Assembly: GCF_003634695.1 (NCBI RefSeq)
Contig: NZ_RBWV01000011.1
Location: 372,001-436,000 of the forward strand
Direction: 5' to 3'
DNA from: Motilibacter peucedani
GTDB taxonomy: Bacteria > Actinomycetota > Actinomycetes > Motilibacterales > Motilibacteraceae
DNA length: 64,000 bases
Numbering within the stretch: position 1 is the first letter of the stretch; each line of letters opens with the position of its first letter. This document shows, in pieces, positions 1-64,000 of the stretch. The notes under the pieces were generated by a model. It was not told the DNA's origin and did no database searches. It saw only the letters and a program-made list of their open reading frames with translations. A program made the translations under genes and the position numbers.

Positions 1-429
1 CGAGATGCCGGTCGAGACCAGGCACAGGGTGCAGTAGTGGTGCACGACCGCCGCCTGGACGACCAGGAGGACGAGGCCGCCGGTGGCGGCACCCAGCAGC
101 ACGGCGTCGAAGACGAGGACCACCCACGGCATCCGGCGCCACCGGTCCTCCGGACCCACGAGTGCGAGCACGACCTCCGCGAGGTAGGCCAGCAGGCCGA
201 GGCCCGCGTCGGGGAAGGGCAGGCTGGAGGAGAACGACGAGTGGAGCACCCGGTCGGACCCGTCCCCCGTGAAGGGGTCCCAGGCGTGGCTGAGCACGTC
301 GGTCTCGACGAGCGTCAGGTAGCCGGCGACGGCGGCGCCCACGACGGCGAGACCGGCCAGCACGAGGCGGTGCATCCACGCGGAGGGGTTGCACCCGGGG
401 TCGTGCGAGCTGGCGGCGGACGCGCTCAC
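1..429 (-). CDS. VKOR-family membrane protein (C-terminus beyond window)
   Basis: About 143 codons are visible and the gene runs off the left edge. It resembles vitamin K epoxide reductase (VKOR) proteins: a first membrane segment (LVLAGLAVVGAAVAGYLTLV), a loop, the conserved-looking stretch PFPDAGLGLLAY, two more membrane segments, and a CTLC pair (CxxC) in the final visible helix. VKOR proteins normally reoxidise DsbA-like thiol oxidoreductases or reduce quinones. The loop between helices 1 and 2, where the family usually has two more cysteines, shows none here. The GTG start overlaps the TGA of the upstream SDR gene (GTGA), so the two are translationally coupled. Function is inferred from fold and CxxC only. 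Confidence 0.75.
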   Translation of the reverse strand, partial: MSASAASSHDPGCNPSAWMHRLVLAGLAVVGAAVAGYLTLVETDVLSHAWDPFTGDGSDRVLHSSFSSSLPFPDAGLGLLAYLAEVVLALVGPEDRWRRMPWVVLVFDAVLLGAATGGLVLLVVQAAVVHHYCTLCLVSTGIS

Positions 430-1475
430 GGGTGCGGCCGGCCCAGGAGCGCAGCGGCGAAGTCGCGCCGTCCCTTCGCCACCATCTGCCCTCCGGCCAC
501 CGCCGCCGCGACGAGGTTCACCGCGCCGGAGAGGAGCCACGGCAGGCGGTTCAGCTCGGCCTGCCACGAGCGGGACTTCGCCTGGGAGTCGAACGAGCCG
601 TGGGCACCGTGGTCGTGACCGTCGGGTCCGTCGGCGGCCTCCCACAGGTTCGCCTGACGGCCGGGGCGTGCGGGCTCGGAGGTCTGCTGCGACACCCAGC
701 CGGTCCGGGCGAGGTAGCGGTCGAGCAGTCCGGACGCGAGCTTGTCACCGAGGATCGTCGCGACGGTGCTGGGCCCGACGTAGTACTCGCGCCGACCCGG
801 GTGCTGTGCGGCCAGGACGACCGCGCGCGCCGCCACCTCGGGCTGGTAGATCGGCGGCACCGGCTGCGGGTGGCGGGGCAGCCGGCTCAGGACCCAGTCG
901 AACTGCGGCGTGTTGACGGCCGGGAGCTGGACCATCGTCGTGCGCACCGCACTGCCCTCGTGGAGCAGCTCGCAGCGCAGGGCCTCGTTGAAGCCCTGGA
1001 TGGCGTGCTTGGCGCCGCAGTAGGCGGTCTGCAACGGAATCCCCCGGTAGGCGAGGGCCGACCCGACCTGGACGACGACGCCGCCCTCGACGGGCGACAT
1101 GAGGTCCAGCGCAGCGCGGGTGCCGTGCACGTATCCCAGGTAGCTGACCTCGGTGGTGCGCCGGAACTCCTCCATCGCGATCTCGCGGAACGGCGCGAAC
1201 ACGCTGGTGAACGCCACGTTGACCCACACGCGCGGCGTGCCGAGCTCCTGGGCGACGCGCTCGGCTGCCGCGGACACAGCGGGCCAGTCGGCCATGTCCA
1301 CGACGACAGGGAGTGCGCGGACGCCGGCACTGCGCACCTCGGCCGCCGCCGCGTCGAGACCCTGCTGCCCGCGGGCCAGCAGGGCGACGTCCCAGCCCCG
1401 CTCGGCGAAGGCGCACGCGGTCGCACGCCCCACTCCCCCGCTGGCACCCGTCACGACCACCGTTCCGCGGTGCAT
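426..1475 (-). CDS. SDR-family oxidoreductase
   Basis: Short-chain dehydrogenase/reductase of 349 residues. The nucleotide-binding motif TGASGGVG lies at residues 9-16, the catalytic serine in VGSALAYRG near residue 139, and the YxxxK pair in YCGAK at 152-156. The usual NNAG motif is replaced by VNVAFTS. After the Rossmann core (about 230 residues) there is a C-terminal extension of about 110 residues with a possible membrane-proximal segment, seen in some larger actinobacterial SDRs. ATG is preceded by GGAGGAGAGG. It overlaps the VKOR-like gene by 4 nt, so a joint redox role is plausible. The substrate cannot be deduced. Confidence 0.88.
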   Translation of the reverse strand: MHRGTVVVTGASGGVGRATACAFAERGWDVALLARGQQGLDAAAAEVRSAGVRALPVVVDMADWPAVSAAAERVAQELGTPRVWVNVAFTSVFAPFREIAMEEFRRTTEVSYLGYVHGTRAALDLMSPVEGGVVVQVGSALAYRGIPLQTAYCGAKHAIQGFNEALRCELLHEGSAVRTTMVQLPAVNTPQFDWVLSRLPRHPQPVPPIYQPEVAARAVVLAAQHPGRREYYVGPSTVATILGDKLASGLLDRYLARTGWVSQQTSEPARPGRQANLWEAADGPDGHDHGAHGSFDSQAKSRSWQAELNRLPWLLSGAVNLVAAAVAGGQMVAKGRRDFAAALLGRPHP

Positions 1476-1598
1476 CCTCTCCTCCTGGTGCTGCGCTCAC
1501 TCGTGGATGGAGGCTGCCCGGCCACACATGTGCTAAACAGCATCAGTTGGTGGTATGCACCGGTCAATGGTGATGCGCGACAGGACGGAGGCCCAGCG

Positions 1599-2282
1599 GT
1601 GGTGCCCACGTGGCTCGATGTCCTGGCCTGGGTGGCGCTACTGAGCGCGCTCACCTGTGCTGCCGAGATCGTGTGGGACATCCGCGTACGCGGCTGGCGC
1701 CAGCACATGGCCGTCATGGAGTGGGTGTGGCCCATCACCGCGCTGTACGCAGGGCCGCTGGCCACCTGGGCCTACCGCGCGTGGGGCAGGGCCGCGACGC
1801 ACCGGGCGGACGACGCAGGCGGCATGCCCGAGAAGCCGTTCTGGGCGGCGGTCGCGGTGGGCACTACGCACTGCGGGGCGGGCTGCACGCTGGGCGACAT
1901 AGCTGCGGAGACGGTGGTCTTCCTGCTCGGACTGCAGCTCGCCGGTTCAGCGCTGCTGGCCGAGTACGCCGGCGACTTCCTGCTCGCACTGCTGCTCGGC
2001 GTGCTGTTCCAGTACTTCGCGATCGCGCCGATGCGTGGACTGGGCCTGCGCCGTGGCCTCGCGGTCGCGACCAAGGCTGACGTCCTCTCGCTCACCGCCT
2101 TCGAGGTCGGCCTCTTCGGCTGGATGGCAGTGATGTCGCTCGCTCTGTTCCCCGACCCGCACCTCAGACCCGCATCCCCTGCCTACTGGTTCCTGATGCA
2201 GGTCGGCATGTGCATCGGCTTCGCCACCAGCTACCCCATGAACTGGTGGCTCGTGCGTCGGGGCGTCAAGGAAGCGATGTGA
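1599..2282 (+). CDS. DUF4396 membrane protein
   Basis: Integral membrane protein of about 227 residues matching the DUF4396 family, recognisable by the motif THCGAGCTLGD in the middle of the protein. About six hydrophobic segments are visible, the first being VLAWVALLSALTCAAEI and the last ending near MNWWLVRRG. The two cysteines and histidine of the signature motif sit at the edge of a membrane helix and might bind metal or haem, which is inference. Two consecutive GTG codons are possible starts; the first was chosen because GGAG lies 8-9 nt upstream. The frame stays open far upstream, but that part has no protein character. It stands alone, divergent from the SDR gene. Confidence 0.8.
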   Translation: MVPTWLDVLAWVALLSALTCAAEIVWDIRVRGWRQHMAVMEWVWPITALYAGPLATWAYRAWGRAATHRADDAGGMPEKPFWAAVAVGTTHCGAGCTLGDIAAETVVFLLGLQLAGSALLAEYAGDFLLALLLGVLFQYFAIAPMRGLGLRRGLAVATKADVLSLTAFEVGLFGWMAVMSLALFPDPHLRPASPAYWFLMQVGMCIGFATSYPMNWWLVRRGVKEAM

Positions 2283-2335
2283 TGTCAGCGCACCTGCTGC
2301 CTGAGGCTCGGGCTCCGGCCAGCGACTGCGGGCGG

Positions 2336-2719
2336 TCAGCTCGCCGTCGTGCGGCGCACGGTCGTCGCGCTCTCGGAGCGCAGCCGCAGCGGGAACACCC
2401 GCCACAGCGCGGTGCGGTAGAGCAGTTCCACGACCGGCCGCTCGCAGTCCACGAGCTCCACGTGCCCACCGCGTACGCGGCAGAGCCGGTGCGTCGTCAG
2501 CAGGGCGGACATCATGCCGGAGCTGAGCCGCTGGACGCCGCGCATGTCGACCACGACGGTCCGTGCCCCGCCGAGCACGGCCTCGCGGAGGCGCCAGCGC
2601 AGCTCAGGGACCTCGTCGTCGAGCGGAAGTTGGCGGAGCACGACCAGGATCCGGTCACCGCGCTCGGCGTCGTCGCCGGGCGCGGTGGCTGGACGGTCAT
2701 GGTTCCTGGTCGTGCTCAC
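2336..2719 (-). CDS. STAS-domain protein (anti-sigma antagonist type)
   Basis: About 127 residues. The core is a STAS domain: VVDMRGVQRLSSGMMSALL contains the conserved strand and the serine pair that anti-sigma kinases phosphorylate in SpoIIAA/RsbV proteins, and RGGHVELVD follows. It probably takes part in a partner-switching pathway controlling a stress sigma factor. No anti-sigma kinase (RsbW) gene is adjacent. The start is uncertain: GTG at 2719 has no good ribosome site, while a strong AAAGGAG lies 40 nt upstream in front of a CTG codon (about 2751), which would give a slightly longer protein. It is divergent from the response regulator at 2832. Confidence 0.7.
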   Translation of the reverse strand: MSTTRNHDRPATAPGDDAERGDRILVVLRQLPLDDEVPELRWRLREAVLGGARTVVVDMRGVQRLSSGMMSALLTTHRLCRVRGGHVELVDCERPVVELLYRTALWRVFPLRLRSESATTVRRTTAS

Positions 2720-2831
2720 AGGACGAGCCTGCGAGAGCGGCTTTGCGGTGACCAGGTCGTCTCCTTTGCAGTTGTGTGACGGCTCCGCGCCGGAGATGTC
2801 GGACCCAGGACGCGCGTGGCAGCATGAAGAG

Positions 2832-3539
2832 GTGGCCGAGCAGATCCTGATCGTCGAGGACGACGACAGGATCCGCGCCATGTTGCGGCTGGCCCTCGAG
2901 GACGAGGGCTACGACGTCCGCGAGGCACCGAGCGGCGAGTCCGCCGTCGAGCAGATGCGCAGCGCCCCGGCCGACATGCTCATCGTCGACCTGATGCTCG
3001 GCGGCATGGACGGCTTCACCTGCATCCGGGAGGTCCGGCGCTCGAGCGACGCCCCGGTCATCGTGGTCAGCGCCCGGTCCGACACGCACGACATCGTCGC
3101 GGGGCTCGAGGCGGGAGCCGACGACTACGTGACGAAGCCGTTCCAGGTCAAGGAGATCACCGCCCGGCTGCGCGCCCTGCGCCGCCGTGCAGCGCGTCCG
3201 GACCCCGCTCCTGCGCTGCCCGGCGACCTGGTGCTCGCGCGGCGCGCCGACGGCGACCTCGTCCTGTCGCCGGCGGCCGGCGAGCTGCGCCGCGGCGACG
3301 AGGAGGTGCACCTGACGCTCACCGAGTTCCGCCTGCTCTGCGAGCTGGCCGCGGTGCCGCGGCAGGTGCTCAGTCGCGGCACCCTGCTCGACAAGGTGTG
3401 GGACCAGGGGTTCTTCGGTGACGAGCGCCTCGTCGACGTGCACGTGAGGCGGCTGCGCACCAAGGTCGAGGAGGACCCGGGCTCGCCACGGGTGATCGTG
3501 ACGGTGCGCGGCCTCGGCTACCGCCTCGACCCGGCGTGA
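2832..3539 (+). CDS. OmpR/PhoB-family response regulator
   Basis: DNA-binding response regulator of 235 residues. The receiver domain (1-120) has the acidic pair D10/D11, phospho-acceptor D53 in IVDLMLGGMDGF and K102 in YVTKPF. A winged-helix output domain follows (about 135-235) with LTLTEFRLLCELA, DVHVRRLRTKVE and VRGLGYRLD. GTG was chosen because the receiver domain begins right after it. Its stop overlaps the start of the histidine kinase (GTGA), which in turn overlaps a GerMN lipoprotein. This order resembles MtrA-MtrB-LpqB and CseB-CseC systems of actinobacteria that monitor the cell envelope; the signal here is unknown. Confidence 0.9.
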   Translation: MAEQILIVEDDDRIRAMLRLALEDEGYDVREAPSGESAVEQMRSAPADMLIVDLMLGGMDGFTCIREVRRSSDAPVIVVSARSDTHDIVAGLEAGADDYVTKPFQVKEITARLRALRRRAARPDPAPALPGDLVLARRADGDLVLSPAAGELRRGDEEVHLTLTEFRLLCELAAVPRQVLSRGTLLDKVWDQGFFGDERLVDVHVRRLRTKVEEDPGSPRVIVTVRGLGYRLDPA

Positions 3540-4909
3540 GGCTGCCCGCCGCCCGGAGGTGGCCGCGCAGCCTGCGCCGTCGGCAGGCGCTCGCGTCCGC
3601 GGTCGCGGGCCTGGCGGTGGCCGTCCTGTCGGCGGGCGCGACGTACGAGCTCGCGCGCACCTTCCTGCTCGACCAGCGCCAGCGCACGGTGCTGCGCCAG
3701 ACCTACCTGGACGCTGCCGTGCTGCAGGCGCAGCTGCGCACGGCGGGGGTCCGTCCCTCCGAGGCCCTCGCCGCGCTCGACAGCCGCGGCGCCACCGCGC
3801 TGCTGCTGCACCGGCAGGGCTCGTGGTACTCCAGCTCCCTCGATGTCGACTCCCGATCGCTGCCGCGCGAGCTGGTGGAGGCGGTGCGGGGCCAGAGCGT
3901 GGCCGTCGTCCCGGCCCGCGTGCTCGGCGCGCCCAGCCTCGTCGTCGGCGTCCCCCTGCCGGCCGTCGACGCCGAGGTCTACGAGGTGCGCCCGCAGCAG
4001 GAGCTCCAGCAGACCCTGCGCACGCTCGCGCTCGTCCTGGCGAGCGGTGCCGCCGCCGCCACGGTCCTCTCGGCCGCGCTCGGCGCCTGGAGCGGCCGCG
4101 CCGTGCTCCGCCCGCTCGACCCGCTGGCCAGCACCGCGGCCGCGATCGCGAGCGGCGAGCTCTCGCACCGCCTGCCCGACACCGACGACCCCGAGCTCTC
4201 GACGATCGTGGCCAGCTTCAACTCGATGGCCGACGCGGTGCAGCAGCGGATCGAGCGCGACGCACGGTTCGCCGCGGACGTCAGCCACGAGCTGCGCTCC
4301 CCGCTCACGACACTGGTCGGGTCCGTGGACCTGCTCGTCGCCCGCAAGCACGAGCTCTCGCCCGCCGGCCGCACGGCCCTCACGCTCGTCGAGGAGGAGC
4401 TGGCGCGGCTGCGCACGCTGCTGGAGGACCTCATCGCGCTCTCGCGTGCGGACCCCGCCGCCCTGCGGGGCGAGAGCCGCACCTTCGACCTGCGCGACCT
4501 GGTGCGCCAGCTGCTCGCCGACCGGCGCCAGCCGCCCGAGCTGCTGCTCGCCCGTGGCCCGCAGGCGGTGACCGGCGACCCCCGGGTGCTGGCCCGAGCC
4601 GTCGCCAACCTGCTGGACAACGCCCAGCGGCACGGCGGCGGCGCGGTCGCCGTCGTCATCGACGCCGACGGCGACGACGTCCTGCTCTCCGTCGACGACG
4701 CAGGTCCCGGTGTGCCGCCGCACGAACGGGACCGCGTCTTCGAGCGCTTCGCGACCCTGAAGGGGGCGCGCGGGTCCACGTCGGGCAGCGGGCTCGGCCT
4801 CGCCCTGGTGAGGGAGTCGGCCGAGGCGCACGGCGGAGCGGTGTGGTGCTCGGAACGACCGGGCGGCGGCGCCCGCTTCACCGTGCGGCTGCCGCGGGCG
4901 GACGCATGA
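3536..4909 (+). CDS. Sensor histidine kinase
   Basis: Membrane histidine kinase of 457 residues. An N-terminal helix (residues 17-36) is followed by an extracytoplasmic region of about 120 residues, a second helix (LALVLASGAAAATVLSAALG), a HAMP linker, the DHp box VSHELRSPL with the phospho-histidine near residue 250, and an ATPase domain with N box (NLLDNAQRHGG), G1 (DAGPGVPPHER), F box (VFERF) and G2 (GSGLGLALV). Both ends are coupled by 4-nt overlaps to the response regulator and the lipoprotein, so the three form one operon. The sensor domain resembles no ligand-binding family that I recognise. Confidence 0.9.
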   Translation: MRLPAARRWPRSLRRRQALASAVAGLAVAVLSAGATYELARTFLLDQRQRTVLRQTYLDAAVLQAQLRTAGVRPSEALAALDSRGATALLLHRQGSWYSSSLDVDSRSLPRELVEAVRGQSVAVVPARVLGAPSLVVGVPLPAVDAEVYEVRPQQELQQTLRTLALVLASGAAAATVLSAALGAWSGRAVLRPLDPLASTAAAIASGELSHRLPDTDDPELSTIVASFNSMADAVQQRIERDARFAADVSHELRSPLTTLVGSVDLLVARKHELSPAGRTALTLVEEELARLRTLLEDLIALSRADPAALRGESRTFDLRDLVRQLLADRRQPPELLLARGPQAVTGDPRVLARAVANLLDNAQRHGGGAVAVVIDADGDDVLLSVDDAGPGVPPHERDRVFERFATLKGARGSTSGSGLGLALVRESAEAHGGAVWCSERPGGGARFTVRLPRADA

Positions 4910-5514
4910 GACCTTGCACCCGCGTACTCACCGGCGTCGTCGTGACCGCGGTCCTCGCCGGCTGCGGCGTGCCGTCCGCCGGCGACGTCCACCGCGTCGA
5001 CCGGCAGGACGTGCCCTACGGACTGCTGAGCGGCGCCACCGGGAGCGCGACACCGTCGACCTCGCCTCGGGAGCAAGAGCTGCCCGGCGTGCCGACGGTC
5101 TACTTCGTGCGCGACGACCAGCTCGTCGGTGTGCCGGTCCAGCAGGGCGGCACGACGACCGCACGCAACCTGGGTGCCGTGGTGGGTGCGCTGTCCAGCG
5201 GCCCGACGGGCCAGCAGCGCGCCCAGGGGCTCGACACCGCGCTGCCGCCCGCCCTGCACCTGGCGGTGGCCGAGGTGGCAGGGCGGACCGCGACGGTGGA
5301 CCTGCAGGGGCAGGACGTGGCGGCCGTCGGAGACCAGGGTCCCCTGGCGGTGGGCCAGGTCGTCCTCACCGCGGCCTCGGTGCCGGGCGTCGACCGCGTC
5401 CTCCTCACCCGTCAGGGCAGACCGGTGCAGGCCCAGCTGGCCGACGGGACCCTGACCGACCGGCCGCTCGCGCCCGGTGACTACGCATCGCTCGTCGCGC
5501 GGCACGCCCGCTGA
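4906..5514 (+). CDS. GerMN-domain lipoprotein
   Basis: Secreted lipoprotein of 202 residues. The signal peptide ends in the lipobox LAGC, so Cys at about residue 20 is the lipidated residue. Residues 60-175 look like a GerMN domain (VPTVYFVRDDQLVGVPV, then VGALSSGPTGQQRAQGL and VDLQGQDVAAVGDQGPLAVGQ), the domain also found in LpqB and spore GerM. ATG overlaps the kinase stop (ATGA). In actinobacteria, lipoproteins encoded behind MtrAB-like kinases modulate kinase activity from outside, and that is the likely role here. The 3' end faces the convergent MFS gene with essentially no spacer. Confidence 0.82.
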   Translation: MRPCTRVLTGVVVTAVLAGCGVPSAGDVHRVDRQDVPYGLLSGATGSATPSTSPREQELPGVPTVYFVRDDQLVGVPVQQGGTTTARNLGAVVGALSSGPTGQQRAQGLDTALPPALHLAVAEVAGRTATVDLQGQDVAAVGDQGPLAVGQVVLTAASVPGVDRVLLTRQGRPVQAQLADGTLTDRPLAPGDYASLVARHAR

Positions 5515-5517
5515 TCC

Positions 5518-6750
5518 ACCCGCGCACGGCCGGCGGGCCCCACCGCGGCGCAGCGCGACGAGCGCGGCCGAGGACGCCACGACGGCCAGCACGCCGATCG
5601 CCGCTGGGAGCCCCGTCACCAGCGTGCTGGTCGCCGCGCCGGCCACCCACGCGAGCTGGAAGGCACCCTCCCAGCGCGTGATGAGCCCGCCCCGCGCCGC
5701 GTCCGGCACCCGCCGCTGGACGGTGCTGTCGAAGCCGAGCCTCGCCACCGAGCTGGCGAGCCCCACGGTCGCGGCGAGCAGCAGCGTTCGCGGCAGGTCG
5801 GGCCCCGAGGCTGCGCAGCCGGCGGCGAGGCCGACCGCGAGGAGTACGCCGGGTGCAGACAGCTGCTCGGCCGCCCGCCGCTGCAGCACCCCGCCCACCA
5901 CGGTCCCGAGGGCGGCGCCGCACGCGGCAGCGGCAGCAGCGAGGGAGAGCACCGCGGGCTGGGTACGCAGCGCCAGCGCGAGCACGAAGGTCGTGGAGCC
6001 GACCGCCCACCGGACCCCGGCGGTGGCGAGGCCGACCGCCGCGACCTCGGCGGGCTGAGCGTACCGACCGGTTCCTCGGCGACCACCCGGCGCGCGCCGG
6101 CTCGGGCTCGTACGCGGGGGCAGGGCTCCGGCGAGCACGGCGTTGCAGGCGTACGCCGCTGCTGCCCAGCAGAGGACCGGGAGTCCCGTGACGAACGGAC
6201 CGACGACCGCTGCGCCGGCGCCGGCGGCACCTCCCGCGGAGGCCACGGCGGAGAGCGTCGCGTTGGCTCGGCCTCCGGTCCACCGCACCGGCTGGTAGCA
6301 CGGCACGCACGCCGCACGGACGATGCCGTGCGCCCGGGAGGCGACGCGCACGGCGAGGACGAGAGCGAACGCAAAGGCCTCCGCGAGCAGCGGGCCCTCT
6401 CCCGCGAGCAGGGACGGACCCGACGCCGCGAGCAGCAGCGCGACGAGGGCGACGCGCGCCCCACCGCAGACCGCGAGCACGTGTCGCGGCTCGAGACCGC
6501 CGCGGTCCAGCACCCGACCGAGGAACGGCAGGAGCAGGGCGACGGGCACCATCGTCAGCACCAGGCAGAAGACCGTCCTCGTCTGTTGCGCACCGGTCGG
6601 CGCGACGACGAAGACGCTGTGCGCCAGCGCGACGGCGAAGGCCGAGTCACCGGCGGAGTGCGCCGCCTGAGCGCTCGCGAACGACCGGAAGGCGCGCCAC
6701 TGGACCGCGTCAGGTGCCGAGGGCCGGCCCGTGCTCCGGGGTGAGCTCAT
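5518..6750 (-). CDS. MFS transporter (no in-frame stop at its natural end)
   Basis: Major facilitator protein. About 410 residues are coherent, with 10-12 hydrophobic segments, an early loop rich in charged residues (LGRVLDRGGLEPRH) and pseudo-symmetric halves, as in exporters of the drug-efflux group. The coherent part ends near 5518, next to the convergent lipoprotein gene, but the reading frame does not stop there: the first in-frame stop is at 3979, so the frame would run another 510 codons antisense to the lipoprotein and kinase. Either the last stop was lost by a small mutation or sequence error, or the protein has an unusual basic tail. The ATG overlaps the BON-gene stop (ATGA), so they are co-transcribed. 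Confidence 0.75.
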
Positions 6751-7034
6751 CCACCGTCGACCTCGGGCCAGGCGTCACGCGGGAAGCGCACCTGGTTGCT
6801 CACGTCGCGAGCGCCCGGGGTCTCGACCGCGATGCGGCTGGCGGCCGCGAGGACCGCACGGTCCGGGACCTTTCCGCGGAGGACGACGACGCCGGCACAC
6901 GCACTCACCCGGAGCCGCGCGCGCTTCGTGACAGGGTCCGACCGCAGCCGCTCCCTCGTCCGCAGCGCGAGGAGCGTGTCGGCGTCCTGGGGCGGCGCAG
7001 CCTCCATGGGCAGCATCCACTCGTACATGCTCAT
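6747..7034 (-). CDS. BON-domain protein
   Basis: Small protein of 95 residues with one BON domain: a charged N-terminal helix (ADTLLALRTRERLRSDP), then LRVSACAGVVVLRGKVPDR and a C-terminal half ending VSNQVRFP. BON domains bind phospholipid or associate with envelope and mechanosensitive proteins, and are common in osmotic-stress proteins. The start is the ATG at 7034 because AGGAG and ACGGAG lie just upstream and the BON fold begins soon after; a longer frame upstream lacks a ribosome site. It is the first gene of an operon with the MFS transporter and is divergent from a STAS gene. Confidence 0.8.
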   Translation of the reverse strand: MSMYEWMLPMEAAPPQDADTLLALRTRERLRSDPVTKRARLRVSACAGVVVLRGKVPDRAVLAAASRIAVETPGARDVSNQVRFPRDAWPEVDGG

Positions 7035-7206
7035 CTCCGTCTCCTGTCCTGGTGCTCGGAGGATTCCCACCGCCCTTTGCAGCTCCTCGCACGGTGCTGT
7101 TGCGATCGTGTGACGACCCGCTGCGCCGGTCCGCCCCGCGCAGCCGTCACGGAACCGCAACGTCATGGACAGCAGAGCCGCAAGGCGCACGCGGCAGGCT
7201 GGAGCC

Positions 7207-7590
7207 ATGCAGACGACGGTCTCGGCCTACCGCATCACCGGGACGTGCAGCGCTCCGTCGGCACCGGCAGCCAGCTCCTGCCGGGCCGTCGTGGTGGACA
7301 GGCACCCCGTGGCGCTCAGCGTCGAGCTCGCCGGCGAGATCGACATCGCGAGCGCAGGGTGCCTGGCAGCTGCCATGGAGCGCCTCGAGGCCGCTGCCTG
7401 GGAAGCGCCCCTCGTCATCGACGTCCAGCAGGTGAGCTTCGCGGACCTGACCCTGGTGCGCTTCGTCGACGAGCTGGCTGTGGTGGCGGGGCGCCGAGGT
7501 CTTCCCCTGCGCGTCGTCGGTGCGCACGGCGGCGTGCGCAGACTGCTCCGCCTCGTCGGGCTCGACGACGCGCTCGGGGTGACGAGCTAG
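7207..7590 (+). CDS. STAS-domain anti-sigma factor antagonist
   Basis: 127 residues, STAS domain. The strands LSVELAGEIDIASAGC and PLVIDVQQVSFADLTLVRF are the diagnostic parts. At the usual phospho-serine position the sequence reads FADLTLVRF, where Thr may substitute, so phosphorylation should not be assumed. Together with the STAS protein at 2336 and the ECF sigma factor downstream, it points to stress signalling. The ATG at 7207 is preceded by GGCTGGAG; an in-frame ATG at 7165 is possible but has no ribosome site. It is read in the same direction as the sigma factor gene, from which it is separated by an ECF41-type promoter. Confidence 0.82.
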   Translation: MQTTVSAYRITGTCSAPSAPAASSCRAVVVDRHPVALSVELAGEIDIASAGCLAAAMERLEAAAWEAPLVIDVQQVSFADLTLVRFVDELAVVAGRRGLPLRVVGAHGGVRRLLRLVGLDDALGVTS

Positions 7591-7621
7591 GGGTGACGCG
7601 CTCGGGCTGACCCGGCGAGTC

Positions 7622-7648
7622 GGTCACACCTCCGGCCGCCTGCTCGTC
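7622..7648 (+). promoter_or_regulatory. Predicted ECF41 promoter, sigma gene autoregulation
   Basis: A -35 GGTCACA (7622-7628), a 16-nt spacer, and a -10 CGTC (7645-7648). The consensus I recall for ECF41 sigma factors is TGTCACA-N16-CGTC, so the spacing is exact and one base of the -35 differs. It lies 38 nt upstream of the ATG of the ECF41 gene itself. Confidence 0.6.
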
Positions 7649-7686
7649 GAGGGTGTGTGTCGACGACGCAGACCTGGAGGAGCCCG

Positions 7687-8517
7687 ATGGACCGCACGGA
7701 GTCGTTCGCGGCGGAGCGGCCGCGCCTGGTGGGACTCGCCAGCCGCGTCCTCGGCGACCCCGTCGAGGCCGAGGACGTCGTGCAGCAGGCGTGGCTCCGG
7801 CTGCACGCGGTCGAGTCGGAGATCGAGAACCTGCCCGCCTGGCTCACCACGGTGACCACCCGGCTGTGCCTCGACAGGCTCCGGGCGGTGAAGTCCGCTC
7901 CGGTGTCCAGTCCCCCCGAGCCGGCGGCCGACCCCGCGGACGACGTGGTGCTGGCCGACACCGTCGGAGTCGCCCTTCATGCGGTCCTCGACCGGCTCTC
8001 CCCGGCCGAACGAGTCGCCTTCGTGCTCCACGACAGCTTCGGCTTCGAGTTCCCCACCATCGCCGCGGTGCTGGACACGACGCCGGTCGCCGCGCGCAAG
8101 CTGGCCTCCCGGGCACGCGCGAAGGTGCGGCAGCCGGCGCCTGAGGACCGGCTGGCCGACTGGGAGGTGGTGGACGCCTTCCTGGCGGCCGCGCGCAACG
8201 GCGACTTCGACCGGCTGATGCAGCTGCTCGCGCCGGACGTCGTCGTCACCGCGGACGACGCCGCGATCCTCATGGGCACACCTCGTCGCATCGAGGGCCA
8301 GCGCGAGGTGGCGAACTTCTTCGACGGCGCCGCCCGGGCGGCGCTCCCGGTCTTCGTCGACGCCCGTCCCGGGGCGGCCTGGTTCCACGTGGGCGAGGCG
8401 AAGGTGGTCTTCGACTTCACGGTCGCCGCGGGCGTGGTCCGCTCCCTCACGTTCCGCGCCGACCAGGAGGTCCTGCGTACGGTACGCCGCCGGCAGGACG
8501 ACTCACCGCGGGACTAG
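7687..8517 (+). CDS. ECF41 (SigJ-like) sigma factor with fused SnoaL-like domain
   Basis: 276-residue sigma factor. Region 2 (residues 1-75) contains VLGDPVEAEDVVQQAWLRL. Region 4 (about 105-160) contains LSPAERVAFVLHDSFGF and the helix-turn-helix IAAVLDTTPVAARKLASRAR. The remaining 110 residues form a SnoaL/NTF2-like domain (VVDAFLAAARNGDFDRLMQLL). This architecture defines group ECF41, where the fused domain replaces a separate anti-sigma factor and modulates activity. ATG at 7687 follows GGAGGA; a GTG 30 nt upstream is less likely. ECF41 genes usually neighbour an oxidoreductase, epimerase or decarboxylase gene; here the next gene is DUF1059, with a matching promoter. Confidence 0.9.
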   Translation: MDRTESFAAERPRLVGLASRVLGDPVEAEDVVQQAWLRLHAVESEIENLPAWLTTVTTRLCLDRLRAVKSAPVSSPPEPAADPADDVVLADTVGVALHAVLDRLSPAERVAFVLHDSFGFEFPTIAAVLDTTPVAARKLASRARAKVRQPAPEDRLADWEVVDAFLAAARNGDFDRLMQLLAPDVVVTADDAAILMGTPRRIEGQREVANFFDGAARAALPVFVDARPGAAWFHVGEAKVVFDFTVAAGVVRSLTFRADQEVLRTVRRRQDDSPRD

Positions 8518-8525
8518 TGCGAGCC

Positions 8526-8552
8526 GGTCACACCCGGCGCTCGACCACCGTC
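8526..8552 (+). promoter_or_regulatory. Predicted ECF41 promoter of DUF1059 gene
   Basis: GGTCACA (8526-8532), 16 nt, CGTC (8549-8552). Both boxes and the spacing are identical to the site at 7622-7648, while the spacer sequences differ. It lies 36 nt upstream of the GTG of the DUF1059 gene. The repetition beside the sigma gene makes this the likely primary target promoter. Confidence 0.6.
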
Positions 8553-8588
8553 GTAGCAGCAGCATCCACTACCAGGCAGGAGACAGCC

Positions 8589-8825
8589 GTGAAGACCATG
8601 ACCTGCAAGCAGCTCGGCGGCCCGTGCGGCTTCGAGCACCGGGGCGAGTCCGCCGACGACGTCATCAAGGCGCAGGACCGCCACCTCAAGGAGGCCGAGC
8701 AGGCCGGGGATGTGACGCACCTGGGCGCGCGCAACGAGATGAAGAGCCGCTGGCGGCACCCCCGGAGGTCGATGGGGTGGTACCGCGACGTGAAGCGGGC
8801 GTTCGCCGAGCTGTCCGAGGGCTGA
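8589..8825 (+). CDS. DUF1059 small protein
   Basis: 78 residues, matching DUF1059 along its length: the start MTCKQLGGPCGFEHRG, the middle ADDVIKAQDRHLKEAEQAGD and the end RSMGWYRDVKRAF. Two cysteines in the N-terminal CKQLGGPC may bind metal, which is inference; the family has no established activity that I know of. GTG at 8589 follows AGGAG. The gene is monocistronic behind an apparent ECF41 promoter, which makes it a candidate member of the sigma factor's regulon. Confidence 0.85.
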   Translation: MKTMTCKQLGGPCGFEHRGESADDVIKAQDRHLKEAEQAGDVTHLGARNEMKSRWRHPRRSMGWYRDVKRAFAELSEG

Positions 8826-9112
8826 GCACCGACGGACCTCCTCGAGCACCACCGACGCCCGCCCGCAGGTCGGCAGGACGTGGCTGGAGGAGGTTCGGTT
8901 CGTCGACCTGCAGCCAGAATCCCGCCACCACGTCGAGGGCCTCGGCGTCGGAGAGCTGCGCGTAGCGCCGGAAGCACGAGTCAGCCTGCCGGAACGCACC
9001 ATCGCGCAGAGCCTCGAGAGGAACTGGACCAGCGCTGACACGTCGTTGGTCAGCCGAAGACCCCAGATTGTTGGGATGGGCGCGCGGCGCGCCCCGCGGC
9101 AACCTCGTGGGC
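8826..9112. other. Intergenic, no clear gene
   Basis: No gene with a ribosome site is visible. On the minus strand one frame reads FRRYAQLSDAEALDVVAGF near 8900-9000, which has protein-like composition but no start, no domain that I recognise and no clean ends; it could be a gene remnant. The right end presumably carries the promoter of the hemerythrin gene. Confidence 0.4.
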
Positions 9113-9901
9113 ATGGACAACAGAACGACAGACACCGCCCAGACCGTCCACGGCCACAGCTCGCAGTGCTGGTGGGACGTCGCACGAGCGGACTGGACCT
9201 GCCCCGGCCAGCGCCCGGCCGTCGTGACCGTGCGCGAGACCGAGCCCGCTCTCGTCGACGTGCGCGACATGCTGGTGGTGCACACCGCGATGCTGCGCGA
9301 GTTCCGCCTCGCGCCGGCAGCCGTCGCCCGCGTGCCCGCCGGTTCACGGGCGGCCGCCCGCGCCGTCGAGCGCCACCTGGCCCTGCTCTGCGACCTGCTG
9401 CACCACCACCACGCCGGGGAGGACGAGCTGCTGTGGCCGGCTCTGCGCCCGAGGCTCCCGGCTTCCGCGGTCGCCCTGCTCGACGAGGCCGAGGCTCAGC
9501 ACGACGGCATCGACCGCACCCTCGCGCGGGTCGGCGAGTCGCGCCAGGCCTGGGTACGCCGTGCGGACGCCGCGGACCGCGACCTCCTCGTCGCGGCGCT
9601 GCAGGACCTGCATGCGCTGCTCGCGGAGCACCTCGACGCGGAGGAGCGCCTCCTCCTCCCGCTCGCCGCTGCCTACCTCACCGAGCAGGAGTGGCGGGCG
9701 ATCGGCGAGGCCGGCGCCGGCTCGGTGGGCAAGCGCGACCTGCCCCTGGTCTTCGGGATGTTCATGTACGAGGGCGACCCCGAGGTGCTGGCCGCCATGC
9801 TCTCCGGCGCCCCTCGCGTGCCGCGGATGCTCGTGCCGCGCATCGCACCCCGCATCTACGCCCGGCGCGCCGCGAAGGTCCACGGCACACGCCGACCCTG
9901 A
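9113..9901 (+). CDS. Hemerythrin HHE-domain protein
   Basis: 262 residues. A hemerythrin-like four-helix bundle spans about residues 50-200: an early His in VVHTAMLREF, LLHHHHAGEDELLWPAL, EAQHDGIDRTL and LLAEHLDAEERLLLPL. These histidines and acidic residues match the HHE di-iron ligand pattern. Such proteins sense or scavenge oxygen, nitric oxide or peroxide. The C-terminal 60 residues (FGMFMYEGDPEVLAAML onward) are typical of the actinobacterial subgroup. ATG at 9113 begins the conserved part; an upstream in-frame ATG at 9068 is not needed. It lies in a stress-related neighbourhood beside ECF41 and SnoaL-like genes. Confidence 0.85.
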   Translation: MDNRTTDTAQTVHGHSSQCWWDVARADWTCPGQRPAVVTVRETEPALVDVRDMLVVHTAMLREFRLAPAAVARVPAGSRAAARAVERHLALLCDLLHHHHAGEDELLWPALRPRLPASAVALLDEAEAQHDGIDRTLARVGESRQAWVRRADAADRDLLVAALQDLHALLAEHLDAEERLLLPLAAAYLTEQEWRAIGEAGAGSVGKRDLPLVFGMFMYEGDPEVLAAMLSGAPRVPRMLVPRIAPRIYARRAAKVHGTRRP

Positions 9902-9950
9902 CCGCCGACCGATCAGTCCACCTACTACCACTACCACGAGGGACCTCACG

Positions 9951-10331
9951 ATGGGCACACCGACCGACCCCGCCGACTTGAACGACCAGTGGTGCAGGGC
10001 CTTCAACGAAGGCGACCTGGCACGGCTGGTGCAGATGTACGAACCCGACGCCGTGCTTGTCCCCGCACCCGGCGCAGAGCCGCTGCGGGGTCACACAGCG
10101 ATCGAAGCTGCGCTCGACGCGTTCCTGGCGCTGGGCGGCTCCCTGCGCTTCAGCCCCCGTCACTGGCTGGTCCACGGCGACATCGCCTTGGGAAGCATCA
10201 CCTTCGAGCTCGACGGCGCCCATGACAGCGACGGAGCTCCCCTCGCCCTGCACGGCACCACGGCAGAGGTCGTCCGCCGACAGCCCGACGGCAGCTGGAA
10301 GTACGTCGTCGACCACCCGTTCGCAGGCTGA
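9951..10331 (+). CDS. SnoaL-like (NTF2-fold) protein
   Basis: 126 residues with an NTF2/SnoaL-like fold: an N-terminal helix (LNDQWCRAFNEGDLARLVQMY), then EPDAVLVPAPG, GHTAIEAALDAFLAL and a final strand KYVVDHPFAG. Proteins of this kind (also called DUF4440 or YybH-like) bind or isomerise small ligands. No catalytic residues can be assigned. ATG follows GAGGGACC. It is read 49 nt after the hemerythrin gene and may share its transcript. Confidence 0.8.
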   Translation: MGTPTDPADLNDQWCRAFNEGDLARLVQMYEPDAVLVPAPGAEPLRGHTAIEAALDAFLALGGSLRFSPRHWLVHGDIALGSITFELDGAHDSDGAPLALHGTTAEVVRRQPDGSWKYVVDHPFAG

Positions 10332-10660
10332 ACGTGCGAGCAGCAGGGGTTCGACCGCGGCGTGCTGAGCCGGCCTGCTCCGCCGTCCTCTTGCGGGTGT
10401 CTGCGGCGGCGGCTGCCGCTGCAGTGGCCACCGTCGCGTACGTCTGCGACCCACACCCGGTCGCGATGCCGACGGCCGGCCTCGGCGCGCGGCCCACGTC
10501 GATGTCGCAAGCGGCCGCCATCGGGTTCCGACCGCCGCACCGGTGATGGAGCGGGACGTCACCGTGGCCGTCGGACGAGGGGGGCCGCAGCGTGGCAGAC
10601 GAAGGCCCCGACCGGCGTTTCCGCTGGTCAGGGCCTTGCGCCTACTGTCTCGACACAGTG
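10332..10660. other. Intergenic, no gene
   Basis: Between the SnoaL-like gene and tRNA-Arg there is no open frame with protein character or a ribosome site. The right part holds the hairpin described separately at 10602-10637, which faces the tRNA. Confidence 0.5.
10602..10637 (-). terminator. Hairpin downstream of tRNA-Arg
   Basis: AAGGCCCCGACC pairs with GGTCAGGGCCTT (11 of 12 positions) around a 12-nt loop. It lies 23 nt beyond the 3' end of the minus-strand tRNA-Arg, the right place for its terminator. Confidence 0.6.
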
Positions 10661-10733
10661 TGCGCCCGAAGGGATTCGAACCCCTAACCTTCTGATCCGT
10701 AGTCAGATGCTCTATCCGTTGAGCTACGGGCGC
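10661..10733 (-). tRNA. tRNA-Arg (ACG)
   Basis: 73-nt cloverleaf on the minus strand. The acceptor stem GCGCCCG/CGGGCGC is followed by discriminator A; the anticodon stem TCTGA/TCAGA closes the loop CTACGGA with anticodon ACG (A34 would be edited to inosine). The T loop TTCGAAT is normal. The 3' CCA is not encoded. Confidence 0.95.
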
Positions 10734-10824
10734 GTGCGCCACCGCAACGGCGCCTGACAAGCATACCGGGTGTCGCGACCTCGCAGCGCACCACTCCTCC
10801 TCGCCGCCGCGACAGCGCAGGTAC

Positions 10825-10862
10825 GCAGCGAGGGCCGCCCCTCGCGGAGCGGCCCTCGCTGC
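10825..10862 (-). terminator. Strong hairpin terminator
   Basis: A perfect 14-bp stem (GCAGCGAGGGCCGC and its complement) with a 10-nt loop. It sits 26 nt past the stop of the minus-strand small membrane protein gene and ends the two-gene unit that starts at the SigB-like promoter. Confidence 0.8.
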
Positions 10863-10888
10863 AGTGACCTGCTGCGGGTGCTACCTGG

Positions 10889-11053
10889 CTAGATCGTCGC
10901 TCCGCCGCGCGGGCCGACGACGAACTTGCACACCAGGATGATGACCGCGCCGACGATGATCGCGCCGACGCCCAGGCCCACGGCGTGCGTGAAGAAGCCG
11001 ATGATGCCGAGGATGAAGAGGATGACGCCGACGATGTAGAGCAGGGTGACCAT
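10889..11053 (-). CDS. Small hydrophobic membrane protein (DUF6131-like)
   Basis: 54 residues, almost wholly hydrophobic: two membrane segments, LLYIVGVILFILGIIGFF and VGAIIVGAVIILVCKFVV, joined by THAVGLG, with a short basic tail GPRGGATI. It resembles the tiny DUF6131 proteins of actinobacteria, whose function is unknown. The ATG is preceded by CCGGAGGT at proper spacing. It lies 45 nt after the DUF6458 gene on the same strand and before a strong terminator, so the two form an operon. Confidence 0.75.
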   Translation of the reverse strand: MVTLLYIVGVILFILGIIGFFTHAVGLGVGAIIVGAVIILVCKFVVGPRGGATI

Positions 11054-11098
11054 GGAGACCTCCGGGGTAAGTGGTGGGGAAGGACGTGTGCGCGCCGG

Positions 11099-11353
11099 TC
11101 AGTAGGCGGGCGGCACCTGGCGCTCCTCCACGACCGTCCGGGTCGTGGGAGCAACCACCTCGCGCTCGACGACGGGGCCAGCGACACGGCGGCGCGGAGC
11201 GAAGAGCGCGAACTCCAGCACGAGGCCGAGGACGCCGGCTGCGGCGAGGATCCAGCCCACTGTGTGGATGTCGAGCCCAGCGACCGTGGCGTCGACCGCC
11301 AGCGCCAGGATCAGCCCCGCTGCGATCAGCAGAATGCTGATGCCGATTCCCAT
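11099..11353 (-). CDS. DUF6458 small membrane protein
   Basis: 84 residues. Two hydrophobic segments, ISILLIAAGLILALAV and TVGWILAAAGVLGLVLEF, separated by DATVAGLDIH, are the hallmark of DUF6458; a charged cytoplasmic tail (RRRVAGPVVEREVV) follows. The function is unknown, but such proteins are frequently stress-induced in actinobacteria. GGAGGA precedes the ATG. A SigB-like promoter lies about 40 nt upstream. Confidence 0.78.
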   Translation of the reverse strand: MGIGISILLIAAGLILALAVDATVAGLDIHTVGWILAAAGVLGLVLEFALFAPRRRVAGPVVEREVVAPTTRTVVEERQVPPAY

Positions 11354-11714
11354 CTCGTCCTCCGTGCTCGTCGTTGAAAGGAACAACACGTGGATACCCC
11401 TGGCTCAACGACCAACACGTCCTTGATCAGTGACTTCCTCAGCACGTTGCGTGCATCTGCGCAGGTCAGGTCCCTAGAACAGCTTCCGAACGGGTCCCGA
11501 CCAGGCAGATAAACCCTCCCTAGGGGTGATCCCCTCGGGCTCATTCTTGACAGGTTCAAGCGAACTCATCGACTCTGCCTCGTCGATCGAAGAACTGCCC
11601 CGGATCCGCGAGGCAGGAAGTCATGGGCGAATTGCCGAATTGCCGTATCCCCTCGAGCCGCACGCGCAGGCACAACTCAGAGCCGGCAACACCCGACGCT
11701 CGGTCCCCCGGCCC
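11354..11714. other. Intergenic with SigB-like promoter, otherwise empty
   Basis: No coding frame with a ribosome site. The left part carries the promoter of the DUF6458 gene. Around 11625-11650 there is a short tandem repeat of GAATTGCC. The base composition is less GC-rich than in the flanking genes, as expected for non-coding DNA. Confidence 0.5.
11394..11418 (-). promoter_or_regulatory. SigB-like stress promoter for DUF6458
   Basis: On the minus strand GTGTT (11414-11418) and GGGTAT (11394-11399) are separated by 14 nt. This fits the general-stress sigma factor pattern GTTT-N14-16-GGGTAY of actinobacteria. The predicted transcript leader is about 35 nt. Confidence 0.5.
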
Positions 11715-12347
11715 TCATCGCACCGACCGGACTCGACGGCGGACTTGCCCGGCGGACGGCGTCACGCCGGTCAAGGCCGAGCGGAGCGAGCTCAGCAGCC
11801 CGTCGAGCTCGTCGAGCACGACCTCCGCGAGTCCCTCGGCGCGTCGAGCGTCGGTCCACGCCGCGAAGCCGTCGTAGTAGGCGCGTACACCGACATCGGC
11901 CAGCGGCACCGCCTGCCGCGGGTCCTGGAGGCGCGCGGCCATCGCGGCCGACAGCGCTGCAGCGATGGTCGCGCGCTTGAAGGCGGCTCGCTCCTGCAAC
12001 TCCTCGCTCGTGGCGATGAGGGAGTTGATCCTCCGGCCGAGTTCTTGCTGCTCGGGCACGTGCTCGGCGCAGAGCGCCTGCAGACCGCAGTGGAGCAGAT
12101 CGACGGCTGAGGCCCCCTCCGGTGCCGAGGACACCCCCGCAGCTGCGGTCGACACCTGCGCCGCCTGACCTTGGAAGAGGATCTCGCGCTTGTCCGCGAA
12201 CAGCCGGAACAGAGTCGTCTTGGTCAGCCCGGCGCGCTGGGCGATATGAGCGGCCGTCGTCGCGTCATAGCCCTGCTCGGTGAACAGGTCCACGGCGGCC
12301 AGCAGCAACCTGCCTCGCGCATCCGGCTGCCATCGGGCCACAGGCAC
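11715..12347 (-). CDS. TetR-family transcriptional regulator
   Basis: 210 residues. The N-terminal helix-turn-helix (residues 12-58) reads LLLAAVDLFTEQGYDATTAA, then IAQRAGLTKTTLFRLFADKR, the classic TetR pattern; the all-helical ligand domain follows. The start is GTG (VPVARWQPDARG). It is divergent from a reductase gene, and the 100-bp gap holds a palindrome and a repeated copy of its half (12358-12405), so it probably represses itself and the reductase. The inducer is unknown. Confidence 0.9.
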   Translation of the reverse strand: MPVARWQPDARGRLLLAAVDLFTEQGYDATTAAHIAQRAGLTKTTLFRLFADKREILFQGQAAQVSTAAAGVSSAPEGASAVDLLHCGLQALCAEHVPEQQELGRRINSLIATSEELQERAAFKRATIAAALSAAMAARLQDPRQAVPLADVGVRAYYDGFAAWTDARRAEGLAEVVLDELDGLLSSLRSALTGVTPSAGQVRRRVRSVR

Positions 12348-12357
12348 CAGCCTACGT

Positions 12358-12405
12358 GATGTGACCGAGACCCATCGCTGTCGTACGATGTGACCGAGTC
12401 ACATC
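12358..12405. promoter_or_regulatory. TetR-type operator
   Basis: GATGTGAC-CGA-GTCACATC (12387-12405) is a perfect 8-bp inverted repeat. GATGTGACCGAG also occurs at 12358-12369, giving a direct repeat with a 29-bp period. It lies between the divergent TetR gene and the reductase gene and is the obvious operator candidate. Confidence 0.7.
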
Positions 12406-12449
12406 ACCGACGGCTCGAACCCACGAGCCACCGACGGTAGGAGCTGGAC

Positions 12450-13331
12450 ATGCGCGTCTTCGTCACCGGGGCGTCCGGGTGGATCGGATCGGCCCTCACA
12501 CGAGAGCTCGTGTCTGCAGGTCACGAGGTGGCAGGGCTGGCCCGGTCGACCGCGTCGGCCGACAAGCTGCGCGCGCTCGGCGCGACGCCGGTGCTCGGCG
12601 ACATGCTCGACCACGACCTCATCGTCGCGCAGGCGGTGCGCGCGGACGCGAGCGCGCACCTCGCGTTCACCCTCGACTTCGCCGAGTTCGACGAGACGAT
12701 CGACAACGAGGTGCGCCTGCTCGAGAAGCTCGCGTCCGCCCTGCAGTTCACGGGAAAGGCGTTCTTCGCCGCCTCCGGCACGCCGACCAACCTGGGGACC
12801 CTGTCCACCGAGACCGATCCGCTGGATCCCGAGGGCCCCGCAGGCGCCCGCGCACGCACGGCCAACGCAGTGCTGGCCCTCTCGCAGAAGGGCATCCGCT
12901 CCGGGCTCGTGCGCCTGCCGCGCACGGTCCACGGTCAGGGCGACCGCAACGGGCTCATCGCCGTGCTGGTCGGCCTGGACCGTCAGCTCGGCACGGCTGC
13001 CTACGTCGGCGACGGGCAGAACCGCTGGCCCGCTGTGCACGTCAGCGATGCCGGGCGGCTGTTCCGGCTGGCGATCGAGCAGGCGCCCGCCGGCTCCGTG
13101 CTGCACGCGGTCGCGGAGGAAGGCGTACGCATGCGCGACGTCGCCGACGTCATCGCACGCAAGACCGGCCTCCCGGCATCACCGGTCGACCCCGACCAGC
13201 TGGGCGTCTTCGGCGCGCTCCTCGGCGGCGACCAGCCGGCGTCCAGCGCCGCCACGCGTGCGCTGCTGGGCTGGGAGCCGACCGGTCCGACCCTCCTCGA
13301 GGACCTGGAGGCGGGCTACTACACAGCCTGA
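12450..13331 (+). CDS. NAD(P)-dependent epimerase/reductase (extended SDR)
   Basis: 293 residues. The Rossmann motif TGASGWIG is at residues 6-13. The body resembles atypical extended SDRs: AHLAFTLDF, then FFAASGTPTNLG, VRLPRTVHGQGD and YVGDGQNRWPAVHVSDAGRLFRLA. The canonical YxxxK pair is not evident, as in the NAD-binding subgroup found beside TetR regulators in actinobacteria. ATG follows GGTAGGAG. It is probably controlled by the divergent TetR protein and may detoxify the inducer. Confidence 0.87.
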   Translation: MRVFVTGASGWIGSALTRELVSAGHEVAGLARSTASADKLRALGATPVLGDMLDHDLIVAQAVRADASAHLAFTLDFAEFDETIDNEVRLLEKLASALQFTGKAFFAASGTPTNLGTLSTETDPLDPEGPAGARARTANAVLALSQKGIRSGLVRLPRTVHGQGDRNGLIAVLVGLDRQLGTAAYVGDGQNRWPAVHVSDAGRLFRLAIEQAPAGSVLHAVAEEGVRMRDVADVIARKTGLPASPVDPDQLGVFGALLGGDQPASSAATRALLGWEPTGPTLLEDLEAGYYTA

Positions 13332-13352
13332 TCTCGCGGGGAACCCTGCGAG

Positions 13353-14209
13353 TCAGCGGAGCAGGAGGTCCAGCTCAGCCGCGACCTCACGGGGCCGCTC
13401 GACGTGAGGCACGTGACCTGCGCCGCCGATCACGTGGAACGGCCAGCGGGGCTGCGAATCGGCCAGCCGACGGGCGGCGGTCAGGCGCGACAACGGGTCG
13501 GCGTCTCCGTGCAGCCACCCGCCAGGGACGTCCAGCTCGGCCAGCGACCGGGCATAGGCCGCGCCGTCGCGCAGCAGCGTCATCGTCTCCAGGATCATGC
13601 GCCACTGCTGGTGCTGCGCCTCAGGCTCCCACCCACGGCTTCGGCACAGCGCGACGTCGTCAGCCGACGCCGACACCGCGCTCTCCGGCACCCGCTCCGG
13701 GTGCGGGGTCGCCTGGCGCAGCTGCCTGTCTACGAGCTCGCGCGGGGATGCCGCTCGCTGCTGGCGCGAGACGACACCCTCCACGCCCGGCAGGCGGAGC
13801 AGCAGCTGCTTCGCGGCGATGCCCAGGTCGTAGTGGGCCGCCCGCGGCACCGGGGGAGCCAGGACGAGCAGGCGCGACACTCGCTGCGGCGCAGTCGCAG
13901 CCCACCGGAGGGCGACGGTGGCACCGAAGCTGTGTGCGAGCAGCGTGACCGGCTGGTGGAGCGCTGCCCAATCGGCGACGGCGGCCACCACCCGCTGGGC
14001 GTCGTCGAGCGTAGGTCCGGCGCCTGGGCGGCTGCCGCCGTGCGCGGGCAGGTCCAGAGCGACCGTGCGCACCCCCGCGGTGAGCAGTGGCAGCACGAGG
14101 TCCCAGTGCTCGCCGAGCCACCGAGACCGTGGATCGCCAGCACGACGGGTGCACCGACCGGACCACCGTGGTCCACTAGCCTGATCTCGCCATCGACATC
14201 CAGGAGCAC
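13353..14209 (-). pseudogene. Alpha/beta hydrolase, frameshifted
   Basis: The gene is split over two frames. The N-terminal part (from GTG near 14209) reads VLLDVDGEIRLVDHGG, then PVVLAIHGLGGSA, the oxyanion motif of alpha/beta hydrolases. The remainder is in another frame: GEHWDLVLPLLTAGVRTVAL, LLAHSFGATVALRW with the nucleophile serine, WLHGDADPLSRL with the acid residue, and a C-terminal VIGGAGHVPHVERP with the histidine. The switch is at about 14112-14115, where one added base would restore a continuous protein of about 285 residues. All catalytic residues are intact, so either the mutation is very recent or the base call is wrong. Confidence 0.75.
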
Positions 14210-14511
14210 GTGGCGGCCAGGACGGGAGTGAGGCCGCTCCCCCTGCTGCGCCTCGTGACAGCCCTGGCTGTCCCCCGATCCATCAACCCGGTGCACTGCT
14301 CCCCCTTCTACAGGTACTCGGCCGGCACCTGGATGGCCGCCACGACGTGCGCCAGCATGCCCGAGCCAGGAGCCGCGCCGCCAGGCGTCCCACCCGGCGA
14401 CGAGGCATCCGAGCAGCTGCAGACCGAGACGTGAGCACCGCCTACTCAGGTCAACTCCCACCGCTCGGGCCCAGCATCTCCTCGACAGCAACCACATCTC
14501 GAGGAGAGACC
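14210..14511. other. Intergenic with palindromic motif
   Basis: No gene is seen. The right part is the upstream region of the secreted Ig/RTX protein and carries the TGAGCA/TACTCAG palindrome described at 14432-14449. Confidence 0.45.
14432..14449. promoter_or_regulatory. TGAGCA-N5-TACTCAG palindrome
   Basis: TGAGCA (14432-14437), five bases, TACTCAG (14443-14449), 62 nt upstream of the ATG of the secreted Ig/RTX protein. The same element with the same spacing occurs at 24136, 27678 and 27738. Confidence 0.5.
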
Positions 14512-16569
14512 ATGCGCAGACCCGCCCTCAGCGGGCTCGTCGTCGCGGCCCTGGCCGCGGCAGCCGTCACTGCCACGCCCGGCGCGCCGGCCCACGCCGC
14601 CACCGCCGCGGTCCAGCCGGGCGACATCATCGTCACCACGGAATGGCACGACTTCTTCGGCACCCTCATCACCGGAGTCGACCGCATCGACCCGGTCACC
14701 GGCGCCCGCTCGAACATCACCTGGGGTGGTTACCTGGGCTTCGACCCCCACGTCGCCTCCGCCGCCAACGGCGACCTCTACGTGACGAGCGAGTCGGTCG
14801 AGGGCAACACCGTCTACCTCGATCTGGTCAAGATCGACCACCTGACGGGCCAGCAGTCCCGCTTCTACCACGGCAGCGGAGCGGATGCCAACGACATCGC
14901 CGTGGCAGCGGACGGCTCCCTCTGGGTCGGCAGCTGGTGGCCGGGCGACGAGCTCGAACGCGTCACCCACATCAGCGCCAGTGGCACCTGGCTGAGCGAG
15001 ACCCTGCTCTCCGGCAAGAGCAGTGCCGACCACTCGCCCAACCTCGTGCCCCAGCGCGACGGCTCGCTCGTCGTGTCGCACGACTCGAAGATCGACCGCA
15101 TCACCGACTCGCCGGCCTCCGCCTCGACCATCACGACGCTCGCCGGGCCCATCCAGTCGCTCGCGGCCCTGCCCGACGGGGACCTGGTGGCGCACCTGGC
15201 GCCCACGGTGACGGCACCGGGACGGCTGGTGCGCGTCGACCGCCCCGGCATCACGCTGACCACGATGACGGGCACGCCCGTGGTGCAGCCGCAGGCCGGC
15301 ACCGGGCTGGCCGTCGACGCGGCCGGCAAGCTGCTGCTCGCCACCAGCACGGACGTCCTCCGCGTCGACCCGGCGACGGGCACGACCAGCCCGATCCCCG
15401 CGATGCACGGCGAGGGCCCGGTGGACGTGACCGTCGCAGGGGTGCCGCAGATGCCGCCCGCCCCGCTGGGCACTCCCGACTCCTACAAGACGACCAACCG
15501 CGGGGCCAAGACCGAGCCGGCTGCCTACGGCGTGCTCGCCAACGACCACGACGTCGCGGGCGCCAGGCTGCGGGACGCAGTCGTCGTCACCGCGCCCGGG
15601 CACGGGAAGCTGGCGGCGTTCGGGGCGGACGGGTCGTTCTCCTACGTCCCTGACGCCGGCTACGTCGGCAGCGACTGGTTCACCTACACGGCCGTCGACG
15701 CGTCCGGAGTCCGGTCGGCGCCGGTGCCCGTCAGCATCACAGTCGTGCAGTCCCCCGCTCCGGTCGCTGCGCCCGACGCCTACACCGCCACGGCCGGCAA
15801 GACGCTCACGGTGGCCGACCCGGGCGTGCTCGCCAACGACACCGATCCCAAGGGCGTCGCCCTCCGCGCGTTCCTCCAGCAGCAGCCGGCCCACGGGACG
15901 CTCCAGCTGAGTGACCACGGTGGCTTCGTCTACTCCCCGGCCGCCGGGTTCACCGGCCAGGACAGCTTCACCTACCGCGCCACCAACGGCGTCTACACCT
16001 CGGCGGAGACGACCGTGAGCCTCACGGTGCACGCGGCCGCGGCGCCGCCCAAGGTGACGGTCGCCGCCGGGGGCAGCGTGTCGGCGGACGCGCTGACGGC
16101 CACCCTCAAGCTGGTCCTGTCGGACGCGGACACCGCGACCTCCGCCCTGACACTCAAGGCCAGCAGCTCGAACACCTCGCTCGTCCCCAACAGCGGCGTG
16201 GTCTTCAGTGGTTCGGGCGCGAACCGCACGGTGGCGGTGAAGCGTACGAGCGGCAAGTCCGGCACCGCGGTAGTCACCGTCACCGTCTCGGACGGGTCGC
16301 ACAGCGCGAGCACCCTCGTGACCCTCAAGGTGGGCGCCGACTCGGGCAGCGGTGCTGACACGCTCACCGGCACGAGCGGCACCGACATCCTCGCCGGCCG
16401 CAACGGCGCGGACAAGCTCGACGGTGCGGGCGGCAACGACATCCTCATCGGCGGACAGGGTGACGACACGCTCAAGGGCGGCACCGGAGCCGACCTCTAC
16501 GCCCTCGTCGGCGGGGGCAAGGACGTGCTCACCGGCTTCAACCCGGCGGAGGGCGACACGAAGTCCTGA
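14512..16569 (+). CDS. Secreted multidomain protein, Ig/cadherin-like repeats and RTX motif
   Basis: 685 residues. The signal peptide ends at AHAATA (about residue 30). Residues 35-310 form a beta-propeller-like region with repeated short strands (NGDLYVTSESVEGN, DGSLWVGSWWPGD, DAAGKLLLATSTDV). Two bacterial Ig-like (Big_9/cadherin-like) repeats follow, each with YGVLANDHD or PGVLANDTD and DSFTYRATNG. The C-terminus has glycine/aspartate-rich calcium-binding nonapeptides (GGNDILIGGQGDDTLKGG). It is an extracellular, calcium-dependent adhesive or matrix protein. GAGGAGAG precedes the ATG. No sortase motif or membrane anchor is present, so it is released or binds the surface by its repeats. Confidence 0.85.
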   Translation: MRRPALSGLVVAALAAAAVTATPGAPAHAATAAVQPGDIIVTTEWHDFFGTLITGVDRIDPVTGARSNITWGGYLGFDPHVASAANGDLYVTSESVEGNTVYLDLVKIDHLTGQQSRFYHGSGADANDIAVAADGSLWVGSWWPGDELERVTHISASGTWLSETLLSGKSSADHSPNLVPQRDGSLVVSHDSKIDRITDSPASASTITTLAGPIQSLAALPDGDLVAHLAPTVTAPGRLVRVDRPGITLTTMTGTPVVQPQAGTGLAVDAAGKLLLATSTDVLRVDPATGTTSPIPAMHGEGPVDVTVAGVPQMPPAPLGTPDSYKTTNRGAKTEPAAYGVLANDHDVAGARLRDAVVVTAPGHGKLAAFGADGSFSYVPDAGYVGSDWFTYTAVDASGVRSAPVPVSITVVQSPAPVAAPDAYTATAGKTLTVADPGVLANDTDPKGVALRAFLQQQPAHGTLQLSDHGGFVYSPAAGFTGQDSFTYRATNGVYTSAETTVSLTVHAAAAPPKVTVAAGGSVSADALTATLKLVLSDADTATSALTLKASSSNTSLVPNSGVVFSGSGANRTVAVKRTSGKSGTAVVTVTVSDGSHSASTLVTLKVGADSGSGADTLTGTSGTDILAGRNGADKLDGAGGNDILIGGQGDDTLKGGTGADLYALVGGGKDVLTGFNPAEGDTKS

Positions 16570-16589
16570 CGCCCGGGCGCTCGTGCGGG

Positions 16590-16616
16590 CCTGTCGAGGG
16601 GACGTCCCTCGACAGG
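16590..16616. terminator. Bidirectional hairpin terminator
   Basis: CCTGTCGAGGG, loop GACGT, CCCTCGACAGG: a perfect 11-bp stem. It lies between the convergent secreted-protein gene (ends 16569) and epoxide hydrolase gene (ends 16629). Confidence 0.8.
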
Positions 16617-16628
16617 CCTGCGGCGACG

Positions 16629-17789
16629 TCAGGACCGGTAGGGGCGGAAGAAGTCCCGCAGCTCGGCCGCGAACAGCTCCGGCACCTCGAACGCCGCGAA
16701 GTGCCCGCCAGCCGCAGGTTCGGTGAGCCGGACCAGGTTCGTGGTGCGCTCCAGCCAGGCTTGCGGCGGCCGCAGGATGTCACCGGGGAAGAGCGCGAAG
16801 CCTGAGGGGACCTCGACGCGGCGCGCGTGCTGCTCGACCGGGATGGCGGCGTTCTCCGCGTACATGCGCATGGAAGGGCCGATGGTCCGGGTGTGCCAGT
16901 AGGTCGCGACGTTCGTGAGGATCTCGTCCTTGGTGAACCGCGTCTCGACGTCCCCGCCGCAGTCGCTCCAGGCTCGCAGCTTCTCCACGATCCACGCGGC
17001 CAGCCCGACGGGCGAGTCGGTGAGCCCGAGAGCGGCGGTGTCGGGCTTCGTGCGGTGCATGGCCGCGTAGGCGCCCTCGCTCGCACCCCAGGCGGCCACG
17101 CGCTGGAGCCACGCCTGCTCCTCCTCGGAGAGGTCGGCGTGCGAGCCCGGGACGGGCAAGCCGGCGTCGGTGCGGTGGACGGCCACGACCCGGTCGGGGT
17201 TATCGAGGGCGAGGTAGCGGCTGACACCACTGCCGATGTCGCCGCCGACGGCGCCGAACCGCTCGTAGCCCAGGGCGGTCATGAGCCGCGCCCACAGCCC
17301 CGCGACGGCGATCGAGTCGAGCGGTGCGCCAGGCGCGTCCGACCAGCCGTAGCCCGGCATGTCGGGCACCACGACGTCGAACGCGTCGGCCGGGTCACCG
17401 CCGTGTGCGCCCGGGTCGGTGAGCAGGTCGAGGACCTTCTCGTAGCGCCAGGACGAGTCAGGCCACCCGTGGCACAGCACGAGCGGCAGCGGACGCGGCG
17501 CACCGGCAGCCGCGCGCACGTGCACCGCGTGGATGCGCAGGTCGCCGATGCGCACGCGTACGCGGTGGCGCGCGCCCAGCGCCGCCTCCTGGGCGCGCCA
17601 GTCGAACCCGTCGACCCAGTAGTCGACCAGCTCGCGCAGGTAGGCGGGGTCGGCGCCCAGGGACCACGTGGGGTCGGCGGGTAGGTCAGCCCACCGCGTA
17701 CCTCGCAGGCGTCCGGCGAGCTCCTCGAGGGAGCTCTCCGGCACCTGAATGGGAAACGGCTCGACCGTCGACTCCCCCGCGCCGCTCAC
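16629..17789 (-). CDS. Epoxide hydrolase (EHN-type alpha/beta hydrolase)
   Basis: 386 residues. The N-terminal EHN domain (residues 8-115) contains LAGRLRGTRWADLP and LVDYWVDGFDWRAQEA. The hydrolase core has the oxyanion motif HGWPDS, the nucleophile aspartate in GGDIGS, tyrosine-containing lid sequences and the C-terminal histidine in GGHFAAFEVPE. This is the microsomal-type epoxide hydrolase family, which opens epoxides to diols. The start GTG overlaps the stop of the SnoaL-like gene (GTGA). Its likely regulator is the divergent MarR protein at 18240, suggesting a detoxification operon. Confidence 0.9.
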   Translation of the reverse strand: MSGAGESTVEPFPIQVPESSLEELAGRLRGTRWADLPADPTWSLGADPAYLRELVDYWVDGFDWRAQEAALGARHRVRVRIGDLRIHAVHVRAAAGAPRPLPLVLCHGWPDSSWRYEKVLDLLTDPGAHGGDPADAFDVVVPDMPGYGWSDAPGAPLDSIAVAGLWARLMTALGYERFGAVGGDIGSGVSRYLALDNPDRVVAVHRTDAGLPVPGSHADLSEEEQAWLQRVAAWGASEGAYAAMHRTKPDTAALGLTDSPVGLAAWIVEKLRAWSDCGGDVETRFTKDEILTNVATYWHTRTIGPSMRMYAENAAIPVEQHARRVEVPSGFALFPGDILRPPQAWLERTTNLVRLTEPAAGGHFAAFEVPELFAAELRDFFRPYRS

Positions 17790-18208
17790 TGCGCGCCCAC
17801 GGGCTCGTAGCAGTCGAACGTCTCGTGGTCGACGACCCGACCGTCCTGCACGGTCAGCACTGCGGCGACGTGCGCGACCAGCTCCTGGCCGGCGCGGTAG
17901 GGCCCGGCGTCCACGCCGACGACTCCGCGCCAGGTCGCGCGCACCGCGGCGCGGTCCGAGCACGTGAGCACCTCGTGGACGTCGAAGACCTGCTCGCGCA
18001 GCAGCGCCTTGCCGGCTCGGAGTCCCTGCAGCGTCTGCTCGAGGTCGCGCACGGCGCCGCGCGGGGTGATCGGGTTCGGGTGCTCGACGACGCGCAGCCC
18101 CGGCGCGACGAGCGCCAGCAGGTCGTCCGCGCTCGACCCCAGGTCGGAGACGGTGGCGAAGTAGCGGAGGACGACGGACTCGACCTCAGTGGCGGTGGAG
18201 TTGGTCAT
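17786..18208 (-). CDS. SnoaL-like nuclear transport factor 2 protein
   Basis: 140 residues with NTF2-like fold: VESVVLRYFATVSDLGSSAD, LVAPGLRVVEHPN, then AAVRATWRGVVGVDAGPY and VQDGRVVDHETFDCYEP. Members act as isomerases, hydrolases or ligand-binding partners. It is the first gene of a two-gene operon with the epoxide hydrolase, coupled by a 4-nt overlap. ATG at 18208 starts the conserved part; an in-frame ATG at 18226 lies inside the operator and is less likely. Confidence 0.8.
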   Translation of the reverse strand: MTNSTATEVESVVLRYFATVSDLGSSADDLLALVAPGLRVVEHPNPITPRGAVRDLEQTLQGLRAGKALLREQVFDVHEVLTCSDRAAVRATWRGVVGVDAGPYRAGQELVAHVAAVLTVQDGRVVDHETFDCYEPVGAQ

Positions 18209-18221
18209 GGACGCGACGATA

Positions 18222-18237
18222 CACAACTATGGTTGTG
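18222..18237. promoter_or_regulatory. MarR-type operator
   Basis: CACAAC-TATG-GTTGTG is a perfect 6-bp inverted repeat with 4-nt spacer. It lies between the SnoaL/epoxide hydrolase operon and the MarR gene, only 2 nt before the MarR GTG, where binding would block transcription in both directions. Confidence 0.65.
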
Positions 18238-18239
18238 CT

Positions 18240-18716
18240 GTGGAGCGAGAGACGACCCTGGGTCTGGCGACGTTGCTGTCCCTCCTGGGCGCCGCGGTGG
18301 ACGACGCCGTCCTGCGCGCCCTCGACGGCACCGGGCTGCGTCGAGGTCACGGCTACGTCGTGCAGCGACTTCTCGTGGGGCCCGCCACCGCCACGCAGGT
18401 CGCGGCAGAGCTGGGCGTCTCGCAGCAGGCGGTGTCCAAGGTCCTCAAGGAGCTGATGGCCCTCGGGCACGTCGAGCTCGTCGCGGACGACGCCGACCGA
18501 CGGAGCCGCCCCGTGCGGCTCACGACCCGTGGACGGGAGGCGGTGCACCGGGCCAGAGCCGTGCGAGCCGACATCGACGCGCGGGTCGCCGGGGAGGTGG
18601 GCACCGACGAGCTGGCGGCGGCGCACGCCGTGCTCGTCGCGGCTCTGGACGTCCTCGGGATCCGGGAGCAGGTCGAGCGGCGCACGGTGGCTCCTCAGGA
18701 CGGGCGGCTGGGCTGA
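18240..18716 (+). CDS. MarR-family transcriptional regulator
   Basis: 158 residues. The winged helix-turn-helix reads ATQVAAELGVSQQAVSKVLK (about 60-80), followed by the wing DADRRSRPVRLTTRGREAVH, the MarR signature. The GTG start has no ribosome site and sits immediately behind a palindrome, so the transcript may be leaderless. The last 22 bp overlap the 3' end of the convergent globin gene. It probably represses itself and the epoxide hydrolase operon. Confidence 0.87.
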   Translation: MERETTLGLATLLSLLGAAVDDAVLRALDGTGLRRGHGYVVQRLLVGPATATQVAAELGVSQQAVSKVLKELMALGHVELVADDADRRSRPVRLTTRGREAVHRARAVRADIDARVAGEVGTDELAAAHAVLVAALDVLGIREQVERRTVAPQDGRLG

Positions 18717-19141
18717 CCCGTGGAGCTGACCGGCAGGGCCGCCGACTGCGCGCCCATCATGACGTCGCTGATGAGGGCGTAGGCGGCCTGCCACGCCTCC
18801 TGCACCTCGTCGTCCCAGTGGACGCCGGGAGCCCCCGCTAGCGCAGCGAGCAGCGCGTCACCGACGATCTCGTAGTGCTCGACGCGCACGCCGTAGCCCG
18901 CGTGACGCGCCCCGAGGTCCGCGCACCGCTCGAGGAAGTCGTCGTGTTCGCGGATGCCGGCGGCGATCTCGACGAGCATGGCGGCGAACTTGCGCTGCTG
19001 CTCCTCCAGCGAGGGCGGGAACAGCGGACGCAGGCCAGGTGCAGCCGCGAACAGCCGCCGGTAGAAGTCGGCGGCGAAGGCGTCGGGCGCCCGGAGGGCA
19101 GCGAGGGTGCGGTCGACGACGTCGACCTGCTCGGGGGTCAC
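18695..19141 (-). CDS. Globin-family haem protein (flavohaemoglobin-like globin domain)
   Basis: 148 residues forming one globin domain: VDVVDRTLAALRAPDAFAAD, FYRRLFAAAPGLRPLFP (helix C/CD region), AMLVEIAAGIREHDDFLERC and GARHAGYGVRVEHYEIVGDA. His in LGARHAGYGV is the proximal ligand as in flavohaemoglobins, where the F-helix motif is similar. No reductase domain follows. A role in nitric oxide or oxygen chemistry is likely. GTG at 19141 follows GGAGG. It lies 4 nt behind the LuxR regulator gene, so the two are one operon. A second globin of the same type is at 27164. Confidence 0.83.
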   Translation of the reverse strand: MTPEQVDVVDRTLAALRAPDAFAADFYRRLFAAAPGLRPLFPPSLEEQQRKFAAMLVEIAAGIREHDDFLERCADLGARHAGYGVRVEHYEIVGDALLAALAGAPGVHWDDEVQEAWQAAYALISDVMMGAQSAALPVSSTGQPSRPS

Positions 19142-19145
19142 GGGG

Positions 19146-21848
19146 TCATCCTCCGCCGCCGGGCCGCAGCGCTCGCGCCAGGTCGGCACGGCTGCTGACG
19201 CCGAGCTTCGCGTAGACCGCCTGCAGGTGGTTGTCGACGGTGCGCACCGAGAGCACCAGCCGGTCGGCGACGTCCTTGCTGGACAGGCCGGTCGCTGCCA
19301 GCGAGGCCACCTCGCGCTCGCGGCGCGTCAGCGGGACCACCGCGTCCACGGCACGCAGCGCGGGTGTGACGGCACCCTCGCACCTCTCGACCAGCGCCTT
19401 CGCCGTCACCGCGGCCCGCGCGCCCTCGCGGGCGGACCCGCGACGCCGCAAGGCAGCGGCCACGGACGTCCACGCCTCGGCGGCGAGCAGGGTGCAGCCC
19501 AGCCGCTCGAAGGAGGCGGCGACCTCCGCCAGGCTGGTCGGGTCGCCGTCGCGCAGGGCGCGGGCGTGCAGCGCGTACGCGTCGGCGAGCGGTCCGCCGT
19601 CGGGCCGGCGCAGCTCCTCCAGGCGGTCGGCGACCGCGCCCGCCTCGCCGAGCCGCGCCCGGTCGTGCAGGAGCCGTCGCTCGGAGCTGACGTCACCCGC
19701 GGACGCGGCGCGCGCCGCCCCCTCCTCGAGCACCCGGTGGGCGGCGCCGAGGTGGCCGCGGCCGGCCAGCGTCCACGCCTGCCCCAGGCAGTGCTCCGGG
19801 TAGACGACGGCCGAGACCTCGATGCCGGCGCTCTCGGCCAGCGCCCGCTCGGCCTCGTCGAGCTCGCCGAGCAGCGCGTGCGCGAGCGCCTTCTGGTCGA
19901 GCAGCATCTTGCGGGCCGCGTCGTGACCGTGGGCGCGCGCGACGGACAGGCCCTCGACGTACCAGCGCACGGCGGTACGCGGCTGGCCGGCGAGCACCGC
20001 CGCGCGCCCGGCCATCCGGGCCAGCCGCGTGCGCACCCAGGGCGAGCGGTCGCGGGTGGCCAGCGCGTACCCCCGCTCGGCGACCTCCAGCGCCTCGGCG
20101 AGCCGACCGCACTCCTGCAGGGCGAACGACTCGGCCGACAAGTGCACGGACACGTGGTAGACGGCCAGCACCTCGGGCAGCGCCTCGTGCATCGCGAATC
20201 CCCGGCGAGCGGCGTCGACCGCGATCTCGGCCCGGCCGAGCAGCGTCAGCCCGGTCGCCCGGGCCCAGGACGCCACCATCGCGGCGCGGGACGGCGTGCC
20301 GTCGCCGACGACCGCGTCGGCCAGCGCCACCGCGTCCGCGGCGCGGCCGGCGAAGCCGAGCACCAGCGCCTCCAGCGCCCGCAGGGCGTGCAGGGCCGGC
20401 TCCGTCCGCGCCCGGGACGCCGCCTGCTGCACCACCCGCAGCGCCTCCGGGGGCCGGTTGCGGCCGGTCAGCTCGAGCGCGGTGCGCACGGAGGCGACGC
20501 GGACGAGGGCCACGTCGTCGGTCGTGGCGTCCAGAGCGGCGTCGAGGACCTGCTCGGCCTCGTCGAACTCGCCGAGCTCGTAGAGCGCCTCGCCGAGGAG
20601 CAGCCGCGCGTCGAGCCGGTCCTGCTGCGCCAGGGCCGCGCGGGCCAGCCGGGCGACGCGCAGGAGGTCGTAGCCGTGGCGCGCCAGCCGGGCGCCGCGC
20701 ACCAGCAGCTCGGTGTCGGCGGTGCCTGTGGCGTCGAGCTGCATCGTCGCGATGCGCAAGGGGTCCTCGTAGCGGCGGGCGCCGTAGGCCTTGACCCGGC
20801 CGGAGAGCACCAGCCCGGCCCGCCGGCGGGCGAGCTCCGGCAGCTGCGCCCGCAGGACCTCGCCGTAGAGCGGGTGCGCGAGCCGGACGGTCGTCCGGCG
20901 CCCGTCGAGGAACGAGCGCACCGTGCCCGCCCGCTCGAGGGCCTCGAGGCACTGCATGACCTCGAGCGGGTCGCTGCCAGGACGGGCCGACGCCGCGAGC
21001 AGGTCGTCGAGCGAGACGGGCTCGGCGACGGCGAGCAGCTCGAGTGCGCGGCGACCGGCGTCGGGCACCGCGTCGAGGCGCGCCGCCACGACCTCCACGA
21101 GACGGGGCGTCGGGCTCAGCGGAGCCACGAGCCGCCACGCACCGCCGACCTGCTGCAGCGCGCCGGAGTCGAGCGCGCCGAGGACGAGCTCGCGGACGTA
21201 GAGCGGGTTGCCCCGCGAGGTCTCCCACACGTCGTCGGCGGCACCGGCGTCGACCGGTCCGCGCAGCGAGAGGTGCATCAGCGTCTGCACCGCGCGGCGC
21301 GGCAGGTCGCCGAGGTCGACCCGGCGGACGCCGTCACCGCGCCAGAGCGCCGACACCGCCTCGTCGACCGGCTCCGACGAGCGCACGGTCGCCAGCAGGA
21401 AGACCAGCCCCTCGTCGAGCAGCCGCAGGATCATCGTCGCGCTCGTGCCGTCGAGCAGGTGCAGGTCGTCGACCAGCACCACCGAACGGGACCCGCCGCG
21501 CGCCGACACCTGCTCGCGCACGGAGCGCAGCACGACGTCGAAGACGGTGACCGGGTCCTCGACGCCGCGGGCCTCCGCCGGGAGCAGGTGGGCCACCGAC
21601 CCGAACGGCAGCTGCGACGACGACCGGGAGGCGGTGACGCGGGCGGTGCGGTAGCCGTGCTTCGCCGCCGCGCCCAGCACCTCCTCGGCCAGACGGGTCT
21701 TGCCGACCCCCGGAGGGCCCGCCGCCACCCAGCCGCGCATGCGCCGGTCCTGCAGCGCCGCCAGGGCGCCCTCGAGCTCGGCGTGCCGCGCCACCAGCGG
21801 CCAGGCCAGCGCGCTCGCCGGCTCCCGCACCGCGAAGGTCGTGCTCAC
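19146..21848 (-). CDS. LuxR-family regulator with AAA ATPase (LAL/MalT-like)
   Basis: 900 residues. An N-terminal ATPase domain has Walker A (GPPGVGKTR, near residue 45) and Walker B (VVLVDDLHLLD). The middle 450 residues are helical repeats of TPR type. The C-terminus is a LuxR helix-turn-helix: LTRREREVASLAATGLSSKD, then SVRTVDNHLQAVYAKLGVSS. This is the large ATP-binding LuxR (LAL) architecture. The start is GTG at 21848, with GGAG upstream; the frame runs further upstream but without protein character. It is followed after 4 nt by a globin gene, so globin expression may be linked to it. Confidence 0.9.
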   Translation of the reverse strand: MSTTFAVREPASALAWPLVARHAELEGALAALQDRRMRGWVAAGPPGVGKTRLAEEVLGAAAKHGYRTARVTASRSSSQLPFGSVAHLLPAEARGVEDPVTVFDVVLRSVREQVSARGGSRSVVLVDDLHLLDGTSATMILRLLDEGLVFLLATVRSSEPVDEAVSALWRGDGVRRVDLGDLPRRAVQTLMHLSLRGPVDAGAADDVWETSRGNPLYVRELVLGALDSGALQQVGGAWRLVAPLSPTPRLVEVVAARLDAVPDAGRRALELLAVAEPVSLDDLLAASARPGSDPLEVMQCLEALERAGTVRSFLDGRRTTVRLAHPLYGEVLRAQLPELARRRAGLVLSGRVKAYGARRYEDPLRIATMQLDATGTADTELLVRGARLARHGYDLLRVARLARAALAQQDRLDARLLLGEALYELGEFDEAEQVLDAALDATTDDVALVRVASVRTALELTGRNRPPEALRVVQQAASRARTEPALHALRALEALVLGFAGRAADAVALADAVVGDGTPSRAAMVASWARATGLTLLGRAEIAVDAARRGFAMHEALPEVLAVYHVSVHLSAESFALQECGRLAEALEVAERGYALATRDRSPWVRTRLARMAGRAAVLAGQPRTAVRWYVEGLSVARAHGHDAARKMLLDQKALAHALLGELDEAERALAESAGIEVSAVVYPEHCLGQAWTLAGRGHLGAAHRVLEEGAARAASAGDVSSERRLLHDRARLGEAGAVADRLEELRRPDGGPLADAYALHARALRDGDPTSLAEVAASFERLGCTLLAAEAWTSVAAALRRRGSAREGARAAVTAKALVERCEGAVTPALRAVDAVVPLTRREREVASLAATGLSSKDVADRLVLSVRTVDNHLQAVYAKLGVSSRADLARALRPGGGG

Positions 21849-22071
21849 CGTGCTCCGCTCCCCTCGGCGCGGCAGCACCACGTCGCGCTGCCCGGCTCCC
21901 TGCTGCTCCTCCTGCACGGCGCCGGCCGCGCGACCGCCGAGGACCCCCCTCCGGGCCTCGGCGCACGGACGACGTGCACAGGACTCCTCACAGCCACCCC
22001 CGGTCTCCCTGGCCAAGCATGGCGCGGCTCCCCCCGCCGGCGCCATGCCTCGTGCGGGTCCCGCCCGCCGG

Positions 22072-22893
22072 TCACCCGGCCAGGACGGTGCTCAGCGCGG
22101 AGACGTACGCCGGCTGCTGGGCCGTCGCCACCCGCGACGGGGCACCGAAGGACAGGACGTAGGTGCCCACCCGGGTCGCGGCGTCGTCGGCGTTCCCCAC
22201 GTAGGTCGCCGCAGCGCGCGTCGTGCGGAAGCGGATGACCGCCGGACCGTCGGTCGCCACCATGTCGACGGCGCCGGGGATCTCGCTCGCCCGACCGCGG
22301 CGGATGCCACCGGGGCCCTCGTCGTGCGCGTGGCGCATGAGCAGGCCCTCCGAGGCGAGCTGCACCGTGATGCGCACCGCGTCCTCGGCCGTCGGCGTCT
22401 CGCGCAGGAAGGCGACGAGCGCCTTCTCGTAGGCCGGTCGACGCGAGGGGACCACCCGGGTGGGGCTCCCGTAGGAGAGGACCACCCGGCCCACGCGCGC
22501 AGCCTCGTCGTCGGCACCACCGACGTAGGCGGCCGCGGCCGCGCGAGTGGTGAAGACCATGACCGAGGCGTCCTCGGTCGAGACCATCTGCTCGCAGCCG
22601 AGCGACTTCAGCTCGACGCACGCACCACCGCGCACGATCGTGCGCGGACCCTCGTCGCGCGCATGGCGCACGTCGAGCCCCTGGGCGGCCAGGGCCTCGA
22701 CGACCGCCTTCGCGCTGGGCTGCGCCTGCGCCGTCGCGGAGTGGGCAGCCGCGGTCGTCGCCGCCTCGGCGGGGACGAGCGGTGCGGCCACCGCCACGGC
22801 GGCCAGGCCACCCAGCGCTGCGGCCAGGACCCGGCGCCGGCCGGTGACGCGCTCCGCGCCGCAGGCGGAAGGGGTCTGGACGTTCTCGTTCAT
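22072..22893 (-). CDS. Secreted protein with two tandem repeats, unknown function
   Basis: 273 residues. A twin-arginine-like signal (GRRRVLAAALGGLAAVAVAA) begins at about residue 18. The mature part consists of two similar halves of about 90-100 residues. Copy one contains RHARDEGPRTIVRGGACVEL, VMVFTTRAAAAAYVGGADD and VVLSYGSPTRVV. Copy two contains RHAHDEGPGGIRRGRASEIP, VIRFRTTRAAATYVGNADD and YVLSFGAPSRVA. No known domain was recognised. CGAGGAGCGAGAG precedes the ATG. It is alone on its strand, divergent from the YdcF-like gene. Confidence 0.75.
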   Translation of the reverse strand: MNENVQTPSACGAERVTGRRRVLAAALGGLAAVAVAAPLVPAEAATTAAAHSATAQAQPSAKAVVEALAAQGLDVRHARDEGPRTIVRGGACVELKSLGCEQMVSTEDASVMVFTTRAAAAAYVGGADDEAARVGRVVLSYGSPTRVVPSRRPAYEKALVAFLRETPTAEDAVRITVQLASEGLLMRHAHDEGPGGIRRGRASEIPGAVDMVATDGPAVIRFRTTRAAATYVGNADDAATRVGTYVLSFGAPSRVATAQQPAYVSALSTVLAG

Positions 22894-23015
22894 CTCTCGC
22901 TCCTCGGACGTGCTGCCGCACCCTGTGTGCAGCGAGCCACGACCGCTAGAAGGCACTGGCTCTTCGGCAGGTTCCACCACTGCAGCACCTTCTTCGAGCA
23001 CTGCGATGACGGACA

Positions 23016-23029
23016 TCTAGTTGGCTAGA
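23016..23029. promoter_or_regulatory. Palindrome in divergent promoter region
   Basis: TCTAG-TTGG-CTAGA, a 5-bp inverted repeat between the secreted repeat protein (start 22893) and the YdcF-like gene (start 23099). It could be an operator; no regulator is adjacent. Confidence 0.3.
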
Positions 23030-23098
23030 CATTCGTACTGTTGCGCTCCTACGGTGGCCGCGTCAAGTGCGAATCGCCACTGACGCAGGAGGATCCCG

Positions 23099-23923
23099 AT
23101 GATCGACCGCTTTCCTGCCCTGCAGGCGTCGCTGTCACCGGAGGGATGGGTGCGCGCTCCCGACGGCACCACGGAGGAGACGGTCGCGGCGGCCGAGCGG
23201 ATCGCGGGCTGGCTCGCGCGACGCGACCCTCCCGGTCCGGGCCGCGGAGGTGACGTCAACCTCCTGGTCCTGGCCGGAAGTGCTGTGCTGCAGTCGGTCC
23301 AGCTGTCGGCAGCTGCCTGGCACGCCGGACGCGTCGGCTGCATCGTCGTCACAGGCGGGGTCGGCCACTCGACGGCGGCGCTGCGCGAGCGCGCGGCGCA
23401 GCTGCGCGGCCGCTCGGCGGTCGTCGGAGGACCGAGCGAGGCCGCCGTGCTCGGCGGTCTGCTGCGCGAGCTGGGCGTCCCCGCGGCGGCGCTGGTGCTG
23501 GAGGAGCGGTCGACGAACACCGGCGAGAACGCCGCCTTCGCCCTGGCAACCGTGCGGGCGAGACGTCTGGCGCACCGCTCGGTCCTGCTCGAGCAGGACC
23601 CCACCATGCAGCGGCGCACCCACGCGACCTTCGAGCTCCACTGGCCGGCAGCCGCTCGGCTGGCGAGCTGGGCACCGTTCGTGCCCGGCATCCGCTCGTG
23701 CAGCGCAGGACCACCGACCTGGACGTGGGAACGCTTCACGGGACTGCTCCTCGGAGAGGTCCAGCGCCTCCGTGACGACGAGCACGGCTACGGCCCGCGC
23801 GGCAAGGGTTTCTGCGTCGCCGTCGAGGTCCCGGCCGACGTCCTCGCGTCGGCCGGCGTCCTGGGCCGCGGTCTCCGGCCGCGGGGAGCGACGGCACCTG
23901 CCGCCGGGTGCACGAGCCCTTAG
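23099..23923 (+). CDS. YdcF/DUF218-family protein
   Basis: 274 residues. The DUF218 core is clear: VNLLVLAGSAVLQSVQLSAA, IVVTGGVGHSTAA and ERSTNTGENAAFALATVRAR, the last being the conserved xSTNTxENA motif with acidic and asparagine residues of the active cleft. Members bind nucleotides such as S-adenosylmethionine or act on envelope precursors. There are no obvious membrane helices, so the protein is cytoplasmic like E. coli YdcF. CAGGAGGAT precedes the ATG. Its stop overlaps the stop of the convergent small gene at 23920. Confidence 0.83.
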   Translation: MIDRFPALQASLSPEGWVRAPDGTTEETVAAAERIAGWLARRDPPGPGRGGDVNLLVLAGSAVLQSVQLSAAAWHAGRVGCIVVTGGVGHSTAALRERAAQLRGRSAVVGGPSEAAVLGGLLRELGVPAAALVLEERSTNTGENAAFALATVRARRLAHRSVLLEQDPTMQRRTHATFELHWPAAARLASWAPFVPGIRSCSAGPPTWTWERFTGLLLGEVQRLRDDEHGYGPRGKGFCVAVEVPADVLASAGVLGRGLRPRGATAPAAGCTSP

Positions 23924-24054
23924 CGCGCCCTCGCCAGCAGCCGGGCGAACGTGCCGGCGTCGTGCGCGCTCGGGTGTGCGGACCCGGACGTCGGGGTGCG
24001 TCCGGACGCGCAGAGGAGTACGGCGCTGACGAGGAGGAGGAGCAGGTCGAGCAT
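23920..24054 (-). CDS. Small membrane or secreted peptide
   Basis: 44 residues: one hydrophobic segment MLDLLLLLVSAVLLCASG followed by a polar tail with His and Ser. It could be a single-pass membrane peptide or a secreted peptide with a Cys near the cleavage point. GGAG lies 7 nt before the ATG. A clean palindrome CTGAGCA-N5-TGCTCAG sits 82 nt upstream, which supports regulated expression. No homolog is recognised. Confidence 0.5.
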   Translation of the reverse strand: MLDLLLLLVSAVLLCASGRTPTSGSAHPSAHDAGTFARLLARAR

Positions 24055-24135
24055 GTCGTGTCTCCAGTCGGGTGCGGCGCGGCCTCGGACGGCCGGCCAG
24101 TGCCACGACTGTCGCGCCGGCGGGCGGCGCACGTC

Positions 24136-24154
24136 CTGAGCAACGGGTGCTCAG
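24136..24154. promoter_or_regulatory. CTGAGCA-N5-TGCTCAG palindrome
   Basis: Perfect 7-bp arms (24136-24142 and 24148-24154), with an extra GTTGCTCAG half at 24166-24174 that overlaps the GntR stop. It lies upstream of the small gene at 24054. The same element is found at 14432, 27678 and 27738. Confidence 0.55.
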
Positions 24155-24170
24155 ACCGGTGGCACGTTGC

Positions 24171-24920
24171 TCAGCTGGGCTGGCGACGACCGCGGCGGAC
24201 GGGTGCCGGGGGCTCGACGGTGAAGGACGCCTCGAGCGCGTAGCGGTCCGCCGCGTAGCGGGTCGCGGTGCGCTCGAGAGGTACGCCGTCCTGGTCGAGG
24301 ATCAGGCGCTCCTCCACGAGCACAGGAGATCCGGTACGCAGCCCGAGCTCGCGCGCGGTGGTCCGGTCCGCCGCCTCCGCACGGATGTTGCAGGTGCCGC
24401 TCGTCGCGGTCCGCCCGAGCGCACGCAGCTGCTCGTGGAGCGAGCCGCCGGCCAGGTCGGCGTCCAGGACAGGCGCCATGTCGGCGGGCAGCACCGTGTG
24501 CTCGTCGGCGATCGGCTGTCCGGACGCGACGCGGATGCGCCGGAGCTCGACGACCTCGGCCCGTGCACGCAGGCGCAGGTCGGCCCGCTCGTCGTCGGTC
24601 GCGGGTCGCACGTGCGCCGTCAGCACGCGCGACGAGGGCTCGAGGCCCCGGCGTCGCATCTCGGCGCTGAAGCCGCGCAGCCGCGACACCTGCCGGTGCG
24701 GCTGCGCCTCGGCGACGAAGGTGCCGCGGCCGGGCTGCCGGTAGACCAGGTCGTCGGCCTCGAGGCGCTGCATGGCGGCGCGCACCGTCATGCGGCTGAC
24801 CGAGAACTCCTCGCACAGCGCGGCTTCCGACGGCAGCAGCGCGTGCGCGGGCAACGAGGAGATACGAGCCCGCAGCGACTGCTCGATCTGGTGGTAGCGC
24901 GGCGCGAAGCTCTCGCTCAC
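24171..24920 (-). CDS. GntR-family (HutC/UTRA) transcriptional regulator
   Basis: 249 residues. The winged helix domain (1-75) contains LPSEAALCEEFSVSRMTVRA and AMQRLEADDLVYRQPGRGTF, the GntR consensus. The UTRA ligand domain follows (PIADEHTVLPADMAPVLDAD, SPVLVEERLILDQDGVPLER). HutC-type regulators sense sugars or amino-acid derivatives. GTG at 24920 begins the conserved DNA-binding part. No transport or catabolic operon is adjacent, so the target is not evident. Confidence 0.88.
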   Translation of the reverse strand: MSESFAPRYHQIEQSLRARISSLPAHALLPSEAALCEEFSVSRMTVRAAMQRLEADDLVYRQPGRGTFVAEAQPHRQVSRLRGFSAEMRRRGLEPSSRVLTAHVRPATDDERADLRLRARAEVVELRRIRVASGQPIADEHTVLPADMAPVLDADLAGGSLHEQLRALGRTATSGTCNIRAEAADRTTARELGLRTGSPVLVEERLILDQDGVPLERTATRYAADRYALEASFTVEPPAPVRRGRRQPS

Positions 24921-25006
24921 CGACGCCCCGCCCGCCCGCACTGCACGGGGCCACAGTAGTCCCGCGCGCGGGCCCGGCAGCGACGTCGGAGGGCGGGCCC
25001 AGGAGG

Positions 25007-26425
25007 TCACCGCGTCCCCAGGCCGCGTTGCACCACCGGCAGCTGGGCGTCGGGGACCCCCACGAGCAGGGCACGGCCGGCGACCCCAGCCACCGTGCCG
25101 AGCCGGGCCACGACGTCCTCGCCGCCCGTGGTGGCGAGGGCGTCCACCCAGCGCACCCGCACGCCGCCGGTCCCCGTGCCGCGGACGGGGGTCCCGACCG
25201 CCCGGAGCCGCACGGTCTGCGGCGGCAGCCACGCGTAGGGCACCTGCGGCCGCGGGCTGCTGCAGGACGGACGCACGGCGTCGGCCAGGACGACCGCCGC
25301 CCGCCGAGCGGTGCACGGGTCGAACACCGGTCCGCGCGCGACGTCCCACCCTCGGGGCACCTGCACAGCCAGCCCGCCGCGGGACACCAGCTGCGACGAG
25401 AGCACCAGCGGCTCGACGGGGTCGGCACCGGCCACGGCGGCCGCCACGGGGTCGCCCGCGAGGCGTGCCGAGCCGCCGGCCTCCGAGACCGCCGTGCGGC
25501 AGCCCGCCCGGTCGCGGAGGACGTCGACGCGTACCCACGCCCCGGCGCTGCCGCGGACGAACAGCGTGCGGGCCGAGGCCGCGGGCCCGCACGGCTCGCC
25601 GCGCACCGGGGCGAGGGCGCGGACGACCCGCGCCATCTCGGCCTGGCGCGACACCGTGCCCCCCGCACCACCGGCACTGTCGGCGCCCGAGGGCAGCAGG
25701 GCCACCTGCGCCGGAGACTCCGGCAGCTGCAGCGAGTCCGGCGCGTCGCCCGAGGCGCTCACGCCGGCGAGCAGGTCATGGGCCGCCCGCGGGACGGTGA
25801 AGACGTCCTCGCCCTGCAGCGCGGCGGCCACAGCCGCGTCGTCGTCGCCGTGCGGCCCGACGACGGCGAGCCCCGTCGACGTGCCGGCCACGGCGTACGC
25901 GCCCACGCCGACCTCCGCGTCGGCGGCGGCCGCCCAGGCCGGCAGCCCGGCCACGACGGTGGAGGTGCCGCGCGCGGCGAGCGCCTCGCGCAGGTCACCG
26001 GCGACCGTGCCGAGCAGCACCGCAGGGCCTCCCCGCACCGGCTCGTCGCCGCAGTCGAGCACGTCGTCGAGCACCGCGTCGCGGTAGACGGTGCGCGGCT
26101 GCACCGTGGCGCCGCAGCGCAGCGTGGTCCCGTCAGGACCCCACGCCCAGCCGGCGGGCAGCCGCACGGACAGGACGAGCGGCTCGGGCGCGGGCTGGTC
26201 GTCACCGCCGCCGTGCGCCGCGGCGACGTACGCGCCTCCTCCCACGGCTCCCACCACCAGGACCCCGGCGAGCAGGCGCCGGGCCCGGGAGGCCGCAGCG
26301 GAGACGCGGCCCCACGGGGTCCGCGCGGCGCGCGCGAGGACCGCGTCGGTGGGCCGAGGGGTGCGGGGCACGACGTCGTCGACCGCCAGGTGCAGCAGGG
26401 CGACCATGCTCTCGTCGTCATGCAT
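25007..26425 (-). CDS. Membrane-anchored partner of SigE-family sigma factor
   Basis: 472 residues. The N-terminal 50 residues are cytoplasmic and helical (ALLHLAVDDVVPRTPRPTDA); one membrane helix follows (RLLAGVLVVGAVGGGAYVAA, about 50-70), and a long extracytoplasmic domain with several cysteines. The gene overlaps the upstream sigma factor gene by one base (TGATG). This topology and position are those of the uncharacterised partner proteins encoded behind actinobacterial SigE-family sigma factors, which may act as anti-sigma factors. No zinc-binding anti-sigma motif (HxxxCxxC) is present, so direct binding of the sigma factor is inference. Confidence 0.75.
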   Translation of the reverse strand: MHDDESMVALLHLAVDDVVPRTPRPTDAVLARAARTPWGRVSAAASRARRLLAGVLVVGAVGGGAYVAAAHGGGDDQPAPEPLVLSVRLPAGWAWGPDGTTLRCGATVQPRTVYRDAVLDDVLDCGDEPVRGGPAVLLGTVAGDLREALAARGTSTVVAGLPAWAAAADAEVGVGAYAVAGTSTGLAVVGPHGDDDAAVAAALQGEDVFTVPRAAHDLLAGVSASGDAPDSLQLPESPAQVALLPSGADSAGGAGGTVSRQAEMARVVRALAPVRGEPCGPAASARTLFVRGSAGAWVRVDVLRDRAGCRTAVSEAGGSARLAGDPVAAAVAGADPVEPLVLSSQLVSRGGLAVQVPRGWDVARGPVFDPCTARRAAVVLADAVRPSCSSPRPQVPYAWLPPQTVRLRAVGTPVRGTGTGGVRVRWVDALATTGGEDVVARLGTVAGVAGRALLVGVPDAQLPVVQRGLGTR

Positions 26426-26973
26426 CAGCTGCCACCTCCCACGACCGCCTCGTCGAGCCAGCCCGTCGCCCGCAGCGCGGCGATGCCGCGGCTGGTCCGG
26501 CTCTTCACGGTGCCGGAGGAGATGTCCAGCGCGTCGGCGATCTGCGCCTCGGTGTAGTCGCCCCAGAACCGCAGCACGAGCACGACGCGCTGCTGCGCGG
26601 GCAGGGCGGCGAGCGCGCGGCGCACCGCATCGGCGGTGTCGGACTGCGCGTAGGCGTCGGGCGCCGCGTGCTCAGGCAGCTCGTCCGTGGGCCGCTCGCC
26701 CCACCACCGCCGCTTGCCCGCGCGCCAGGCGGCGTGCGTCATGACCTTGCGGGTGTAGGCCTCGGGCCCGCCGTCGGTGCCGTCGGGCCGCACCGGGCGC
26801 GCGTCGTCGACGGCGTCGCTGTGCAGCCGGTCCCAGGCGTGGAGCGTCTTCACGAGCGCCTCCTGCACGAGGTCCTCACCGCGGCCCGGATCGCCCGTGA
26901 GCAGCGTCCCGAACCGGACCAGCGAGGGGTAGCGCGCCTCGACGAAAGCGCGGAACCCGACTGGCTCACGCAT
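26425..26973 (-). CDS. SigE-family ECF sigma factor
   Basis: 182 residues. Region 2 (about 8-80) contains FVEARYPSLVRFGTLLTGD and GEDLVQEALVKTLHAWDRL. Region 4 contains ALAALPAQQRVVLVLRFWGD and the helix-turn-helix YTEAQIADALDISSGTVKSR. This belongs to the SigE/SigM-like family common in actinomycetes. The start ATG follows GAGGGAG. It is the first gene of an operon with the membrane protein at 25007. A TGAGTACCA..TGCTC site lies 42 nt upstream of the start. Confidence 0.92.
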   Translation of the reverse strand: MREPVGFRAFVEARYPSLVRFGTLLTGDPGRGEDLVQEALVKTLHAWDRLHSDAVDDARPVRPDGTDGGPEAYTRKVMTHAAWRAGKRRWWGERPTDELPEHAAPDAYAQSDTADAVRRALAALPAQQRVVLVLRFWGDYTEAQIADALDISSGTVKSRTSRGIAALRATGWLDEAVVGGGS

Positions 26974-27014
26974 GACCTGGCAACTCCCTCATCTGTCGTG
27001 TGCATGCATGCCAC

Positions 27015-27030
27015 TGAGTACCACTGCTCC
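27015..27030. promoter_or_regulatory. MacR-box-like site upstream of sigma factor
   Basis: TGAGTACCACTGCTCC, identical at 14 of 16 positions to the site at 58039-58054 in front of macS. It is an imperfect palindrome: the left arm fits TGAGTAC, the right arm is weak. Confidence 0.45.
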
Positions 27031-27163
27031 AGCGTCCGGAGTGCGGCTCGTGACTGTCAGGGCCCTAGCGCCCAGACCGACAGCCGCGAGCCGGCGGCGC
27101 TGAGCGCGGCGGCGGGCACGGCGGGCGGTGGCTACGGTGTGCGGGTCGTACACCTCGTCCTCC

Positions 27164-27643
27164 TCAGCGGTGGCCGCTGCGCCCCGTGCGCAGCCCCTGT
27201 CCCCTGCCAGAAGGCACTGGCCCGGCGAGAGGTTCCGCCGAGCGCTGCCCCGACTGCATGAGCTCGGTGACGAGCTCGAACGCCGCGTCCCACGCGTCGG
27301 CCGTCCGGACGGTCCAGGCGTCGCCGACGGTGGCGGCGAGCGACTCGGCGAGGACCTCGCCGAAGACCGGGTAGTGCTCGGCCCGGGCACCGTAGGACTC
27401 GTGCCGCCGCCCGAGCGCCACGCACTCCGCGGCGAGTCGCTCGTGGTCGTGCACCGCGTACCCGATCTCGTCGAGCACCGCGGCGACCTTGCCCTCCTGC
27501 TCGGCCGTGTCGTCGGGGAAGAGGCTCCGGAGCGCCGGGTTCCTGGTGGAGAGCCGCTCGAAGAAGCGGGCGGCCAGCAGGTCGAGGTCGCACCGGGCTG
27601 CCCGCAGCGTCGACTGCACGACAGCCACCTGGTCAGGTGTCAT
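27164..27643 (-). CDS. Globin-family haem protein
   Basis: 159 residues. The globin domain resembles that at 18695: VAVVQSTLRAARCDLDLLAA, FFERLSTRNPALRSLFPDD, AAVLDEIGYAVHDHERLAA and GRRHESYGARAEHYPVFGEV with the proximal histidine. An Arg/Gly-rich tail of about 25 residues follows the domain. There is no reductase domain. ATG at 27643 matches the family start, with a poor ribosome site. It is divergent from a secreted hydrolase; the region between holds two palindromes of the CTGAGCA family. Confidence 0.8.
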   Translation of the reverse strand: MTPDQVAVVQSTLRAARCDLDLLAARFFERLSTRNPALRSLFPDDTAEQEGKVAAVLDEIGYAVHDHERLAAECVALGRRHESYGARAEHYPVFGEVLAESLAATVGDAWTVRTADAWDAAFELVTELMQSGQRSAEPLAGPVPSGRGQGLRTGRSGHR

Positions 27644-27677
27644 GCGCACAGCAGACCGGAGGCGCCCGCCCAGGCGC

Positions 27678-27756
27678 CTGAGCAAGGACTACTCAGCTGC
27701 TCCCGTGCGGCAGGAGTGAGCACCCGACGATCGCGGACTGAGCAACCGTTGCTCAG
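27678..27756. promoter_or_regulatory. Two CTGAG-N9-CTCAG palindromes in divergent promoter
   Basis: CTGAGCA-AGGAC-TACTCAG (27678-27696) and the perfect CTGAGCAAC-C-GTTGCTCAG (27738-27756), with a further half site TGAGCA at 27717. They lie between the globin gene (start 27643) and the secreted hydrolase (start 27818). Confidence 0.6.
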
Positions 27757-27817
27757 GCCGGCGCGCAGGCGTCGCAGCAGGCTCGGTGCACGCACACACC
27801 GGCCGTCAGGAGACGAC

Positions 27818-29176
27818 ATGAACCGCACTGCACGCCTGCTCCCGCTGCCTCTCGTCCTGCTCGCAGGGCTGCTCGGCGGGCCGCCGGCCGCGCACGCCGC
27901 CGAGGCGCCCCGCGTGCTGCACGGCACGCTGGCCGACGGCGCCGAGTACGTGGTCGAGGTGCCCCAGCACTGGAACGGCACGCTGGCCCTCTTCTCCCAC
28001 GGCCTCCGGTTCCCCGGCGAGGACAGTCCCGCCGAGGACGCCTACAGCGACGGCTCCCGCGCGGCGCTGCTCGCCCAGGGCATCGCGCTCGCCGGCTCGT
28101 CCTACTCGGGCAACGGCTGGGTCGTGGAGGAGGCCGTGCACGACCAGCTCGCGACGCTGGACGCCGTCGAGACGCGGGTCGGCACCCCGAGCCGGGTGGT
28201 CGCGTGGGGCGAGTCCTTGGGCGGCCTGGTCACCTCGCTGCTCGTCGAGCAGGCGCCCGACCGCATCTCGGCGGCACTGCCGATGTGCCAGCTCGGTGGC
28301 GGCGGCGTACGGCTGTGGGACAGCTACCTGGACGCCGCCTACGTGCTCGACACCCTGCTCCCCGCCGGTGCCCGGCCCGCCGTCACCGGCATCACCGACC
28401 CGCTGGCGAACCTGGGCACCGCCAACGAGCTCCTCGGCGCGGCAGCCGGCACACCGGCCGGCCGCGCGAGGCTGGCCCTGGCTGCCGCGGTCATGCAGGT
28501 GCCCGGTGCCGTCGACCCGCTCGCGCCGCAGCCGACCGACGCGGCGGGGCGGGCAGAGGCGCGCCTCCGGTGGATGGTCGAGTCCTTCCCAGTGTTCGCC
28601 TACGCCGAGCGCGGCGACCTGGAGGCCCGCTCGGGCGGCAACCCCTCCGGCAACGTCGGGGTCGACTACGCGCGGCTGCTGCGCTCGTCGCAGCAACGTC
28701 CCGAGGTGCGGGCGGCGTACGCGGCGGCCGGCCTCGACCTCGACGCTGACCTCGACGCCCTGGCCGCGGCACCTCGCGTGTCGCCCGACCCTGGTGCCCG
28801 CAGCCACCTGGCCGCCACGGCGTCCGTGACGGGGGACCTGACGCGCCCGGTGCTCACGCTCCACACGACCGCCGACGGGCTGGTGCCGACCTGGCACGAG
28901 CGCGCGTACGCCGACTCCGTGGCTGCCGCGGGCAGCTCGGACCTGCTGCGGCAGAGCTTCGTCGACCGCGCCGGCCACTGCACCTTCACCTCGGCGGAGG
29001 TGCTCGCCGCCTTCGAGACGCTCCAGTCGCGCCTCGAGACGGGGACCTGGTCGGTGCGGCCGGAGAAGCTGTCGCGGCTGGCCGCCGCCCTCGGGCCGGA
29101 GCTCAACTCCGGCGGCGGGGTGCACCTCGAGCCGGCGTTCACGCGCCACCACCCGCGCCAGCTCGCGCGCGGCTGA
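27818..29176 (+). CDS. Secreted alpha/beta hydrolase
   Basis: 452 residues. The signal peptide ends at AHAAEA (about residue 28). Catalytic elements: nucleophile serine in WGESLGGLVTSLLVE, acid residue in TLHTTADGLVP and histidine in DRAGHCTF. SHGLRFPGED may supply the oxyanion region. Between them a helical lid rich in Ala and Leu carries DPLAPQPTDAAGRAEARL. The fold resembles secreted esterase or peptidase-like hydrolases of streptomycetes, but the substrate is unknown. CAGGAGACGAC precedes the ATG. Its upstream region has the CTGAGCA palindromes, so it probably belongs to the regulon those sites define. Confidence 0.83.
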   Translation: MNRTARLLPLPLVLLAGLLGGPPAAHAAEAPRVLHGTLADGAEYVVEVPQHWNGTLALFSHGLRFPGEDSPAEDAYSDGSRAALLAQGIALAGSSYSGNGWVVEEAVHDQLATLDAVETRVGTPSRVVAWGESLGGLVTSLLVEQAPDRISAALPMCQLGGGGVRLWDSYLDAAYVLDTLLPAGARPAVTGITDPLANLGTANELLGAAAGTPAGRARLALAAAVMQVPGAVDPLAPQPTDAAGRAEARLRWMVESFPVFAYAERGDLEARSGGNPSGNVGVDYARLLRSSQQRPEVRAAYAAAGLDLDADLDALAAAPRVSPDPGARSHLAATASVTGDLTRPVLTLHTTADGLVPTWHERAYADSVAAAGSSDLLRQSFVDRAGHCTFTSAEVLAAFETLQSRLETGTWSVRPEKLSRLAAALGPELNSGGGVHLEPAFTRHHPRQLARG

Positions 29177-29202
29177 GGCGCCAGGTGCGGCAGGATCCCG
29201 GC

Positions 29203-30072
29203 ATGCCGGTGCTCGCGACCGTGACTCTCTCCGTCCCGGACCTCGCCGTAGCCGTGAGCTACTACGGTCGCCTGTTCGAGACCGTTCCCGGGCCGTCCTC
29301 GCGGCGAGCGACGCTCGAGATCGACGGGGGAGCGGGCGCCTCGGTCGTCCTGGTCGAGGTGCCCGCCGGCACCCCGGCGGGGGCGGTCGGAAGCCCCACC
29401 GGCGTCGGCCTCGTCCTGCAGAGCACCGACCTGGCGGCGGACCGTGCGCGCTTCTCCGCAGCGGGTCTCCGGGAGGTCGAGCCGGCCGGTGTGGAGGCCA
29501 CCGGCACGTCGGCCGCCTTCGTCGACGCCTACGGCTACCGGTGGCAGCTCGTCGAGCCGGCGACGCGACAGCCGACTCCCCACGTCACCCTGCGGCCGAT
29601 GACGGTGAGCGAGTACGACGAGTGGGCCGCGGAGGCGATGGCCGCCTACGCCGAGGAGAGGTCGCGCAACACCGGTCGACCCGTGGAGGTCGAGCGCCAG
29701 CGCGCCGAGCGCGAGTTCCGGGAGCGGTGGCTGCCGCAGGGACGCGAGTCGCCCGGCACCTGGCTGCTGCGCATCGTCGCGGACGGCGACGACGCCGGCG
29801 TGCTGTGGCTGGGGCCGCACCCCGACGAGGCAGGCGCCTCCTGGGTCTACGACGTCGAGGTGGCCGAAGCCCTGCGGGGGCGCGGGATCGCCGAGCGCGC
29901 CCTGCGGGCGGCCGAGGAGCTCGTCGTCCGTGCCGGCAGCCGCACCCTGGGGCTCAACGTCTTCGGCGACAACCCGGGAGCCCGCCGGCTCTACGAACGG
30001 CTCGGCTACCTGCCGGTCTCGACGGTGATGCGCAAGGTGCTCGAGGTGGACCCGTGCGCGTCGTCTCGCTGA
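29203..30072 (+). CDS. VOC (glyoxalase-like) / GNAT acetyltransferase fusion
   Basis: 289 residues with two domains. Residues 1-120 are a vicinal oxygen chelate (glyoxalase-like) domain: TVTLSVPDLAVAVSYYGRLF, VGLVLQSTDLAADRARF and AAFVDAYGYRWQLVEP. Residues 125-285 are a GNAT domain: VTLRPMTVSEYDEWAAEAM, VYDVEVAEALRGRGIAERAL (acetyl-CoA loop RGRGIA) and LGLNVFGDNPGARRLYERLG. VOC domains bind small substrates or antibiotics, so the enzyme may bind a ligand and acetylate it. ATG at 29203 was preferred over GTG at 29185 because the VOC domain starts there. It overlaps the next gene by 19 nt. Confidence 0.85.
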   Translation: MPVLATVTLSVPDLAVAVSYYGRLFETVPGPSSRRATLEIDGGAGASVVLVEVPAGTPAGAVGSPTGVGLVLQSTDLAADRARFSAAGLREVEPAGVEATGTSAAFVDAYGYRWQLVEPATRQPTPHVTLRPMTVSEYDEWAAEAMAAYAEERSRNTGRPVEVERQRAEREFRERWLPQGRESPGTWLLRIVADGDDAGVLWLGPHPDEAGASWVYDVEVAEALRGRGIAERALRAAEELVVRAGSRTLGLNVFGDNPGARRLYERLGYLPVSTVMRKVLEVDPCASSR

Positions 30073-30842
30073 ACGCCTGGGGCGGCGCGCTCTGGGACGA
30101 GCTCGCCGCGTGGCTGCCGACGATGAACGCCGACGTCCTCTGCCTCCAGGAGGTCACGCGCACGTCCGGACTGTCGGGGTGGACGGCGTTCTCGGACGGG
30201 GAGCACACCTTGCCCCAGCGCGCGGACCTGTTCGACGACGTACGCGGCGTGCTCCCCCGCCACTACGCGCAGTTCGCGGCCTCCGACGCCGGCCCCGTGC
30301 GCGACGGCGCAGGACGCCCGTGGCGGCAGGAGTTCGGCCTCGGCACCTGGACCTCGCCCGAGCTGACCCTGCTCTCCTCGGCGACGCGCTTCGTGCACGG
30401 GAGCTTCGCCGAGCACGAGGAGTGGCCGACGGGCGGTCGTCCCCGGATCGCCCAGGCGGTGCGTGTCGGGGGCGACGGCCGAACGGTCACGGTCGTGCAG
30501 CTCCACGGGCTGCGCGACCCGGCGGGCAAGGCGGACACGCCTGAGCGCACGCAGCAGGCGAAGCGGCTGGCCGCCTTCGTCGACGACGTACGCGTCGCGG
30601 GCGACCTCGTCGTCGTGTGCGGCGACCTCAACCTCCTGCCCGGCAGCGAGACCTTCGCGGTGCTCAGGACGATCGGCCTCACCGACCTCGTCGGGACGGA
30701 GGACACGCGGACCGAGCACTACGCCAAGCCGGTGCGCCACGCGAGCTACCTGTTGGTCTCGGACCCCGGCGCTGTCCGGGAGCTCCGCATCGTCGGGCGG
30801 CCCGCGGTCTCCGACCACTGCGCGCTGGTGCTCGACGTCTGA
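30054..30842 (+). CDS. Endonuclease/exonuclease/phosphatase-family protein
   Basis: 262 residues of the EEP fold: SLNAWGGALWDELAAWLP with the conserved Asn, LCLQEVTR with the metal-binding Glu, VQLHGLRD, VVVCGDLNLLPGSE with the Asp/Asn pair, and the final AVSDHCALVLDV with the catalytic Asp-His. These enzymes hydrolyse phosphodiester bonds in nucleic acids, lipids or small molecules. No signal peptide is seen, so it is cytoplasmic. GTG at 30054 with an upstream GAGG starts right at the first strand. It is translationally coupled to the VOC-GNAT gene. Confidence 0.87.
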   Translation: MRVVSLNAWGGALWDELAAWLPTMNADVLCLQEVTRTSGLSGWTAFSDGEHTLPQRADLFDDVRGVLPRHYAQFAASDAGPVRDGAGRPWRQEFGLGTWTSPELTLLSSATRFVHGSFAEHEEWPTGGRPRIAQAVRVGGDGRTVTVVQLHGLRDPAGKADTPERTQQAKRLAAFVDDVRVAGDLVVVCGDLNLLPGSETFAVLRTIGLTDLVGTEDTRTEHYAKPVRHASYLLVSDPGAVRELRIVGRPAVSDHCALVLDV

Positions 30843-30848
30843 AAGGCG

Positions 30849-31352
30849 TCACTCCGCCGGCAGCTGCTCGCGCAGCCACGCGAGCATGACCTCGTTGAGA
30901 CGCAGGCCGAGGTCAGCGGTCGGCTCGAACGTGCGGGCCGCCCTCTCGTCGCGCATCGCCGCCGTGATGCCCTCGAGCATCGCGGTGCTCTCCTCGACGC
31001 TGCGGATCTCGCGCTCGACCGCCCGCCGGCGCTCCTCCGGCGCGAGGAGCGGCAGCAGGAACCAGCGCAGCGCGGTCTCGCTGCGCTGCGTACGGCTCGG
31101 GAGCTCGTCCACCAGCCAGCGACGGAGCTCGCCGCGCCCCGCGTCGGTGATGGCCCACGTACGGCTGCGGCGCGGTCCCTGCCCCACCTCCTCGACGAGC
31201 CCGAGCGACTCCAGCCGGGCGAGCTCCGGGTAGACCTGGCTGTGGCTCGCGTGCCAGGCGTGGCGCAGGGACGCGTCGAACGAGCGCGACAGCTCGTAGC
31301 CGGTGGCGGGCCCGGCGGCGAGCAGACCGAGGAGGGCGTGCCGGAGGGACAT
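30849..31352 (-). CDS. PadR-family transcriptional regulator
   Basis: 167 residues. The N-terminal winged helix reads LRHALLGLLAAGPATGYELS, then HSQVYPELARLESLGLVEEV and TWAITDAGRGELRRWL, the PadR consensus. The C-terminal part (residues 90-167) is a helical dimerisation domain of the Vir family (RWFLLPLLAPEERRRAVERE). ATG at 31352 was chosen because the conserved domain starts there. A perfect 22-bp palindrome with the PadR ATGT-N8-ACAT core lies 35 nt upstream, so autoregulation is likely. Confidence 0.9.
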   Translation of the reverse strand: MSLRHALLGLLAAGPATGYELSRSFDASLRHAWHASHSQVYPELARLESLGLVEEVGQGPRRSRTWAITDAGRGELRRWLVDELPSRTQRSETALRWFLLPLLAPEERRRAVEREIRSVEESTAMLEGITAAMRDERAARTFEPTADLGLRLNEVMLAWLREQLPAE

Positions 31353-31386
31353 GCGTCCGATGCTACGGCGTTGACGTGGCGGACTC

Positions 31387-31408
31387 GACATGTCAATCTT
31401 GACATGTC
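31387..31408. promoter_or_regulatory. PadR operator
   Basis: A perfect inverted repeat: GACATGTCAA (31387-31396), TC, TTGACATGTC (31399-31408). The inner ATGT-N8-ACAT matches the known PadR box. It lies between the divergent PadR and DUF6204 genes and overlaps the PadR promoter region. Confidence 0.75.
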
Positions 31409-31445
31409 AGCCGGCCAGCCGGCCGCAGCGGAGAGGGAGGTCGTC

Positions 31446-31796
31446 GTGGTCCGCACCTACCGCGTACAGGTCACGGGGCGGTTCGACGCGCCCGCGCCGG
31501 ACGTCCGGGAGCAGCTGCTCGCGGAGCAGCCGGCGCACGACGTGTACGCCTCCGCCTTCACGCCCAGCGGCACCTTCACCTACACCCCGACTCTCACTCG
31601 CTTCACGCTGCGCTACCTGCTCGACGTCGACGAGTCCTCCGCCGCCGAGGCCGACGTCGTCGCCGAGCTGGAGGGCGAGGTCCGCGCCGTGGACTACCTC
31701 GCCGGTCGCGGCATTCCCGCCAAGGGCCTCCGGACCACCACCACGTGCATCGAGGACGTCACGGCGAAGCGCGGACGGGCGGGCGCGCGGACGTAA
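31446..31796 (+). CDS. DUF6204-family protein
   Basis: About 116 residues matching DUF6204: RTYRVQVTGRFDAPAPDVRE, AHDVYASAFTPSGTFTY, LTRFTLRYLLDVDE and a C-terminal TTTCIEDV. The family has no known function. GTG at 31446 was chosen because GGAGAGGGAGG lies just upstream; an in-frame ATG at 31404 falls inside the PadR operator and is less likely. It is divergent from the PadR gene and is the probable target of that regulator. Confidence 0.78.
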   Translation: MVRTYRVQVTGRFDAPAPDVREQLLAEQPAHDVYASAFTPSGTFTYTPTLTRFTLRYLLDVDESSAAEADVVAELEGEVRAVDYLAGRGIPAKGLRTTTTCIEDVTAKRGRAGART

Positions 31797-31870
31797 GGTC
31801 CGGTCGCTCGCTGCCGATGGCGGGGTGAGGGCCGCACAACCGCGCCACCGCACATCGACAGGAGACGTTC

Positions 31871-33424
31871 GTGAGCTGGTTCAGGCGACAGGAGCAGGCG
31901 CAGACCGCAGGGGGACCGGTGCCCCGTGACGTCGAGGCGCTCGAAGAGATCATCCTGTCGCTCACCGCCGGCGTCGACAGTCCGCTCGACGCCAAGCGCA
32001 AGATGGTGCAGGCCATGGTCGACGCGCTCGGCTTCTGCTACGGCGCGATGTGGCGACGCACCTCGGCCCACGAGTTCACCCTCGCGCTCGAGACCGGCCC
32101 AGCGGCCGCCGCGATGCAGTCGGCCGCCGGCGGCACGAAGGTCCTGACCGACGACAAGGGTCTCATCGGCCGGGCGGTCTCGACGCGCCGGCCGGTCTTC
32201 ACCGACGACCCGGGCGCTACCCAGCGGTCGCACCGCTGGGACACCGCCCGCGCTGCGGGGATGACGAACGGCGTGCTGCTGCCGATCGTCGAGGACGACG
32301 TGGTCGTCAGCATCATGGAGTTCTACTCGACCTCCCCGCTGCCCCACTTCGCCGGCGCGAAGTGGGAGTCGATCATCCGGATCGCCACCATCGTGCGCCA
32401 CGACGCCATCGCGACGGCCCAGCTCAAGGAGACGCTCAGCGACCGCGTCGCGGTCACCACGGTCGTCAGCGAGATCAGCAAGGCGAAGTCGCAGGACGAG
32501 GCGCTGCGTACGGCGCTCGACACCGTGCGCACGGCGTTCGGCTGGGCCTACGGCTCCTACTGGGCGCTCGACGAGGAGGCCGACGTCCTGCGCTTCGGCG
32601 TGGAGTCGGGCTCTGCCGGCGACGAGTTCCGCAAGGTCACGCTCGAGGCGTCGTTCGCCGAGGGTGTCGGCCTCTCGGGCCGCGCATGGAAGTCGCGCGG
32701 GCTGGTCTTCGTGCGCGACCTCGCGGAGGTCACCGACTGCGTACGCGCCCCTGCCGCCCAGCGTGCCGGCGTGAAGTCGGGCGTGTGCTTCCCGATCGTC
32801 ATCGGCGACCGGGTCGTCGGCACCATGGACTTCTTCGTCACCGAGACCATCGAGCTGTCCGAGTCGCGGGCTGCCGCGCTGCGCAACGTGCAGCAGCTCG
32901 TCTCGCAGCAGCTCTCGGTGCTCCGCGGGGTCGAGGTCGACGCCGCCAACGCCCGCGCGCTGCTCGAGACCGTGACCCTGCTGCGCGAGGCCGCGCACGA
33001 CGCCGGCCGCGTGGCCGGCGAGGCGTCGGGCCGCGCCTCGGCGATGACGCACGAGGTCGAGGACCTCGGCCGGGCCTCGGCCGCCATCGGCGACATCATC
33101 AAGATCATCTCGACGATCGCCGACCAGACGAACCTGCTCGCGCTGAACGCGACGATCGAGGCCGCGCGTGCCGGCGAGGTCGGCCGCGGCTTCGCGGTCG
33201 TCGCCAGCGAGGTCAAGGACCTCGCCCGCGAGACGGCCAGCGCCACCAAGCGCGTCGCCGACCAGATCGCCGGCATCCAGACGAGCAGCCAGTCGGTCGT
33301 GTCAGGCATCCACTCGACCAGCGACATCATCGGCGAGCTCGACGTCGTCCAGGCTCGCATCATCGAGGTGCTGGGCCAGCAGGAGTCGATGGCCGGCGCC
33401 TTCCAACGCCGTCAGCAGCCCTAG
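31871..33424 (+). CDS. Soluble GAF-GAF chemoreceptor (methyl-accepting protein)
   Basis: 517 residues, no membrane segment. Two GAF domains: residues 20-180 ([42 protein letters not shown]) and about 190-355 ([42 protein letters not shown]). A signalling hairpin follows with the diagnostic tip [20 protein letters not shown] and [20 protein letters not shown]. It would couple to CheA/CheW in the cytoplasm and sense a small ligand, redox state or light. The methylation-helix portion is short. GTG start. It lies 5 kb from the flagellar genes, consistent with a motility role. Confidence 0.88.
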
Positions 33425-33534
33425 GAGGCGCATGCGGACTCCTGATCGATGTTGACCGGACACTGTGCGGTCTTGACGACAAGTCGATCAGTTGGCATCG
33501 TGCGGCGGGAGCACCGCCGACACAGGAGTCCGGA

Positions 33535-36500
33535 ATGCGCGCTTCCTCCCGCCCCTCGTCCCTCCGACGCCGTCTCACCGGCGGCCTCGCCGGAGCCGGC
33601 GCGCTCCTGGCCGGCCTGGCGGGGGTGCCGCACGCCGCCGCTGCCTCGACACCGTCCACCGCGCCCGTCGACGTCTACCCAGCGGTAGGCCCGACGACCT
33701 CGATCCTCGACCACCGTGCGCTGCTCGGCGACGTGGTCGAACCGCAGTGGTACGAGTCGAACATCCCGTTCGTCGACCTGCCCGACAAGGACGTGCAGAG
33801 CACCTACTACTACCGCTGGCGCACCTACAAGGAGGCGCTGAAGTACACCGGCCCGAAGGACGGCTGGATCCTCTCGGAGTTCCTCGGCCCGGTCGGCTAC
33901 TCCGCGCCCTTCGGCGGCATCAACGCTGCCGCGGCGCACCACGTCTACGAGGGCCGCTGGCTGCGCGACAGCCGCTACGTCGACGACTACCTGCGCTACT
34001 GGCTGCAGGGCACCGGGTCCGAGGACAAGGAGCCGAACGACGGCAAGGGCACGACGAGCACGGACTGGGCTCACCAGTACTCGTTCTGGTCGGTCGACGC
34101 CGCAGTCGCCCGCGCGAAGGTCACCGGCGACTGGGACTTCGTCGAGGGCATGCTGCCCGAGCTGACGAAGCAGTACGAGCAGTGGAAGGGCAACTTCGAC
34201 CCCGCGCTCGGTCTCTACTGGCAGACGCCGGTGTGGGACGCCATGGAGTACACCGCCAGCTCCTACCAGAGCGACGATCCCTACCACGGCGGCGAGGGCT
34301 ACCGGCCGACCATCAACGCCTACCAGTACGGCGATGCGCTCGCCCTTGGCACGCTGTACCAGCGCACGGGCGACTCGGCGAAGGCGTCGCACTACCGCGC
34401 CGAGGCGGCGTCGCTCGAGAAGGCCATGGAGGCGTGGCTCTGGGACGACGACGCGAAGTTCTACGAGCACGTCGCCCGCGACGACAACCCCACCCGGGCG
34501 AAGCTCGCCGACCGCGAGGAGATCGGCTTCGTCCCGTGGTACTTCGACATGCCGCCGGCGAAGAACTCCGTGGCCTGGGCGCAGCTCACCGACCCGCAGG
34601 GCTTCGCCGCGCCCTTCGGCCCCACGACCGTCGAGCGGCGCAGCCCGTGGTTCATGCACGACGCCCTGTCGGGCTGCTGCCGGTGGGACGGGCCGAGCTG
34701 GCCCTACGCGACGAGCCAGACGCTGACGGCGCTGGCCAACCTGCTGGACGACTACCCCGCGCAGAGCTACGTCTCGCGCGACGACTACTACGACCTGCTG
34801 CGCGGATATGCCCTGACTCAGCGCAAGAACGGCGTCCCCTACGTCGCCGAGGCGCACTCCCCCGACGAGGACCGCTGGATCTACGACAGCGCCGGCCACA
34901 GCGAGGACTACAACCACTCGACCTACACCGACCTGGTCCTCAACGGCCTGCTCGGCGTGCGTCCGCAGACCGACGCCACCCTCGAGCTCGAGCCGCTCGT
35001 GCCGACCGGGTGGGACTGGTTCGCGCTCGAGAACCTCGCTTACCACGGGCACAACGTCAGCGTGGTGTGGGACCGCGACGGCAGCCACTACGGCAAGGGC
35101 GCCGGGCTGACGGTCTGGGTCGACGGCGTGCAGACCGCTCACCAGGCGCAGCTCACCGCGTTGACCGTACGCGTCCGCCGCGACGCGCCCGCACCGCTGC
35201 CGACGCTGGTCGACGACTTCGCCAACGTCAGCGAGACCGGCTACCCCCGCGCCACGGCGAGCTACACGTGGAGCGGCGACAAGCCGGAGAACGCCATCGA
35301 CGGGCAGGACTTCCACCTCGACGTGCCGTCGACGCGCTGGACGACCTGGTCCTCCCCGAACCGCGAGGACTGGCTGGAGGTCGACCTCGGCGCGCCGACC
35401 AGGATCGCCGACCTGCGCGTCTCGTTCTACGACGACGGCGGCGGGGTGCGCACGCCCGACAGCTTCGCCCTGCAGTACGCCGACGCTGCCGGCACCTGGC
35501 ACGACGTGCCCGGCCAGACGCGTACGCCTGCAGTGCCGCAGCGCGGCGTCCTGAACCGCGTGGTCGTCGACCCGCCGGTGACGGCGAGCCGCGTGCGCAT
35601 CCTGCCGATGCGCAACGACGGTGGAGCCGTCGGTATCACGGCCCTCCAGTCGTGGCGGCCGGTGCTCGACACGGCGCACGTGGCATTCCGAGGACTGGTC
35701 GACGGCGCCGTGCCCGTGCGTCCGGACCAGCCCGTGACGGTCGCCGCCGACGTGACGAGCACGGAGAAGTTCCGTCGCGCCAGCGTGTCCCTTCTCCTTC
35801 CGACGGGCTGGACGGCACAGCCCCTGACCGCGACTCAGATCGACCGCCTCGACCCCGGCGCCACCTTCACCGCGCGGTGGAGCGTCACGCCACCGACCGA
35901 CGTCGACCTCTCGGCCGACGCACCCGTGCGCGTCGTGGTCACTCCTGACAAGTCGCCGGGGCGGACGGCCAGCGCCGTCGCGCCCACGCGCTACACCTTC
36001 GACCCCGCCGACTTCCCGCACACGCTGTGGTCGGACACCTTCGACACGGACCGGCTCGCCGACTACCGCGTCGACTCGCCCTTCGGTGAGCGGGCACCGG
36101 ACTTCTCCGTGCACGACGGCGCGCTCCACGCGTCGGGCAGCGGGCGCACCGGCGCTCTGCTCGCCGCGCCCGTCACCGGGTCCGCAGCCGGGACCGCGGT
36201 CGTCGTCGAGCCGGAGTCCTTCGCCGGCACCCAGCCTGAGGACAGCCTCTTCGCGGGGCTGTCCGCAGGCAGCGGCGACAACGCCCTGCTCTGGTACAAC
36301 AACAACTTCCGCACCTCGGGCGTCGACGTGCGGGTCGGCGGGTCGAGCCGGGGCGACGACGTGACAGGCGGCTGCTGCGCCTCGGTGACGTGGGCGCCCG
36401 GTGACCGCTTCGCCGCAGTGGTGCTGGGCGGCACGTTGACGACGTGGGTCGAGCACGCCGGCACGTGGTCGCGGCTGCGCACGGCTCCAGTGAGCCGCGG

Positions 36501-36600
36501 CGTCGACCCGACCGTTCTGGCTAGCTGGTCACCGGCGGTCGGCCTGCGCTCCGACGGCGGGACGCTGGCCCTCGACCGGGTCGACGTGCTGGGTCGCTAG
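33535..36600 (+). CDS. Secreted MGH1-like glycoside hydrolase with discoidin (F5/8 C) domain
   Basis: 1021 residues. Signal peptide (SSLRRRLTGGLAGAGALLAG) to about residue 38. Residues 55-560 are an (alpha/alpha)6 hydrolase domain of MGH1/GH63 type: GWILSEFLGPVG, WAHQYSFWSVDAAVARAKVT, YWQTPVWDAMEYTASSYQS, EEIGFVPWYFDMPP and GHSEDYNHSTYTDLVLNGL. A discoidin-like carbohydrate-binding domain follows at about 570-705 (ATASYTWSGDKPENAIDGQD, WLEVDLGAPTRIADLRVSF), then an Ig-like region (about 725-825) and a beta-sandwich ending VDVLGR. It would hydrolyse an extracellular alpha-linked oligosaccharide. CAGGAGTC precedes the ATG. Catalytic acids cannot be fixed by eye. Confidence 0.83.
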   Translation: MRASSRPSSLRRRLTGGLAGAGALLAGLAGVPHAAAASTPSTAPVDVYPAVGPTTSILDHRALLGDVVEPQWYESNIPFVDLPDKDVQSTYYYRWRTYKEALKYTGPKDGWILSEFLGPVGYSAPFGGINAAAAHHVYEGRWLRDSRYVDDYLRYWLQGTGSEDKEPNDGKGTTSTDWAHQYSFWSVDAAVARAKVTGDWDFVEGMLPELTKQYEQWKGNFDPALGLYWQTPVWDAMEYTASSYQSDDPYHGGEGYRPTINAYQYGDALALGTLYQRTGDSAKASHYRAEAASLEKAMEAWLWDDDAKFYEHVARDDNPTRAKLADREEIGFVPWYFDMPPAKNSVAWAQLTDPQGFAAPFGPTTVERRSPWFMHDALSGCCRWDGPSWPYATSQTLTALANLLDDYPAQSYVSRDDYYDLLRGYALTQRKNGVPYVAEAHSPDEDRWIYDSAGHSEDYNHSTYTDLVLNGLLGVRPQTDATLELEPLVPTGWDWFALENLAYHGHNVSVVWDRDGSHYGKGAGLTVWVDGVQTAHQAQLTALTVRVRRDAPAPLPTLVDDFANVSETGYPRATASYTWSGDKPENAIDGQDFHLDVPSTRWTTWSSPNREDWLEVDLGAPTRIADLRVSFYDDGGGVRTPDSFALQYADAAGTWHDVPGQTRTPAVPQRGVLNRVVVDPPVTASRVRILPMRNDGGAVGITALQSWRPVLDTAHVAFRGLVDGAVPVRPDQPVTVAADVTSTEKFRRASVSLLLPTGWTAQPLTATQIDRLDPGATFTARWSVTPPTDVDLSADAPVRVVVTPDKSPGRTASAVAPTRYTFDPADFPHTLWSDTFDTDRLADYRVDSPFGERAPDFSVHDGALHASGSGRTGALLAAPVTGSAAGTAVVVEPESFAGTQPEDSLFAGLSAGSGDNALLWYNNNFRTSGVDVRVGGSSRGDDVTGGCCASVTWAPGDRFAAVVLGGTLTTWVEHAGTWSRLRTAPVSRGVDPTVLASWSPAVGLRSDGGTLALDRVDVLGR

Positions 36601-36605
36601 CCCCG

Positions 36606-36848
36606 TCAGCCGGCCGCGTCGCGCCGGCGCTCGGTGGCCGCCCGGGCCTCCTTGCGACCGACGCCCGCGGTGTAGGCGTCGAGCAGGCCGTCGAGCATGC
36701 CCAGTGCGATGCCGCAGGGCACGACGGCGATGAGGAACCGCACGATGGCCGCGTCGACGGTGCTCGTGCCGGTGACGAACGCGGCGTAGATCGTCGGCGA
36801 GGCGATGAGGAAGGCACCGAGGAGGGCGCCGGGCCGGAGGACTCGCAT
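36606..36848 (-). CDS. Small membrane protein in flagellar block
   Basis: 80 residues with two hydrophobic segments (LLGAFLIASPTIYAAFV, FLIAVVPCGIALGMLDGL) and a basic C-terminal tail (RKEARAATERRRDAAG). No family is recognised. GTG at 36854 would overlap the PilZ stop by 4 nt (GTGA); ATG at 36848 follows two codons later. In either case it is translationally linked to the PilZ gene and forms the end of the flhA-flhF-pilZ unit. Its position suggests a structural or regulatory role at the flagellar base, which is inference. Confidence 0.7.
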   Translation of the reverse strand: MRVLRPGALLGAFLIASPTIYAAFVTGTSTVDAAIVRFLIAVVPCGIALGMLDGLLDAYTAGVGRKEARAATERRRDAAG

Positions 36849-36850
36849 GA

Positions 36851-37477
36851 TCACCCGTTCTCTGCGGCCAGGCGGCGCAGGCGGACCTGCTCCTGGAGGA
36901 CGAAGCGGCGCACGAGGTCGGCGGCGTGGTGGTCGTCGGGGAAGGAGACGGTGACCTCCTCGAAGCCGCCGACCGGCGGGGCGGTGCGCACCACCGAGCC
37001 GACGAGGGTCACGAGCTCGCCCTCGACCGTGAGCCGCACCTCGACCGGCTCGTCGGAGGAGAACGCGCCCGGCGCGATGCGGGCGCGCACGCCGCCCTCC
37101 GAGAGGTCGAGCATCCAGCCGACTCGGACGGTCTCGAGGTCGTCGGCGGCCAGCGACAGCGGCCCGCCGGTGGTCACCCGCGCGTAGCGGCGCCGCTGCG
37201 AGAACTCGACGCCGCCGTTGAGGCGGACGCGCCACAGCTTGATGCCGGAACGCTCGGCGGCGACGAACTCGACGGGCACGCTGCAGACCCCGCGCGCCGA
37301 GGTCCAGTGCACCGAGACCGTCGAGCCGACGCGGGGGCCGACGACGTCGCCGACGTAGGACGGCGCGGCCAGCAGGAGGTCGTCGCCCTCCACTCCCTCG
37401 ACGCGCGAGGGCAGGACGGGCGCGCCCTCACCGAGGGCGACGCGTACGAGTGTGTTGAGCTCGGGCAGCGCGCTCAT
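36851..37477 (-). CDS. PilZ-domain protein, YcgR-like
   Basis: 208 residues. An N-terminal YcgR-N-like domain (residues 1-95) is followed by a PilZ domain with the c-di-GMP binding motifs QRRRYARV (RxxxR) and LDLSEGGVRARI ((D/N)xSxxG). Such proteins bind cyclic di-GMP and slow the flagellar motor. ATG overlaps the stop of the flhF-like gene (ATGA). The presence of both c-di-GMP contact motifs supports functional binding. It connects second-messenger signalling to the flagellar genes in this block. Confidence 0.88.
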   Translation of the reverse strand: MSALPELNTLVRVALGEGAPVLPSRVEGVEGDDLLLAAPSYVGDVVGPRVGSTVSVHWTSARGVCSVPVEFVAAERSGIKLWRVRLNGGVEFSQRRRYARVTTGGPLSLAADDLETVRVGWMLDLSEGGVRARIAPGAFSSDEPVEVRLTVEGELVTLVGSVVRTAPPVGGFEEVTVSFPDDHHAADLVRRFVLQEQVRLRRLAAENG

Positions 37478-38898
37478 CCCTGCTCCTCGTCCTCCCCCGC
37501 GTTGACCGCCGACACGAGCACCCGGGTCCAGACGGCCGGGCTCGCACCCTCGAGGTCGACCATCGCCACGGGCAGGTCGAGACGGAGCACCTCGGCCGGG
37601 CTGGCGGTCTCGGCGGCGTTCTGCAGGACCACCGCGTCGACGGCCGACAGCGAGTCGCTCGCCACGGCGCCGAGCTTGCGGGTGGCGTCGACGAGCAGCC
37701 ACGCGGTGTCGACCGGCAGAGCCTCCAGCATGTCGAGCGCGCGCTCCATGCTGGCCCGGCCGACGCCGGCGTCGACCGCGAGGACGACCGGCGAGTCGAG
37801 CTCGCGGCGCGCGGCGATCGCCCGGGCGGCCTGGCGGCGGGTGGCGAGGCGCTCGGTGTCCGGCACGCGCAGGCCGAGGTCCTGGTCGGCGAGCAGCAGC
37901 ACCGAGTCGGCGTGCGCGCCGAGGCCGACTGCGAGCAGGCGGGCCATCGTGTACGCGCCGCGTCCCTCGCCGACGATGGCGACGACAGCGCCGGGCCCGG
38001 TCGCGCACGGCGCGGCGGCGGGCAGGCGGTCGGCGACGTAGCGGGCCGCCTGGGACAGGCCGGCGTTGAGCGGAAGGCCCTCGAGCAGCGACTCCGGCAC
38101 GCCGGCCGCCAGCAGGGCGACGGCGGCGGGCGACTGGCGGAGGGAGACGGGCGCGTCCTCGGCGGCGGCAGCGGCCTCGGCGACGACGGCCTCGAAGCCG
38201 GCGCGCATGCGCATCGCGATGGTCTCGGCGTCGAGGGTCGGCGTCGCGGCGGCGGGCGCCGGGGAGGCGGGCGCCGGGGCGGCGACGGGCGCGGGCTGGA
38301 GGGCGACCGGCTCGACGACGACCGGCTCGACGGCGGCCTCGACCACCGGGGCGGCGAACGGGGCGGGCGTGAACGCCGGTGCCTCGGGCTCCTCGATGTC
38401 GCGGCTCAGCGCCGCGAGCACCCGGGCGAAGCTCTGCGAGCTGGTCGAGACCATGGGCGAGTCGTCGTCGGGCGCGAGCGCCGGGCGCCGCGGGCCCGAG
38501 GCTGCGGCGCGTACCTCGCGCAGCTCGGCCAGCGCCTCCGTGGCGGCCTGGACCGCCGGGGTCACCGCCGGAGCCGGCGCGGTCACGGCGCCCGAGGGGC
38601 CGTAGGTGAACCCGAGGGCAGCGAGGCCGCCCTCGTCGTCGTCGGCGTCGTCGACCAGCTCGAGGATGTCGAGGGCGGCGGCGGCCCGGCGCACGTGGGC
38701 GTCACGGCCCTGGGCGGGAGCGGCGTCGTCGTCGATCTCCACCGCGACCTCGAACTTCTCCTTCGCGAAGAAGCCGGCGAAGCCGCCGCTGCGCACCTTG
38801 TCGGCCTGCACGATCCGGGCGGCGTCACCGTGCTCGGCGCGCACCTGGGCGAGGACGCCCTCGATCGTCGGTCCCTCAAGCAGCAGTCGCGTGGACAT
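37474..38898 (-). CDS. flhF: Degenerate FlhF-like SRP GTPase
   Basis: 474 residues. The N-terminal part matches FlhF starts (LLEGPTIEGVLAQVRAEHGD, ARIVQADKVRSGGFAGFFAK); a long Ala/Pro/Val-rich linker follows (about 110-250), then an N domain and a GTPase-like core. The P-loop is degenerate: where FlhF has GxxxxGKTT this protein has VVAIVGEGRGAYTMARLL, so the catalytic Lys and Thr are missing. Other elements remain (VVLAVDAG, WLLVDATRKLGAV). It probably does not hydrolyse GTP and may place or count flagella by binding only. The ATG lies inside the 3' end of flhA, a 23-nt overlap; a TTG at 38904 is an alternative start. Confidence 0.82.
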   Translation of the reverse strand: MSTRLLLEGPTIEGVLAQVRAEHGDAARIVQADKVRSGGFAGFFAKEKFEVAVEIDDDAAPAQGRDAHVRRAAAALDILELVDDADDDEGGLAALGFTYGPSGAVTAPAPAVTPAVQAATEALAELREVRAAASGPRRPALAPDDDSPMVSTSSQSFARVLAALSRDIEEPEAPAFTPAPFAAPVVEAAVEPVVVEPVALQPAPVAAPAPASPAPAAATPTLDAETIAMRMRAGFEAVVAEAAAAAEDAPVSLRQSPAAVALLAAGVPESLLEGLPLNAGLSQAARYVADRLPAAAPCATGPGAVVAIVGEGRGAYTMARLLAVGLGAHADSVLLLADQDLGLRVPDTERLATRRQAARAIAARRELDSPVVLAVDAGVGRASMERALDMLEALPVDTAWLLVDATRKLGAVASDSLSAVDAVVLQNAAETASPAEVLRLDLPVAMVDLEGASPAVWTRVLVSAVNAGEDEEQG

Positions 38899-40918
38899 CC
38901 TCAACCACTCCGATCGTCTCGATCCGCAGCTGTCCGGTCACTTCGCCGTACGACAGCACAGGCAGTCGGGGAAGCGATGTACGTACGAGTCGGCGCAGTC
39001 CCGGCCGGACCTGAGGGGAGCAGACGAGGACGGGGTTGAAGCCCCGCTGCTCGGCCTGCTCGACCATCCGGGCGAGCTGCATCGTGAGGCTCTCGAGCCG
39101 CTCGCCGTCGAGCAGGATGTGCGTGCCGCCGTCGCCCGCGACCATCGACTCGAACATCGACTGCTCGAGGCGCGGGTCGAGCGTGACGACGCGCAGCAGG
39201 TCGTCGACGGCGTGCGGGGCGCTGATCGCGGGGCCGAGCGCGGCGCGGGCGGCCTCGACGAGGCCCTCGACGTCAGCGCTGACCTTCGCGCGCAGGGAGA
39301 GCGCCTCGAAGATGCGCGGGAGGTCGCGGATGGAGACGCCCTCGTCGAGAAGCGCGTGGAGCACCCGCTGCACCTCGCCGAGGTTGAGCATCGCCGGGGT
39401 GAGCTCCTCGACGACGACCGGGTGCGTGCGCTTGACCATCTCGACCAGCGAGCGCACCTCCTCGCGGCCCAGCAGGCGGCTGGCGCCGTCGCGGACGACC
39501 TCGGCCATGTGCGTCGTGATGACGCTGGCGCGGTCGACGACGGTCGCGCCGAGCAGCTCGGCCTGGTGGCGCAGCTCCATCGGCACCCACTTGGCGGCCA
39601 GCCCGAACACCGGCTCGCGGGTCGGCGTGCCGGGCAGGCCCTCGAGCGCGTCGCTGATGGCGAGCACCGCGCCCGTGGGCGCCTCGCCGCGGCCGGCGAC
39701 GACGCCGCCGATCTTGATGACGTAGGTGGAGAGCGGGAGCTCGAGGTCGTCACGCGTACGCACCGGCGGGATCACGAGGCCGAGGTCGAGGGCGACCTTG
39801 CGGCGCAGCGAGCGCACCCGGTCGAGCAGGTCGCCGCCGACCGTGGTGTCGACCAGGTCGATGAGGTCGCAGGCCAGCTCGAGCGCCAGCGCGTCGACGC
39901 GCATGTCCTCGGCGAGCGCCTCGGGCGAGTCGGGCGAGGGCTGCTCGACCGGCGGCGGCAGCTCCTCGAGCGCCTTCTCCTCCGGCGACTTGAGCCGGGT
40001 GCTGGCGAAGACCACCAGCAGGCCGACCACGAGGAACGGCAGCTTGGGCAGGCCCGGGATGACGCAGAGCAGCAGCATGGCGCCGCCGGCGATCCGCAGC
40101 GGCAGGATCTGGCGGCTGAGCTGGCCGATGACGTCGGTGCCCAGGTCGCCCTGGGTCGTCGAGCGGGTGACGATGAGGCCGGTCGCGACCGAGATGAGCA
40201 GCGCGGGGATCTGCGAGACCAGGCCGTCGCCGATGCTCAGCAGGCTGTAGGTGGTGATCGCCTCGCCGGGCGAGAGGTGGTGCTGCACGACGCCGATGAC
40301 GAAGCCGCCGAGCAGGTTGATCACCGTGATGATGACCGCGGCGATGGCGTCGCCCTTGACGAACTTCGAGGCACCGTCCATCGCGCCGTAGAAGTCGGCC
40401 TCGGAGCTGACCTCCTGGCGGCGCTTGCGGGCTTCCGCCTCGTCGATCATGCCCTGGTTGAGGTCGGCGTCGATCGCCATCTGCTTGCCGGGCATCGCGT
40501 CGAGGGTGAAGCGGGCGCCGACCTCGGCGACGCGCTCGGCACCCTTGGTGACGACCATGAACTGGATGACGACCAGGATGAAGAAGATCACCAGGCCGAT
40601 GACGAGGGAGCCGCCGGCCACGAAGTGGCCGAACGCGCCGATCACGTTGCCCGCCTCGCCGTCGCGCAGCACGAGACGCGTGGCGCTGACGTTGAGCGCG
40701 AGCCTGAACAGCGTCGCGACCAGGACGATCGAGGGGAAGATCGAGAAGTCGAGGGCCTTGAGGACGAACATCGACACCAGCAGGATCAGCAGGGCGAACA
40801 TGATGTTCACCGCGATCAGCATGTCGAGGAAGAACGCCGGCAGCGGCACCACGAGCATGAGGACGATCCCGACCAGCCCGGCGGGGACCGCCAGCTGGGG
40901 GAGCTTGTTCTTCGGCAC
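38876..40918 (-). CDS. flhA: Flagellar export apparatus protein FlhA
   Basis: About 680 residues. Eight membrane segments occupy the first 320 residues (for example GLVGIVLMLVVPLPAFFLDM), with the FHIPEP-family signature around SEADFYGAMDGASKFVKGDA. The C-terminal cytoplasmic domain (about 340-680) includes GFNPVLVCSPQVRPGLRRLV and PVLSYGEVTGQLRIETIG. FlhA is the export gate of the flagellar type III secretion system. GTG at 40918 is used, after GGAAGG; a TTG at 40933 is possible. It starts the flhA-flhF-pilZ unit on the minus strand. flhB and fliPQR are not in the window. Confidence 0.95.
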   Translation of the reverse strand: MPKNKLPQLAVPAGLVGIVLMLVVPLPAFFLDMLIAVNIMFALLILLVSMFVLKALDFSIFPSIVLVATLFRLALNVSATRLVLRDGEAGNVIGAFGHFVAGGSLVIGLVIFFILVVIQFMVVTKGAERVAEVGARFTLDAMPGKQMAIDADLNQGMIDEAEARKRRQEVSSEADFYGAMDGASKFVKGDAIAAVIITVINLLGGFVIGVVQHHLSPGEAITTYSLLSIGDGLVSQIPALLISVATGLIVTRSTTQGDLGTDVIGQLSRQILPLRIAGGAMLLLCVIPGLPKLPFLVVGLLVVFASTRLKSPEEKALEELPPPVEQPSPDSPEALAEDMRVDALALELACDLIDLVDTTVGGDLLDRVRSLRRKVALDLGLVIPPVRTRDDLELPLSTYVIKIGGVVAGRGEAPTGAVLAISDALEGLPGTPTREPVFGLAAKWVPMELRHQAELLGATVVDRASVITTHMAEVVRDGASRLLGREEVRSLVEMVKRTHPVVVEELTPAMLNLGEVQRVLHALLDEGVSIRDLPRIFEALSLRAKVSADVEGLVEAARAALGPAISAPHAVDDLLRVVTLDPRLEQSMFESMVAGDGGTHILLDGERLESLTMQLARMVEQAEQRGFNPVLVCSPQVRPGLRRLVRTSLPRLPVLSYGEVTGQLRIETIGVVEDVHATAA

Positions 40919-41065
40919 GGGACCTTCCGGCAAGCAGGTGGTGGCGGCCGAGTCCGTGGCCCCCGAGTGTGCCGTCCTGGCTCTCCGTGTCTCGGCAGCC
41001 GTGCCTGCGTCTTGAGCCGTACGGGTGTCCCCCGTTCGGCTCGCGCCCGTCCGCCCCGGCGGGGC

Positions 41066-42451
41066 TCAGTTCCAGGAGCCCCCGCCGCTGTCGCCGCCAC
41101 CGCCGCCGTCGAAGCCACCGCCGCCGCTGTCGCCGCCCCAGCCGCCGCCGCCGAGGTCGAAGCCGCTGGCGAAGTCGCCGCCGCCCGAGTCGCCCGAGCC
41201 GCCGTAGTCGCCCGCGCCCGAGTCGCCGCCGTCGCTGTCGCCGTAGCCGCCGCCGTAGCCGATCGGCGCGCCGTAGCCCCAGCCGCCGCCGAGCCCGCCG
41301 CCCAGCAGCTCGCCGAGCACCAGGCCGTTCAGGAACCCGCCGCCGCCCCAGCCGCCGTAGTAGCCGCCGAAGTAGCCCGCGTAGGCCGGCGCCTCGTAGT
41401 AGGGGACGTAGCGCGAGCCGACCGCCACCTGGCGCAGGTCGGGCTCGCCGCCCTGGGCGAGCCGTTCGGCGTCCGCCGCGCAGGCGGGCACCGTGCGCTC
41501 CGTGCCGCCGGCAGGCGCCCAGGCGACGTCGGCGACGGACGGGCCGTGGCGCGGGTTGAAGAAGCACGGCGGGCGGCGCTCGGGCACGGGCTTGCCTGCG
41601 AGCCGGGCGCGTACGCACTCCATCCGCCAGCGGCCCTCCTCCAGCGCCGTCGTGACGCCCTGCAGGTCGCTGGGGTCGTCGGCCGCCGTCAGCACCTGCT
41701 TGGCACGGTCGTAGGAGTCGAGCGCGCCGGAGTAGTCGTCCCGGGTGTTCTGGTCGGCGGTGGCCGGCACGTCCAGCCGGGCGATGTCCTCGCCGAGCGC
41801 GGTCACGTCCTCCTCGGCCGCACCGCGCACCTGCTCGAGCTGCGCGGTCTCTCGCTGGCGGCGCCGGCGCCTCGACCACAGCAGCGCTCCGCCGCCGCCG
41901 ACCGCCAGCACGCCCAGGACGCCCAGCAGCCCGGCGCCGCTCGACCCCCCCGAGCCGCCGTCCGAGCCGCCGTCCACCGAGCCCGCCGCGGCGTCGACGC
42001 CGTCGACGAAGTCGAGCACGGCAGCCAGAGGGTCGCCCTTGTGGGCGTTGACCGCCTGGGTGGCCAAGGCCGCGCCTCGCACTCCGGGCCGGTTGGAGGC
42101 CGCGTAGAACCCGGCCGGCGAGAGCACGGCGTAGGTGCCGTTCTCACGGACCTTGTTGATGAGCTCGGTGAGGTGCAGCTTGAGGGCAGCCGCGTTCGCG
42201 TCGGTGAGCGCCGCGACGAAGATCGGGGTGTCGGCCGCCTGGACGCGCGAGCGCACCTGACCGAGCTCGGCCGCGCTGAGCGGCTGGCCCTCGCTGCCCG
42301 GCTCGACGTAGACGCCGGGCTTGCCGTCCAGCGCCTGCACGGCCCGGTCGATGGCTGCGTCCGCCGAGGCGGTCCCGCCGAGCGCCAGCCACGGCGCGAG
42401 CACGGCGACGAGGAGCACAGCGGCCCGGGTGCCGCGGATCGATGCCTTCAC
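41066..42451 (-). CDS. Secreted/membrane TPM-like protein with Gly-rich tail
   Basis: 461 residues. Signal peptide ending near GTASADA (about 31), then a TPM-like domain (DRAVQALDGKPGVYVEPG, ALTDANAAALKLHLTELINK), a Ser/Gly linker, a membrane helix (GLLGVLGVLAVGGGGALLW) with an RRRRR stop-transfer, and a cytoplasmic coiled-coil part (RGAAEEDVTALGEDIARL). The last 100 residues are low-complexity Gly/Ser/Asp/Tyr, ending GGGGDSGGGSWN, as in TPM-family proteins that expose glycine-rich tails. GTG is preceded by GAGGGCGGT. The 147-bp gap before flhA suggests separate expression of the flagellar unit. Confidence 0.72.
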   Translation of the reverse strand: MKASIRGTRAAVLLVAVLAPWLALGGTASADAAIDRAVQALDGKPGVYVEPGSEGQPLSAAELGQVRSRVQAADTPIFVAALTDANAAALKLHLTELINKVRENGTYAVLSPAGFYAASNRPGVRGAALATQAVNAHKGDPLAAVLDFVDGVDAAAGSVDGGSDGGSGGSSGAGLLGVLGVLAVGGGGALLWSRRRRRQRETAQLEQVRGAAEEDVTALGEDIARLDVPATADQNTRDDYSGALDSYDRAKQVLTAADDPSDLQGVTTALEEGRWRMECVRARLAGKPVPERRPPCFFNPRHGPSVADVAWAPAGGTERTVPACAADAERLAQGGEPDLRQVAVGSRYVPYYEAPAYAGYFGGYYGGWGGGGFLNGLVLGELLGGGLGGGWGYGAPIGYGGGYGDSDGGDSGAGDYGGSGDSGGGDFASGFDLGGGGWGGDSGGGGFDGGGGGDSGGGSWN

Positions 42452-42777
42452 ACCGCCCTCATGCCCCGGCGCGCGGCGCGCCACCCGCGGACGCGACGCG
42501 GCGGGCCCGCCGGCCGCGCACCCTCCCCGGTGCGCAGCAGCGGACCCGCCGCCGTCATCTCCGGCTCGGAACCCGAGCCGACCCCTCCCCCGCCGGGGGG
42601 AGCCCTGGCGCGGCGCGCACCTCCCCAGACGTGCGCCGCGCGGCTCCCGCCGCGTCCGGCGCAGCGCCTGCCTCGCCGGACTACTGACTCATCGGCGGGA
42701 AGGGGGGTCGGGCGCAGGTGCGGACGGGCGGGTACGCAGTACCCGCCGCCGCCCGGGACGTTGGTCCCGGCGCCGGC
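42452..42777. other. Intergenic with perfect palindrome
   Basis: No gene. A perfect inverted repeat GGCGGGTAC-GCA-GTACCCGCC lies at 42727-42747, and the HK terminator hairpin at 42753-42770. The palindrome could be an operator for the TPM-like gene downstream or part of the terminator. Confidence 0.5.
42753..42770 (-). terminator. Hairpin after histidine kinase gene
   Basis: CCGGGAC-GTTG-GTCCCGG, a perfect 7-bp stem just past the kinase stop at 42778, probably reinforced by the palindrome at 42727-42747. Confidence 0.55.
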
Positions 42778-44238
42778 TCAGGCGGCAGGCAGGACCACGC
42801 GGAACTCCGTGCGCCCAGGCCCGGAGTCCACCTCCACCCGTCCGGTGTGCGCCGAGACGATGGCCGCCACGATCGCGAGCCCCAGCCCGGTGCTGCCTGC
42901 CGCGCGCGAGCGCGAGGAGTCACCGCGTGCGAACCGCTCGAAGACGTTGTCGCGCAGCTCGGGCGCGATGCCCGGGCCGTCGTCGCGCACGAGCAGCGTG
43001 ACCTCGTCGCCCTGCCGGCGCAGCCCGACGCAGACCTCGGTGCCGGGCGGGGTGTGGGTGCGGGCGTTGCCGAGCAGGTTGGCCACGACCTGGTGCAGCC
43101 GCGACGGGTCGCCGACCACCTCCACCGGCTCGTCGGGCACGTCGAGCGTCCACCGGTGGTCCTGCGAGACGGCGTGGGCGTCGCTGAGCGCGTCGACGAC
43201 CAGCGAGGTGAGGTCGACCCGCTCCGCGGCGAGCGGGCGGCCGGCGTCGAGGCGCGCGAGCAGCAGCAGGTCCTCGACCAGCGTCGTCATGCGGGCGGCC
43301 TCCGACTCCACGCGGCTCATGGCGTACGCGGTGTCGGAGGGCAGCTCGTCGCGCCCGCGGCGCGTGAGCTCGGCGTAGCCGCGGATGGCGGCCAGCGGCG
43401 TACGCAGCTCGTGGCTCGCGTCCGCCACGAACTGGCGCACCCGCGTCTCGCTGGCGTGCCGGGCGTTGAGGGCGCTCCCGACCGAGGTGAGCAGGCGGTT
43501 CAGGGCCGAGCCGACCTGCCCGATCTCCGTGTGCGGGTCGGCGTCGCGCGCCGGCACCAGCTCGCTGAGCGCGACCTCGCCCTGGTCGAGCGGCATCCGG
43601 CTGACCCGGGCGGCCGTGGCCGCCACGCGCTGGAGCGGCGCCAGCGCCCGTCGCAGCAGCTGCCAGGCGAGGGCGAGGGCGAGCAGCAGCGCGACCAGCG
43701 ACACGACGGCGATCTCGCGGGCGAGCTTCCAGACCTGCGAGGTGACCTCGCGCAGCGGCAGGCCCAGGATGACCACCGAGCCGTCCCGACCGGCGCTCAC
43801 GCGGAACCGGTAGTCACCGAGCCCTTCCACCTCGGCGGTGGTGATGCCCGCGGGCCGGCGGGAGAGCGAGAGCAGCGTCGCGTCGTCGGTCACCGTCCTG
43901 GCCGTGCCGGAGCGGATCACCAGGGCGTGCACGGTCCCGCCGTAGACGCAGCCGAGGATCGTGTCGGGACGCTGCCCGCCGGGCGACCGTGGGCCGGTCG
44001 ACGCGGTCGAGGTCGGGTCCAGGAAGCCGCAGGGCGTCTCCCTCTCCGCCTCCCGCTCACGGCCGCCCGGACCGCCGCCCGGGCCGACCGTCTGGGTCAG
44101 CTGCTGGTCGAGCTGGTGGCGCAGCGAGCTGTTGATGGCGACGACCGACAGCGTGCCGATGCCGAGGCACGCCACCGCCAGCAGGGCGCTCAGCAGCAGC
44201 AGCAGCCGCGCCCGCAGCGAGCGCCCCGGCAGCCTCAC
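42778..44238 (-). CDS. Sensor histidine kinase
   Basis: 486 residues. Membrane helix 1 (ARLLLLLSALLAVACLGIGT), an extracytoplasmic domain of about 140 residues with a Cys pair, helix 2 (VVSLVALLLALALAWQLL), a HAMP domain (RRALAPLQRVAATAARVSRM), DHp box FVADASHELRTPLAAIRGYA, then N box (VVANLLGNARTHTPPGTE), G1 (DDGPGIAPELRDNVFERF) and G2 (GSTGLGLAIV). It resembles actinobacterial TcrY/PrrB-type kinases. The GTG overlaps the response regulator stop (GTGA). The divergent secreted protein at 45197 may be its partner or target. Confidence 0.92.
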   Translation of the reverse strand: MRLPGRSLRARLLLLLSALLAVACLGIGTLSVVAINSSLRHQLDQQLTQTVGPGGGPGGREREAERETPCGFLDPTSTASTGPRSPGGQRPDTILGCVYGGTVHALVIRSGTARTVTDDATLLSLSRRPAGITTAEVEGLGDYRFRVSAGRDGSVVILGLPLREVTSQVWKLAREIAVVSLVALLLALALAWQLLRRALAPLQRVAATAARVSRMPLDQGEVALSELVPARDADPHTEIGQVGSALNRLLTSVGSALNARHASETRVRQFVADASHELRTPLAAIRGYAELTRRGRDELPSDTAYAMSRVESEAARMTTLVEDLLLLARLDAGRPLAAERVDLTSLVVDALSDAHAVSQDHRWTLDVPDEPVEVVGDPSRLHQVVANLLGNARTHTPPGTEVCVGLRRQGDEVTLLVRDDGPGIAPELRDNVFERFARGDSSRSRAAGSTGLGLAIVAAIVSAHTGRVEVDSGPGRTEFRVVLPAA

Positions 44239-44999
44239 GGTGCGGGCTTGAGCACGTAGCCCGCGCCGCGCATCGTGTGGATCATCGGCTCGCGCCCGGC
44301 GTCGATCTTCTTGCGCAGGTAGGAGATGTAGAGCTCCACGACGTTGGCCTGGCCGCCGAAGTCGTAGTTCCACACCCGGTCGAGGATCTGCGCCTTGCTC
44401 AGCACGCGGCGGGGGTTGCGCATGAGGAAGCGCAGGAGCTCGAACTCGGTGGCGGTCAGGGCGACGAGGTCGCCACCACGGCGTACCTCCCGGCTGTCCT
44501 CGTCCATGCTCAGGTCGCCGACGACGAGCAGCGGCTCGTCCTCGCGCGCCCCGGCGCCCGAGCGCCGGATGAGCCCGCGCAGGCGGGCGATGACCTCTTC
44601 CAGGCTGAACGGCTTGGTCACGTAGTCGTCGCCGCCGGCGGTCAGGCCCGCGACGCGGTCCTCGACGGCGTCCTTGGCCGTGAGGAACAGGACGGGTACG
44701 CGCGGTGCCTCCGCCCGCAGCCGGCGCAGCACCTCCAGCCCGTCGATGTCGGGCAGCATCATGTCGAGGACGACCGCGTCGGGCGCGGAGGCACGGGCGG
44801 CGCGTACGGCGCTCAGCCCGTCTCCCGCGGACGCGACGTCCCAGCCCTCGTAGCGCAGGGCCATCGACAGCAGCTCGGTCAGCGTCGGCTCGTCGTCGAC
44901 GACGAGGACCCGCACCGGGGAGCCGTCGGAGCGGCGCAGCCCCTCGGGAGCGGACTTGACGGCGGCACCGGTGCCGGGCTGGGGCGTGAGGAAGGACAT
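44235..44999 (-). CDS. OmpR/PhoB-family response regulator
   Basis: 254 residues, TrcR-like. After an N-terminal extension (residues 1-30) the receiver has the acidic pair in VLVVDDEPTLTE, phospho-acceptor Asp in VVLDMMLPDIDGLEVL and Lys in YVTKPFSLEEVIARLRG. The C-terminal winged helix reads LTATEFELLRFLMRNPRRVL, then VELYISYLRKKIDAG and MRGAGYVLKPAP. ATG at 44999 has GGTGG upstream and the frame further upstream has no protein character. It is coupled to the kinase gene and divergent from the secreted protein gene at 45197. Confidence 0.92.
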   Translation of the reverse strand: MSFLTPQPGTGAAVKSAPEGLRRSDGSPVRVLVVDDEPTLTELLSMALRYEGWDVASAGDGLSAVRAARASAPDAVVLDMMLPDIDGLEVLRRLRAEAPRVPVLFLTAKDAVEDRVAGLTAGGDDYVTKPFSLEEVIARLRGLIRRSGAGAREDEPLLVVGDLSMDEDSREVRRGGDLVALTATEFELLRFLMRNPRRVLSKAQILDRVWNYDFGGQANVVELYISYLRKKIDAGREPMIHTMRGAGYVLKPAP

Positions 45000-45196
45000 G
45001 CCACCACCTTCGACCAGGACCCTCGGCACCGTCTGTGCCTCGCCTGTGGGTTCCCTGTGGACGCCCCGGCCAGTCCCATGGCCCACTCACAGCACTTTGG
45101 CAGGTTCGTGACAGCACCCTCCAAGCCCGCGGACAGTTCCTGGGAGGTGCAGGAGTCCGGGCAGAGCTCGGCTCGGCACGACACGGAGGAGCAGCA

Positions 45197-45919
45197 GTGA
45201 TCAGGAAGGCATCAGCGGTGACGCTGGCAGCGGCGATGGGGCTCGCGGGACTGGGCGCAGGTGCGGTGCTCGGCTCCGGCGTGGCCGGCGCGGCGACCAG
45301 CACCACGCAGGGCATCAAGGACCGCGCGAGCGCGATCAAGGACGCGCTGGCCGGCCTCGTCAAGGACGGCACGATCACCCAGTCGCAGGCCGACGAGGTC
45401 GCGAGCACCCTCGACGACGCGTTGCCTCCGGGTCCGGCCGGCGGGCCGCGCTTCGGCGGCCCCGGCGGACCGGGTGGTCGCTTCGAGGCCGGGCTGGCGG
45501 AGGTCGCGAAGACCCTCGGCATGACCGAGGCGGACCTCCGCACGGCGCTCGAGGGCGGCAAGACGCTGGCCGAGGTGGCGCAGTCCAAGGGCATCTCCAG
45601 GGCCGACCTGGTCAGCAAGCTCGTGGCGCTCGCGAAGACGAAGATCGCCGCAGAGGTGAAGGCCGGCCGGCTGACCCAGGCGCAGGCCGACACGATCACC
45701 GGCAAGCTCCAGACGCGCATCGGCGAGCTGGTCGACCGGACGGGCCCCGGCAAGGGGCTGCGCGGCATCGGCGGTCTGGGTCTCGGCGGGCCCGGCGGCC
45801 CGGGCGGGCGCCACGGCCACGGGCCCGGCCACTGGGGGCGCCCCGGCGCTCCCGGGGCGACCACCGCTCCCACCCCGACGCCGACGCCCACCCCGACGCC
45901 GACGCAGCAGACCAGCTGA
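45197..45919 (+). CDS. Secreted helical protein with PT-repeat tail
   Basis: 240 residues. Signal peptide (VTLAAAMGLAGLGAGAVLGS) to about residue 33. Two helical segments follow with similar motifs: LAGLVKDGTITQSQADEVAS and AAEVKAGRLTQAQADTITGK; between them is LGMTEADLRTALEGGKTLAE and VAQSKGISRADLVSKLVA. The pattern is common in actinobacterial secreted proteins of unknown function. The C-terminus is Gly/Pro-rich and ends in a run of PT dipeptides (PTPTPTPTPTPTQQTS), possibly a wall-spanning or glycosylated stretch. GTG follows GGAGGAGCAG. It is divergent from the two-component system, which may control it. Confidence 0.78.
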   Translation: MIRKASAVTLAAAMGLAGLGAGAVLGSGVAGAATSTTQGIKDRASAIKDALAGLVKDGTITQSQADEVASTLDDALPPGPAGGPRFGGPGGPGGRFEAGLAEVAKTLGMTEADLRTALEGGKTLAEVAQSKGISRADLVSKLVALAKTKIAAEVKAGRLTQAQADTITGKLQTRIGELVDRTGPGKGLRGIGGLGLGGPGGPGGRHGHGPGHWGRPGAPGATTAPTPTPTPTPTPTQQTS

Positions 45920-45940
45920 CGCGTACGTGGCTCGGCGGCC

Positions 45941-46016
45941 GAGGTGAGCGGTAGCGAGCACCTGCCGGCGGTAGCCCTCCAGCTACCGCCGGCCCGTATC
46001 CTCCACCGCTCACCTC
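45941..46016 (+). terminator. Nested inverted repeat / terminator
   Basis: An inner perfect 12-bp hairpin (GCCGGCGGTAGC at 45964-45975 with complement at 45982-45993, loop CCTCCA) is enclosed by an outer pair GAGGTGAGCGGT (45941-45952) and ACCGCTCACCTC (46005-46016). It lies between the secreted protein gene and typA and probably ends the first and insulates the second. Confidence 0.65.
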
Positions 46017-46119
46017 GCCCAGCTGCCGCCGGGTGCGGGCGCAGGGCAGAGCGTCGCCGGGGCAGGGTCGAGCAGCGACGGGAGCGGGGGAGGCGCGAGG
46101 GCCCGTAGCATGGTGCCCC

Positions 46120-48003
<1,884 letters not shown>

Positions 48004-48082
48004 GCGCCCGCTCCACGGGTCCACACGAACGGGTACGCGGCGCGCCTTCAGCACCGCCGCGTACCCGGTCGATGCTCCGACC

Positions 48083-48391
48083 GTGACCAGCACTCCCCTG
48101 CACCGCGAGACCCCGCCCCACCTCACCCTGAGCGCCCGGGCCCGGGCGCTGGAGCTGATCGGCGCCTACATCGCCGAGGTCGGCCAGGAGGAGCGCCGCG
48201 CGACCCTCGACCGCGTCGCCGCCGAGGTGGTCGACGAGCCGGCAGCGGTGCGCGTCCTCGTGCACGCGCTCACGGAGTACGCCGCGACCTTCGCCGACGT
48301 CGCCGCCACAGCGACCTCCACGCCGCAGCACGTCGTCTCCCCGGCCACCCTGGTGCAGGCGCTGGCACGCATGGACCTCGCCATCGGCTGA
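48083..48391 (+). CDS. Small helical hypothetical protein
   Basis: 102 residues, cytoplasmic and mostly alpha-helical: SARARALELIGAYIAEVGQE, then RATLDRVAAEVVDEPAAVRV and VSPATLVQALARMDLAIG. No family was recognised. GTG (VTSTPLHRE) is the only sensible start; the ribosome site is poor. It sits between typA and a strong terminator. Composition and codon use look coding, but the call rests mainly on that. Confidence 0.6.
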   Translation: MTSTPLHRETPPHLTLSARARALELIGAYIAEVGQEERRATLDRVAAEVVDEPAAVRVLVHALTEYAATFADVAATATSTPQHVVSPATLVQALARMDLAIG

Positions 48392-48411
48392 GCGGCCCGA
48401 CGGACCGCACT

Positions 48412-48466
48412 CCGGACGCACGACGGCCCCCCACCCTGAGCAGGTGGGGGGCCGTCGTGCGTCCGG
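48412..48466. terminator. Very strong 24-bp hairpin terminator
   Basis: A perfect 24-bp stem (48412-48435 with 48443-48466) and a 7-nt loop CTGAGCA. It lies between the small gene ending at 48391 and the convergent glycosidase ending at 48478, and probably terminates both. Confidence 0.9.
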
Positions 48467-48477
48467 CGGTGTGGGGC

Positions 48478-49833
48478 TCAGACCGTCGAGGCGATGTACT
48501 GCGGCGAGCTGGTGATGACCAGCTTGGCCTTCGCCTTGGTCTTCTTCTTGACGCCGAGCACGCTGGTGACCGACACGGTGCCGGCCGGGGCCAGCATGCC
48601 GACGCGCTTGGTCGGGTTCCACACGATGTAGCCGTGCCCGCGGCGCAGCTTGATGGTGCAGGTGTAGGTGTTCGTCCTGGCCCGGGTGCAGTCGACCAGC
48701 GGGTAGGCCATCCACGTGCGGGTGACCGAGTAGGCCTTGCCCGCCGGGGTGAGCGTGCGGTTGTCGGCCTTGGTCAGCTCGACGCCGAGGCGGCCGTGGA
48801 CGTCCCACGCGTACCAGTAGGTGCGGGCGACGCCCTGCGCGCGGGCGAGCAGCAGGAAGCGCGAGACGTAGGCGGCCTGGTTGGCCTCGGTGATCTTCTC
48901 GGGCGCCCCGATGCCGCCGACCGGCCCGCCGAAGCTGACCTCGGTGGCGTAGACGGGCAGGGTGTCGAGCTTGTACTTCTTGAGGTAGCGGCGCACCGTC
49001 ACGAGCTGCGCGATCGCGTCCTCAGGGCCCTTGCCGGGGTTGGAGTAGAGGTGCACCGCGTTGATGTCGGCGTACTTCCCGCCGGTCGAGGCGAGGTACT
49101 TCGACATCCACGTGATGGCCGGCGCGCGGCGCGAGGTGAAGCCGGGGCCGACGAGCGAGGCCAGCGGGTACTTCCGCTTGACCGTCGAGACGGTCACCGT
49201 GCGGCCCTTGACGCGCTTCTTCGTCTTGACGACCGTGCCGGCGTGCAGCGCCTGGTAGGCGGCCAGGTTGAGCGAGGCCATCTGCGTCGGCGTGCCGGTG
49301 AAGAACAGCCCGCCGTTCGGCTCGTTCCAGGTCTGGAACTCGCGGACGCCCTTGCGGTAGTAGCGCGCCACGACCGCGTCGACGTAGGCGCGCCAGTAGG
49401 TCAGGTGGCTCGGCGTCGCGGTGGAGCCGGCGGGCAGGCCCTTGCCGAGGTCGAGCGTGGGCTGGCTGCTCGCCCACGCCGGCGTCTGGCCCAGCACGAT
49501 CATCGGCTTCTGGTGGTTGCGCACGGCCTGGGCGACCGCGGCGTCGAGACGGGTCCAGTTCCAGGTCGTCGGCGTCGGCTGGACGTCGGCCCACGTGGTG
49601 CCGGTGTCCCACAGGCGCACGGAGCCGACGGTCGCCTTGGAGGGCAGGTAGCGGGCGACGCCGAGGTTGGAGACGTGCATCCCGAAGTAGTCGACCGGGG
49701 TCGCCACCGGCTTCACGACGGGTGCGGGCTTGGTCACAGCAAGAGCCGGGGTGGCGCTGGCGACTGCCAGGCTGCCACCGACGGCGAAGCTCACTGCAGC
49801 GGCGACGAGCCGAATCGGCCGGCGTACGCGCAT
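48478..49833 (-). CDS. Secreted glycosidase of (beta/alpha)8 type
   Basis: 451 residues. Signal peptide ending at ATPALAV (about 33). The catalytic barrel (about 45-370) has YFGMHVSNLGVARYLPS near its start, the acid/base glutamate in FQTWNEPNGGLFF, and a probable nucleophile glutamate in LPVYATEVSFGGPVGG, the clan GH-A arrangement. A C-terminal beta-sandwich (about 375-451) follows with KRVGMLAPAGTVSVTSVLG and KKKTKAKAKL. It resembles secreted actinobacterial glycosidases near GH39/GH5, but family and substrate are unresolved. The start ATG follows AAAGGACC. The 415 bp upstream holds a hairpin and no other gene. Confidence 0.8.
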   Translation of the reverse strand: MRVRRPIRLVAAAVSFAVGGSLAVASATPALAVTKPAPVVKPVATPVDYFGMHVSNLGVARYLPSKATVGSVRLWDTGTTWADVQPTPTTWNWTRLDAAVAQAVRNHQKPMIVLGQTPAWASSQPTLDLGKGLPAGSTATPSHLTYWRAYVDAVVARYYRKGVREFQTWNEPNGGLFFTGTPTQMASLNLAAYQALHAGTVVKTKKRVKGRTVTVSTVKRKYPLASLVGPGFTSRRAPAITWMSKYLASTGGKYADINAVHLYSNPGKGPEDAIAQLVTVRRYLKKYKLDTLPVYATEVSFGGPVGGIGAPEKITEANQAAYVSRFLLLARAQGVARTYWYAWDVHGRLGVELTKADNRTLTPAGKAYSVTRTWMAYPLVDCTRARTNTYTCTIKLRRGHGYIVWNPTKRVGMLAPAGTVSVTSVLGVKKKTKAKAKLVITSSPQYIASTV

Positions 49834-50248
49834 GAGGCGGAGGTCCTTTCGCAAGGGGCGAGGGGAGACGAGCGTGCCGGAGCACGCGGTGCGGACGAGC
49901 GAGGGGACGATCTCAGACGAACCGGGCACGCACCGTCACTGCACAAGAGACGGTGGCCCCGGCGGGACGTTCAGTCCGGCCGGCAGAGCCGTCCGGCACC
50001 ACGAACCTACCTACCGGACTGCGCATCGTCGTCGCAGACGCACCACCGGAGCGTGTCGTGCCTCACCGCGCGGGGGTCGCTACTGGCGGAATCCGCGCGG
50101 GTGAGGCACCGTTGTGCACGGTGCCGCGCTGGGGCATGACCCCGGGCTCCATCATTCGCCGCCACGAGCGGCCTGTCGCCGAGAGGCGTCTCCCAGCGCG
50201 GCACCTCCGCCCGTCCCCGCTGCCCAGGGCGGGCTGACCCCTTCGGGT
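49834..50248. other. Intergenic upstream of glycosidase, with hairpin
   Basis: No gene is visible. It includes the promoter and leader of the minus-strand glycosidase and an imperfect inverted repeat at 50058-50109 (arms GTGCCTCACCGCGCGG and its complement with one bulged base, 19-nt loop). I looked for known riboswitch motifs (c-di-AMP, c-di-GMP, cobalamin) without a convincing match. Confidence 0.45.
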
Positions 50249-50596
50249 CTAGCCCCAGCCGAGCTCGTGCAGCCGGTCGTCATCCATGCCGAAATGGTGT
50301 CCCACCTCGTGCACGACGGTGGTGCGCACCTCGGCGACGACGTCCTCGCGCGTCCGCGCCATCCGCACGAGGGGTCCGCGGAAGATGCTGATCTTGTCAG
50401 GGAGCACGCCGGTGTACCACTCGCCCCGCTCGGTCAGCGGCACGCCTTCGTACAGCCCGAGCAGGTGCTGGCCGTCGGGCGGTTCGTCCTCGACCACGAC
50501 GGCGACGTTGCGCATGGCGCGTCCGAGGGCAGGGGGTAGTCCGTCCAGCGCCTCGACGACGAGCGCGTCGAACTCCTCCTCGGAGATGTCCACCAC
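50249..50596 (-). CDS. Metallopeptidase family protein (zincin-like)
   Basis: 115 residues. The motif TTVVHEVGHHFGMDDDRL gives HExxH followed by xxxD, the metzincin-like zinc site of the small bacterial metallopeptidase family. The N-terminus reads ISEEEFDALVVEALDGLPPA, followed by a beta-strand region with YEGVPLTERGEWYTGVLPDK. These small proteins are widespread in actinobacteria and may process cytoplasmic peptides; no signal peptide is present. Two consecutive GTG codons (50596 and 50593) are possible starts. It is divergent from the metallophosphoesterase. Confidence 0.87.
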   Translation of the reverse strand: MVDISEEEFDALVVEALDGLPPALGRAMRNVAVVVEDEPPDGQHLLGLYEGVPLTERGEWYTGVLPDKISIFRGPLVRMARTREDVVAEVRTTVVHEVGHHFGMDDDRLHELGWG

Positions 50597-50614
50597 ACCG
50601 CGAGGCTACGTCCC

Positions 50615-52066
50615 ATGCGCCTGTTGAGAACGCTGCTGGTGCGGCTGCGCCGGCACCGGCTCGCGCGCGCCGCCCTGGTCCTCGCCGTGTCGTGCGCGGG
50701 CATCGCGCTCGGGCTCGCGCTCTTCGGCTCGGTGCGGGCGCCGGTCGGCCCGGTGCAGGCGCGGCTCTCGGCGACCGCCGGGCTCTCGGGCGGCGTCAGC
50801 GTACGGGTGCCGCCGCTCGGCTCCATCGCCCTGCGCACGCACCGCGGCCCCCTCCACGTCACCGCCGAGGTCCGCCGCCTGGACCCCCAGGCGGCGCGCC
50901 AGCTCGTCGACGACCCCACGCTGCTCACCGCGCTGCCGCAGCGGCTCACCCACGACGTACGCCGTGCGCTCCTGCGCCTGGCGCTGACCGCGGGCGCCGC
51001 GTCCCTGGGCGGCGCGGCCGTGCTCGGGCTCGTGGTCTACCGCAGCTGGCGCCGGGCGCTGCTCTGCGCCGGCGTGGCGGCCGGGCTGCTCGGCGCCTCG
51101 GTCGGCGTCGCCGCCGCGACCCTGCGCCGCGACGCGCTCTCGGAGCCGACCTACTCGGGCCTGCTGGCCAACGCCCCGGGCGTCATCGGCAGCGCCGAGG
51201 ACATCGCGGGCAACCTGAGCGCCTACGGCAGCGAGCTGTCCAAGCTGGTGGGCAACGTGTCGCGGCTGTACGCGGCGACCTCCACCCTGCCGCTGCTGCC
51301 CGAGGGCGGCGACACGACCAAGGTGCTGCTCGTCTCCGACATCCACCTCAACCCGTCGGCCTGGCCGGTCATCCGCTCGACGGTCGAGCAGTACAAGATC
51401 GACCTGGTCGTCGACGCGGGAGACCTGACCGACCACGGCAGCTCCCTCGAGGACGCGTTCGCGGCGCCGATCGGGACGCTCGGCGTGCCCTACGTCTACG
51501 TCAAGGGCAACCACGACTCGCGCTCGACCACTGCGGCGGTCGACCGGGAGCCGGGCACGACGGTCCTGCGCGGGCAGCCCGTCGAGGTCGAGGGCATCCG
51601 CTTCCTCGGCGGGCCCGACCCCCGCTTCACGCCCGACCAGACGACCCGTGAGCCCTCGCAGGTGGAGCAGGAGGCCGTCGAGGCGGCCGGCGACGGGCTC
51701 GCCGAGACCGCCCGCTCCTCGCCCCAGCCGGTCGACGTGGCGGTCGTCCACGACCCGGTCGAGGGCGCCCGGCTCGACGGCGCGGTGCCGCTGGTGCTCA
51801 GCGGCCACACCCACAAGCGGGCCGTCACCGAGCTCGAGGGCGGCACCACGATGTTCACGCAGGGATCGACCGGCGGGGCGGGGCTGCGCGGGCTCGAAGG
51901 CGAGTCGCCGACGCCCGTCGAGCTCTCGGTGCTCTACCTCGACCGCACGACCCACCGGCTGGCCGCCTACGACGACATCACGCTGGGCGGTCTCGGGCTC
52001 GCCACGGCGACGGTCGAGCGGCACGTGGTGCCGGTGCAGGAGCCGGCGCCGGAGGCGCGCAAGTGA
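50615..52066 (+). CDS. Membrane metallophosphoesterase
   Basis: 483 residues. One N-terminal membrane helix (AALVLAVSCAGIALGLALFG) anchors the protein, a second pair of helices lies near residues 125-170 (LTAGAASLGGAAVLGLVVYR and LLCAGVAAGLLGASVGV), then the phosphoesterase domain from about residue 225: LLVSDIHLNPSAW (DxH), DLVVDAGDLTDHG (GDxxD), VKGNHDSRST (GNHD) and VLSGHTHKRAV (GHxH). All metal ligands are present. It could cleave phosphodiester or phosphomonoester bonds outside or at the membrane. It is followed by tRNA-Glu, and no partner is adjacent. Confidence 0.87.
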   Translation: MRLLRTLLVRLRRHRLARAALVLAVSCAGIALGLALFGSVRAPVGPVQARLSATAGLSGGVSVRVPPLGSIALRTHRGPLHVTAEVRRLDPQAARQLVDDPTLLTALPQRLTHDVRRALLRLALTAGAASLGGAAVLGLVVYRSWRRALLCAGVAAGLLGASVGVAAATLRRDALSEPTYSGLLANAPGVIGSAEDIAGNLSAYGSELSKLVGNVSRLYAATSTLPLLPEGGDTTKVLLVSDIHLNPSAWPVIRSTVEQYKIDLVVDAGDLTDHGSSLEDAFAAPIGTLGVPYVYVKGNHDSRSTTAAVDREPGTTVLRGQPVEVEGIRFLGGPDPRFTPDQTTREPSQVEQEAVEAAGDGLAETARSSPQPVDVAVVHDPVEGARLDGAVPLVLSGHTHKRAVTELEGGTTMFTQGSTGGAGLRGLEGESPTPVELSVLYLDRTTHRLAAYDDITLGGLGLATATVERHVVPVQEPAPEARK

Positions 52067-52149
52067 GCCGCTGGTACGGCCGGTGGCGGGCTCGGCGAGC
52101 GGTCGCGTACAGTTCTCGCGGCACCCTCACGGGAGCTCGACGACGACCT

Positions 52150-52222
52150 GCCCTCATCGTCTAGTGGCCCAGGACGCCGCCCTTTCACGGCGGTAGCGCG
52201 GGTTCGAATCCCGCTGGGGGTA
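52150..52222 (+). tRNA. tRNA-Glu (TTC)
   Basis: 73 nt. Acceptor stem GCCCTCA with TGGGGGT (G-U pairs at positions 1 and 5), anticodon loop CTTTCAC between CCGCC and GGCGG, T loop TTCGAAT, discriminator A. CCA is not encoded. Confidence 0.95.
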
Positions 52223-52225
52223 CGT

Positions 52226-52253
52226 CCCAGTCTCTGGCGTGTGAGAGACTGGG
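52226..52253 (+). terminator. Hairpin after tRNA-Glu
   Basis: CCCAGTCTCT, loop GGCGTGTG, AGAGACTGGG: a perfect 10-bp stem starting 4 nt after the tRNA. Confidence 0.8.
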
Positions 52254-52283
52254 TCCTGCAAGTGCGAGTCCGTTCTGCAGCGA

Positions 52284-52357
52284 GGCCCCGTAGCGCAGTT
52301 GGTTAGCGCGTCGCCCTGTCACGGCGAAGGCCGCGGGTTCGAGTCCCGTCGGGGTCG
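52284..52357 (+). tRNA. tRNA-Asp (GTC)
   Basis: 74 nt. Acceptor GGCCCCG with CGGGGTC, anticodon stem TCGCC/GGCGA around loop CTGTCAC (anticodon GTC), T arm CGGGTTCGAGTCCCG, discriminator G. CCA is not encoded. It follows the tRNA-Glu hairpin by 30 nt. Confidence 0.95.
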
Positions 52358-52365
52358 CCTCCGGG

Positions 52366-52396
52366 AGGCCCGGCACCAGTCCCTGGTGCCGGGCCT
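52366..52396. terminator. Bidirectional hairpin terminator
   Basis: AGGCCCGGCACCA, loop GTCCC, TGGTGCCGGGCCT: a perfect 13-bp stem between tRNA-Asp and the convergent GNAT gene (ends 52400). Confidence 0.85.
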
Positions 52397-52399
52397 TCG

Positions 52400-53191
52400 T
52401 CATGCTCGGCGCTCCTTCGTCCGGTACTCGTACCGCGAGACGTCCGCGAAGCCGGCTCTCGCGTAGCCCGCGCGGGCGACGGCGTTCGCCTCGAGCACCT
52501 GCAGCCAGACGGTGTCGCGGCCGGCGTCGCGCGCAGCCTCGGCCAGTGCCGCGAGCACGGCCGACGTGCAGCCCCTGCGCCGCGCTGCCGGCCGCACCGC
52601 GACGCAGTAGAGCCCGGCCCAGGTGGTGCCCTCGACGAGGGCGAGGCGGGCGACGGCCAGGGTGGCGCCGGCCTGCCGGACCGACGCGTAGACGGCGGGC
52701 GCACCGGTCAGGATCCGCCGGGCGACGGCCCGGGCAGCTGCGTCGCCCCGGCCGTCGACGGCCCACCAGCAGTCCATCCAGCCCTCGTCGGGGGCGTCGG
52801 CCAGGTCCACGCGGTGGGCCGGTGGCCGCAGCCCGGCCAGGAGCGTCTCGACCCCGGCTGCCTGGACGAGCGTGGGAGAGCCGGCCGCGTAGCCGCGCTC
52901 GTCGAGCAGCTGGTCGAGGACCTGGGGCTGGCTGGCGGGACCCACCTGGAAGGTGGCGGGCAGGCCGTGGCGAGCGTAGGTGGCCTCGACCTGCTCGACC
53001 GCGGCACCGGCGTCCGCGGGCGCCTTCAGCGGGAGCACGGAGTTGGCGCGCTGCGTGACGCCGGCCGAGAGGCGAAGGAGCCAGCCGTCCACCTCGACCG
53101 TCTCGAGCGCCGGCCACGCCTGCGCCGCGAGCAGGTCGAGGCGGGTCGGGCCGGTGACACTGTCGGTGGCCGGTCCTAGCGTGGGCGGCAT
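52400..53191 (-). CDS. GNAT-family N-acetyltransferase
   Basis: 263 residues. An N-terminal part with LLAAQAWPALETVEVDGWLL and VLPLKAPADAGAAVEQVEA (a leading acetyltransferase-like module) is followed by the GNAT catalytic domain: TTWAGLYCVAVRPAARRRGC (RRRGCTSAVL is the acetyl-CoA binding loop) and LQVLEANAVARAGYARAGF. The substrate is unknown; mycothiol synthase-like double GNATs share this layout. The ATG at 53191 shares bases with the ATG of the divergent pyridoxamine-oxidase-like gene (CATG at 53189-53192); an alternative ATG at 53200 exists. Confidence 0.85.
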   Translation of the reverse strand: MPPTLGPATDSVTGPTRLDLLAAQAWPALETVEVDGWLLRLSAGVTQRANSVLPLKAPADAGAAVEQVEATYARHGLPATFQVGPASQPQVLDQLLDERGYAAGSPTLVQAAGVETLLAGLRPPAHRVDLADAPDEGWMDCWWAVDGRGDAAARAVARRILTGAPAVYASVRQAGATLAVARLALVEGTTWAGLYCVAVRPAARRRGCTSAVLAALAEAARDAGRDTVWLQVLEANAVARAGYARAGFADVSRYEYRTKERRA

Positions 53192-53729
53192 GGCGGACAT
53201 CCTCGCGGAAGACCCGGGACGACCGGCCGACCCGCTCCCGGGGCGGCCCCGGATGCCGGAGGGCTACGGCCTGCCCGGGACGACCGACGGGCTGCTCGAC
53301 TGGGCGCAGGTCGAGGCGCGGCTGGTCGCCGCGACGCACTACTGGCTGGCGAGCGTGCGCCCCGACGGCCGGCCGCACGTCGTGCCGCGCTGGGGCGTGT
53401 GGGTCGACGGGCGGTTCTGGTACGACGGCGCGCCCACCACCGTCCACGCGCGCAACCTCACCGGCAACCCGGCGTGCACGCTGCACCTCGAGAGCGGCGC
53501 CGAGGCGGTCATCGTCGAGGGCACCTCGAGCCCGGCGCGCGCCGACGCCGACCCGCTGGGGGCGCGGCTGGCCGAGGCCTTCGCCAAGTACGCGGCGATG
53601 GGCTACTCGCCGGGGCCCGACTCGTGGTCGGGCGAGGACGGCGGCGGCCTGCGCGTGCTGGTGCCGCGGCGGGCGCTGGCCTGGTTCTCGTTCCCTGCCG
53701 ACGCGACCCGGTTCTCGTTCCCGGGCTGA
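53190..53729 (+). CDS. Pyridoxamine 5'-phosphate oxidase-like FMN-binding protein
   Basis: 179 residues of the split-barrel PPOX family: THYWLASVRPDGRPHVVPRW, GVWVDGRFWYDGAPTTVHAR, NLTGNPACTLHLESGAEAVI and a C-terminal FSFPADATRFSFPG. Proteins of this kind bind FMN or F420 and reduce small substrates. No ribosome site is evident and a -10-like TAGCGT lies just before the ATG, so the transcript may be leaderless. Start codons of this gene and the divergent GNAT gene overlap in CATG. Confidence 0.85.
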   Translation: MADILAEDPGRPADPLPGRPRMPEGYGLPGTTDGLLDWAQVEARLVAATHYWLASVRPDGRPHVVPRWGVWVDGRFWYDGAPTTVHARNLTGNPACTLHLESGAEAVIVEGTSSPARADADPLGARLAEAFAKYAAMGYSPGPDSWSGEDGGGLRVLVPRRALAWFSFPADATRFSFPG

Positions 53730-53804
53730 GCCCTGTCCCGGGCGGTCCGGCAGCCCGTCCCGCAGCCGCTACACTGGTGCGCGCTGCAGCCGAGCTGCGG
53801 TGTT

Positions 53805-53878
53805 GGGCAGGTAGCTCAGTTGGTACGAGCGTCCGCCTGAAAAGTGGAAGGTCGGCGGTTCGACCCCGCCCCTGCCCA
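53805..53878 (+). tRNA. tRNA-Phe (GAA)
   Basis: 74 nt. Acceptor GGGCAGG with CCTGCCC, anticodon stem TCCGC/GTGGA (one G-T pair) around CTGAAAA (anticodon GAA), T arm GGCGGTTCGACCCCGCC, discriminator A followed by CC. A normal initiator of this type. Confidence 0.95.
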
Positions 53879-53888
53879 CCACACGAGG

Positions 53889-53915
53889 AGGCGCCTCCGG
53901 ACCCCGGGGGCGCCT
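53889..53915 (+). terminator. Hairpin after tRNA-Phe
   Basis: AGGCGCCTCCGG, loop ACC, CCGGGGGCGCCT: 11 of 12 positions pair. It starts 10 nt past the tRNA. Confidence 0.7.
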
Positions 53916-53945
53916 TCTGCGTACCCGGCTCGTCCTGTCCGCGGT

Positions 53946-54000
53946 TTGGCACGATGTGACTCCTTGCCAATGTGATCGGCAAGGAGTCACATCGTGCCAA
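53946..54000 (-). terminator. 23-bp hairpin between tRNA-Phe and nadK
   Basis: A perfect 23-bp stem (53946-53968 with 53978-54000) and a 9-nt loop AATGTGATC. It lies 16 nt past the nadK stop on the minus strand. It is markedly less GC-rich than the surroundings, and its arm contains ACGATGTGAC, a sequence shared with the TetR operator at 12385. Confidence 0.7.
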
Positions 54001-54016
54001 CGGCGGGACGCGGGCG

Positions 54017-55021
54017 TCAGGCGTCGAGGAAGCTGACCGGGGCCGTGCCGTCGGCGGAGGCGGCGGGGGCGTCGGCGAGGCCGAAGCGGTCGCGCAGGCG
54101 GGCGTAGAAGTCCGAGCGGCGGACGCGGACGAGCCGGGCCACGTGCGGTGAGGGCGACACCGACAGCCAGTCCCCCGGCCCGACGACCCCGCGCACCTGC
54201 CCGTCGATGCTGACGGCGACCTGCCCCGAGTGCTCGAGCACGCGCACGCCGACCGACTCCTCGGGGGCCAGGATGAGGCTGCGGTTGAAGGCCATGTGCG
54301 GGGCGACCGGCGTGAAGACCAGGGCCCGCAGCCGCGGCGAGAGCACGGGGCCGCCGGCGGCGAAGCTGTAGGCCGTCGACCCGGTCGGGCTCGCCACGAT
54401 CAGCGCGTCGGCCGAGTAGGACGCGAACAGCCGGCCGTCGACGTAGACGCCCAGGCTCGCCTGCCGGTCGCGCGCGAGCTTCTCGAACACGATGTCGTTG
54501 ACCGCGGCGACGTCCGTGGTGAACCCGTCGCGCGGGTCCGTGTCACCCTCGGTCGCGACCGGGGGGAGCGCCGGCCCCCGGCCGAAGCGCAGCAGCTCGT
54601 CGATGCCGCCCGGCACGTCGAGCTGCCGGGAGGCGGTCAGGCCGAGCAGCAGTCGCTCCTCGAGGAAGGTGCGGTCGTCGGCGTAGGCCTCCAGCGCCCC
54701 GCGCAGCTCGGCCGGCTCCACCTCGGTGAGGAAGCCCACGCGACCCACGTTGACGCCGAGGACGGGCACGTCGCGGGCGACGGCGACGCGTACGCCGCGC
54801 AGGAAGGTGCCGTCGCCGCCGATCGTCACGACGAGGTCGGGGTTGCCGCCGGCCTCCATCTCGCTCTTGGCGCTGCGACGGGTGGCGGCGGCGTCCCAGA
54901 CGTCCATCTCGACGACGGGCACGCCGGCCTCGCGCGCCCACTCGTAGACGCGCGCCGCGGCGTCGACGGCGGCCTGCCGCCCGGTGTGCACGATGAGCCC
55001 GATCCGCCCGCAGGTCGTCAT
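54017..55021 (-). CDS. nadK: NAD kinase
   Basis: 334 residues. The NAD kinase motif GGDGT is in LVVTIGGDGTFLRGVRVA, followed by VLGVNVGRVGFLTEVEP, the NE/D motif in AAVNDIVFEKLARDRQASL, and ASPTGSTAYSFAAGGP. The C-terminal strand region (PHMAFNRSLILAPEESVGVR) is present. This phosphorylates NAD to NADP. ATG (MTTCGRIGLIVHTGR) starts right at the first strand; the frame upstream has no protein character. It is monocistronic with a strong hairpin behind it. Confidence 0.96.
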   Translation of the reverse strand: MTTCGRIGLIVHTGRQAAVDAAARVYEWAREAGVPVVEMDVWDAAATRRSAKSEMEAGGNPDLVVTIGGDGTFLRGVRVAVARDVPVLGVNVGRVGFLTEVEPAELRGALEAYADDRTFLEERLLLGLTASRQLDVPGGIDELLRFGRGPALPPVATEGDTDPRDGFTTDVAAVNDIVFEKLARDRQASLGVYVDGRLFASYSADALIVASPTGSTAYSFAAGGPVLSPRLRALVFTPVAPHMAFNRSLILAPEESVGVRVLEHSGQVAVSIDGQVRGVVGPGDWLSVSPSPHVARLVRVRRSDFYARLRDRFGLADAPAASADGTAPVSFLDA

Positions 55022-55103
55022 GCCCCACAGTCTCAGGCCGTGCGTCTCAGGTGCCGCGGGGCGGGGTAGGCACCGGTCCTCGAACCGATCTTGAGGAGAC
55101 CCC

Positions 55104-55697
55104 GTGGCGAACTCGGACAGCACCCGCGACGTCGTGCAGGTGATCAAGGCGCAGCACCGCGAGATCGACGCGCTGCTCGACCAGGCCAGCGAGGAGGACA
55201 GCGACACGCTGCCCCTGCTGCAGAAGGTGGCAGCGCTGCTGATCCCGCACTCGAAGGCCGAGGAGGGCTTCGTCTACCCGGCGATCGAGGCCCGGGACCC
55301 CCAGGAGGGCGACGAGGTCAAGGACGGCGCGGCCGAGCACCACCACATCGAGGCGATGCTCCAGGAGCTGCTCACCGAGGACCCCGACGGCCCCGGCTAC
55401 GACGGCAAGCTCGCGGCGATGGTCGGCGAGCTGCGCCACCACGTCGAGGAGGAGGAGAGCGAGCTGCTCCCGGCGCTCGAGGAGGGGTCCTCGGCCGAGG
55501 ACCTGCGGGCCATGGGCGAGCGCTTCGCCGCTGAGACCGGCTGGTCGGGCCCGAGCGGGGAGGGCGCGAGCGGGGACGGCGGGAGCACGGACGGCGCCAC
55601 CAAGGAGGAGCTCTACGAGAAGGCCAAGGAGCTCGACGTCGCGGGCCGCTCCAGCATGAGCAAGCAGGAGCTGGCCCGCGCCGTCGACGAGGCCTAG
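55104..55697 (+). CDS. Hemerythrin-domain protein with Rho_N-like tail
   Basis: 197 residues. The hemerythrin domain (residues 1-140) contains QVIKAQHREIDALLDQAS, IPHSKAEEGFVYPAIEARD, EHHHIEAMLQELL and LRHHVEEEESELLPALEE, giving the HHE ligand set. A Gly/Ser-rich linker follows, then the C-terminal TKEELYEKAKELDVAGRSSM resembling Rho_N/SAP-type DNA-binding segments. Such fusions are found in actinobacteria and may link di-iron sensing to nucleic-acid binding, which is inference. GTG follows GAGGAGACC. Confidence 0.82.
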   Translation: MANSDSTRDVVQVIKAQHREIDALLDQASEEDSDTLPLLQKVAALLIPHSKAEEGFVYPAIEARDPQEGDEVKDGAAEHHHIEAMLQELLTEDPDGPGYDGKLAAMVGELRHHVEEEESELLPALEEGSSAEDLRAMGERFAAETGWSGPSGEGASGDGGSTDGATKEELYEKAKELDVAGRSSMSKQELARAVDEA

Positions 55698-55700
55698 GCC

Positions 55701-56216
55701 TCAGACCACGCGCTCGAGGAGGCCGGTGTCGACGTCGTAGACCGCGCCGCCGACAGCGACGGAGTCGGGGACGTAGGGCGAGGACACGATGCGCTGCACG
55801 TCGCCGCGGAGAGCGCCGCGCACGTCGGGGCTCGGCCGCAGCTCGAGGCTGCGGGTGTCGATGCCGGAGGCGGCGAAGATCGCCTCGTGGACCTTGCCCT
55901 CGTCCTCGGCCGACATCCGGCAGCGGGTGTGGGGCACCACGAGGATGCGCTCGACGCCGAGCAGGTGGACGGCGAGCACGAGCGTACGCAGGACGTCCTC
56001 GGTCACCCGGGCGCCGGCGTTGCGCAGGATCTTCGCGTCACCCGGGCCGAGGCCCAGCATGGGCAGCGGCTCGATGCGCGAGTCCATGCACGTGACGACC
56101 GCGAGGCCCTTGGCCGCCTTGGCCTCGAGACCGCGCAGGGAGAAGCTGGCTGCGTAGGACGTGTTGGCCTCGAACTCGGCGGCGAACGCGTCGGGGGTGG
56201 TGTTCGGAGTGCTCAC
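55701..56216 (-). CDS. Beta-class carbonic anhydrase
   Basis: 171 residues. Zinc ligands and catalytic dyad: VVTCMDSRIEPLPML (CxDxR) and VVPHTRCRMSAEDEGK (HxxC), plus the core AKILRNAGARVTEDVLRTLV. It interconverts CO2 and bicarbonate. The short length matches the small beta-CA type of actinobacteria. The start is GTG. It is convergent with the hemerythrin gene (3-nt gap) and lies upstream of the MacR-like gene on the same strand. Confidence 0.92.
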   Translation of the reverse strand: MSTPNTTPDAFAAEFEANTSYAASFSLRGLEAKAAKGLAVVTCMDSRIEPLPMLGLGPGDAKILRNAGARVTEDVLRTLVLAVHLLGVERILVVPHTRCRMSAEDEGKVHEAIFAASGIDTRSLELRPSPDVRGALRGDVQRIVSSPYVPDSVAVGGAVYDVDTGLLERVV

Positions 56217-56227
56217 GGCCGACCAGA

Positions 56228-56893
56228 CTAGTGAGCGGGCTCGTCGCCGCCGTCGTCGAGCCCGTGCTCGAGGGCGAAGCGCACGAGCTGGGCGCGGTTG
56301 TGCATGGCGAGCTTGCCCAGGATGCTCTGCGTGTGGTTCTGCACCGTGCGGTGCGAGAGCACCAGGCGGGCCGCGATCTGCTTGCTCGTGAGCCCCTTGG
56401 CGACCATGCGCAGGATCTCGGTCTCGCGCGGCGTCAGCGCGGTCGCGGGGGCGGCCGTGCCTTCGGCGTCGATGCGGCGGAACTCCCCGAGCACGAGCCC
56501 CGCCAGCCCGGGCGTGAACACCGGCTCCCCCGCCGCGGTCGCGCGGACGGCGTCGAGCAGCTCCTCGCGCGAGGCCGACTTGACCAGGTAGCCGGTGGCG
56601 CCGGCCTTCACCGCCTCGAGCACGTCGGTCTGCTCCCCCGAGGCCGACAGCACGAGCACGCGCACCTGTGGCCCCGCGGGGTCGGCCGCCGCGCGGGCGA
56701 CCTCGACACCCGGCATGTCGGGCAGCTGCAGGTCGAGCACGAGGACCTCGGGGCGGGCGGCGGCGAGCCTGCGCAGGGCGCTGGCGCCGTCGCCCGCGGT
56801 GGCCACGACCTCGAAGCCGGCGTCGCCCAGGTCGCGGGCGACCGCCTCGCGCCAGAGCGGGTGGTCGTCGACGACCATCACCCGGACGCTCAC
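56228..56893 (-). CDS. macR: NarL/LuxR-family response regulator, MacR-like
   Basis: 221 residues. Receiver domain with VMVVDDHPLWREAVARDLGD, phospho-acceptor Asp in LVLDLQLPDMPG and Lys in GYLVKSASREELLDAVR. The LuxR helix-turn-helix is LTPRETEILRMVAKGLTSKQ, IAARLVLSHRTVQNHTQSIL. GTG overlaps the kinase stop (GTGA), as is usual for macRS. The regulon of MacR in streptomycetes is controlled through a TGAGTACnnGTACTCA box by my recollection, and such a site lies in front of the kinase gene here. Confidence 0.85.
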   Translation of the reverse strand: MSVRVMVVDDHPLWREAVARDLGDAGFEVVATAGDGASALRRLAAARPEVLVLDLQLPDMPGVEVARAAADPAGPQVRVLVLSASGEQTDVLEAVKAGATGYLVKSASREELLDAVRATAAGEPVFTPGLAGLVLGEFRRIDAEGTAAPATALTPRETEILRMVAKGLTSKQIAARLVLSHRTVQNHTQSILGKLAMHNRAQLVRFALEHGLDDGGDEPAH

Positions 56894-57996
56894 CGGGCGG
56901 CCTTGGGCACGACGAGCTCGACCTCGGTGCCGAAGCCGGGCGCCGCCTCGATCCGCGCCGACCCGCCGAGGTCGCGCAGGCGGCCGACGATCGAGCTGCG
57001 TACGCCCATGCGTCCGGCCTGCTCGGCCTCGTCGAGCCGCCCGGGCGCGAAGCCCGGTCCGTCGTCGCGCACGCTGACCACGACCTCCTCCGCCGTCTCC
57101 TCGAGCAGCAGCCAGGCGTGGGCGCCGGGGCCGGCGTGCACGCGTACGTTGTCGAGCGCCGCGCGCACCGCCGCCTCGAGCTCGTCGGCGACGGCGGGGC
57201 ACACCTGCACAGCGACCGGCGGCACAGCGACGTCGACGTCGTCGCTGGCCAGCGCCGCCAGCCGGGCGGCGAGGTCTGTGCCGGTGGCGCTCGAGGCCCC
57301 GACGACGCCCGACACCAGCCGCCGCAGCGCCCGCTCCTGGGCCTCCGCCTCCGCGGCGAGCGCCGTCAGGTCGGGGTCGTCGGCCGTCGCGGCGCGCCGG
57401 GCGGTCAGCGCGAGCACCTGCAGGACCCCGTCGTGGACCACGCGGCCGAGCCGCTCGCGCTCGGCGAGGGCCGCCTCGGCGGCGCGGGCGCTCGAGAGCT
57501 GGCGCTGGGCCTCGCGCTGGATGCTGGCGGCGTAGCCGAGGATCGAGCCGGTCACGCAGAGCAGCACCGCGTTGTGGACCGTCTGCTGGGCGAGCTCGCC
57601 GCGCTCCAGCACGCCGACGACGCCGACGGCGACCGCGGAGCCGAGCCCGCCGGCCCAGCCGAGGGCCAGCCCCCACGAGATGACGGCGGCGGCCGGCCAC
57701 ACGACGGGGAGCGTCTGGGCGCCGGAGACGACGCGCTCGTGGGTGTCGAGCACGCCGGTGACGGCGATGGAGCCGAGCGCGGCGGCGAGGTCGATGCCGA
57801 GCGCCGGACCGCGCCGGACCGCGTACGCCAGCGGTGCGACCGCGCTCCACGCTCCGAGGGCCGCGAGCACCAGCCACGCGCCGAGCGGGTGGGCGTAGTC
57901 GCCGTCGGCGCGCGCCAGGAGCACGACCGCGTAGACCCAGGCGACGACGCGGTAGGCGGCCACGGCCCGCCACAGCACCCGCTCGACTCCGGTCAC
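56890..57996 (-). CDS. macS: MacS-family sensor histidine kinase
   Basis: 368 residues. Membrane region of 5-6 segments in the first 160 residues. The DHp region has the HisKA_3 motif ERLGRVVHDGVLQVLALTAR, a MacS signature, and the ATPase domain contains ELEAAVRAALDNVRVHAGPG, VSVRDDGPGFAPGRLDEAEQ and GRMGVRSSIVGRLRDLGG. This kinase would phosphorylate the MacR-like protein. The start is GTG at 57996. A palindrome lies at 58039, between this gene and the divergent large membrane protein gene. Confidence 0.85.
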   Translation of the reverse strand: MTGVERVLWRAVAAYRVVAWVYAVVLLARADGDYAHPLGAWLVLAALGAWSAVAPLAYAVRRGPALGIDLAAALGSIAVTGVLDTHERVVSGAQTLPVVWPAAAVISWGLALGWAGGLGSAVAVGVVGVLERGELAQQTVHNAVLLCVTGSILGYAASIQREAQRQLSSARAAEAALAERERLGRVVHDGVLQVLALTARRAATADDPDLTALAAEAEAQERALRRLVSGVVGASSATGTDLAARLAALASDDVDVAVPPVAVQVCPAVADELEAAVRAALDNVRVHAGPGAHAWLLLEETAEEVVVSVRDDGPGFAPGRLDEAEQAGRMGVRSSIVGRLRDLGGSARIEAAPGFGTEVELVVPKAAR

Positions 57997-58038
57997 GCCG
58001 GCAATCGTGGCAGCACGAGGCTCAGGAGTCCGTCAGGT

Positions 58039-58054
58039 TGAGTACCAGTGCTCA
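58039..58054. promoter_or_regulatory. MacR-box-like palindrome
   Basis: TGAGTAC-CA-GTGCTCA, 7-bp arms with one mismatch, 43 nt upstream of macS and 35 nt upstream of the divergent gene at 58089. The consensus I recall for MacR is TGAGTACnnGTACTCA, so 15 of 16 positions agree. Confidence 0.65.
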
Positions 58055-58088
58055 TGTGCGCAGCCCGCCCCCGCGGCACGGTGGGATC

Positions 58089-60581
58089 GTGCCCGACCAA
58101 CCTGCCTCCGCGACCGCCTCGCCCGTCCTCGACGAGCGCGCCCTCGCCACCGCCCTGCGCGACACCGCCCACTGCCCCGACTGCGGCCAGCCCCTGGACG
58201 GCCCGCGCTGCCCGCGCTGCGGCGCCGACCTCGAGGGCCAGGCCGCCCGGCAGCTGCTCTCGGTCTCGCTGCAGGCCGCCCACCTGCTCGAGTCCCGCGC
58301 CGTCCTGCGTGCGGCCCTGCACGGCGCCGCCGTCGCCGCAGCGCCTCCGGCCGCGCGACGCCCGCCCGCGGCGCGCCAGCCCGAGGCGCCGGCCGTCACC
58401 GCCCAGCAGGTGCTGCTGGCCGTCGGCGCGACGCTGCTCGCGGTCGCGGCGCTGGTCTTCACCGTCGTCGCATGGGACGGCCTGGGCATCGGCGGCCGGG
58501 CGGGCGTCCTGGTGGCGGTCACCGCACTGGCCGCCGGCGGCTCGGCCGCGGCCGTGCGCCGGGCGCTGCCGGCCACCGGTGAGTCGCTCGCCGCGCTGAC
58601 CGCGGTGCTCTGCCTGCTCGACGCGTACGCCGCCCGTGCCACGGGGCTCGCCGGCCTCGACGGGGTGGCGGCCACGGCGTACTGGGCCGCCGTGCTCGGC
58701 GTGGGCGGTCTGCTCGCGCTGCTGCTCGCCGAGAGGGGCCGGCTGCTGGCTCCGCAGCTCGCCGGCGCCGCCGCAGCGGTCGTCGCCGTGCCGCTGCTCG
58801 CCGCGCAGGTCGAGGGTGTGGCGGCCACCGCGGCGCTGGTGGCCGGGGCGGCCACGCTCGGTGCGCTGGCGTCGTGGCGGACCGCGCAGCCCGTACGCCT
58901 GGTGCTCGCGCTCGGCGCGGTCGCCTGGTGGCTCGCGGGCGCCGTGGGCGCCGCCGTCACCGTCGGGGACGACGCCACCGCCCCCGCCACCGCAGCGGCG
59001 CTGGTCATGGTCGCGGCCGGCGCGCTCGCCGTCGTCGCCGGCCTGCTGACGGAGGGGTACGCAGCGGTGGCCTCGTGCGCTGCCGCCGCCGCATGCCTGC
59101 CGGTCCTCGCGGTCGCGCTCGCCGCGCGGGGGCTCGACGCCCGCGACCTGCCGCTGGTGGCGCTGGCGGCGGTCGCCGTGCTGTGCGCGCTCGCGCAGCT
59201 CCGCCTCCTGCCCACGGCAGTGCGCTCGGGTGCCTGGACCACCGTCGTGCTCGTCACCGCCGTGGCGTCGGCCGTGCCGGCCGCACTGGCCCTGACCGCG
59301 GCCGCGGTGCCGGGGCTCGACCTCGGCTCCGACGCCGGGCCTGCCGACGACGCGTCGCGGGCATGGGTGCGGGCGGCCGGCTCCGCCGACGTGCCGACCG
59401 CGGCTGCACCGCTGGCCCTGCTCGCGGCAGCCGCCGTGCTGGTCGTGGTCGCGCGTGCCGCTGCCGCGCGCCCGGCGTGGCACCGTGCGGCTCTCGCAGC
59501 AGTGACCGCCTCGGTCGCCGGCGCACTGGTGCTGGTGCCGGTCGCCGCCGGGCTGCGGACCGACGTCGCGGCGCTCTCGCTCGTCCTGGTCGGCACCGGC
59601 ACGCTGGCGGTCGCGGGGCGGGGCCGCCGCCTCGAGCCCGCCCTGGCCGGCGCCTCGGTGGCGGCCGCCGGCCTGGCGTGGGCGGGCGCGGACGACGGGC
59701 TGCTGCTCGCCTGCCTCGTGCTGGTGGGCGTCGTCTCCATGGCGTGCGCGGTGACCTGGCCCGGTCAGTGGCGGCCGGTGCCCTCCGCCGCCGCGGCGCT
59801 GGCCGCCGCCTCCGCCGCGGGGTGCGCCGGTGCGACCGCCGGGCTCGGCACGGCGTGGGCGGCCGACGCGGCGCTGGCCGCCGCGGTCCTGGCGGCCCTG
59901 GCGGCGGGGTCCTGGTCGCGGAGCGAGCACGGCGTACGCACCAGCGCCCAGGCGAGCGCGGCAGCCGCCGCTGCGGTGGCGCTCGCCCTCACCGCTGCGT
60001 ACGAGCCGGCGCTCTCGCTCGGCCTGACGCTCGCCGGGGCGGGGGCAGGGGTCCTGTCCTTCGAGCGCGACCACGCGCAGTCGCGGCTGCGGCTGGTCGC
60101 CGGCCTGCTGCTCGCCTCCGCCTCGTGGTCGCGGCTGCACGGCGCGGGGGTCGAGGTCGTCGAGGCCTACACGCTGCCGAGCGCGGCGGCCCTGCTCGTC
60201 GCCGGCTGGCGGACGGCACGGCGGCGACCGCTCAGCTCGTGGGCCGCCTACGGCTCCGGCCTCTCGCTCGCGCTGCTGCCGACCCTGCTGGTGGCGCTGG
60301 CCGGCACCGCCGAGGGCGCCACCCGGCCGCTGGTGCTCGCCGCGGGCGCGGCGCTGGTGACGGTGGTGGGGGCGCGTACGCGGCTGGCCGCTCCGCTCCT
60401 GATCGGTGCCGGCGTCCTGGCGGTCGACGCGCTGGCCCAGGTCGGGCCGGCCGTCGCGGCCCTCCCGCGCTGGGTGGTCGTCGGGGCCCTGGGCGCGCTG
60501 CTGGTGGCGCTGGGGACGACCTACGAGCGGCGGCTGCGCCAGGTGCGTGCGCTCACCACACGCCTGCACTCCCTGCGCTGA
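58089..60581 (+). CDS. Large polytopic membrane protein with zinc ribbon (SCO7613-like)
   Basis: 830 residues. A zinc-ribbon-like start (HCPDCGQPLDGPRCPRCGAD, two CxxC pairs) is followed by a helical linker and then about 20 hydrophobic segments dominated by Ala, Val and Leu. This is the layout of the actinobacterial SCO7613-type membrane proteins, whose function is unknown. No catalytic motif is seen. GTG at 58089 was chosen since the zinc ribbon follows soon after. It overlaps the convergent phosphatase gene by 29 nt and shares the MacR-box region with macS. Confidence 0.8.
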   Translation: MPDQPASATASPVLDERALATALRDTAHCPDCGQPLDGPRCPRCGADLEGQAARQLLSVSLQAAHLLESRAVLRAALHGAAVAAAPPAARRPPAARQPEAPAVTAQQVLLAVGATLLAVAALVFTVVAWDGLGIGGRAGVLVAVTALAAGGSAAAVRRALPATGESLAALTAVLCLLDAYAARATGLAGLDGVAATAYWAAVLGVGGLLALLLAERGRLLAPQLAGAAAAVVAVPLLAAQVEGVAATAALVAGAATLGALASWRTAQPVRLVLALGAVAWWLAGAVGAAVTVGDDATAPATAAALVMVAAGALAVVAGLLTEGYAAVASCAAAAACLPVLAVALAARGLDARDLPLVALAAVAVLCALAQLRLLPTAVRSGAWTTVVLVTAVASAVPAALALTAAAVPGLDLGSDAGPADDASRAWVRAAGSADVPTAAAPLALLAAAAVLVVVARAAAARPAWHRAALAAVTASVAGALVLVPVAAGLRTDVAALSLVLVGTGTLAVAGRGRRLEPALAGASVAAAGLAWAGADDGLLLACLVLVGVVSMACAVTWPGQWRPVPSAAAALAAASAAGCAGATAGLGTAWAADAALAAAVLAALAAGSWSRSEHGVRTSAQASAAAAAAVALALTAAYEPALSLGLTLAGAGAGVLSFERDHAQSRLRLVAGLLLASASWSRLHGAGVEVVEAYTLPSAAALLVAGWRTARRRPLSSWAAYGSGLSLALLPTLLVALAGTAEGATRPLVLAAGAALVTVVGARTRLAAPLLIGAGVLAVDALAQVGPAVAALPRWVVVGALGALLVALGTTYERRLRQVRALTTRLHSLR

Positions 60582-61689
60582 GGGCCGCGGCGCTCACGGA
60601 GTAGGGCGTCTCGACCACGAGCACGGCGACGTCGTCGGCCAGGTTGCCGCCGACGTGCTCGCGGACCTGGTCCATGAGGGTGTCGAGGGCGTGCTCCAGG
60701 CCGGCGGCGCCCGTGGTGGCCGGCGAGGGTGACAGCGCCGAGTCCGCGGCCGGCTCGAGCGCGAAGAACCGGCCCTGCCCGTCGCGGGCCTCGACCAGCC
60801 CGTCGGTGAAGAGCAGGAGGCGCTCACCGGCGCCGAGCTCGAAGCGCTCGGCCTTCGGCTGCACCCCCAGGCCCAGCGGCGGCGACTCCCACGAGCCGAG
60901 CGTCTCGGGCGCGCGGCCCCGGGCGAGCCGCAGCGGCTGCGGGTGGCCGCAGTTGACCAGCGTCAGCGCGCCGCCCGGCTCGAGCTCGCACAGCACCGCG
61001 GTGACGAAGTCCTCGGCGCCGAGCCGGGCCTGCAGGGTCTGCTCGATCTCGCGGGCGAGGTCCTCGAGGCTCACCCCGTCGCGCGGCGCGGCCGCGCGGA
61101 ACGCCGACAGGACGGTCGCGGCGGTCTGCACCGCCGGCAGGCCCTTGCCGCGCGCGTCACCGAGCACCACGCGTACGCCGCTGGGAGTCGCGACGACGTC
61201 GTAGAGGTCACCGCCCACGAGGGCGTCGGCGCTGGCCGAGACGTAGCGCGAGGCCAGCGTCATGCCGCCGACCGCGACGGGAACCGGGTGCAGGATCGTC
61301 GCCTGCGCGACCGCGGCGACCTCGGTGACGCGGCGGATCCGCTCCTCGCGGCGCGTCCGGATCAGCGAGCTGAGCACGGCGAAGCCGGCCAGCGCCGTGC
61401 TGCCGGCCAGCCGGATCCAGCCCTGGGTCGTGAAGAGGTCGCCGATGCGGTCGCTGAGGAACGCGACCGCCCCGACCGCCGCGAGCGCGACGACGGCCGT
61501 CGGCGCCCACCACAGCACGAGCGACGCGGTCAGCGGGGCGAGCGAGAGCCAGGGCACCACGACGAGCTTGTCGCCGTAGTAGTGCTGGAGCAGGGCGAGC
61601 ACGACCACGGCTGCGAGCTCGACCACCAGGACCAGCTGCGTGCGCGCGCGCCGGTCGGCCGGCAGCAGCCGCGCTAGCGCCGAGATCAT
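60553..61689 (-). CDS. Membrane PP2C-type phosphatase (SpoIIE-like)
   Basis: 378 residues. Three to four membrane segments in residues 15-115 (LVLVVELAAVVVLALLQHYY and following). The SpoIIE/PP2C phosphatase domain covers about 140-370: ASADALVGGDLYDVV, VRVVLGDARGKGLPAVQTAA, FVTAVLCELEPGGALTLVNC, LLLFTDGLVEARDG and LADDVAVLVVE, giving the metal-binding aspartates. It would dephosphorylate a STAS-type anti-sigma antagonist. Such partners are the STAS proteins at 2336 or 7207, which is inference. Confidence 0.9.
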   Translation of the reverse strand: MISALARLLPADRRARTQLVLVVELAAVVVLALLQHYYGDKLVVVPWLSLAPLTASLVLWWAPTAVVALAAVGAVAFLSDRIGDLFTTQGWIRLAGSTALAGFAVLSSLIRTRREERIRRVTEVAAVAQATILHPVPVAVGGMTLASRYVSASADALVGGDLYDVVATPSGVRVVLGDARGKGLPAVQTAATVLSAFRAAAPRDGVSLEDLAREIEQTLQARLGAEDFVTAVLCELEPGGALTLVNCGHPQPLRLARGRAPETLGSWESPPLGLGVQPKAERFELGAGERLLLFTDGLVEARDGQGRFFALEPAADSALSPSPATTGAAGLEHALDTLMDQVREHVGGNLADDVAVLVVETPYSVSAAALSAGSAGVW

Positions 61690-61727
61690 CCCTGCACCCT
61701 ATTGCGCACCGGCTGTCGCCCGCCCGC

Positions 61728-62162
61728 TCACTCCCAGTCGTCGCCCGCGTCGAGGCGCAGGTGCAGCAGGTCGGGCAGCGGGATCGACTCGCCGTCGCGA
61801 CCTCCCGCCCCGACGACCAGCGGAGGGTCCGACGGCGGGACGGTGACGCCGGTGAGGCGGGCCCGCAGCCCGCCCGGGACGCTGAGGATGTAGAAGGAGC
61901 CGTCCTCCCCCACCCCGAGTGTGCGGTTGCGGCGCAGGTACCAGCCGCGCAGGCCGGTGCGGTAGCGCGCGCGGCCGTCGTCGCCGCGGGCGGTGAGCTC
62001 GGTCGTGGGGATGCCCTGCCGGGTGGCCTCGGCGGCGAACCCCCGCAGCAGCTCCGCCGCCTGTGCGGCGTCGGCCCGCCGGCGCGCCTCGGCGGCTGCG
62101 GCCAGGTCGGTGGCCGCAGCCCGGCGCTGCTCCTGCCACGCCGACTGCTCCGGGTCGCTCAC
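61728..62162 (-). CDS. Hypothetical protein with helical N-terminus
   Basis: 144 residues. The N-terminal half is a charged Ala-rich helix (QEQRRAAATDLAAAAEARRR ADAAQAAELLRG in continuation), the C-terminal half contains YRTGLRGWYLRRNRTLGVGE and YILSVPGGLRARLTGVTVPP. No family was recognised. GTG (VSDPEQSAWQ) has no strong ribosome site. The gene is divergent from the DinB-like gene and is followed by the phosphatase on the same strand. Confidence 0.7.
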   Translation of the reverse strand: MSDPEQSAWQEQRRAAATDLAAAAEARRRADAAQAAELLRGFAAEATRQGIPTTELTARGDDGRARYRTGLRGWYLRRNRTLGVGEDGSFYILSVPGGLRARLTGVTVPPSDPPLVVGAGGRDGESIPLPDLLHLRLDAGDDWE

Positions 62163-62202
62163 GTCCTCGACGCTACCGCGCCGTCGGCGCCAGACTGGGC
62201 CC

Positions 62203-62868
62203 ATGGCGCCGGCCGAGGTGCTCGAGGACTGCTGGGACCGCGTGCTCCAGGCCGTGGCGCCGCTCGCCCCGCGCGACTTCCTGCGCCCGACGCTCGCCGA
62301 CGGCTGGTGCGTCGGCGACCTGCTGTTCCACCTGCTGCTCGACGCCCAGCGGGCGCTCGTCGCCTTCGCGACGCCGGCCGACGGGCCGCCGGACACCGAC
62401 CTGGTGTCCTACTGGGCACCGTTCCGCCCTGGGGAAGGCGACGGCGGCTACGGACACGCCCGGTTCGTCCGCGTCTCGTCCTCCGCCTACGCCTCGCCCA
62501 CGACGCTCGTGGAGCACCTGTCCACGACGACGCGGGCCGCGCTGCGCGCAGCGGCGGCGGCCGACCCCCAGGGCTGCCTCGAGACGCAGGGCGTGGTGCT
62601 CTCGACGGGCGACTTCGTCGCCACCCTGGTCGTCGAGGCGAGCGTGCACCACCTCGACCTGGTGGCGCACCTGCCGGAGGCCCCGGCGCCGAGCGCAGGG
62701 GGCCTCGCGCTGGTGCGGCGGGTGCTCGACGGCCTGCTCGGCTCCCCGCTCCCGACCGAGTGGTCCGACGAGGTCGCGGCGCTGAAGGGCACCGGACGAA
62801 CCGCCCTGGACGCGCACGACCGGGCGCTGCTCGGGACGGACTCGGGCAAGCTGCCGCTCTTCGGCTGA
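62203..62868 (+). CDS. DinB/mycothiol-dependent maleylpyruvate isomerase-like protein
   Basis: 221 residues. A helical DinB_2/MDMPI N-terminal domain: LEDCWDRVLQAVAPLAPRDF, TLADGWCVGDLLFHLLLDAQ and VVLSTGDFVATLVVEASVHH with the histidines that bind metal in this fold. Proteins of this group perform thiol-dependent isomerisation or detoxification, with mycothiol as cofactor in actinobacteria. No ribosome site is seen and a -10-like CAGACT lies just before the ATG, so it may be leaderless. Confidence 0.83.
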   Translation: MAPAEVLEDCWDRVLQAVAPLAPRDFLRPTLADGWCVGDLLFHLLLDAQRALVAFATPADGPPDTDLVSYWAPFRPGEGDGGYGHARFVRVSSSAYASPTTLVEHLSTTTRAALRAAAAADPQGCLETQGVVLSTGDFVATLVVEASVHHLDLVAHLPEAPAPSAGGLALVRRVLDGLLGSPLPTEWSDEVAALKGTGRTALDAHDRALLGTDSGKLPLFG

Positions 62869-62876
62869 TCCCGCTC

Positions 62877-62905
62877 TTGACAACGCTGCGTCACCTCAGC
62901 AGGTT
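62877..62905 (+). promoter_or_regulatory. Possible promoter of aldose epimerase gene
   Basis: TTGACA (62877-62882), a 17-nt spacer, then CAGGTT (62900-62905), a weak -10. It lies 67 nt upstream of the GTG start of the epimerase. Confidence 0.35.
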
Positions 62906-62972
62906 GAAGGACGCAACCCGCGGGCGCGCCGCCCGGGCGCGCTCGTGTCCGACGAGTGCGAGGAGTCCAGCA

Positions 62973-64000
62973 GTGACGCTAGACATTGCACCAGAGGAAG
63001 ACGGCAGGGCGGGCCAGCGGCTCGTCACCCGCAGGGCCGCCCTCGTGGCCGGCCTCGGCGCCGTCACAGGGGCGGCCGCCCTGGCCGGCGCACCGGCCGC
63101 CCAGGCGCAGAGCTCCCGCGGCGGCGGCGTGACCGTCAGCTGGGAGCCGTGGGGCACCTACATGGGCCAGACCATCCGGCGCTACACGCTCGCCAACCAG
63201 CACGGCATGGCCGTGCGCCTGCTGACCTACGGCGCGACGGTGCAGTCGCTCGACGTGCCCGACAAGCACGGCGAGGTCGCCAACGTCGCGCTCGGCTTCG
63301 ACAACCTGGCCGACTACGTCGCGAAGTCGCCCTACTTCGGCGCGACGATCGGGCGCTACGGCAACCGCATCCGCGCCGGGGGCTTCACGCTCGACGGCCA
63401 CACCTACCCGCTGCCGCTCAACAACGGGCTCGCCACGCTGCACGGCGGCTTCGTGGGCTGGGACAAGCTGGTCTGGAGCGCGTCGACCTTCACGACCAAG
63501 CGGGGCACGGGCGTGCTCTTCAGCCTGGTGAGCCCCGACGGCGACCAGGGCTTCCCCGGCACGGTGCACGCGACGGCGTCCTACGAGCTGACCTCGCAGG
63601 ACGACCTCGAGCTGCACTACACCGCCACGACGGACATGCCCACGGTCATCAACATGACCAACCACACCTACTTCAACCTGGGCGGTGAGGGCACGGGGAC
63701 GATCGAGGACCACCTGCTCAAGCTGAACGCGAGCCGCTACACGCCCGTGGACGTCAACCTCATCCCGACCGGCGCGCTGCCCTCGGTGCACGGCACGCCC
63801 TTCGACTTCACGACCAAGCACCAGATCGGCGAGCGCATCGACGCCGACGACGAGCAGCTGCACCTCGCCAACGGCGGCTACGACCACAACTGGGTGCTCG
63901 ACCGCTGGGACGGCACCCTCCAGCGTGCGGCCTGGCTGCGGGACCCCGACTCGGGGCGCACGATGATGGTCGAGACGACCGAGCCCGGCATCCAGTTCTA
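62973..64000 (+). CDS. galM: Secreted aldose 1-epimerase (partial, runs off window)
   Basis: About 342 codons are visible and the 3' end is outside the window. A twin-arginine-like signal (TRRAALVAGLGAVTGAAALA) precedes the galactose mutarotase fold: GMAVRLLTYGATVQSLDVPD, LGFDNLADYVAKSPYFGATI, GRYGNRIRAGGFTL, TLHGGFVGWDKLVW, INMTNHTYFNLGGEG with the catalytic histidine, and GGYDHNWVLDRWDG. It interconverts alpha and beta aldoses outside the cell. GTG follows GAGGAGTC. Catalytic residues of the core are intact in the visible part; the final glutamate is near the edge (VETTEPGIQF). Confidence 0.9.
   Translation, partial: MTLDIAPEEDGRAGQRLVTRRAALVAGLGAVTGAAALAGAPAAQAQSSRGGGVTVSWEPWGTYMGQTIRRYTLANQHGMAVRLLTYGATVQSLDVPDKHGEVANVALGFDNLADYVAKSPYFGATIGRYGNRIRAGGFTLDGHTYPLPLNNGLATLHGGFVGWDKLVWSASTFTTKRGTGVLFSLVSPDGDQGFPGTVHATASYELTSQDDLELHYTATTDMPTVINMTNHTYFNLGGEGTGTIEDHLLKLNASRYTPVDVNLIPTGALPSVHGTPFDFTTKHQIGERIDADDEQLHLANGGYDHNWVLDRWDGTLQRAAWLRDPDSGRTMMVETTEPGIQF

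Follow-up and report, generated by a model that had tools for sequence, protein, structure and literature searches.

Conserved ECF41-type promoter motifs link a sigma factor of a distinct ECF41-like clade to a DUF1059 gene in Motilibacter peucedani and other Actinomycetes

The consensus promoter of the ECF41 sigma factors is TGTCACA-N16-CGTC, and their main targets are the so-called COE genes, which encode carboxymuconolactone decarboxylases, oxidoreductases and epimerases (PMC3426412). About 30% of the published ECF41 members have no neighbouring COE gene, and hypothetical and cupin genes that carry an ECF41 promoter have been listed as 'Miscellaneous' cases (PMC3426412). Another sigma factor of interest here is SigG1 of Streptomyces tsukubaensis (ECF56), which has a co-transcribed anti-sigma factor, RsfG, and a CCG / CCCTCC promoter (PMC7730460). 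The initial annotation of the locus described here gave the same ECF41 consensus and the same families as usual neighbours (oxidoreductase, epimerase and decarboxylase genes), in agreement with PMC3426412 on both counts. In the literature searched, functional work on DUF1059 is practically absent: of 5.39 million papers two mention it, neither of them together with ECF41, although supplementary tables may contain an earlier mention.

The locus lies in a stretch of 64,000 nucleotides of the Motilibacter peucedani genome, referred to as the window. Two tandem genes are found there, separated by an intergenic gap of 71 bp. The first (7687..8517, + strand) encodes an ECF sigma factor of 276 aa with a C-terminal SnoaL-like domain and has an ATG start with an RBS-like GGAGG a few bases upstream, while the second (8589..8825, + strand) encodes a DUF1059 (PF06348) protein of 78 aa and has a GTG start with an RBS-like AGGAG a few bases upstream. 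Each is preceded by a predicted ECF41-like promoter on the + strand. That of the sigma gene, GGTCACACCTCCGGCCGCCTGCTCGTC (7622..7648), comprises the -35 box GGTCACA (7622-7628), a 16-bp spacer and the -10 box CGTC (7645-7648), and ends 38 bp 5' of the ATG; that of the DUF1059 gene, GGTCACACCCGGCGCTCGACCACCGTC (8526..8552), comprises GGTCACA (8526-8532), a 16-bp spacer and CGTC (8549-8552), and ends 36 bp 5' of the GTG. Both fit GGTCACA-N16-CGTC, with identical boxes of 7 and 4 bp, and the positions, boxes and spacing first reported for this pair are confirmed exactly. Directly 5' of the sigma gene there is a STAS-domain gene of the anti-sigma antagonist type (7165-7590, +), and beyond it a BON-domain gene (6747-7208, -). 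On the 3' side of the DUF1059 gene follow the genes of a hemerythrin HHE protein (9113-9901, +) and of a stand-alone SnoaL/DUF4440-like protein (9951-10331, +); KGTCACA-N16-CGTC is absent upstream of both.

These two sites are the only matches to KGTCACA-N16-CGTC in the 64-kb window, where 0.16 were expected, and one of 100 shuffles contained two. A scan of the whole 4.19-Mb assembly, one of the checks proposed with the initial annotation, returned six matches (three GGTCACA and three TGTCACA) against two for a reversed control pattern. The three GGTCACA sites lie upstream of the sigma gene, the DUF1059 gene and, on another contig, a VOC gene; this third site (contig C12:444956-444982, equal to L006:1501-1527) begins 84 bp 5' of the start codon of a gene (L006:1585-1926, +) for a VOC/glyoxalase-fold protein of 113 aa (PF00903). 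None of the three TGTCACA sites is clearly 5' of a gene, and one of them falls within a long ORF.

The conservation of the arrangement was assessed by scanning 84,980 species, which yielded 374 relatives, and by studying the best 80 of these 374 loci. ECF41-DUF1059 neighbourhoods, whose examination in other genomes had also been suggested, amounted to 69 linked pairs in this set. The strict motif, at most 200 bp upstream of the start, precedes 56 of the 80 DUF1059 genes and 41 of the 69 linked sigma genes, and the relaxed form, GTCAC-N17-CGTC, raises these figures to 66 of 80 and 56 of 69; such locus counts are not counts of independent events, since neighbouring species share ancestry, and the presence of the motif in several families and gene orders is a stronger argument than the raw numbers. 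Shuffled upstream regions gave a mean of 0.055 strict matches over 80 sequences, and 97 of the 101 strict matches in the 80 loci are located upstream of a sigma or a DUF1059 gene. When the spacer was varied from 10 to 22 bp, a length of 16 gave the 56 and 41 matches and no other length gave more than two. Among 65 non-redundant DUF1059 promoters the information is concentrated in the -35 box, the CGTC box and the A that follows it, and the spacer is weakly conserved. Since GTCAC and CGTC are built into the relaxed pattern, only the other positions are informative there, and it is the spacer scan that provides an independent test. The first position of the -35 box is usually G (75%), with a C before it.

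With respect to gene order, 63 of the 69 linked pairs are tandem, four convergent and two divergent. Every one of the 69 linked DUF1059 genes is served by a motif: 57 have one of their own, and for the other 12 it is placed at the operon head. The 12 genes without a motif of their own have shorter or overlapping gaps to the sigma gene (Mann-Whitney p = 6e-5), and a strict or relaxed motif was found at each of the operon heads. Among these 12, Millisia brevis (L164, ~3530-3960, +) shows a variant order: the motif lies 5' of a gene whose product of ~143 aa has no Pfam match, and the DUF1059 and sigma genes come next, in that order, apparently within one operon. In the convergent loci (L136, L137, L145 and L162) the motif is kept before DUF1059 in four of four, in relaxed form in L137 and in strict form in the other three; on the sigma side it is absent in three and relaxed in L162, and it is mainly in convergent loci that some sigma genes have no promoter motif. 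The tandem arrangement in Motilibacter peucedani, with 71 bp between the genes, and the 12 of 63 tandem relatives in which DUF1059 has no motif of its own could be taken to mean that the two motifs are chance or duplicated sequence, not promoters, and that DUF1059 is merely co-transcribed with the sigma gene. This is extremely improbable and already contradicted by the conservation, since the boxes are conserved over the 65 non-redundant promoters and the spacer is not, and since the motif is kept in convergent, divergent and unlinked genes. The original proposal that twin ECF41 promoters link the sigma factor to DUF1059 is supported: the 16-bp spacer is fixed in dozens of genomes with tandem, divergent or convergent genes, and the motif is mostly absent before orphan DUF1059 genes.

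The sigma factor itself contains the Pfam domains sigma70_r2 and sigma70_r4_2 and a sub-threshold SnoaL_2 (PF12680, 23.6 bits against a cut-off of 27). Its predicted model has a mean pLDDT of 82 and a pTM of 0.44, the latter making the relative orientation of the domains unreliable; the best structural match is SigJ (5xe7) and the second SigG1 (7qh5), and the predicted fold of the extension resembles SigJ and ketosteroid-isomerase-fold proteins. The layout expected of ECF41, namely sigma2, sigma4 and a C-terminal SnoaL-like domain, is present. The close relatives form a monophyletic clade (100/100), from which the canonical ECF41 sigmas found in the same genus and in the same family are separate. 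The motifs WLPEP (in the sigma2-sigma4 linker), YVGPW, DGGG and NPDKL each occur in 0 of 70 clade members, and a V-x-FDF motif is found in the SnoaL domain of 67 of the 70. In the same alignment, the canonical relatives from the genus and family of Motilibacter peucedani (L024-L026) have WLPEP and DGGG, and one of them (L024) has NPDKL as well. The sigma factor would work like an ECF41 and belongs to a distinct ECF41-like clade, for which ECF41, ECF294 and ECF295 are candidate groups; strict ECF41 membership is not claimed because WLPEP, DGGG and NPDKL are absent. The designation as ECF41 in the initial annotation stands as regards the SnoaL-like extension and the promoter type, and fails as regards a canonical member.

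Close relatives of this sigma factor (64-76% identity, the next best being at ~50%) are present in 28 of 394 Actinomycetes genomes, Motilibacter peucedani included. The DUF1059 subfamily is present in 40 of the 394, that is, in 28 of 28 genomes with the clade sigma and in 12 of the 366 others. The distance between both genes is at most ~1.5 kb in nearly all genomes that have them, and ~5 kb in one (G184). The sigma factor of the window pairs in the tree with a Nocardioides sequence (support 97/87). Among five Motilibacterales genomes examined, the DUF1059 subfamily occurs only in Motilibacter peucedani; its relatives have ECF41-like sigmas that share 41-45% identity with that of the window and contain the canonical motifs. 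The sigma-DUF1059 module is therefore sporadic, and this distribution suggests horizontal transfer or repeated loss.

The unlinked cases are also informative. In Enemella (L104) the clade sigma is unlinked and has its own motif, and DUF1059 keeps the motif in trans; in Flexivirga (L110) the clade sigma is likewise located away from DUF1059. In genomes without the clade sigma, DUF1059 is generally without the motif (L053, L056, L103, L176-L183). The exceptions are L126, L130, L142, L157 and L175, in which an unlinked DUF1059 has the motif and the nearest sigma is only ~50% identical. In these, DUF1059 may be controlled by a sister ECF41-like sigma, several of which have a TGTCACA autopromoter, or else the clade sigma may be absent from the draft assembly; in one MAG (L127), DUF1059 has the motif and the clade sigma was not found. 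Since the autopromoters of sister and canonical ECF41-like sigmas, TGTCAC-N17-CGTC, are close to the motif described here, another ECF41-like sigma of the genome might recognise both promoters in Motilibacter peucedani, the linked sigma just sharing the promoter. This is quite improbable: the linked sigma, although below the cut-off of the SigJ model (194 against 271 bits), is the sole strong SigJ-family match in the genome, the next one scoring 108 bits with 28% identity, and the clade sigma and DUF1059 co-occur in 28 of 28 genomes. Recognition by the linked sigma is the preferred reading.

The VOC gene is not confined to Motilibacter peucedani. In Flexivirga the clade sigma that lies away from DUF1059 is divergent from a VOC gene with GGTCACA-N16-CGTC (L167), and a VOC gene with the motif is also present in G135. 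A further one occurs in G010, where the strict search gave no clade sigma, although the same contig carries an ECF41-family sigma. In two actinomycete genomes that have no clade sigma (L177 and L179), a VOC gene lies directly 5' of DUF1059, with a 4-bp overlap in L179; this order independently hints at a VOC association. The idea that the VOC gene is a core member of the regulon was rejected: only 2 of the 28 genomes with the clade sigma contain a close VOC relative, and where the clade sigma is missing, the VOC loci that were examined have no motif, except in G010. A wider regulon is also unlikely, as GGTCACAY-N15-CGTC has few sites per genome beyond sigma and DUF1059 in 29 genomes, and several of the remaining sites, which were not read singly, look like recurrent coding sequence. 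The conserved promoter link speaks for DUF1059 as the target first proposed, with the correction that it is not the sole other gene with the promoter, the VOC gene being a further one here.

The DUF1059 gene product matches PF06348 with 24.3 bits (cut-off 21.1), the match covering positions 1-36 of the 56-position profile. The same genome encodes a second, more typical DUF1059 protein (contig C9:144726-144890, L007; 69.9 bits over nearly the full profile). Over 20 sequences the subfamily has 28 invariant positions, among them Cys6, Cys13, His32, His44, Trp55 and Trp64. The AlphaFold2 model, which has high confidence (pLDDT 95.5), shows a small beta-alpha protein. A PDB search allowing E values up to 1 gave no sequence relative, and no fold match was convincing (best E of 3.1 with Foldseek, best Z of 2.3 with VIA-align), an absence that does not amount to a new fold. 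Orphan DUF1059 proteins, whose genomes have no clade sigma, retain almost every invariant residue, and the function of DUF1059 is therefore independent of the sigma factor. This bears on the idea that DUF1059 acts on the sigma factor as a feedback partner (a small anti-sigma, a co-sensor, or a thiol or metal switch replacing the lost WLPEP-NPDKL latch) and not as a metabolic effector. Such a role would fit the lack of the ECF41 autoinhibitory motifs in the clade, the presence of DUF1059 in every clade-sigma genome sampled, the two invariant cysteines (Cys6 and Cys13) and the correlation of sigma and DUF1059 pairwise distances (r = 0.59, 70 pairs), which shared ancestry by itself predicts. It is nonetheless unlikely, given that the orphans point to a protein that works alone and that ECF41 factors are reported to need no second protein as anti-sigma (PMC3426412). 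Equally doubtful is a scheme in which the latch-free clade, having dropped WLPEP and NPDKL, would constitute a two-gene sensor-effector module whose DUF1059 protein, through its invariant cysteine pair, both responds and feeds back on the sigma factor.

The reading of DUF1059 as an effector is retained. Promoter presence, spacing, conservation, phyletic coupling and independence of orientation are all observed, and the regulatory interpretation drawn from the sequences is that, with high probability, an autoregulated SnoaL-fused sigma factor drives itself and DUF1059, very probably its main target, and sometimes a VOC gene. The sigma factor would be a one-component regulator in which a SnoaL/NTF2-like domain is joined to sigma2 and sigma4; this domain is probably the sensor, for a small ligand or for the state of the cell. 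In its active form it would recognise (G/T)GTCACA-N16-CGTC(A) and transcribe its own gene, in positive feedback, together with the DUF1059 gene, whose product would be a conserved effector and not a bystander; in some genomes, including that of Motilibacter peucedani, it would also transcribe an unlinked VOC (glyoxalase-fold) gene. To judge from the other targets of ECF41 factors and from the VOC link, the output may be a function in detoxification or of a stress type. Overall, there is strong comparative support for a real and conserved regulatory link between the sigma factor and DUF1059, with DUF1059 as a new partner and the clade as a distinct branch within a known kind of system. For the DUF1059 subfamily this means that a conserved regulator and a defined promoter are now assigned to it, possibly along with a co-regulated VOC gene, and its function can therefore be approached via the sigma regulon. 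In addition, the clade lacks the motifs to which autoinhibition of ECF41 factors is attributed, and is a natural variant on which the published latch model can be tested.

Compared with described systems, the sigma factor resembles ECF41 members such as SigJ of M. tuberculosis, Ecf41Bli and Ecf41Rsp (PMC3426412) in its sigma2-sigma4 core with a C-terminal SnoaL-like extension, in having (K)GTCACA-N16-CGTC on itself and on a neighbouring target with no obvious adjacent anti-sigma, and in the best structural match of its model, SigJ 5xe7. It differs from them in that the clade prefers G at the first -35 base (75%), where the ECF41 consensus has T, in that WLPEP, DGGG and NPDKL are absent in 70 of 70 clade members and the window sigma scores under the SigJ cut-off, and in that the target is DUF1059 in place of a COE enzyme; a Pfam scan of neighbouring genes in the window gave no COE gene, the conserved neighbour being DUF1059. 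With the ECF56 factor SigG1 it shares a SnoaL_2 extension without NPDKL, 7qh5 being the second structural match, but the promoter here is GTCAC-N17-CGTC and not CCG / CCCTCC, and no RsfG-like anti-sigma gene was recognised next to the sigma gene in the Pfam scan of the neighbours. Finally, the locus is like the 'Miscellaneous' class (PMC3426412) in that a small non-COE gene with the promoter adjoins an ECF41-type gene; unlike in that class, where the searched text of PMC3426412 does not name DUF1059, this gene is here a conserved partner in many genera.
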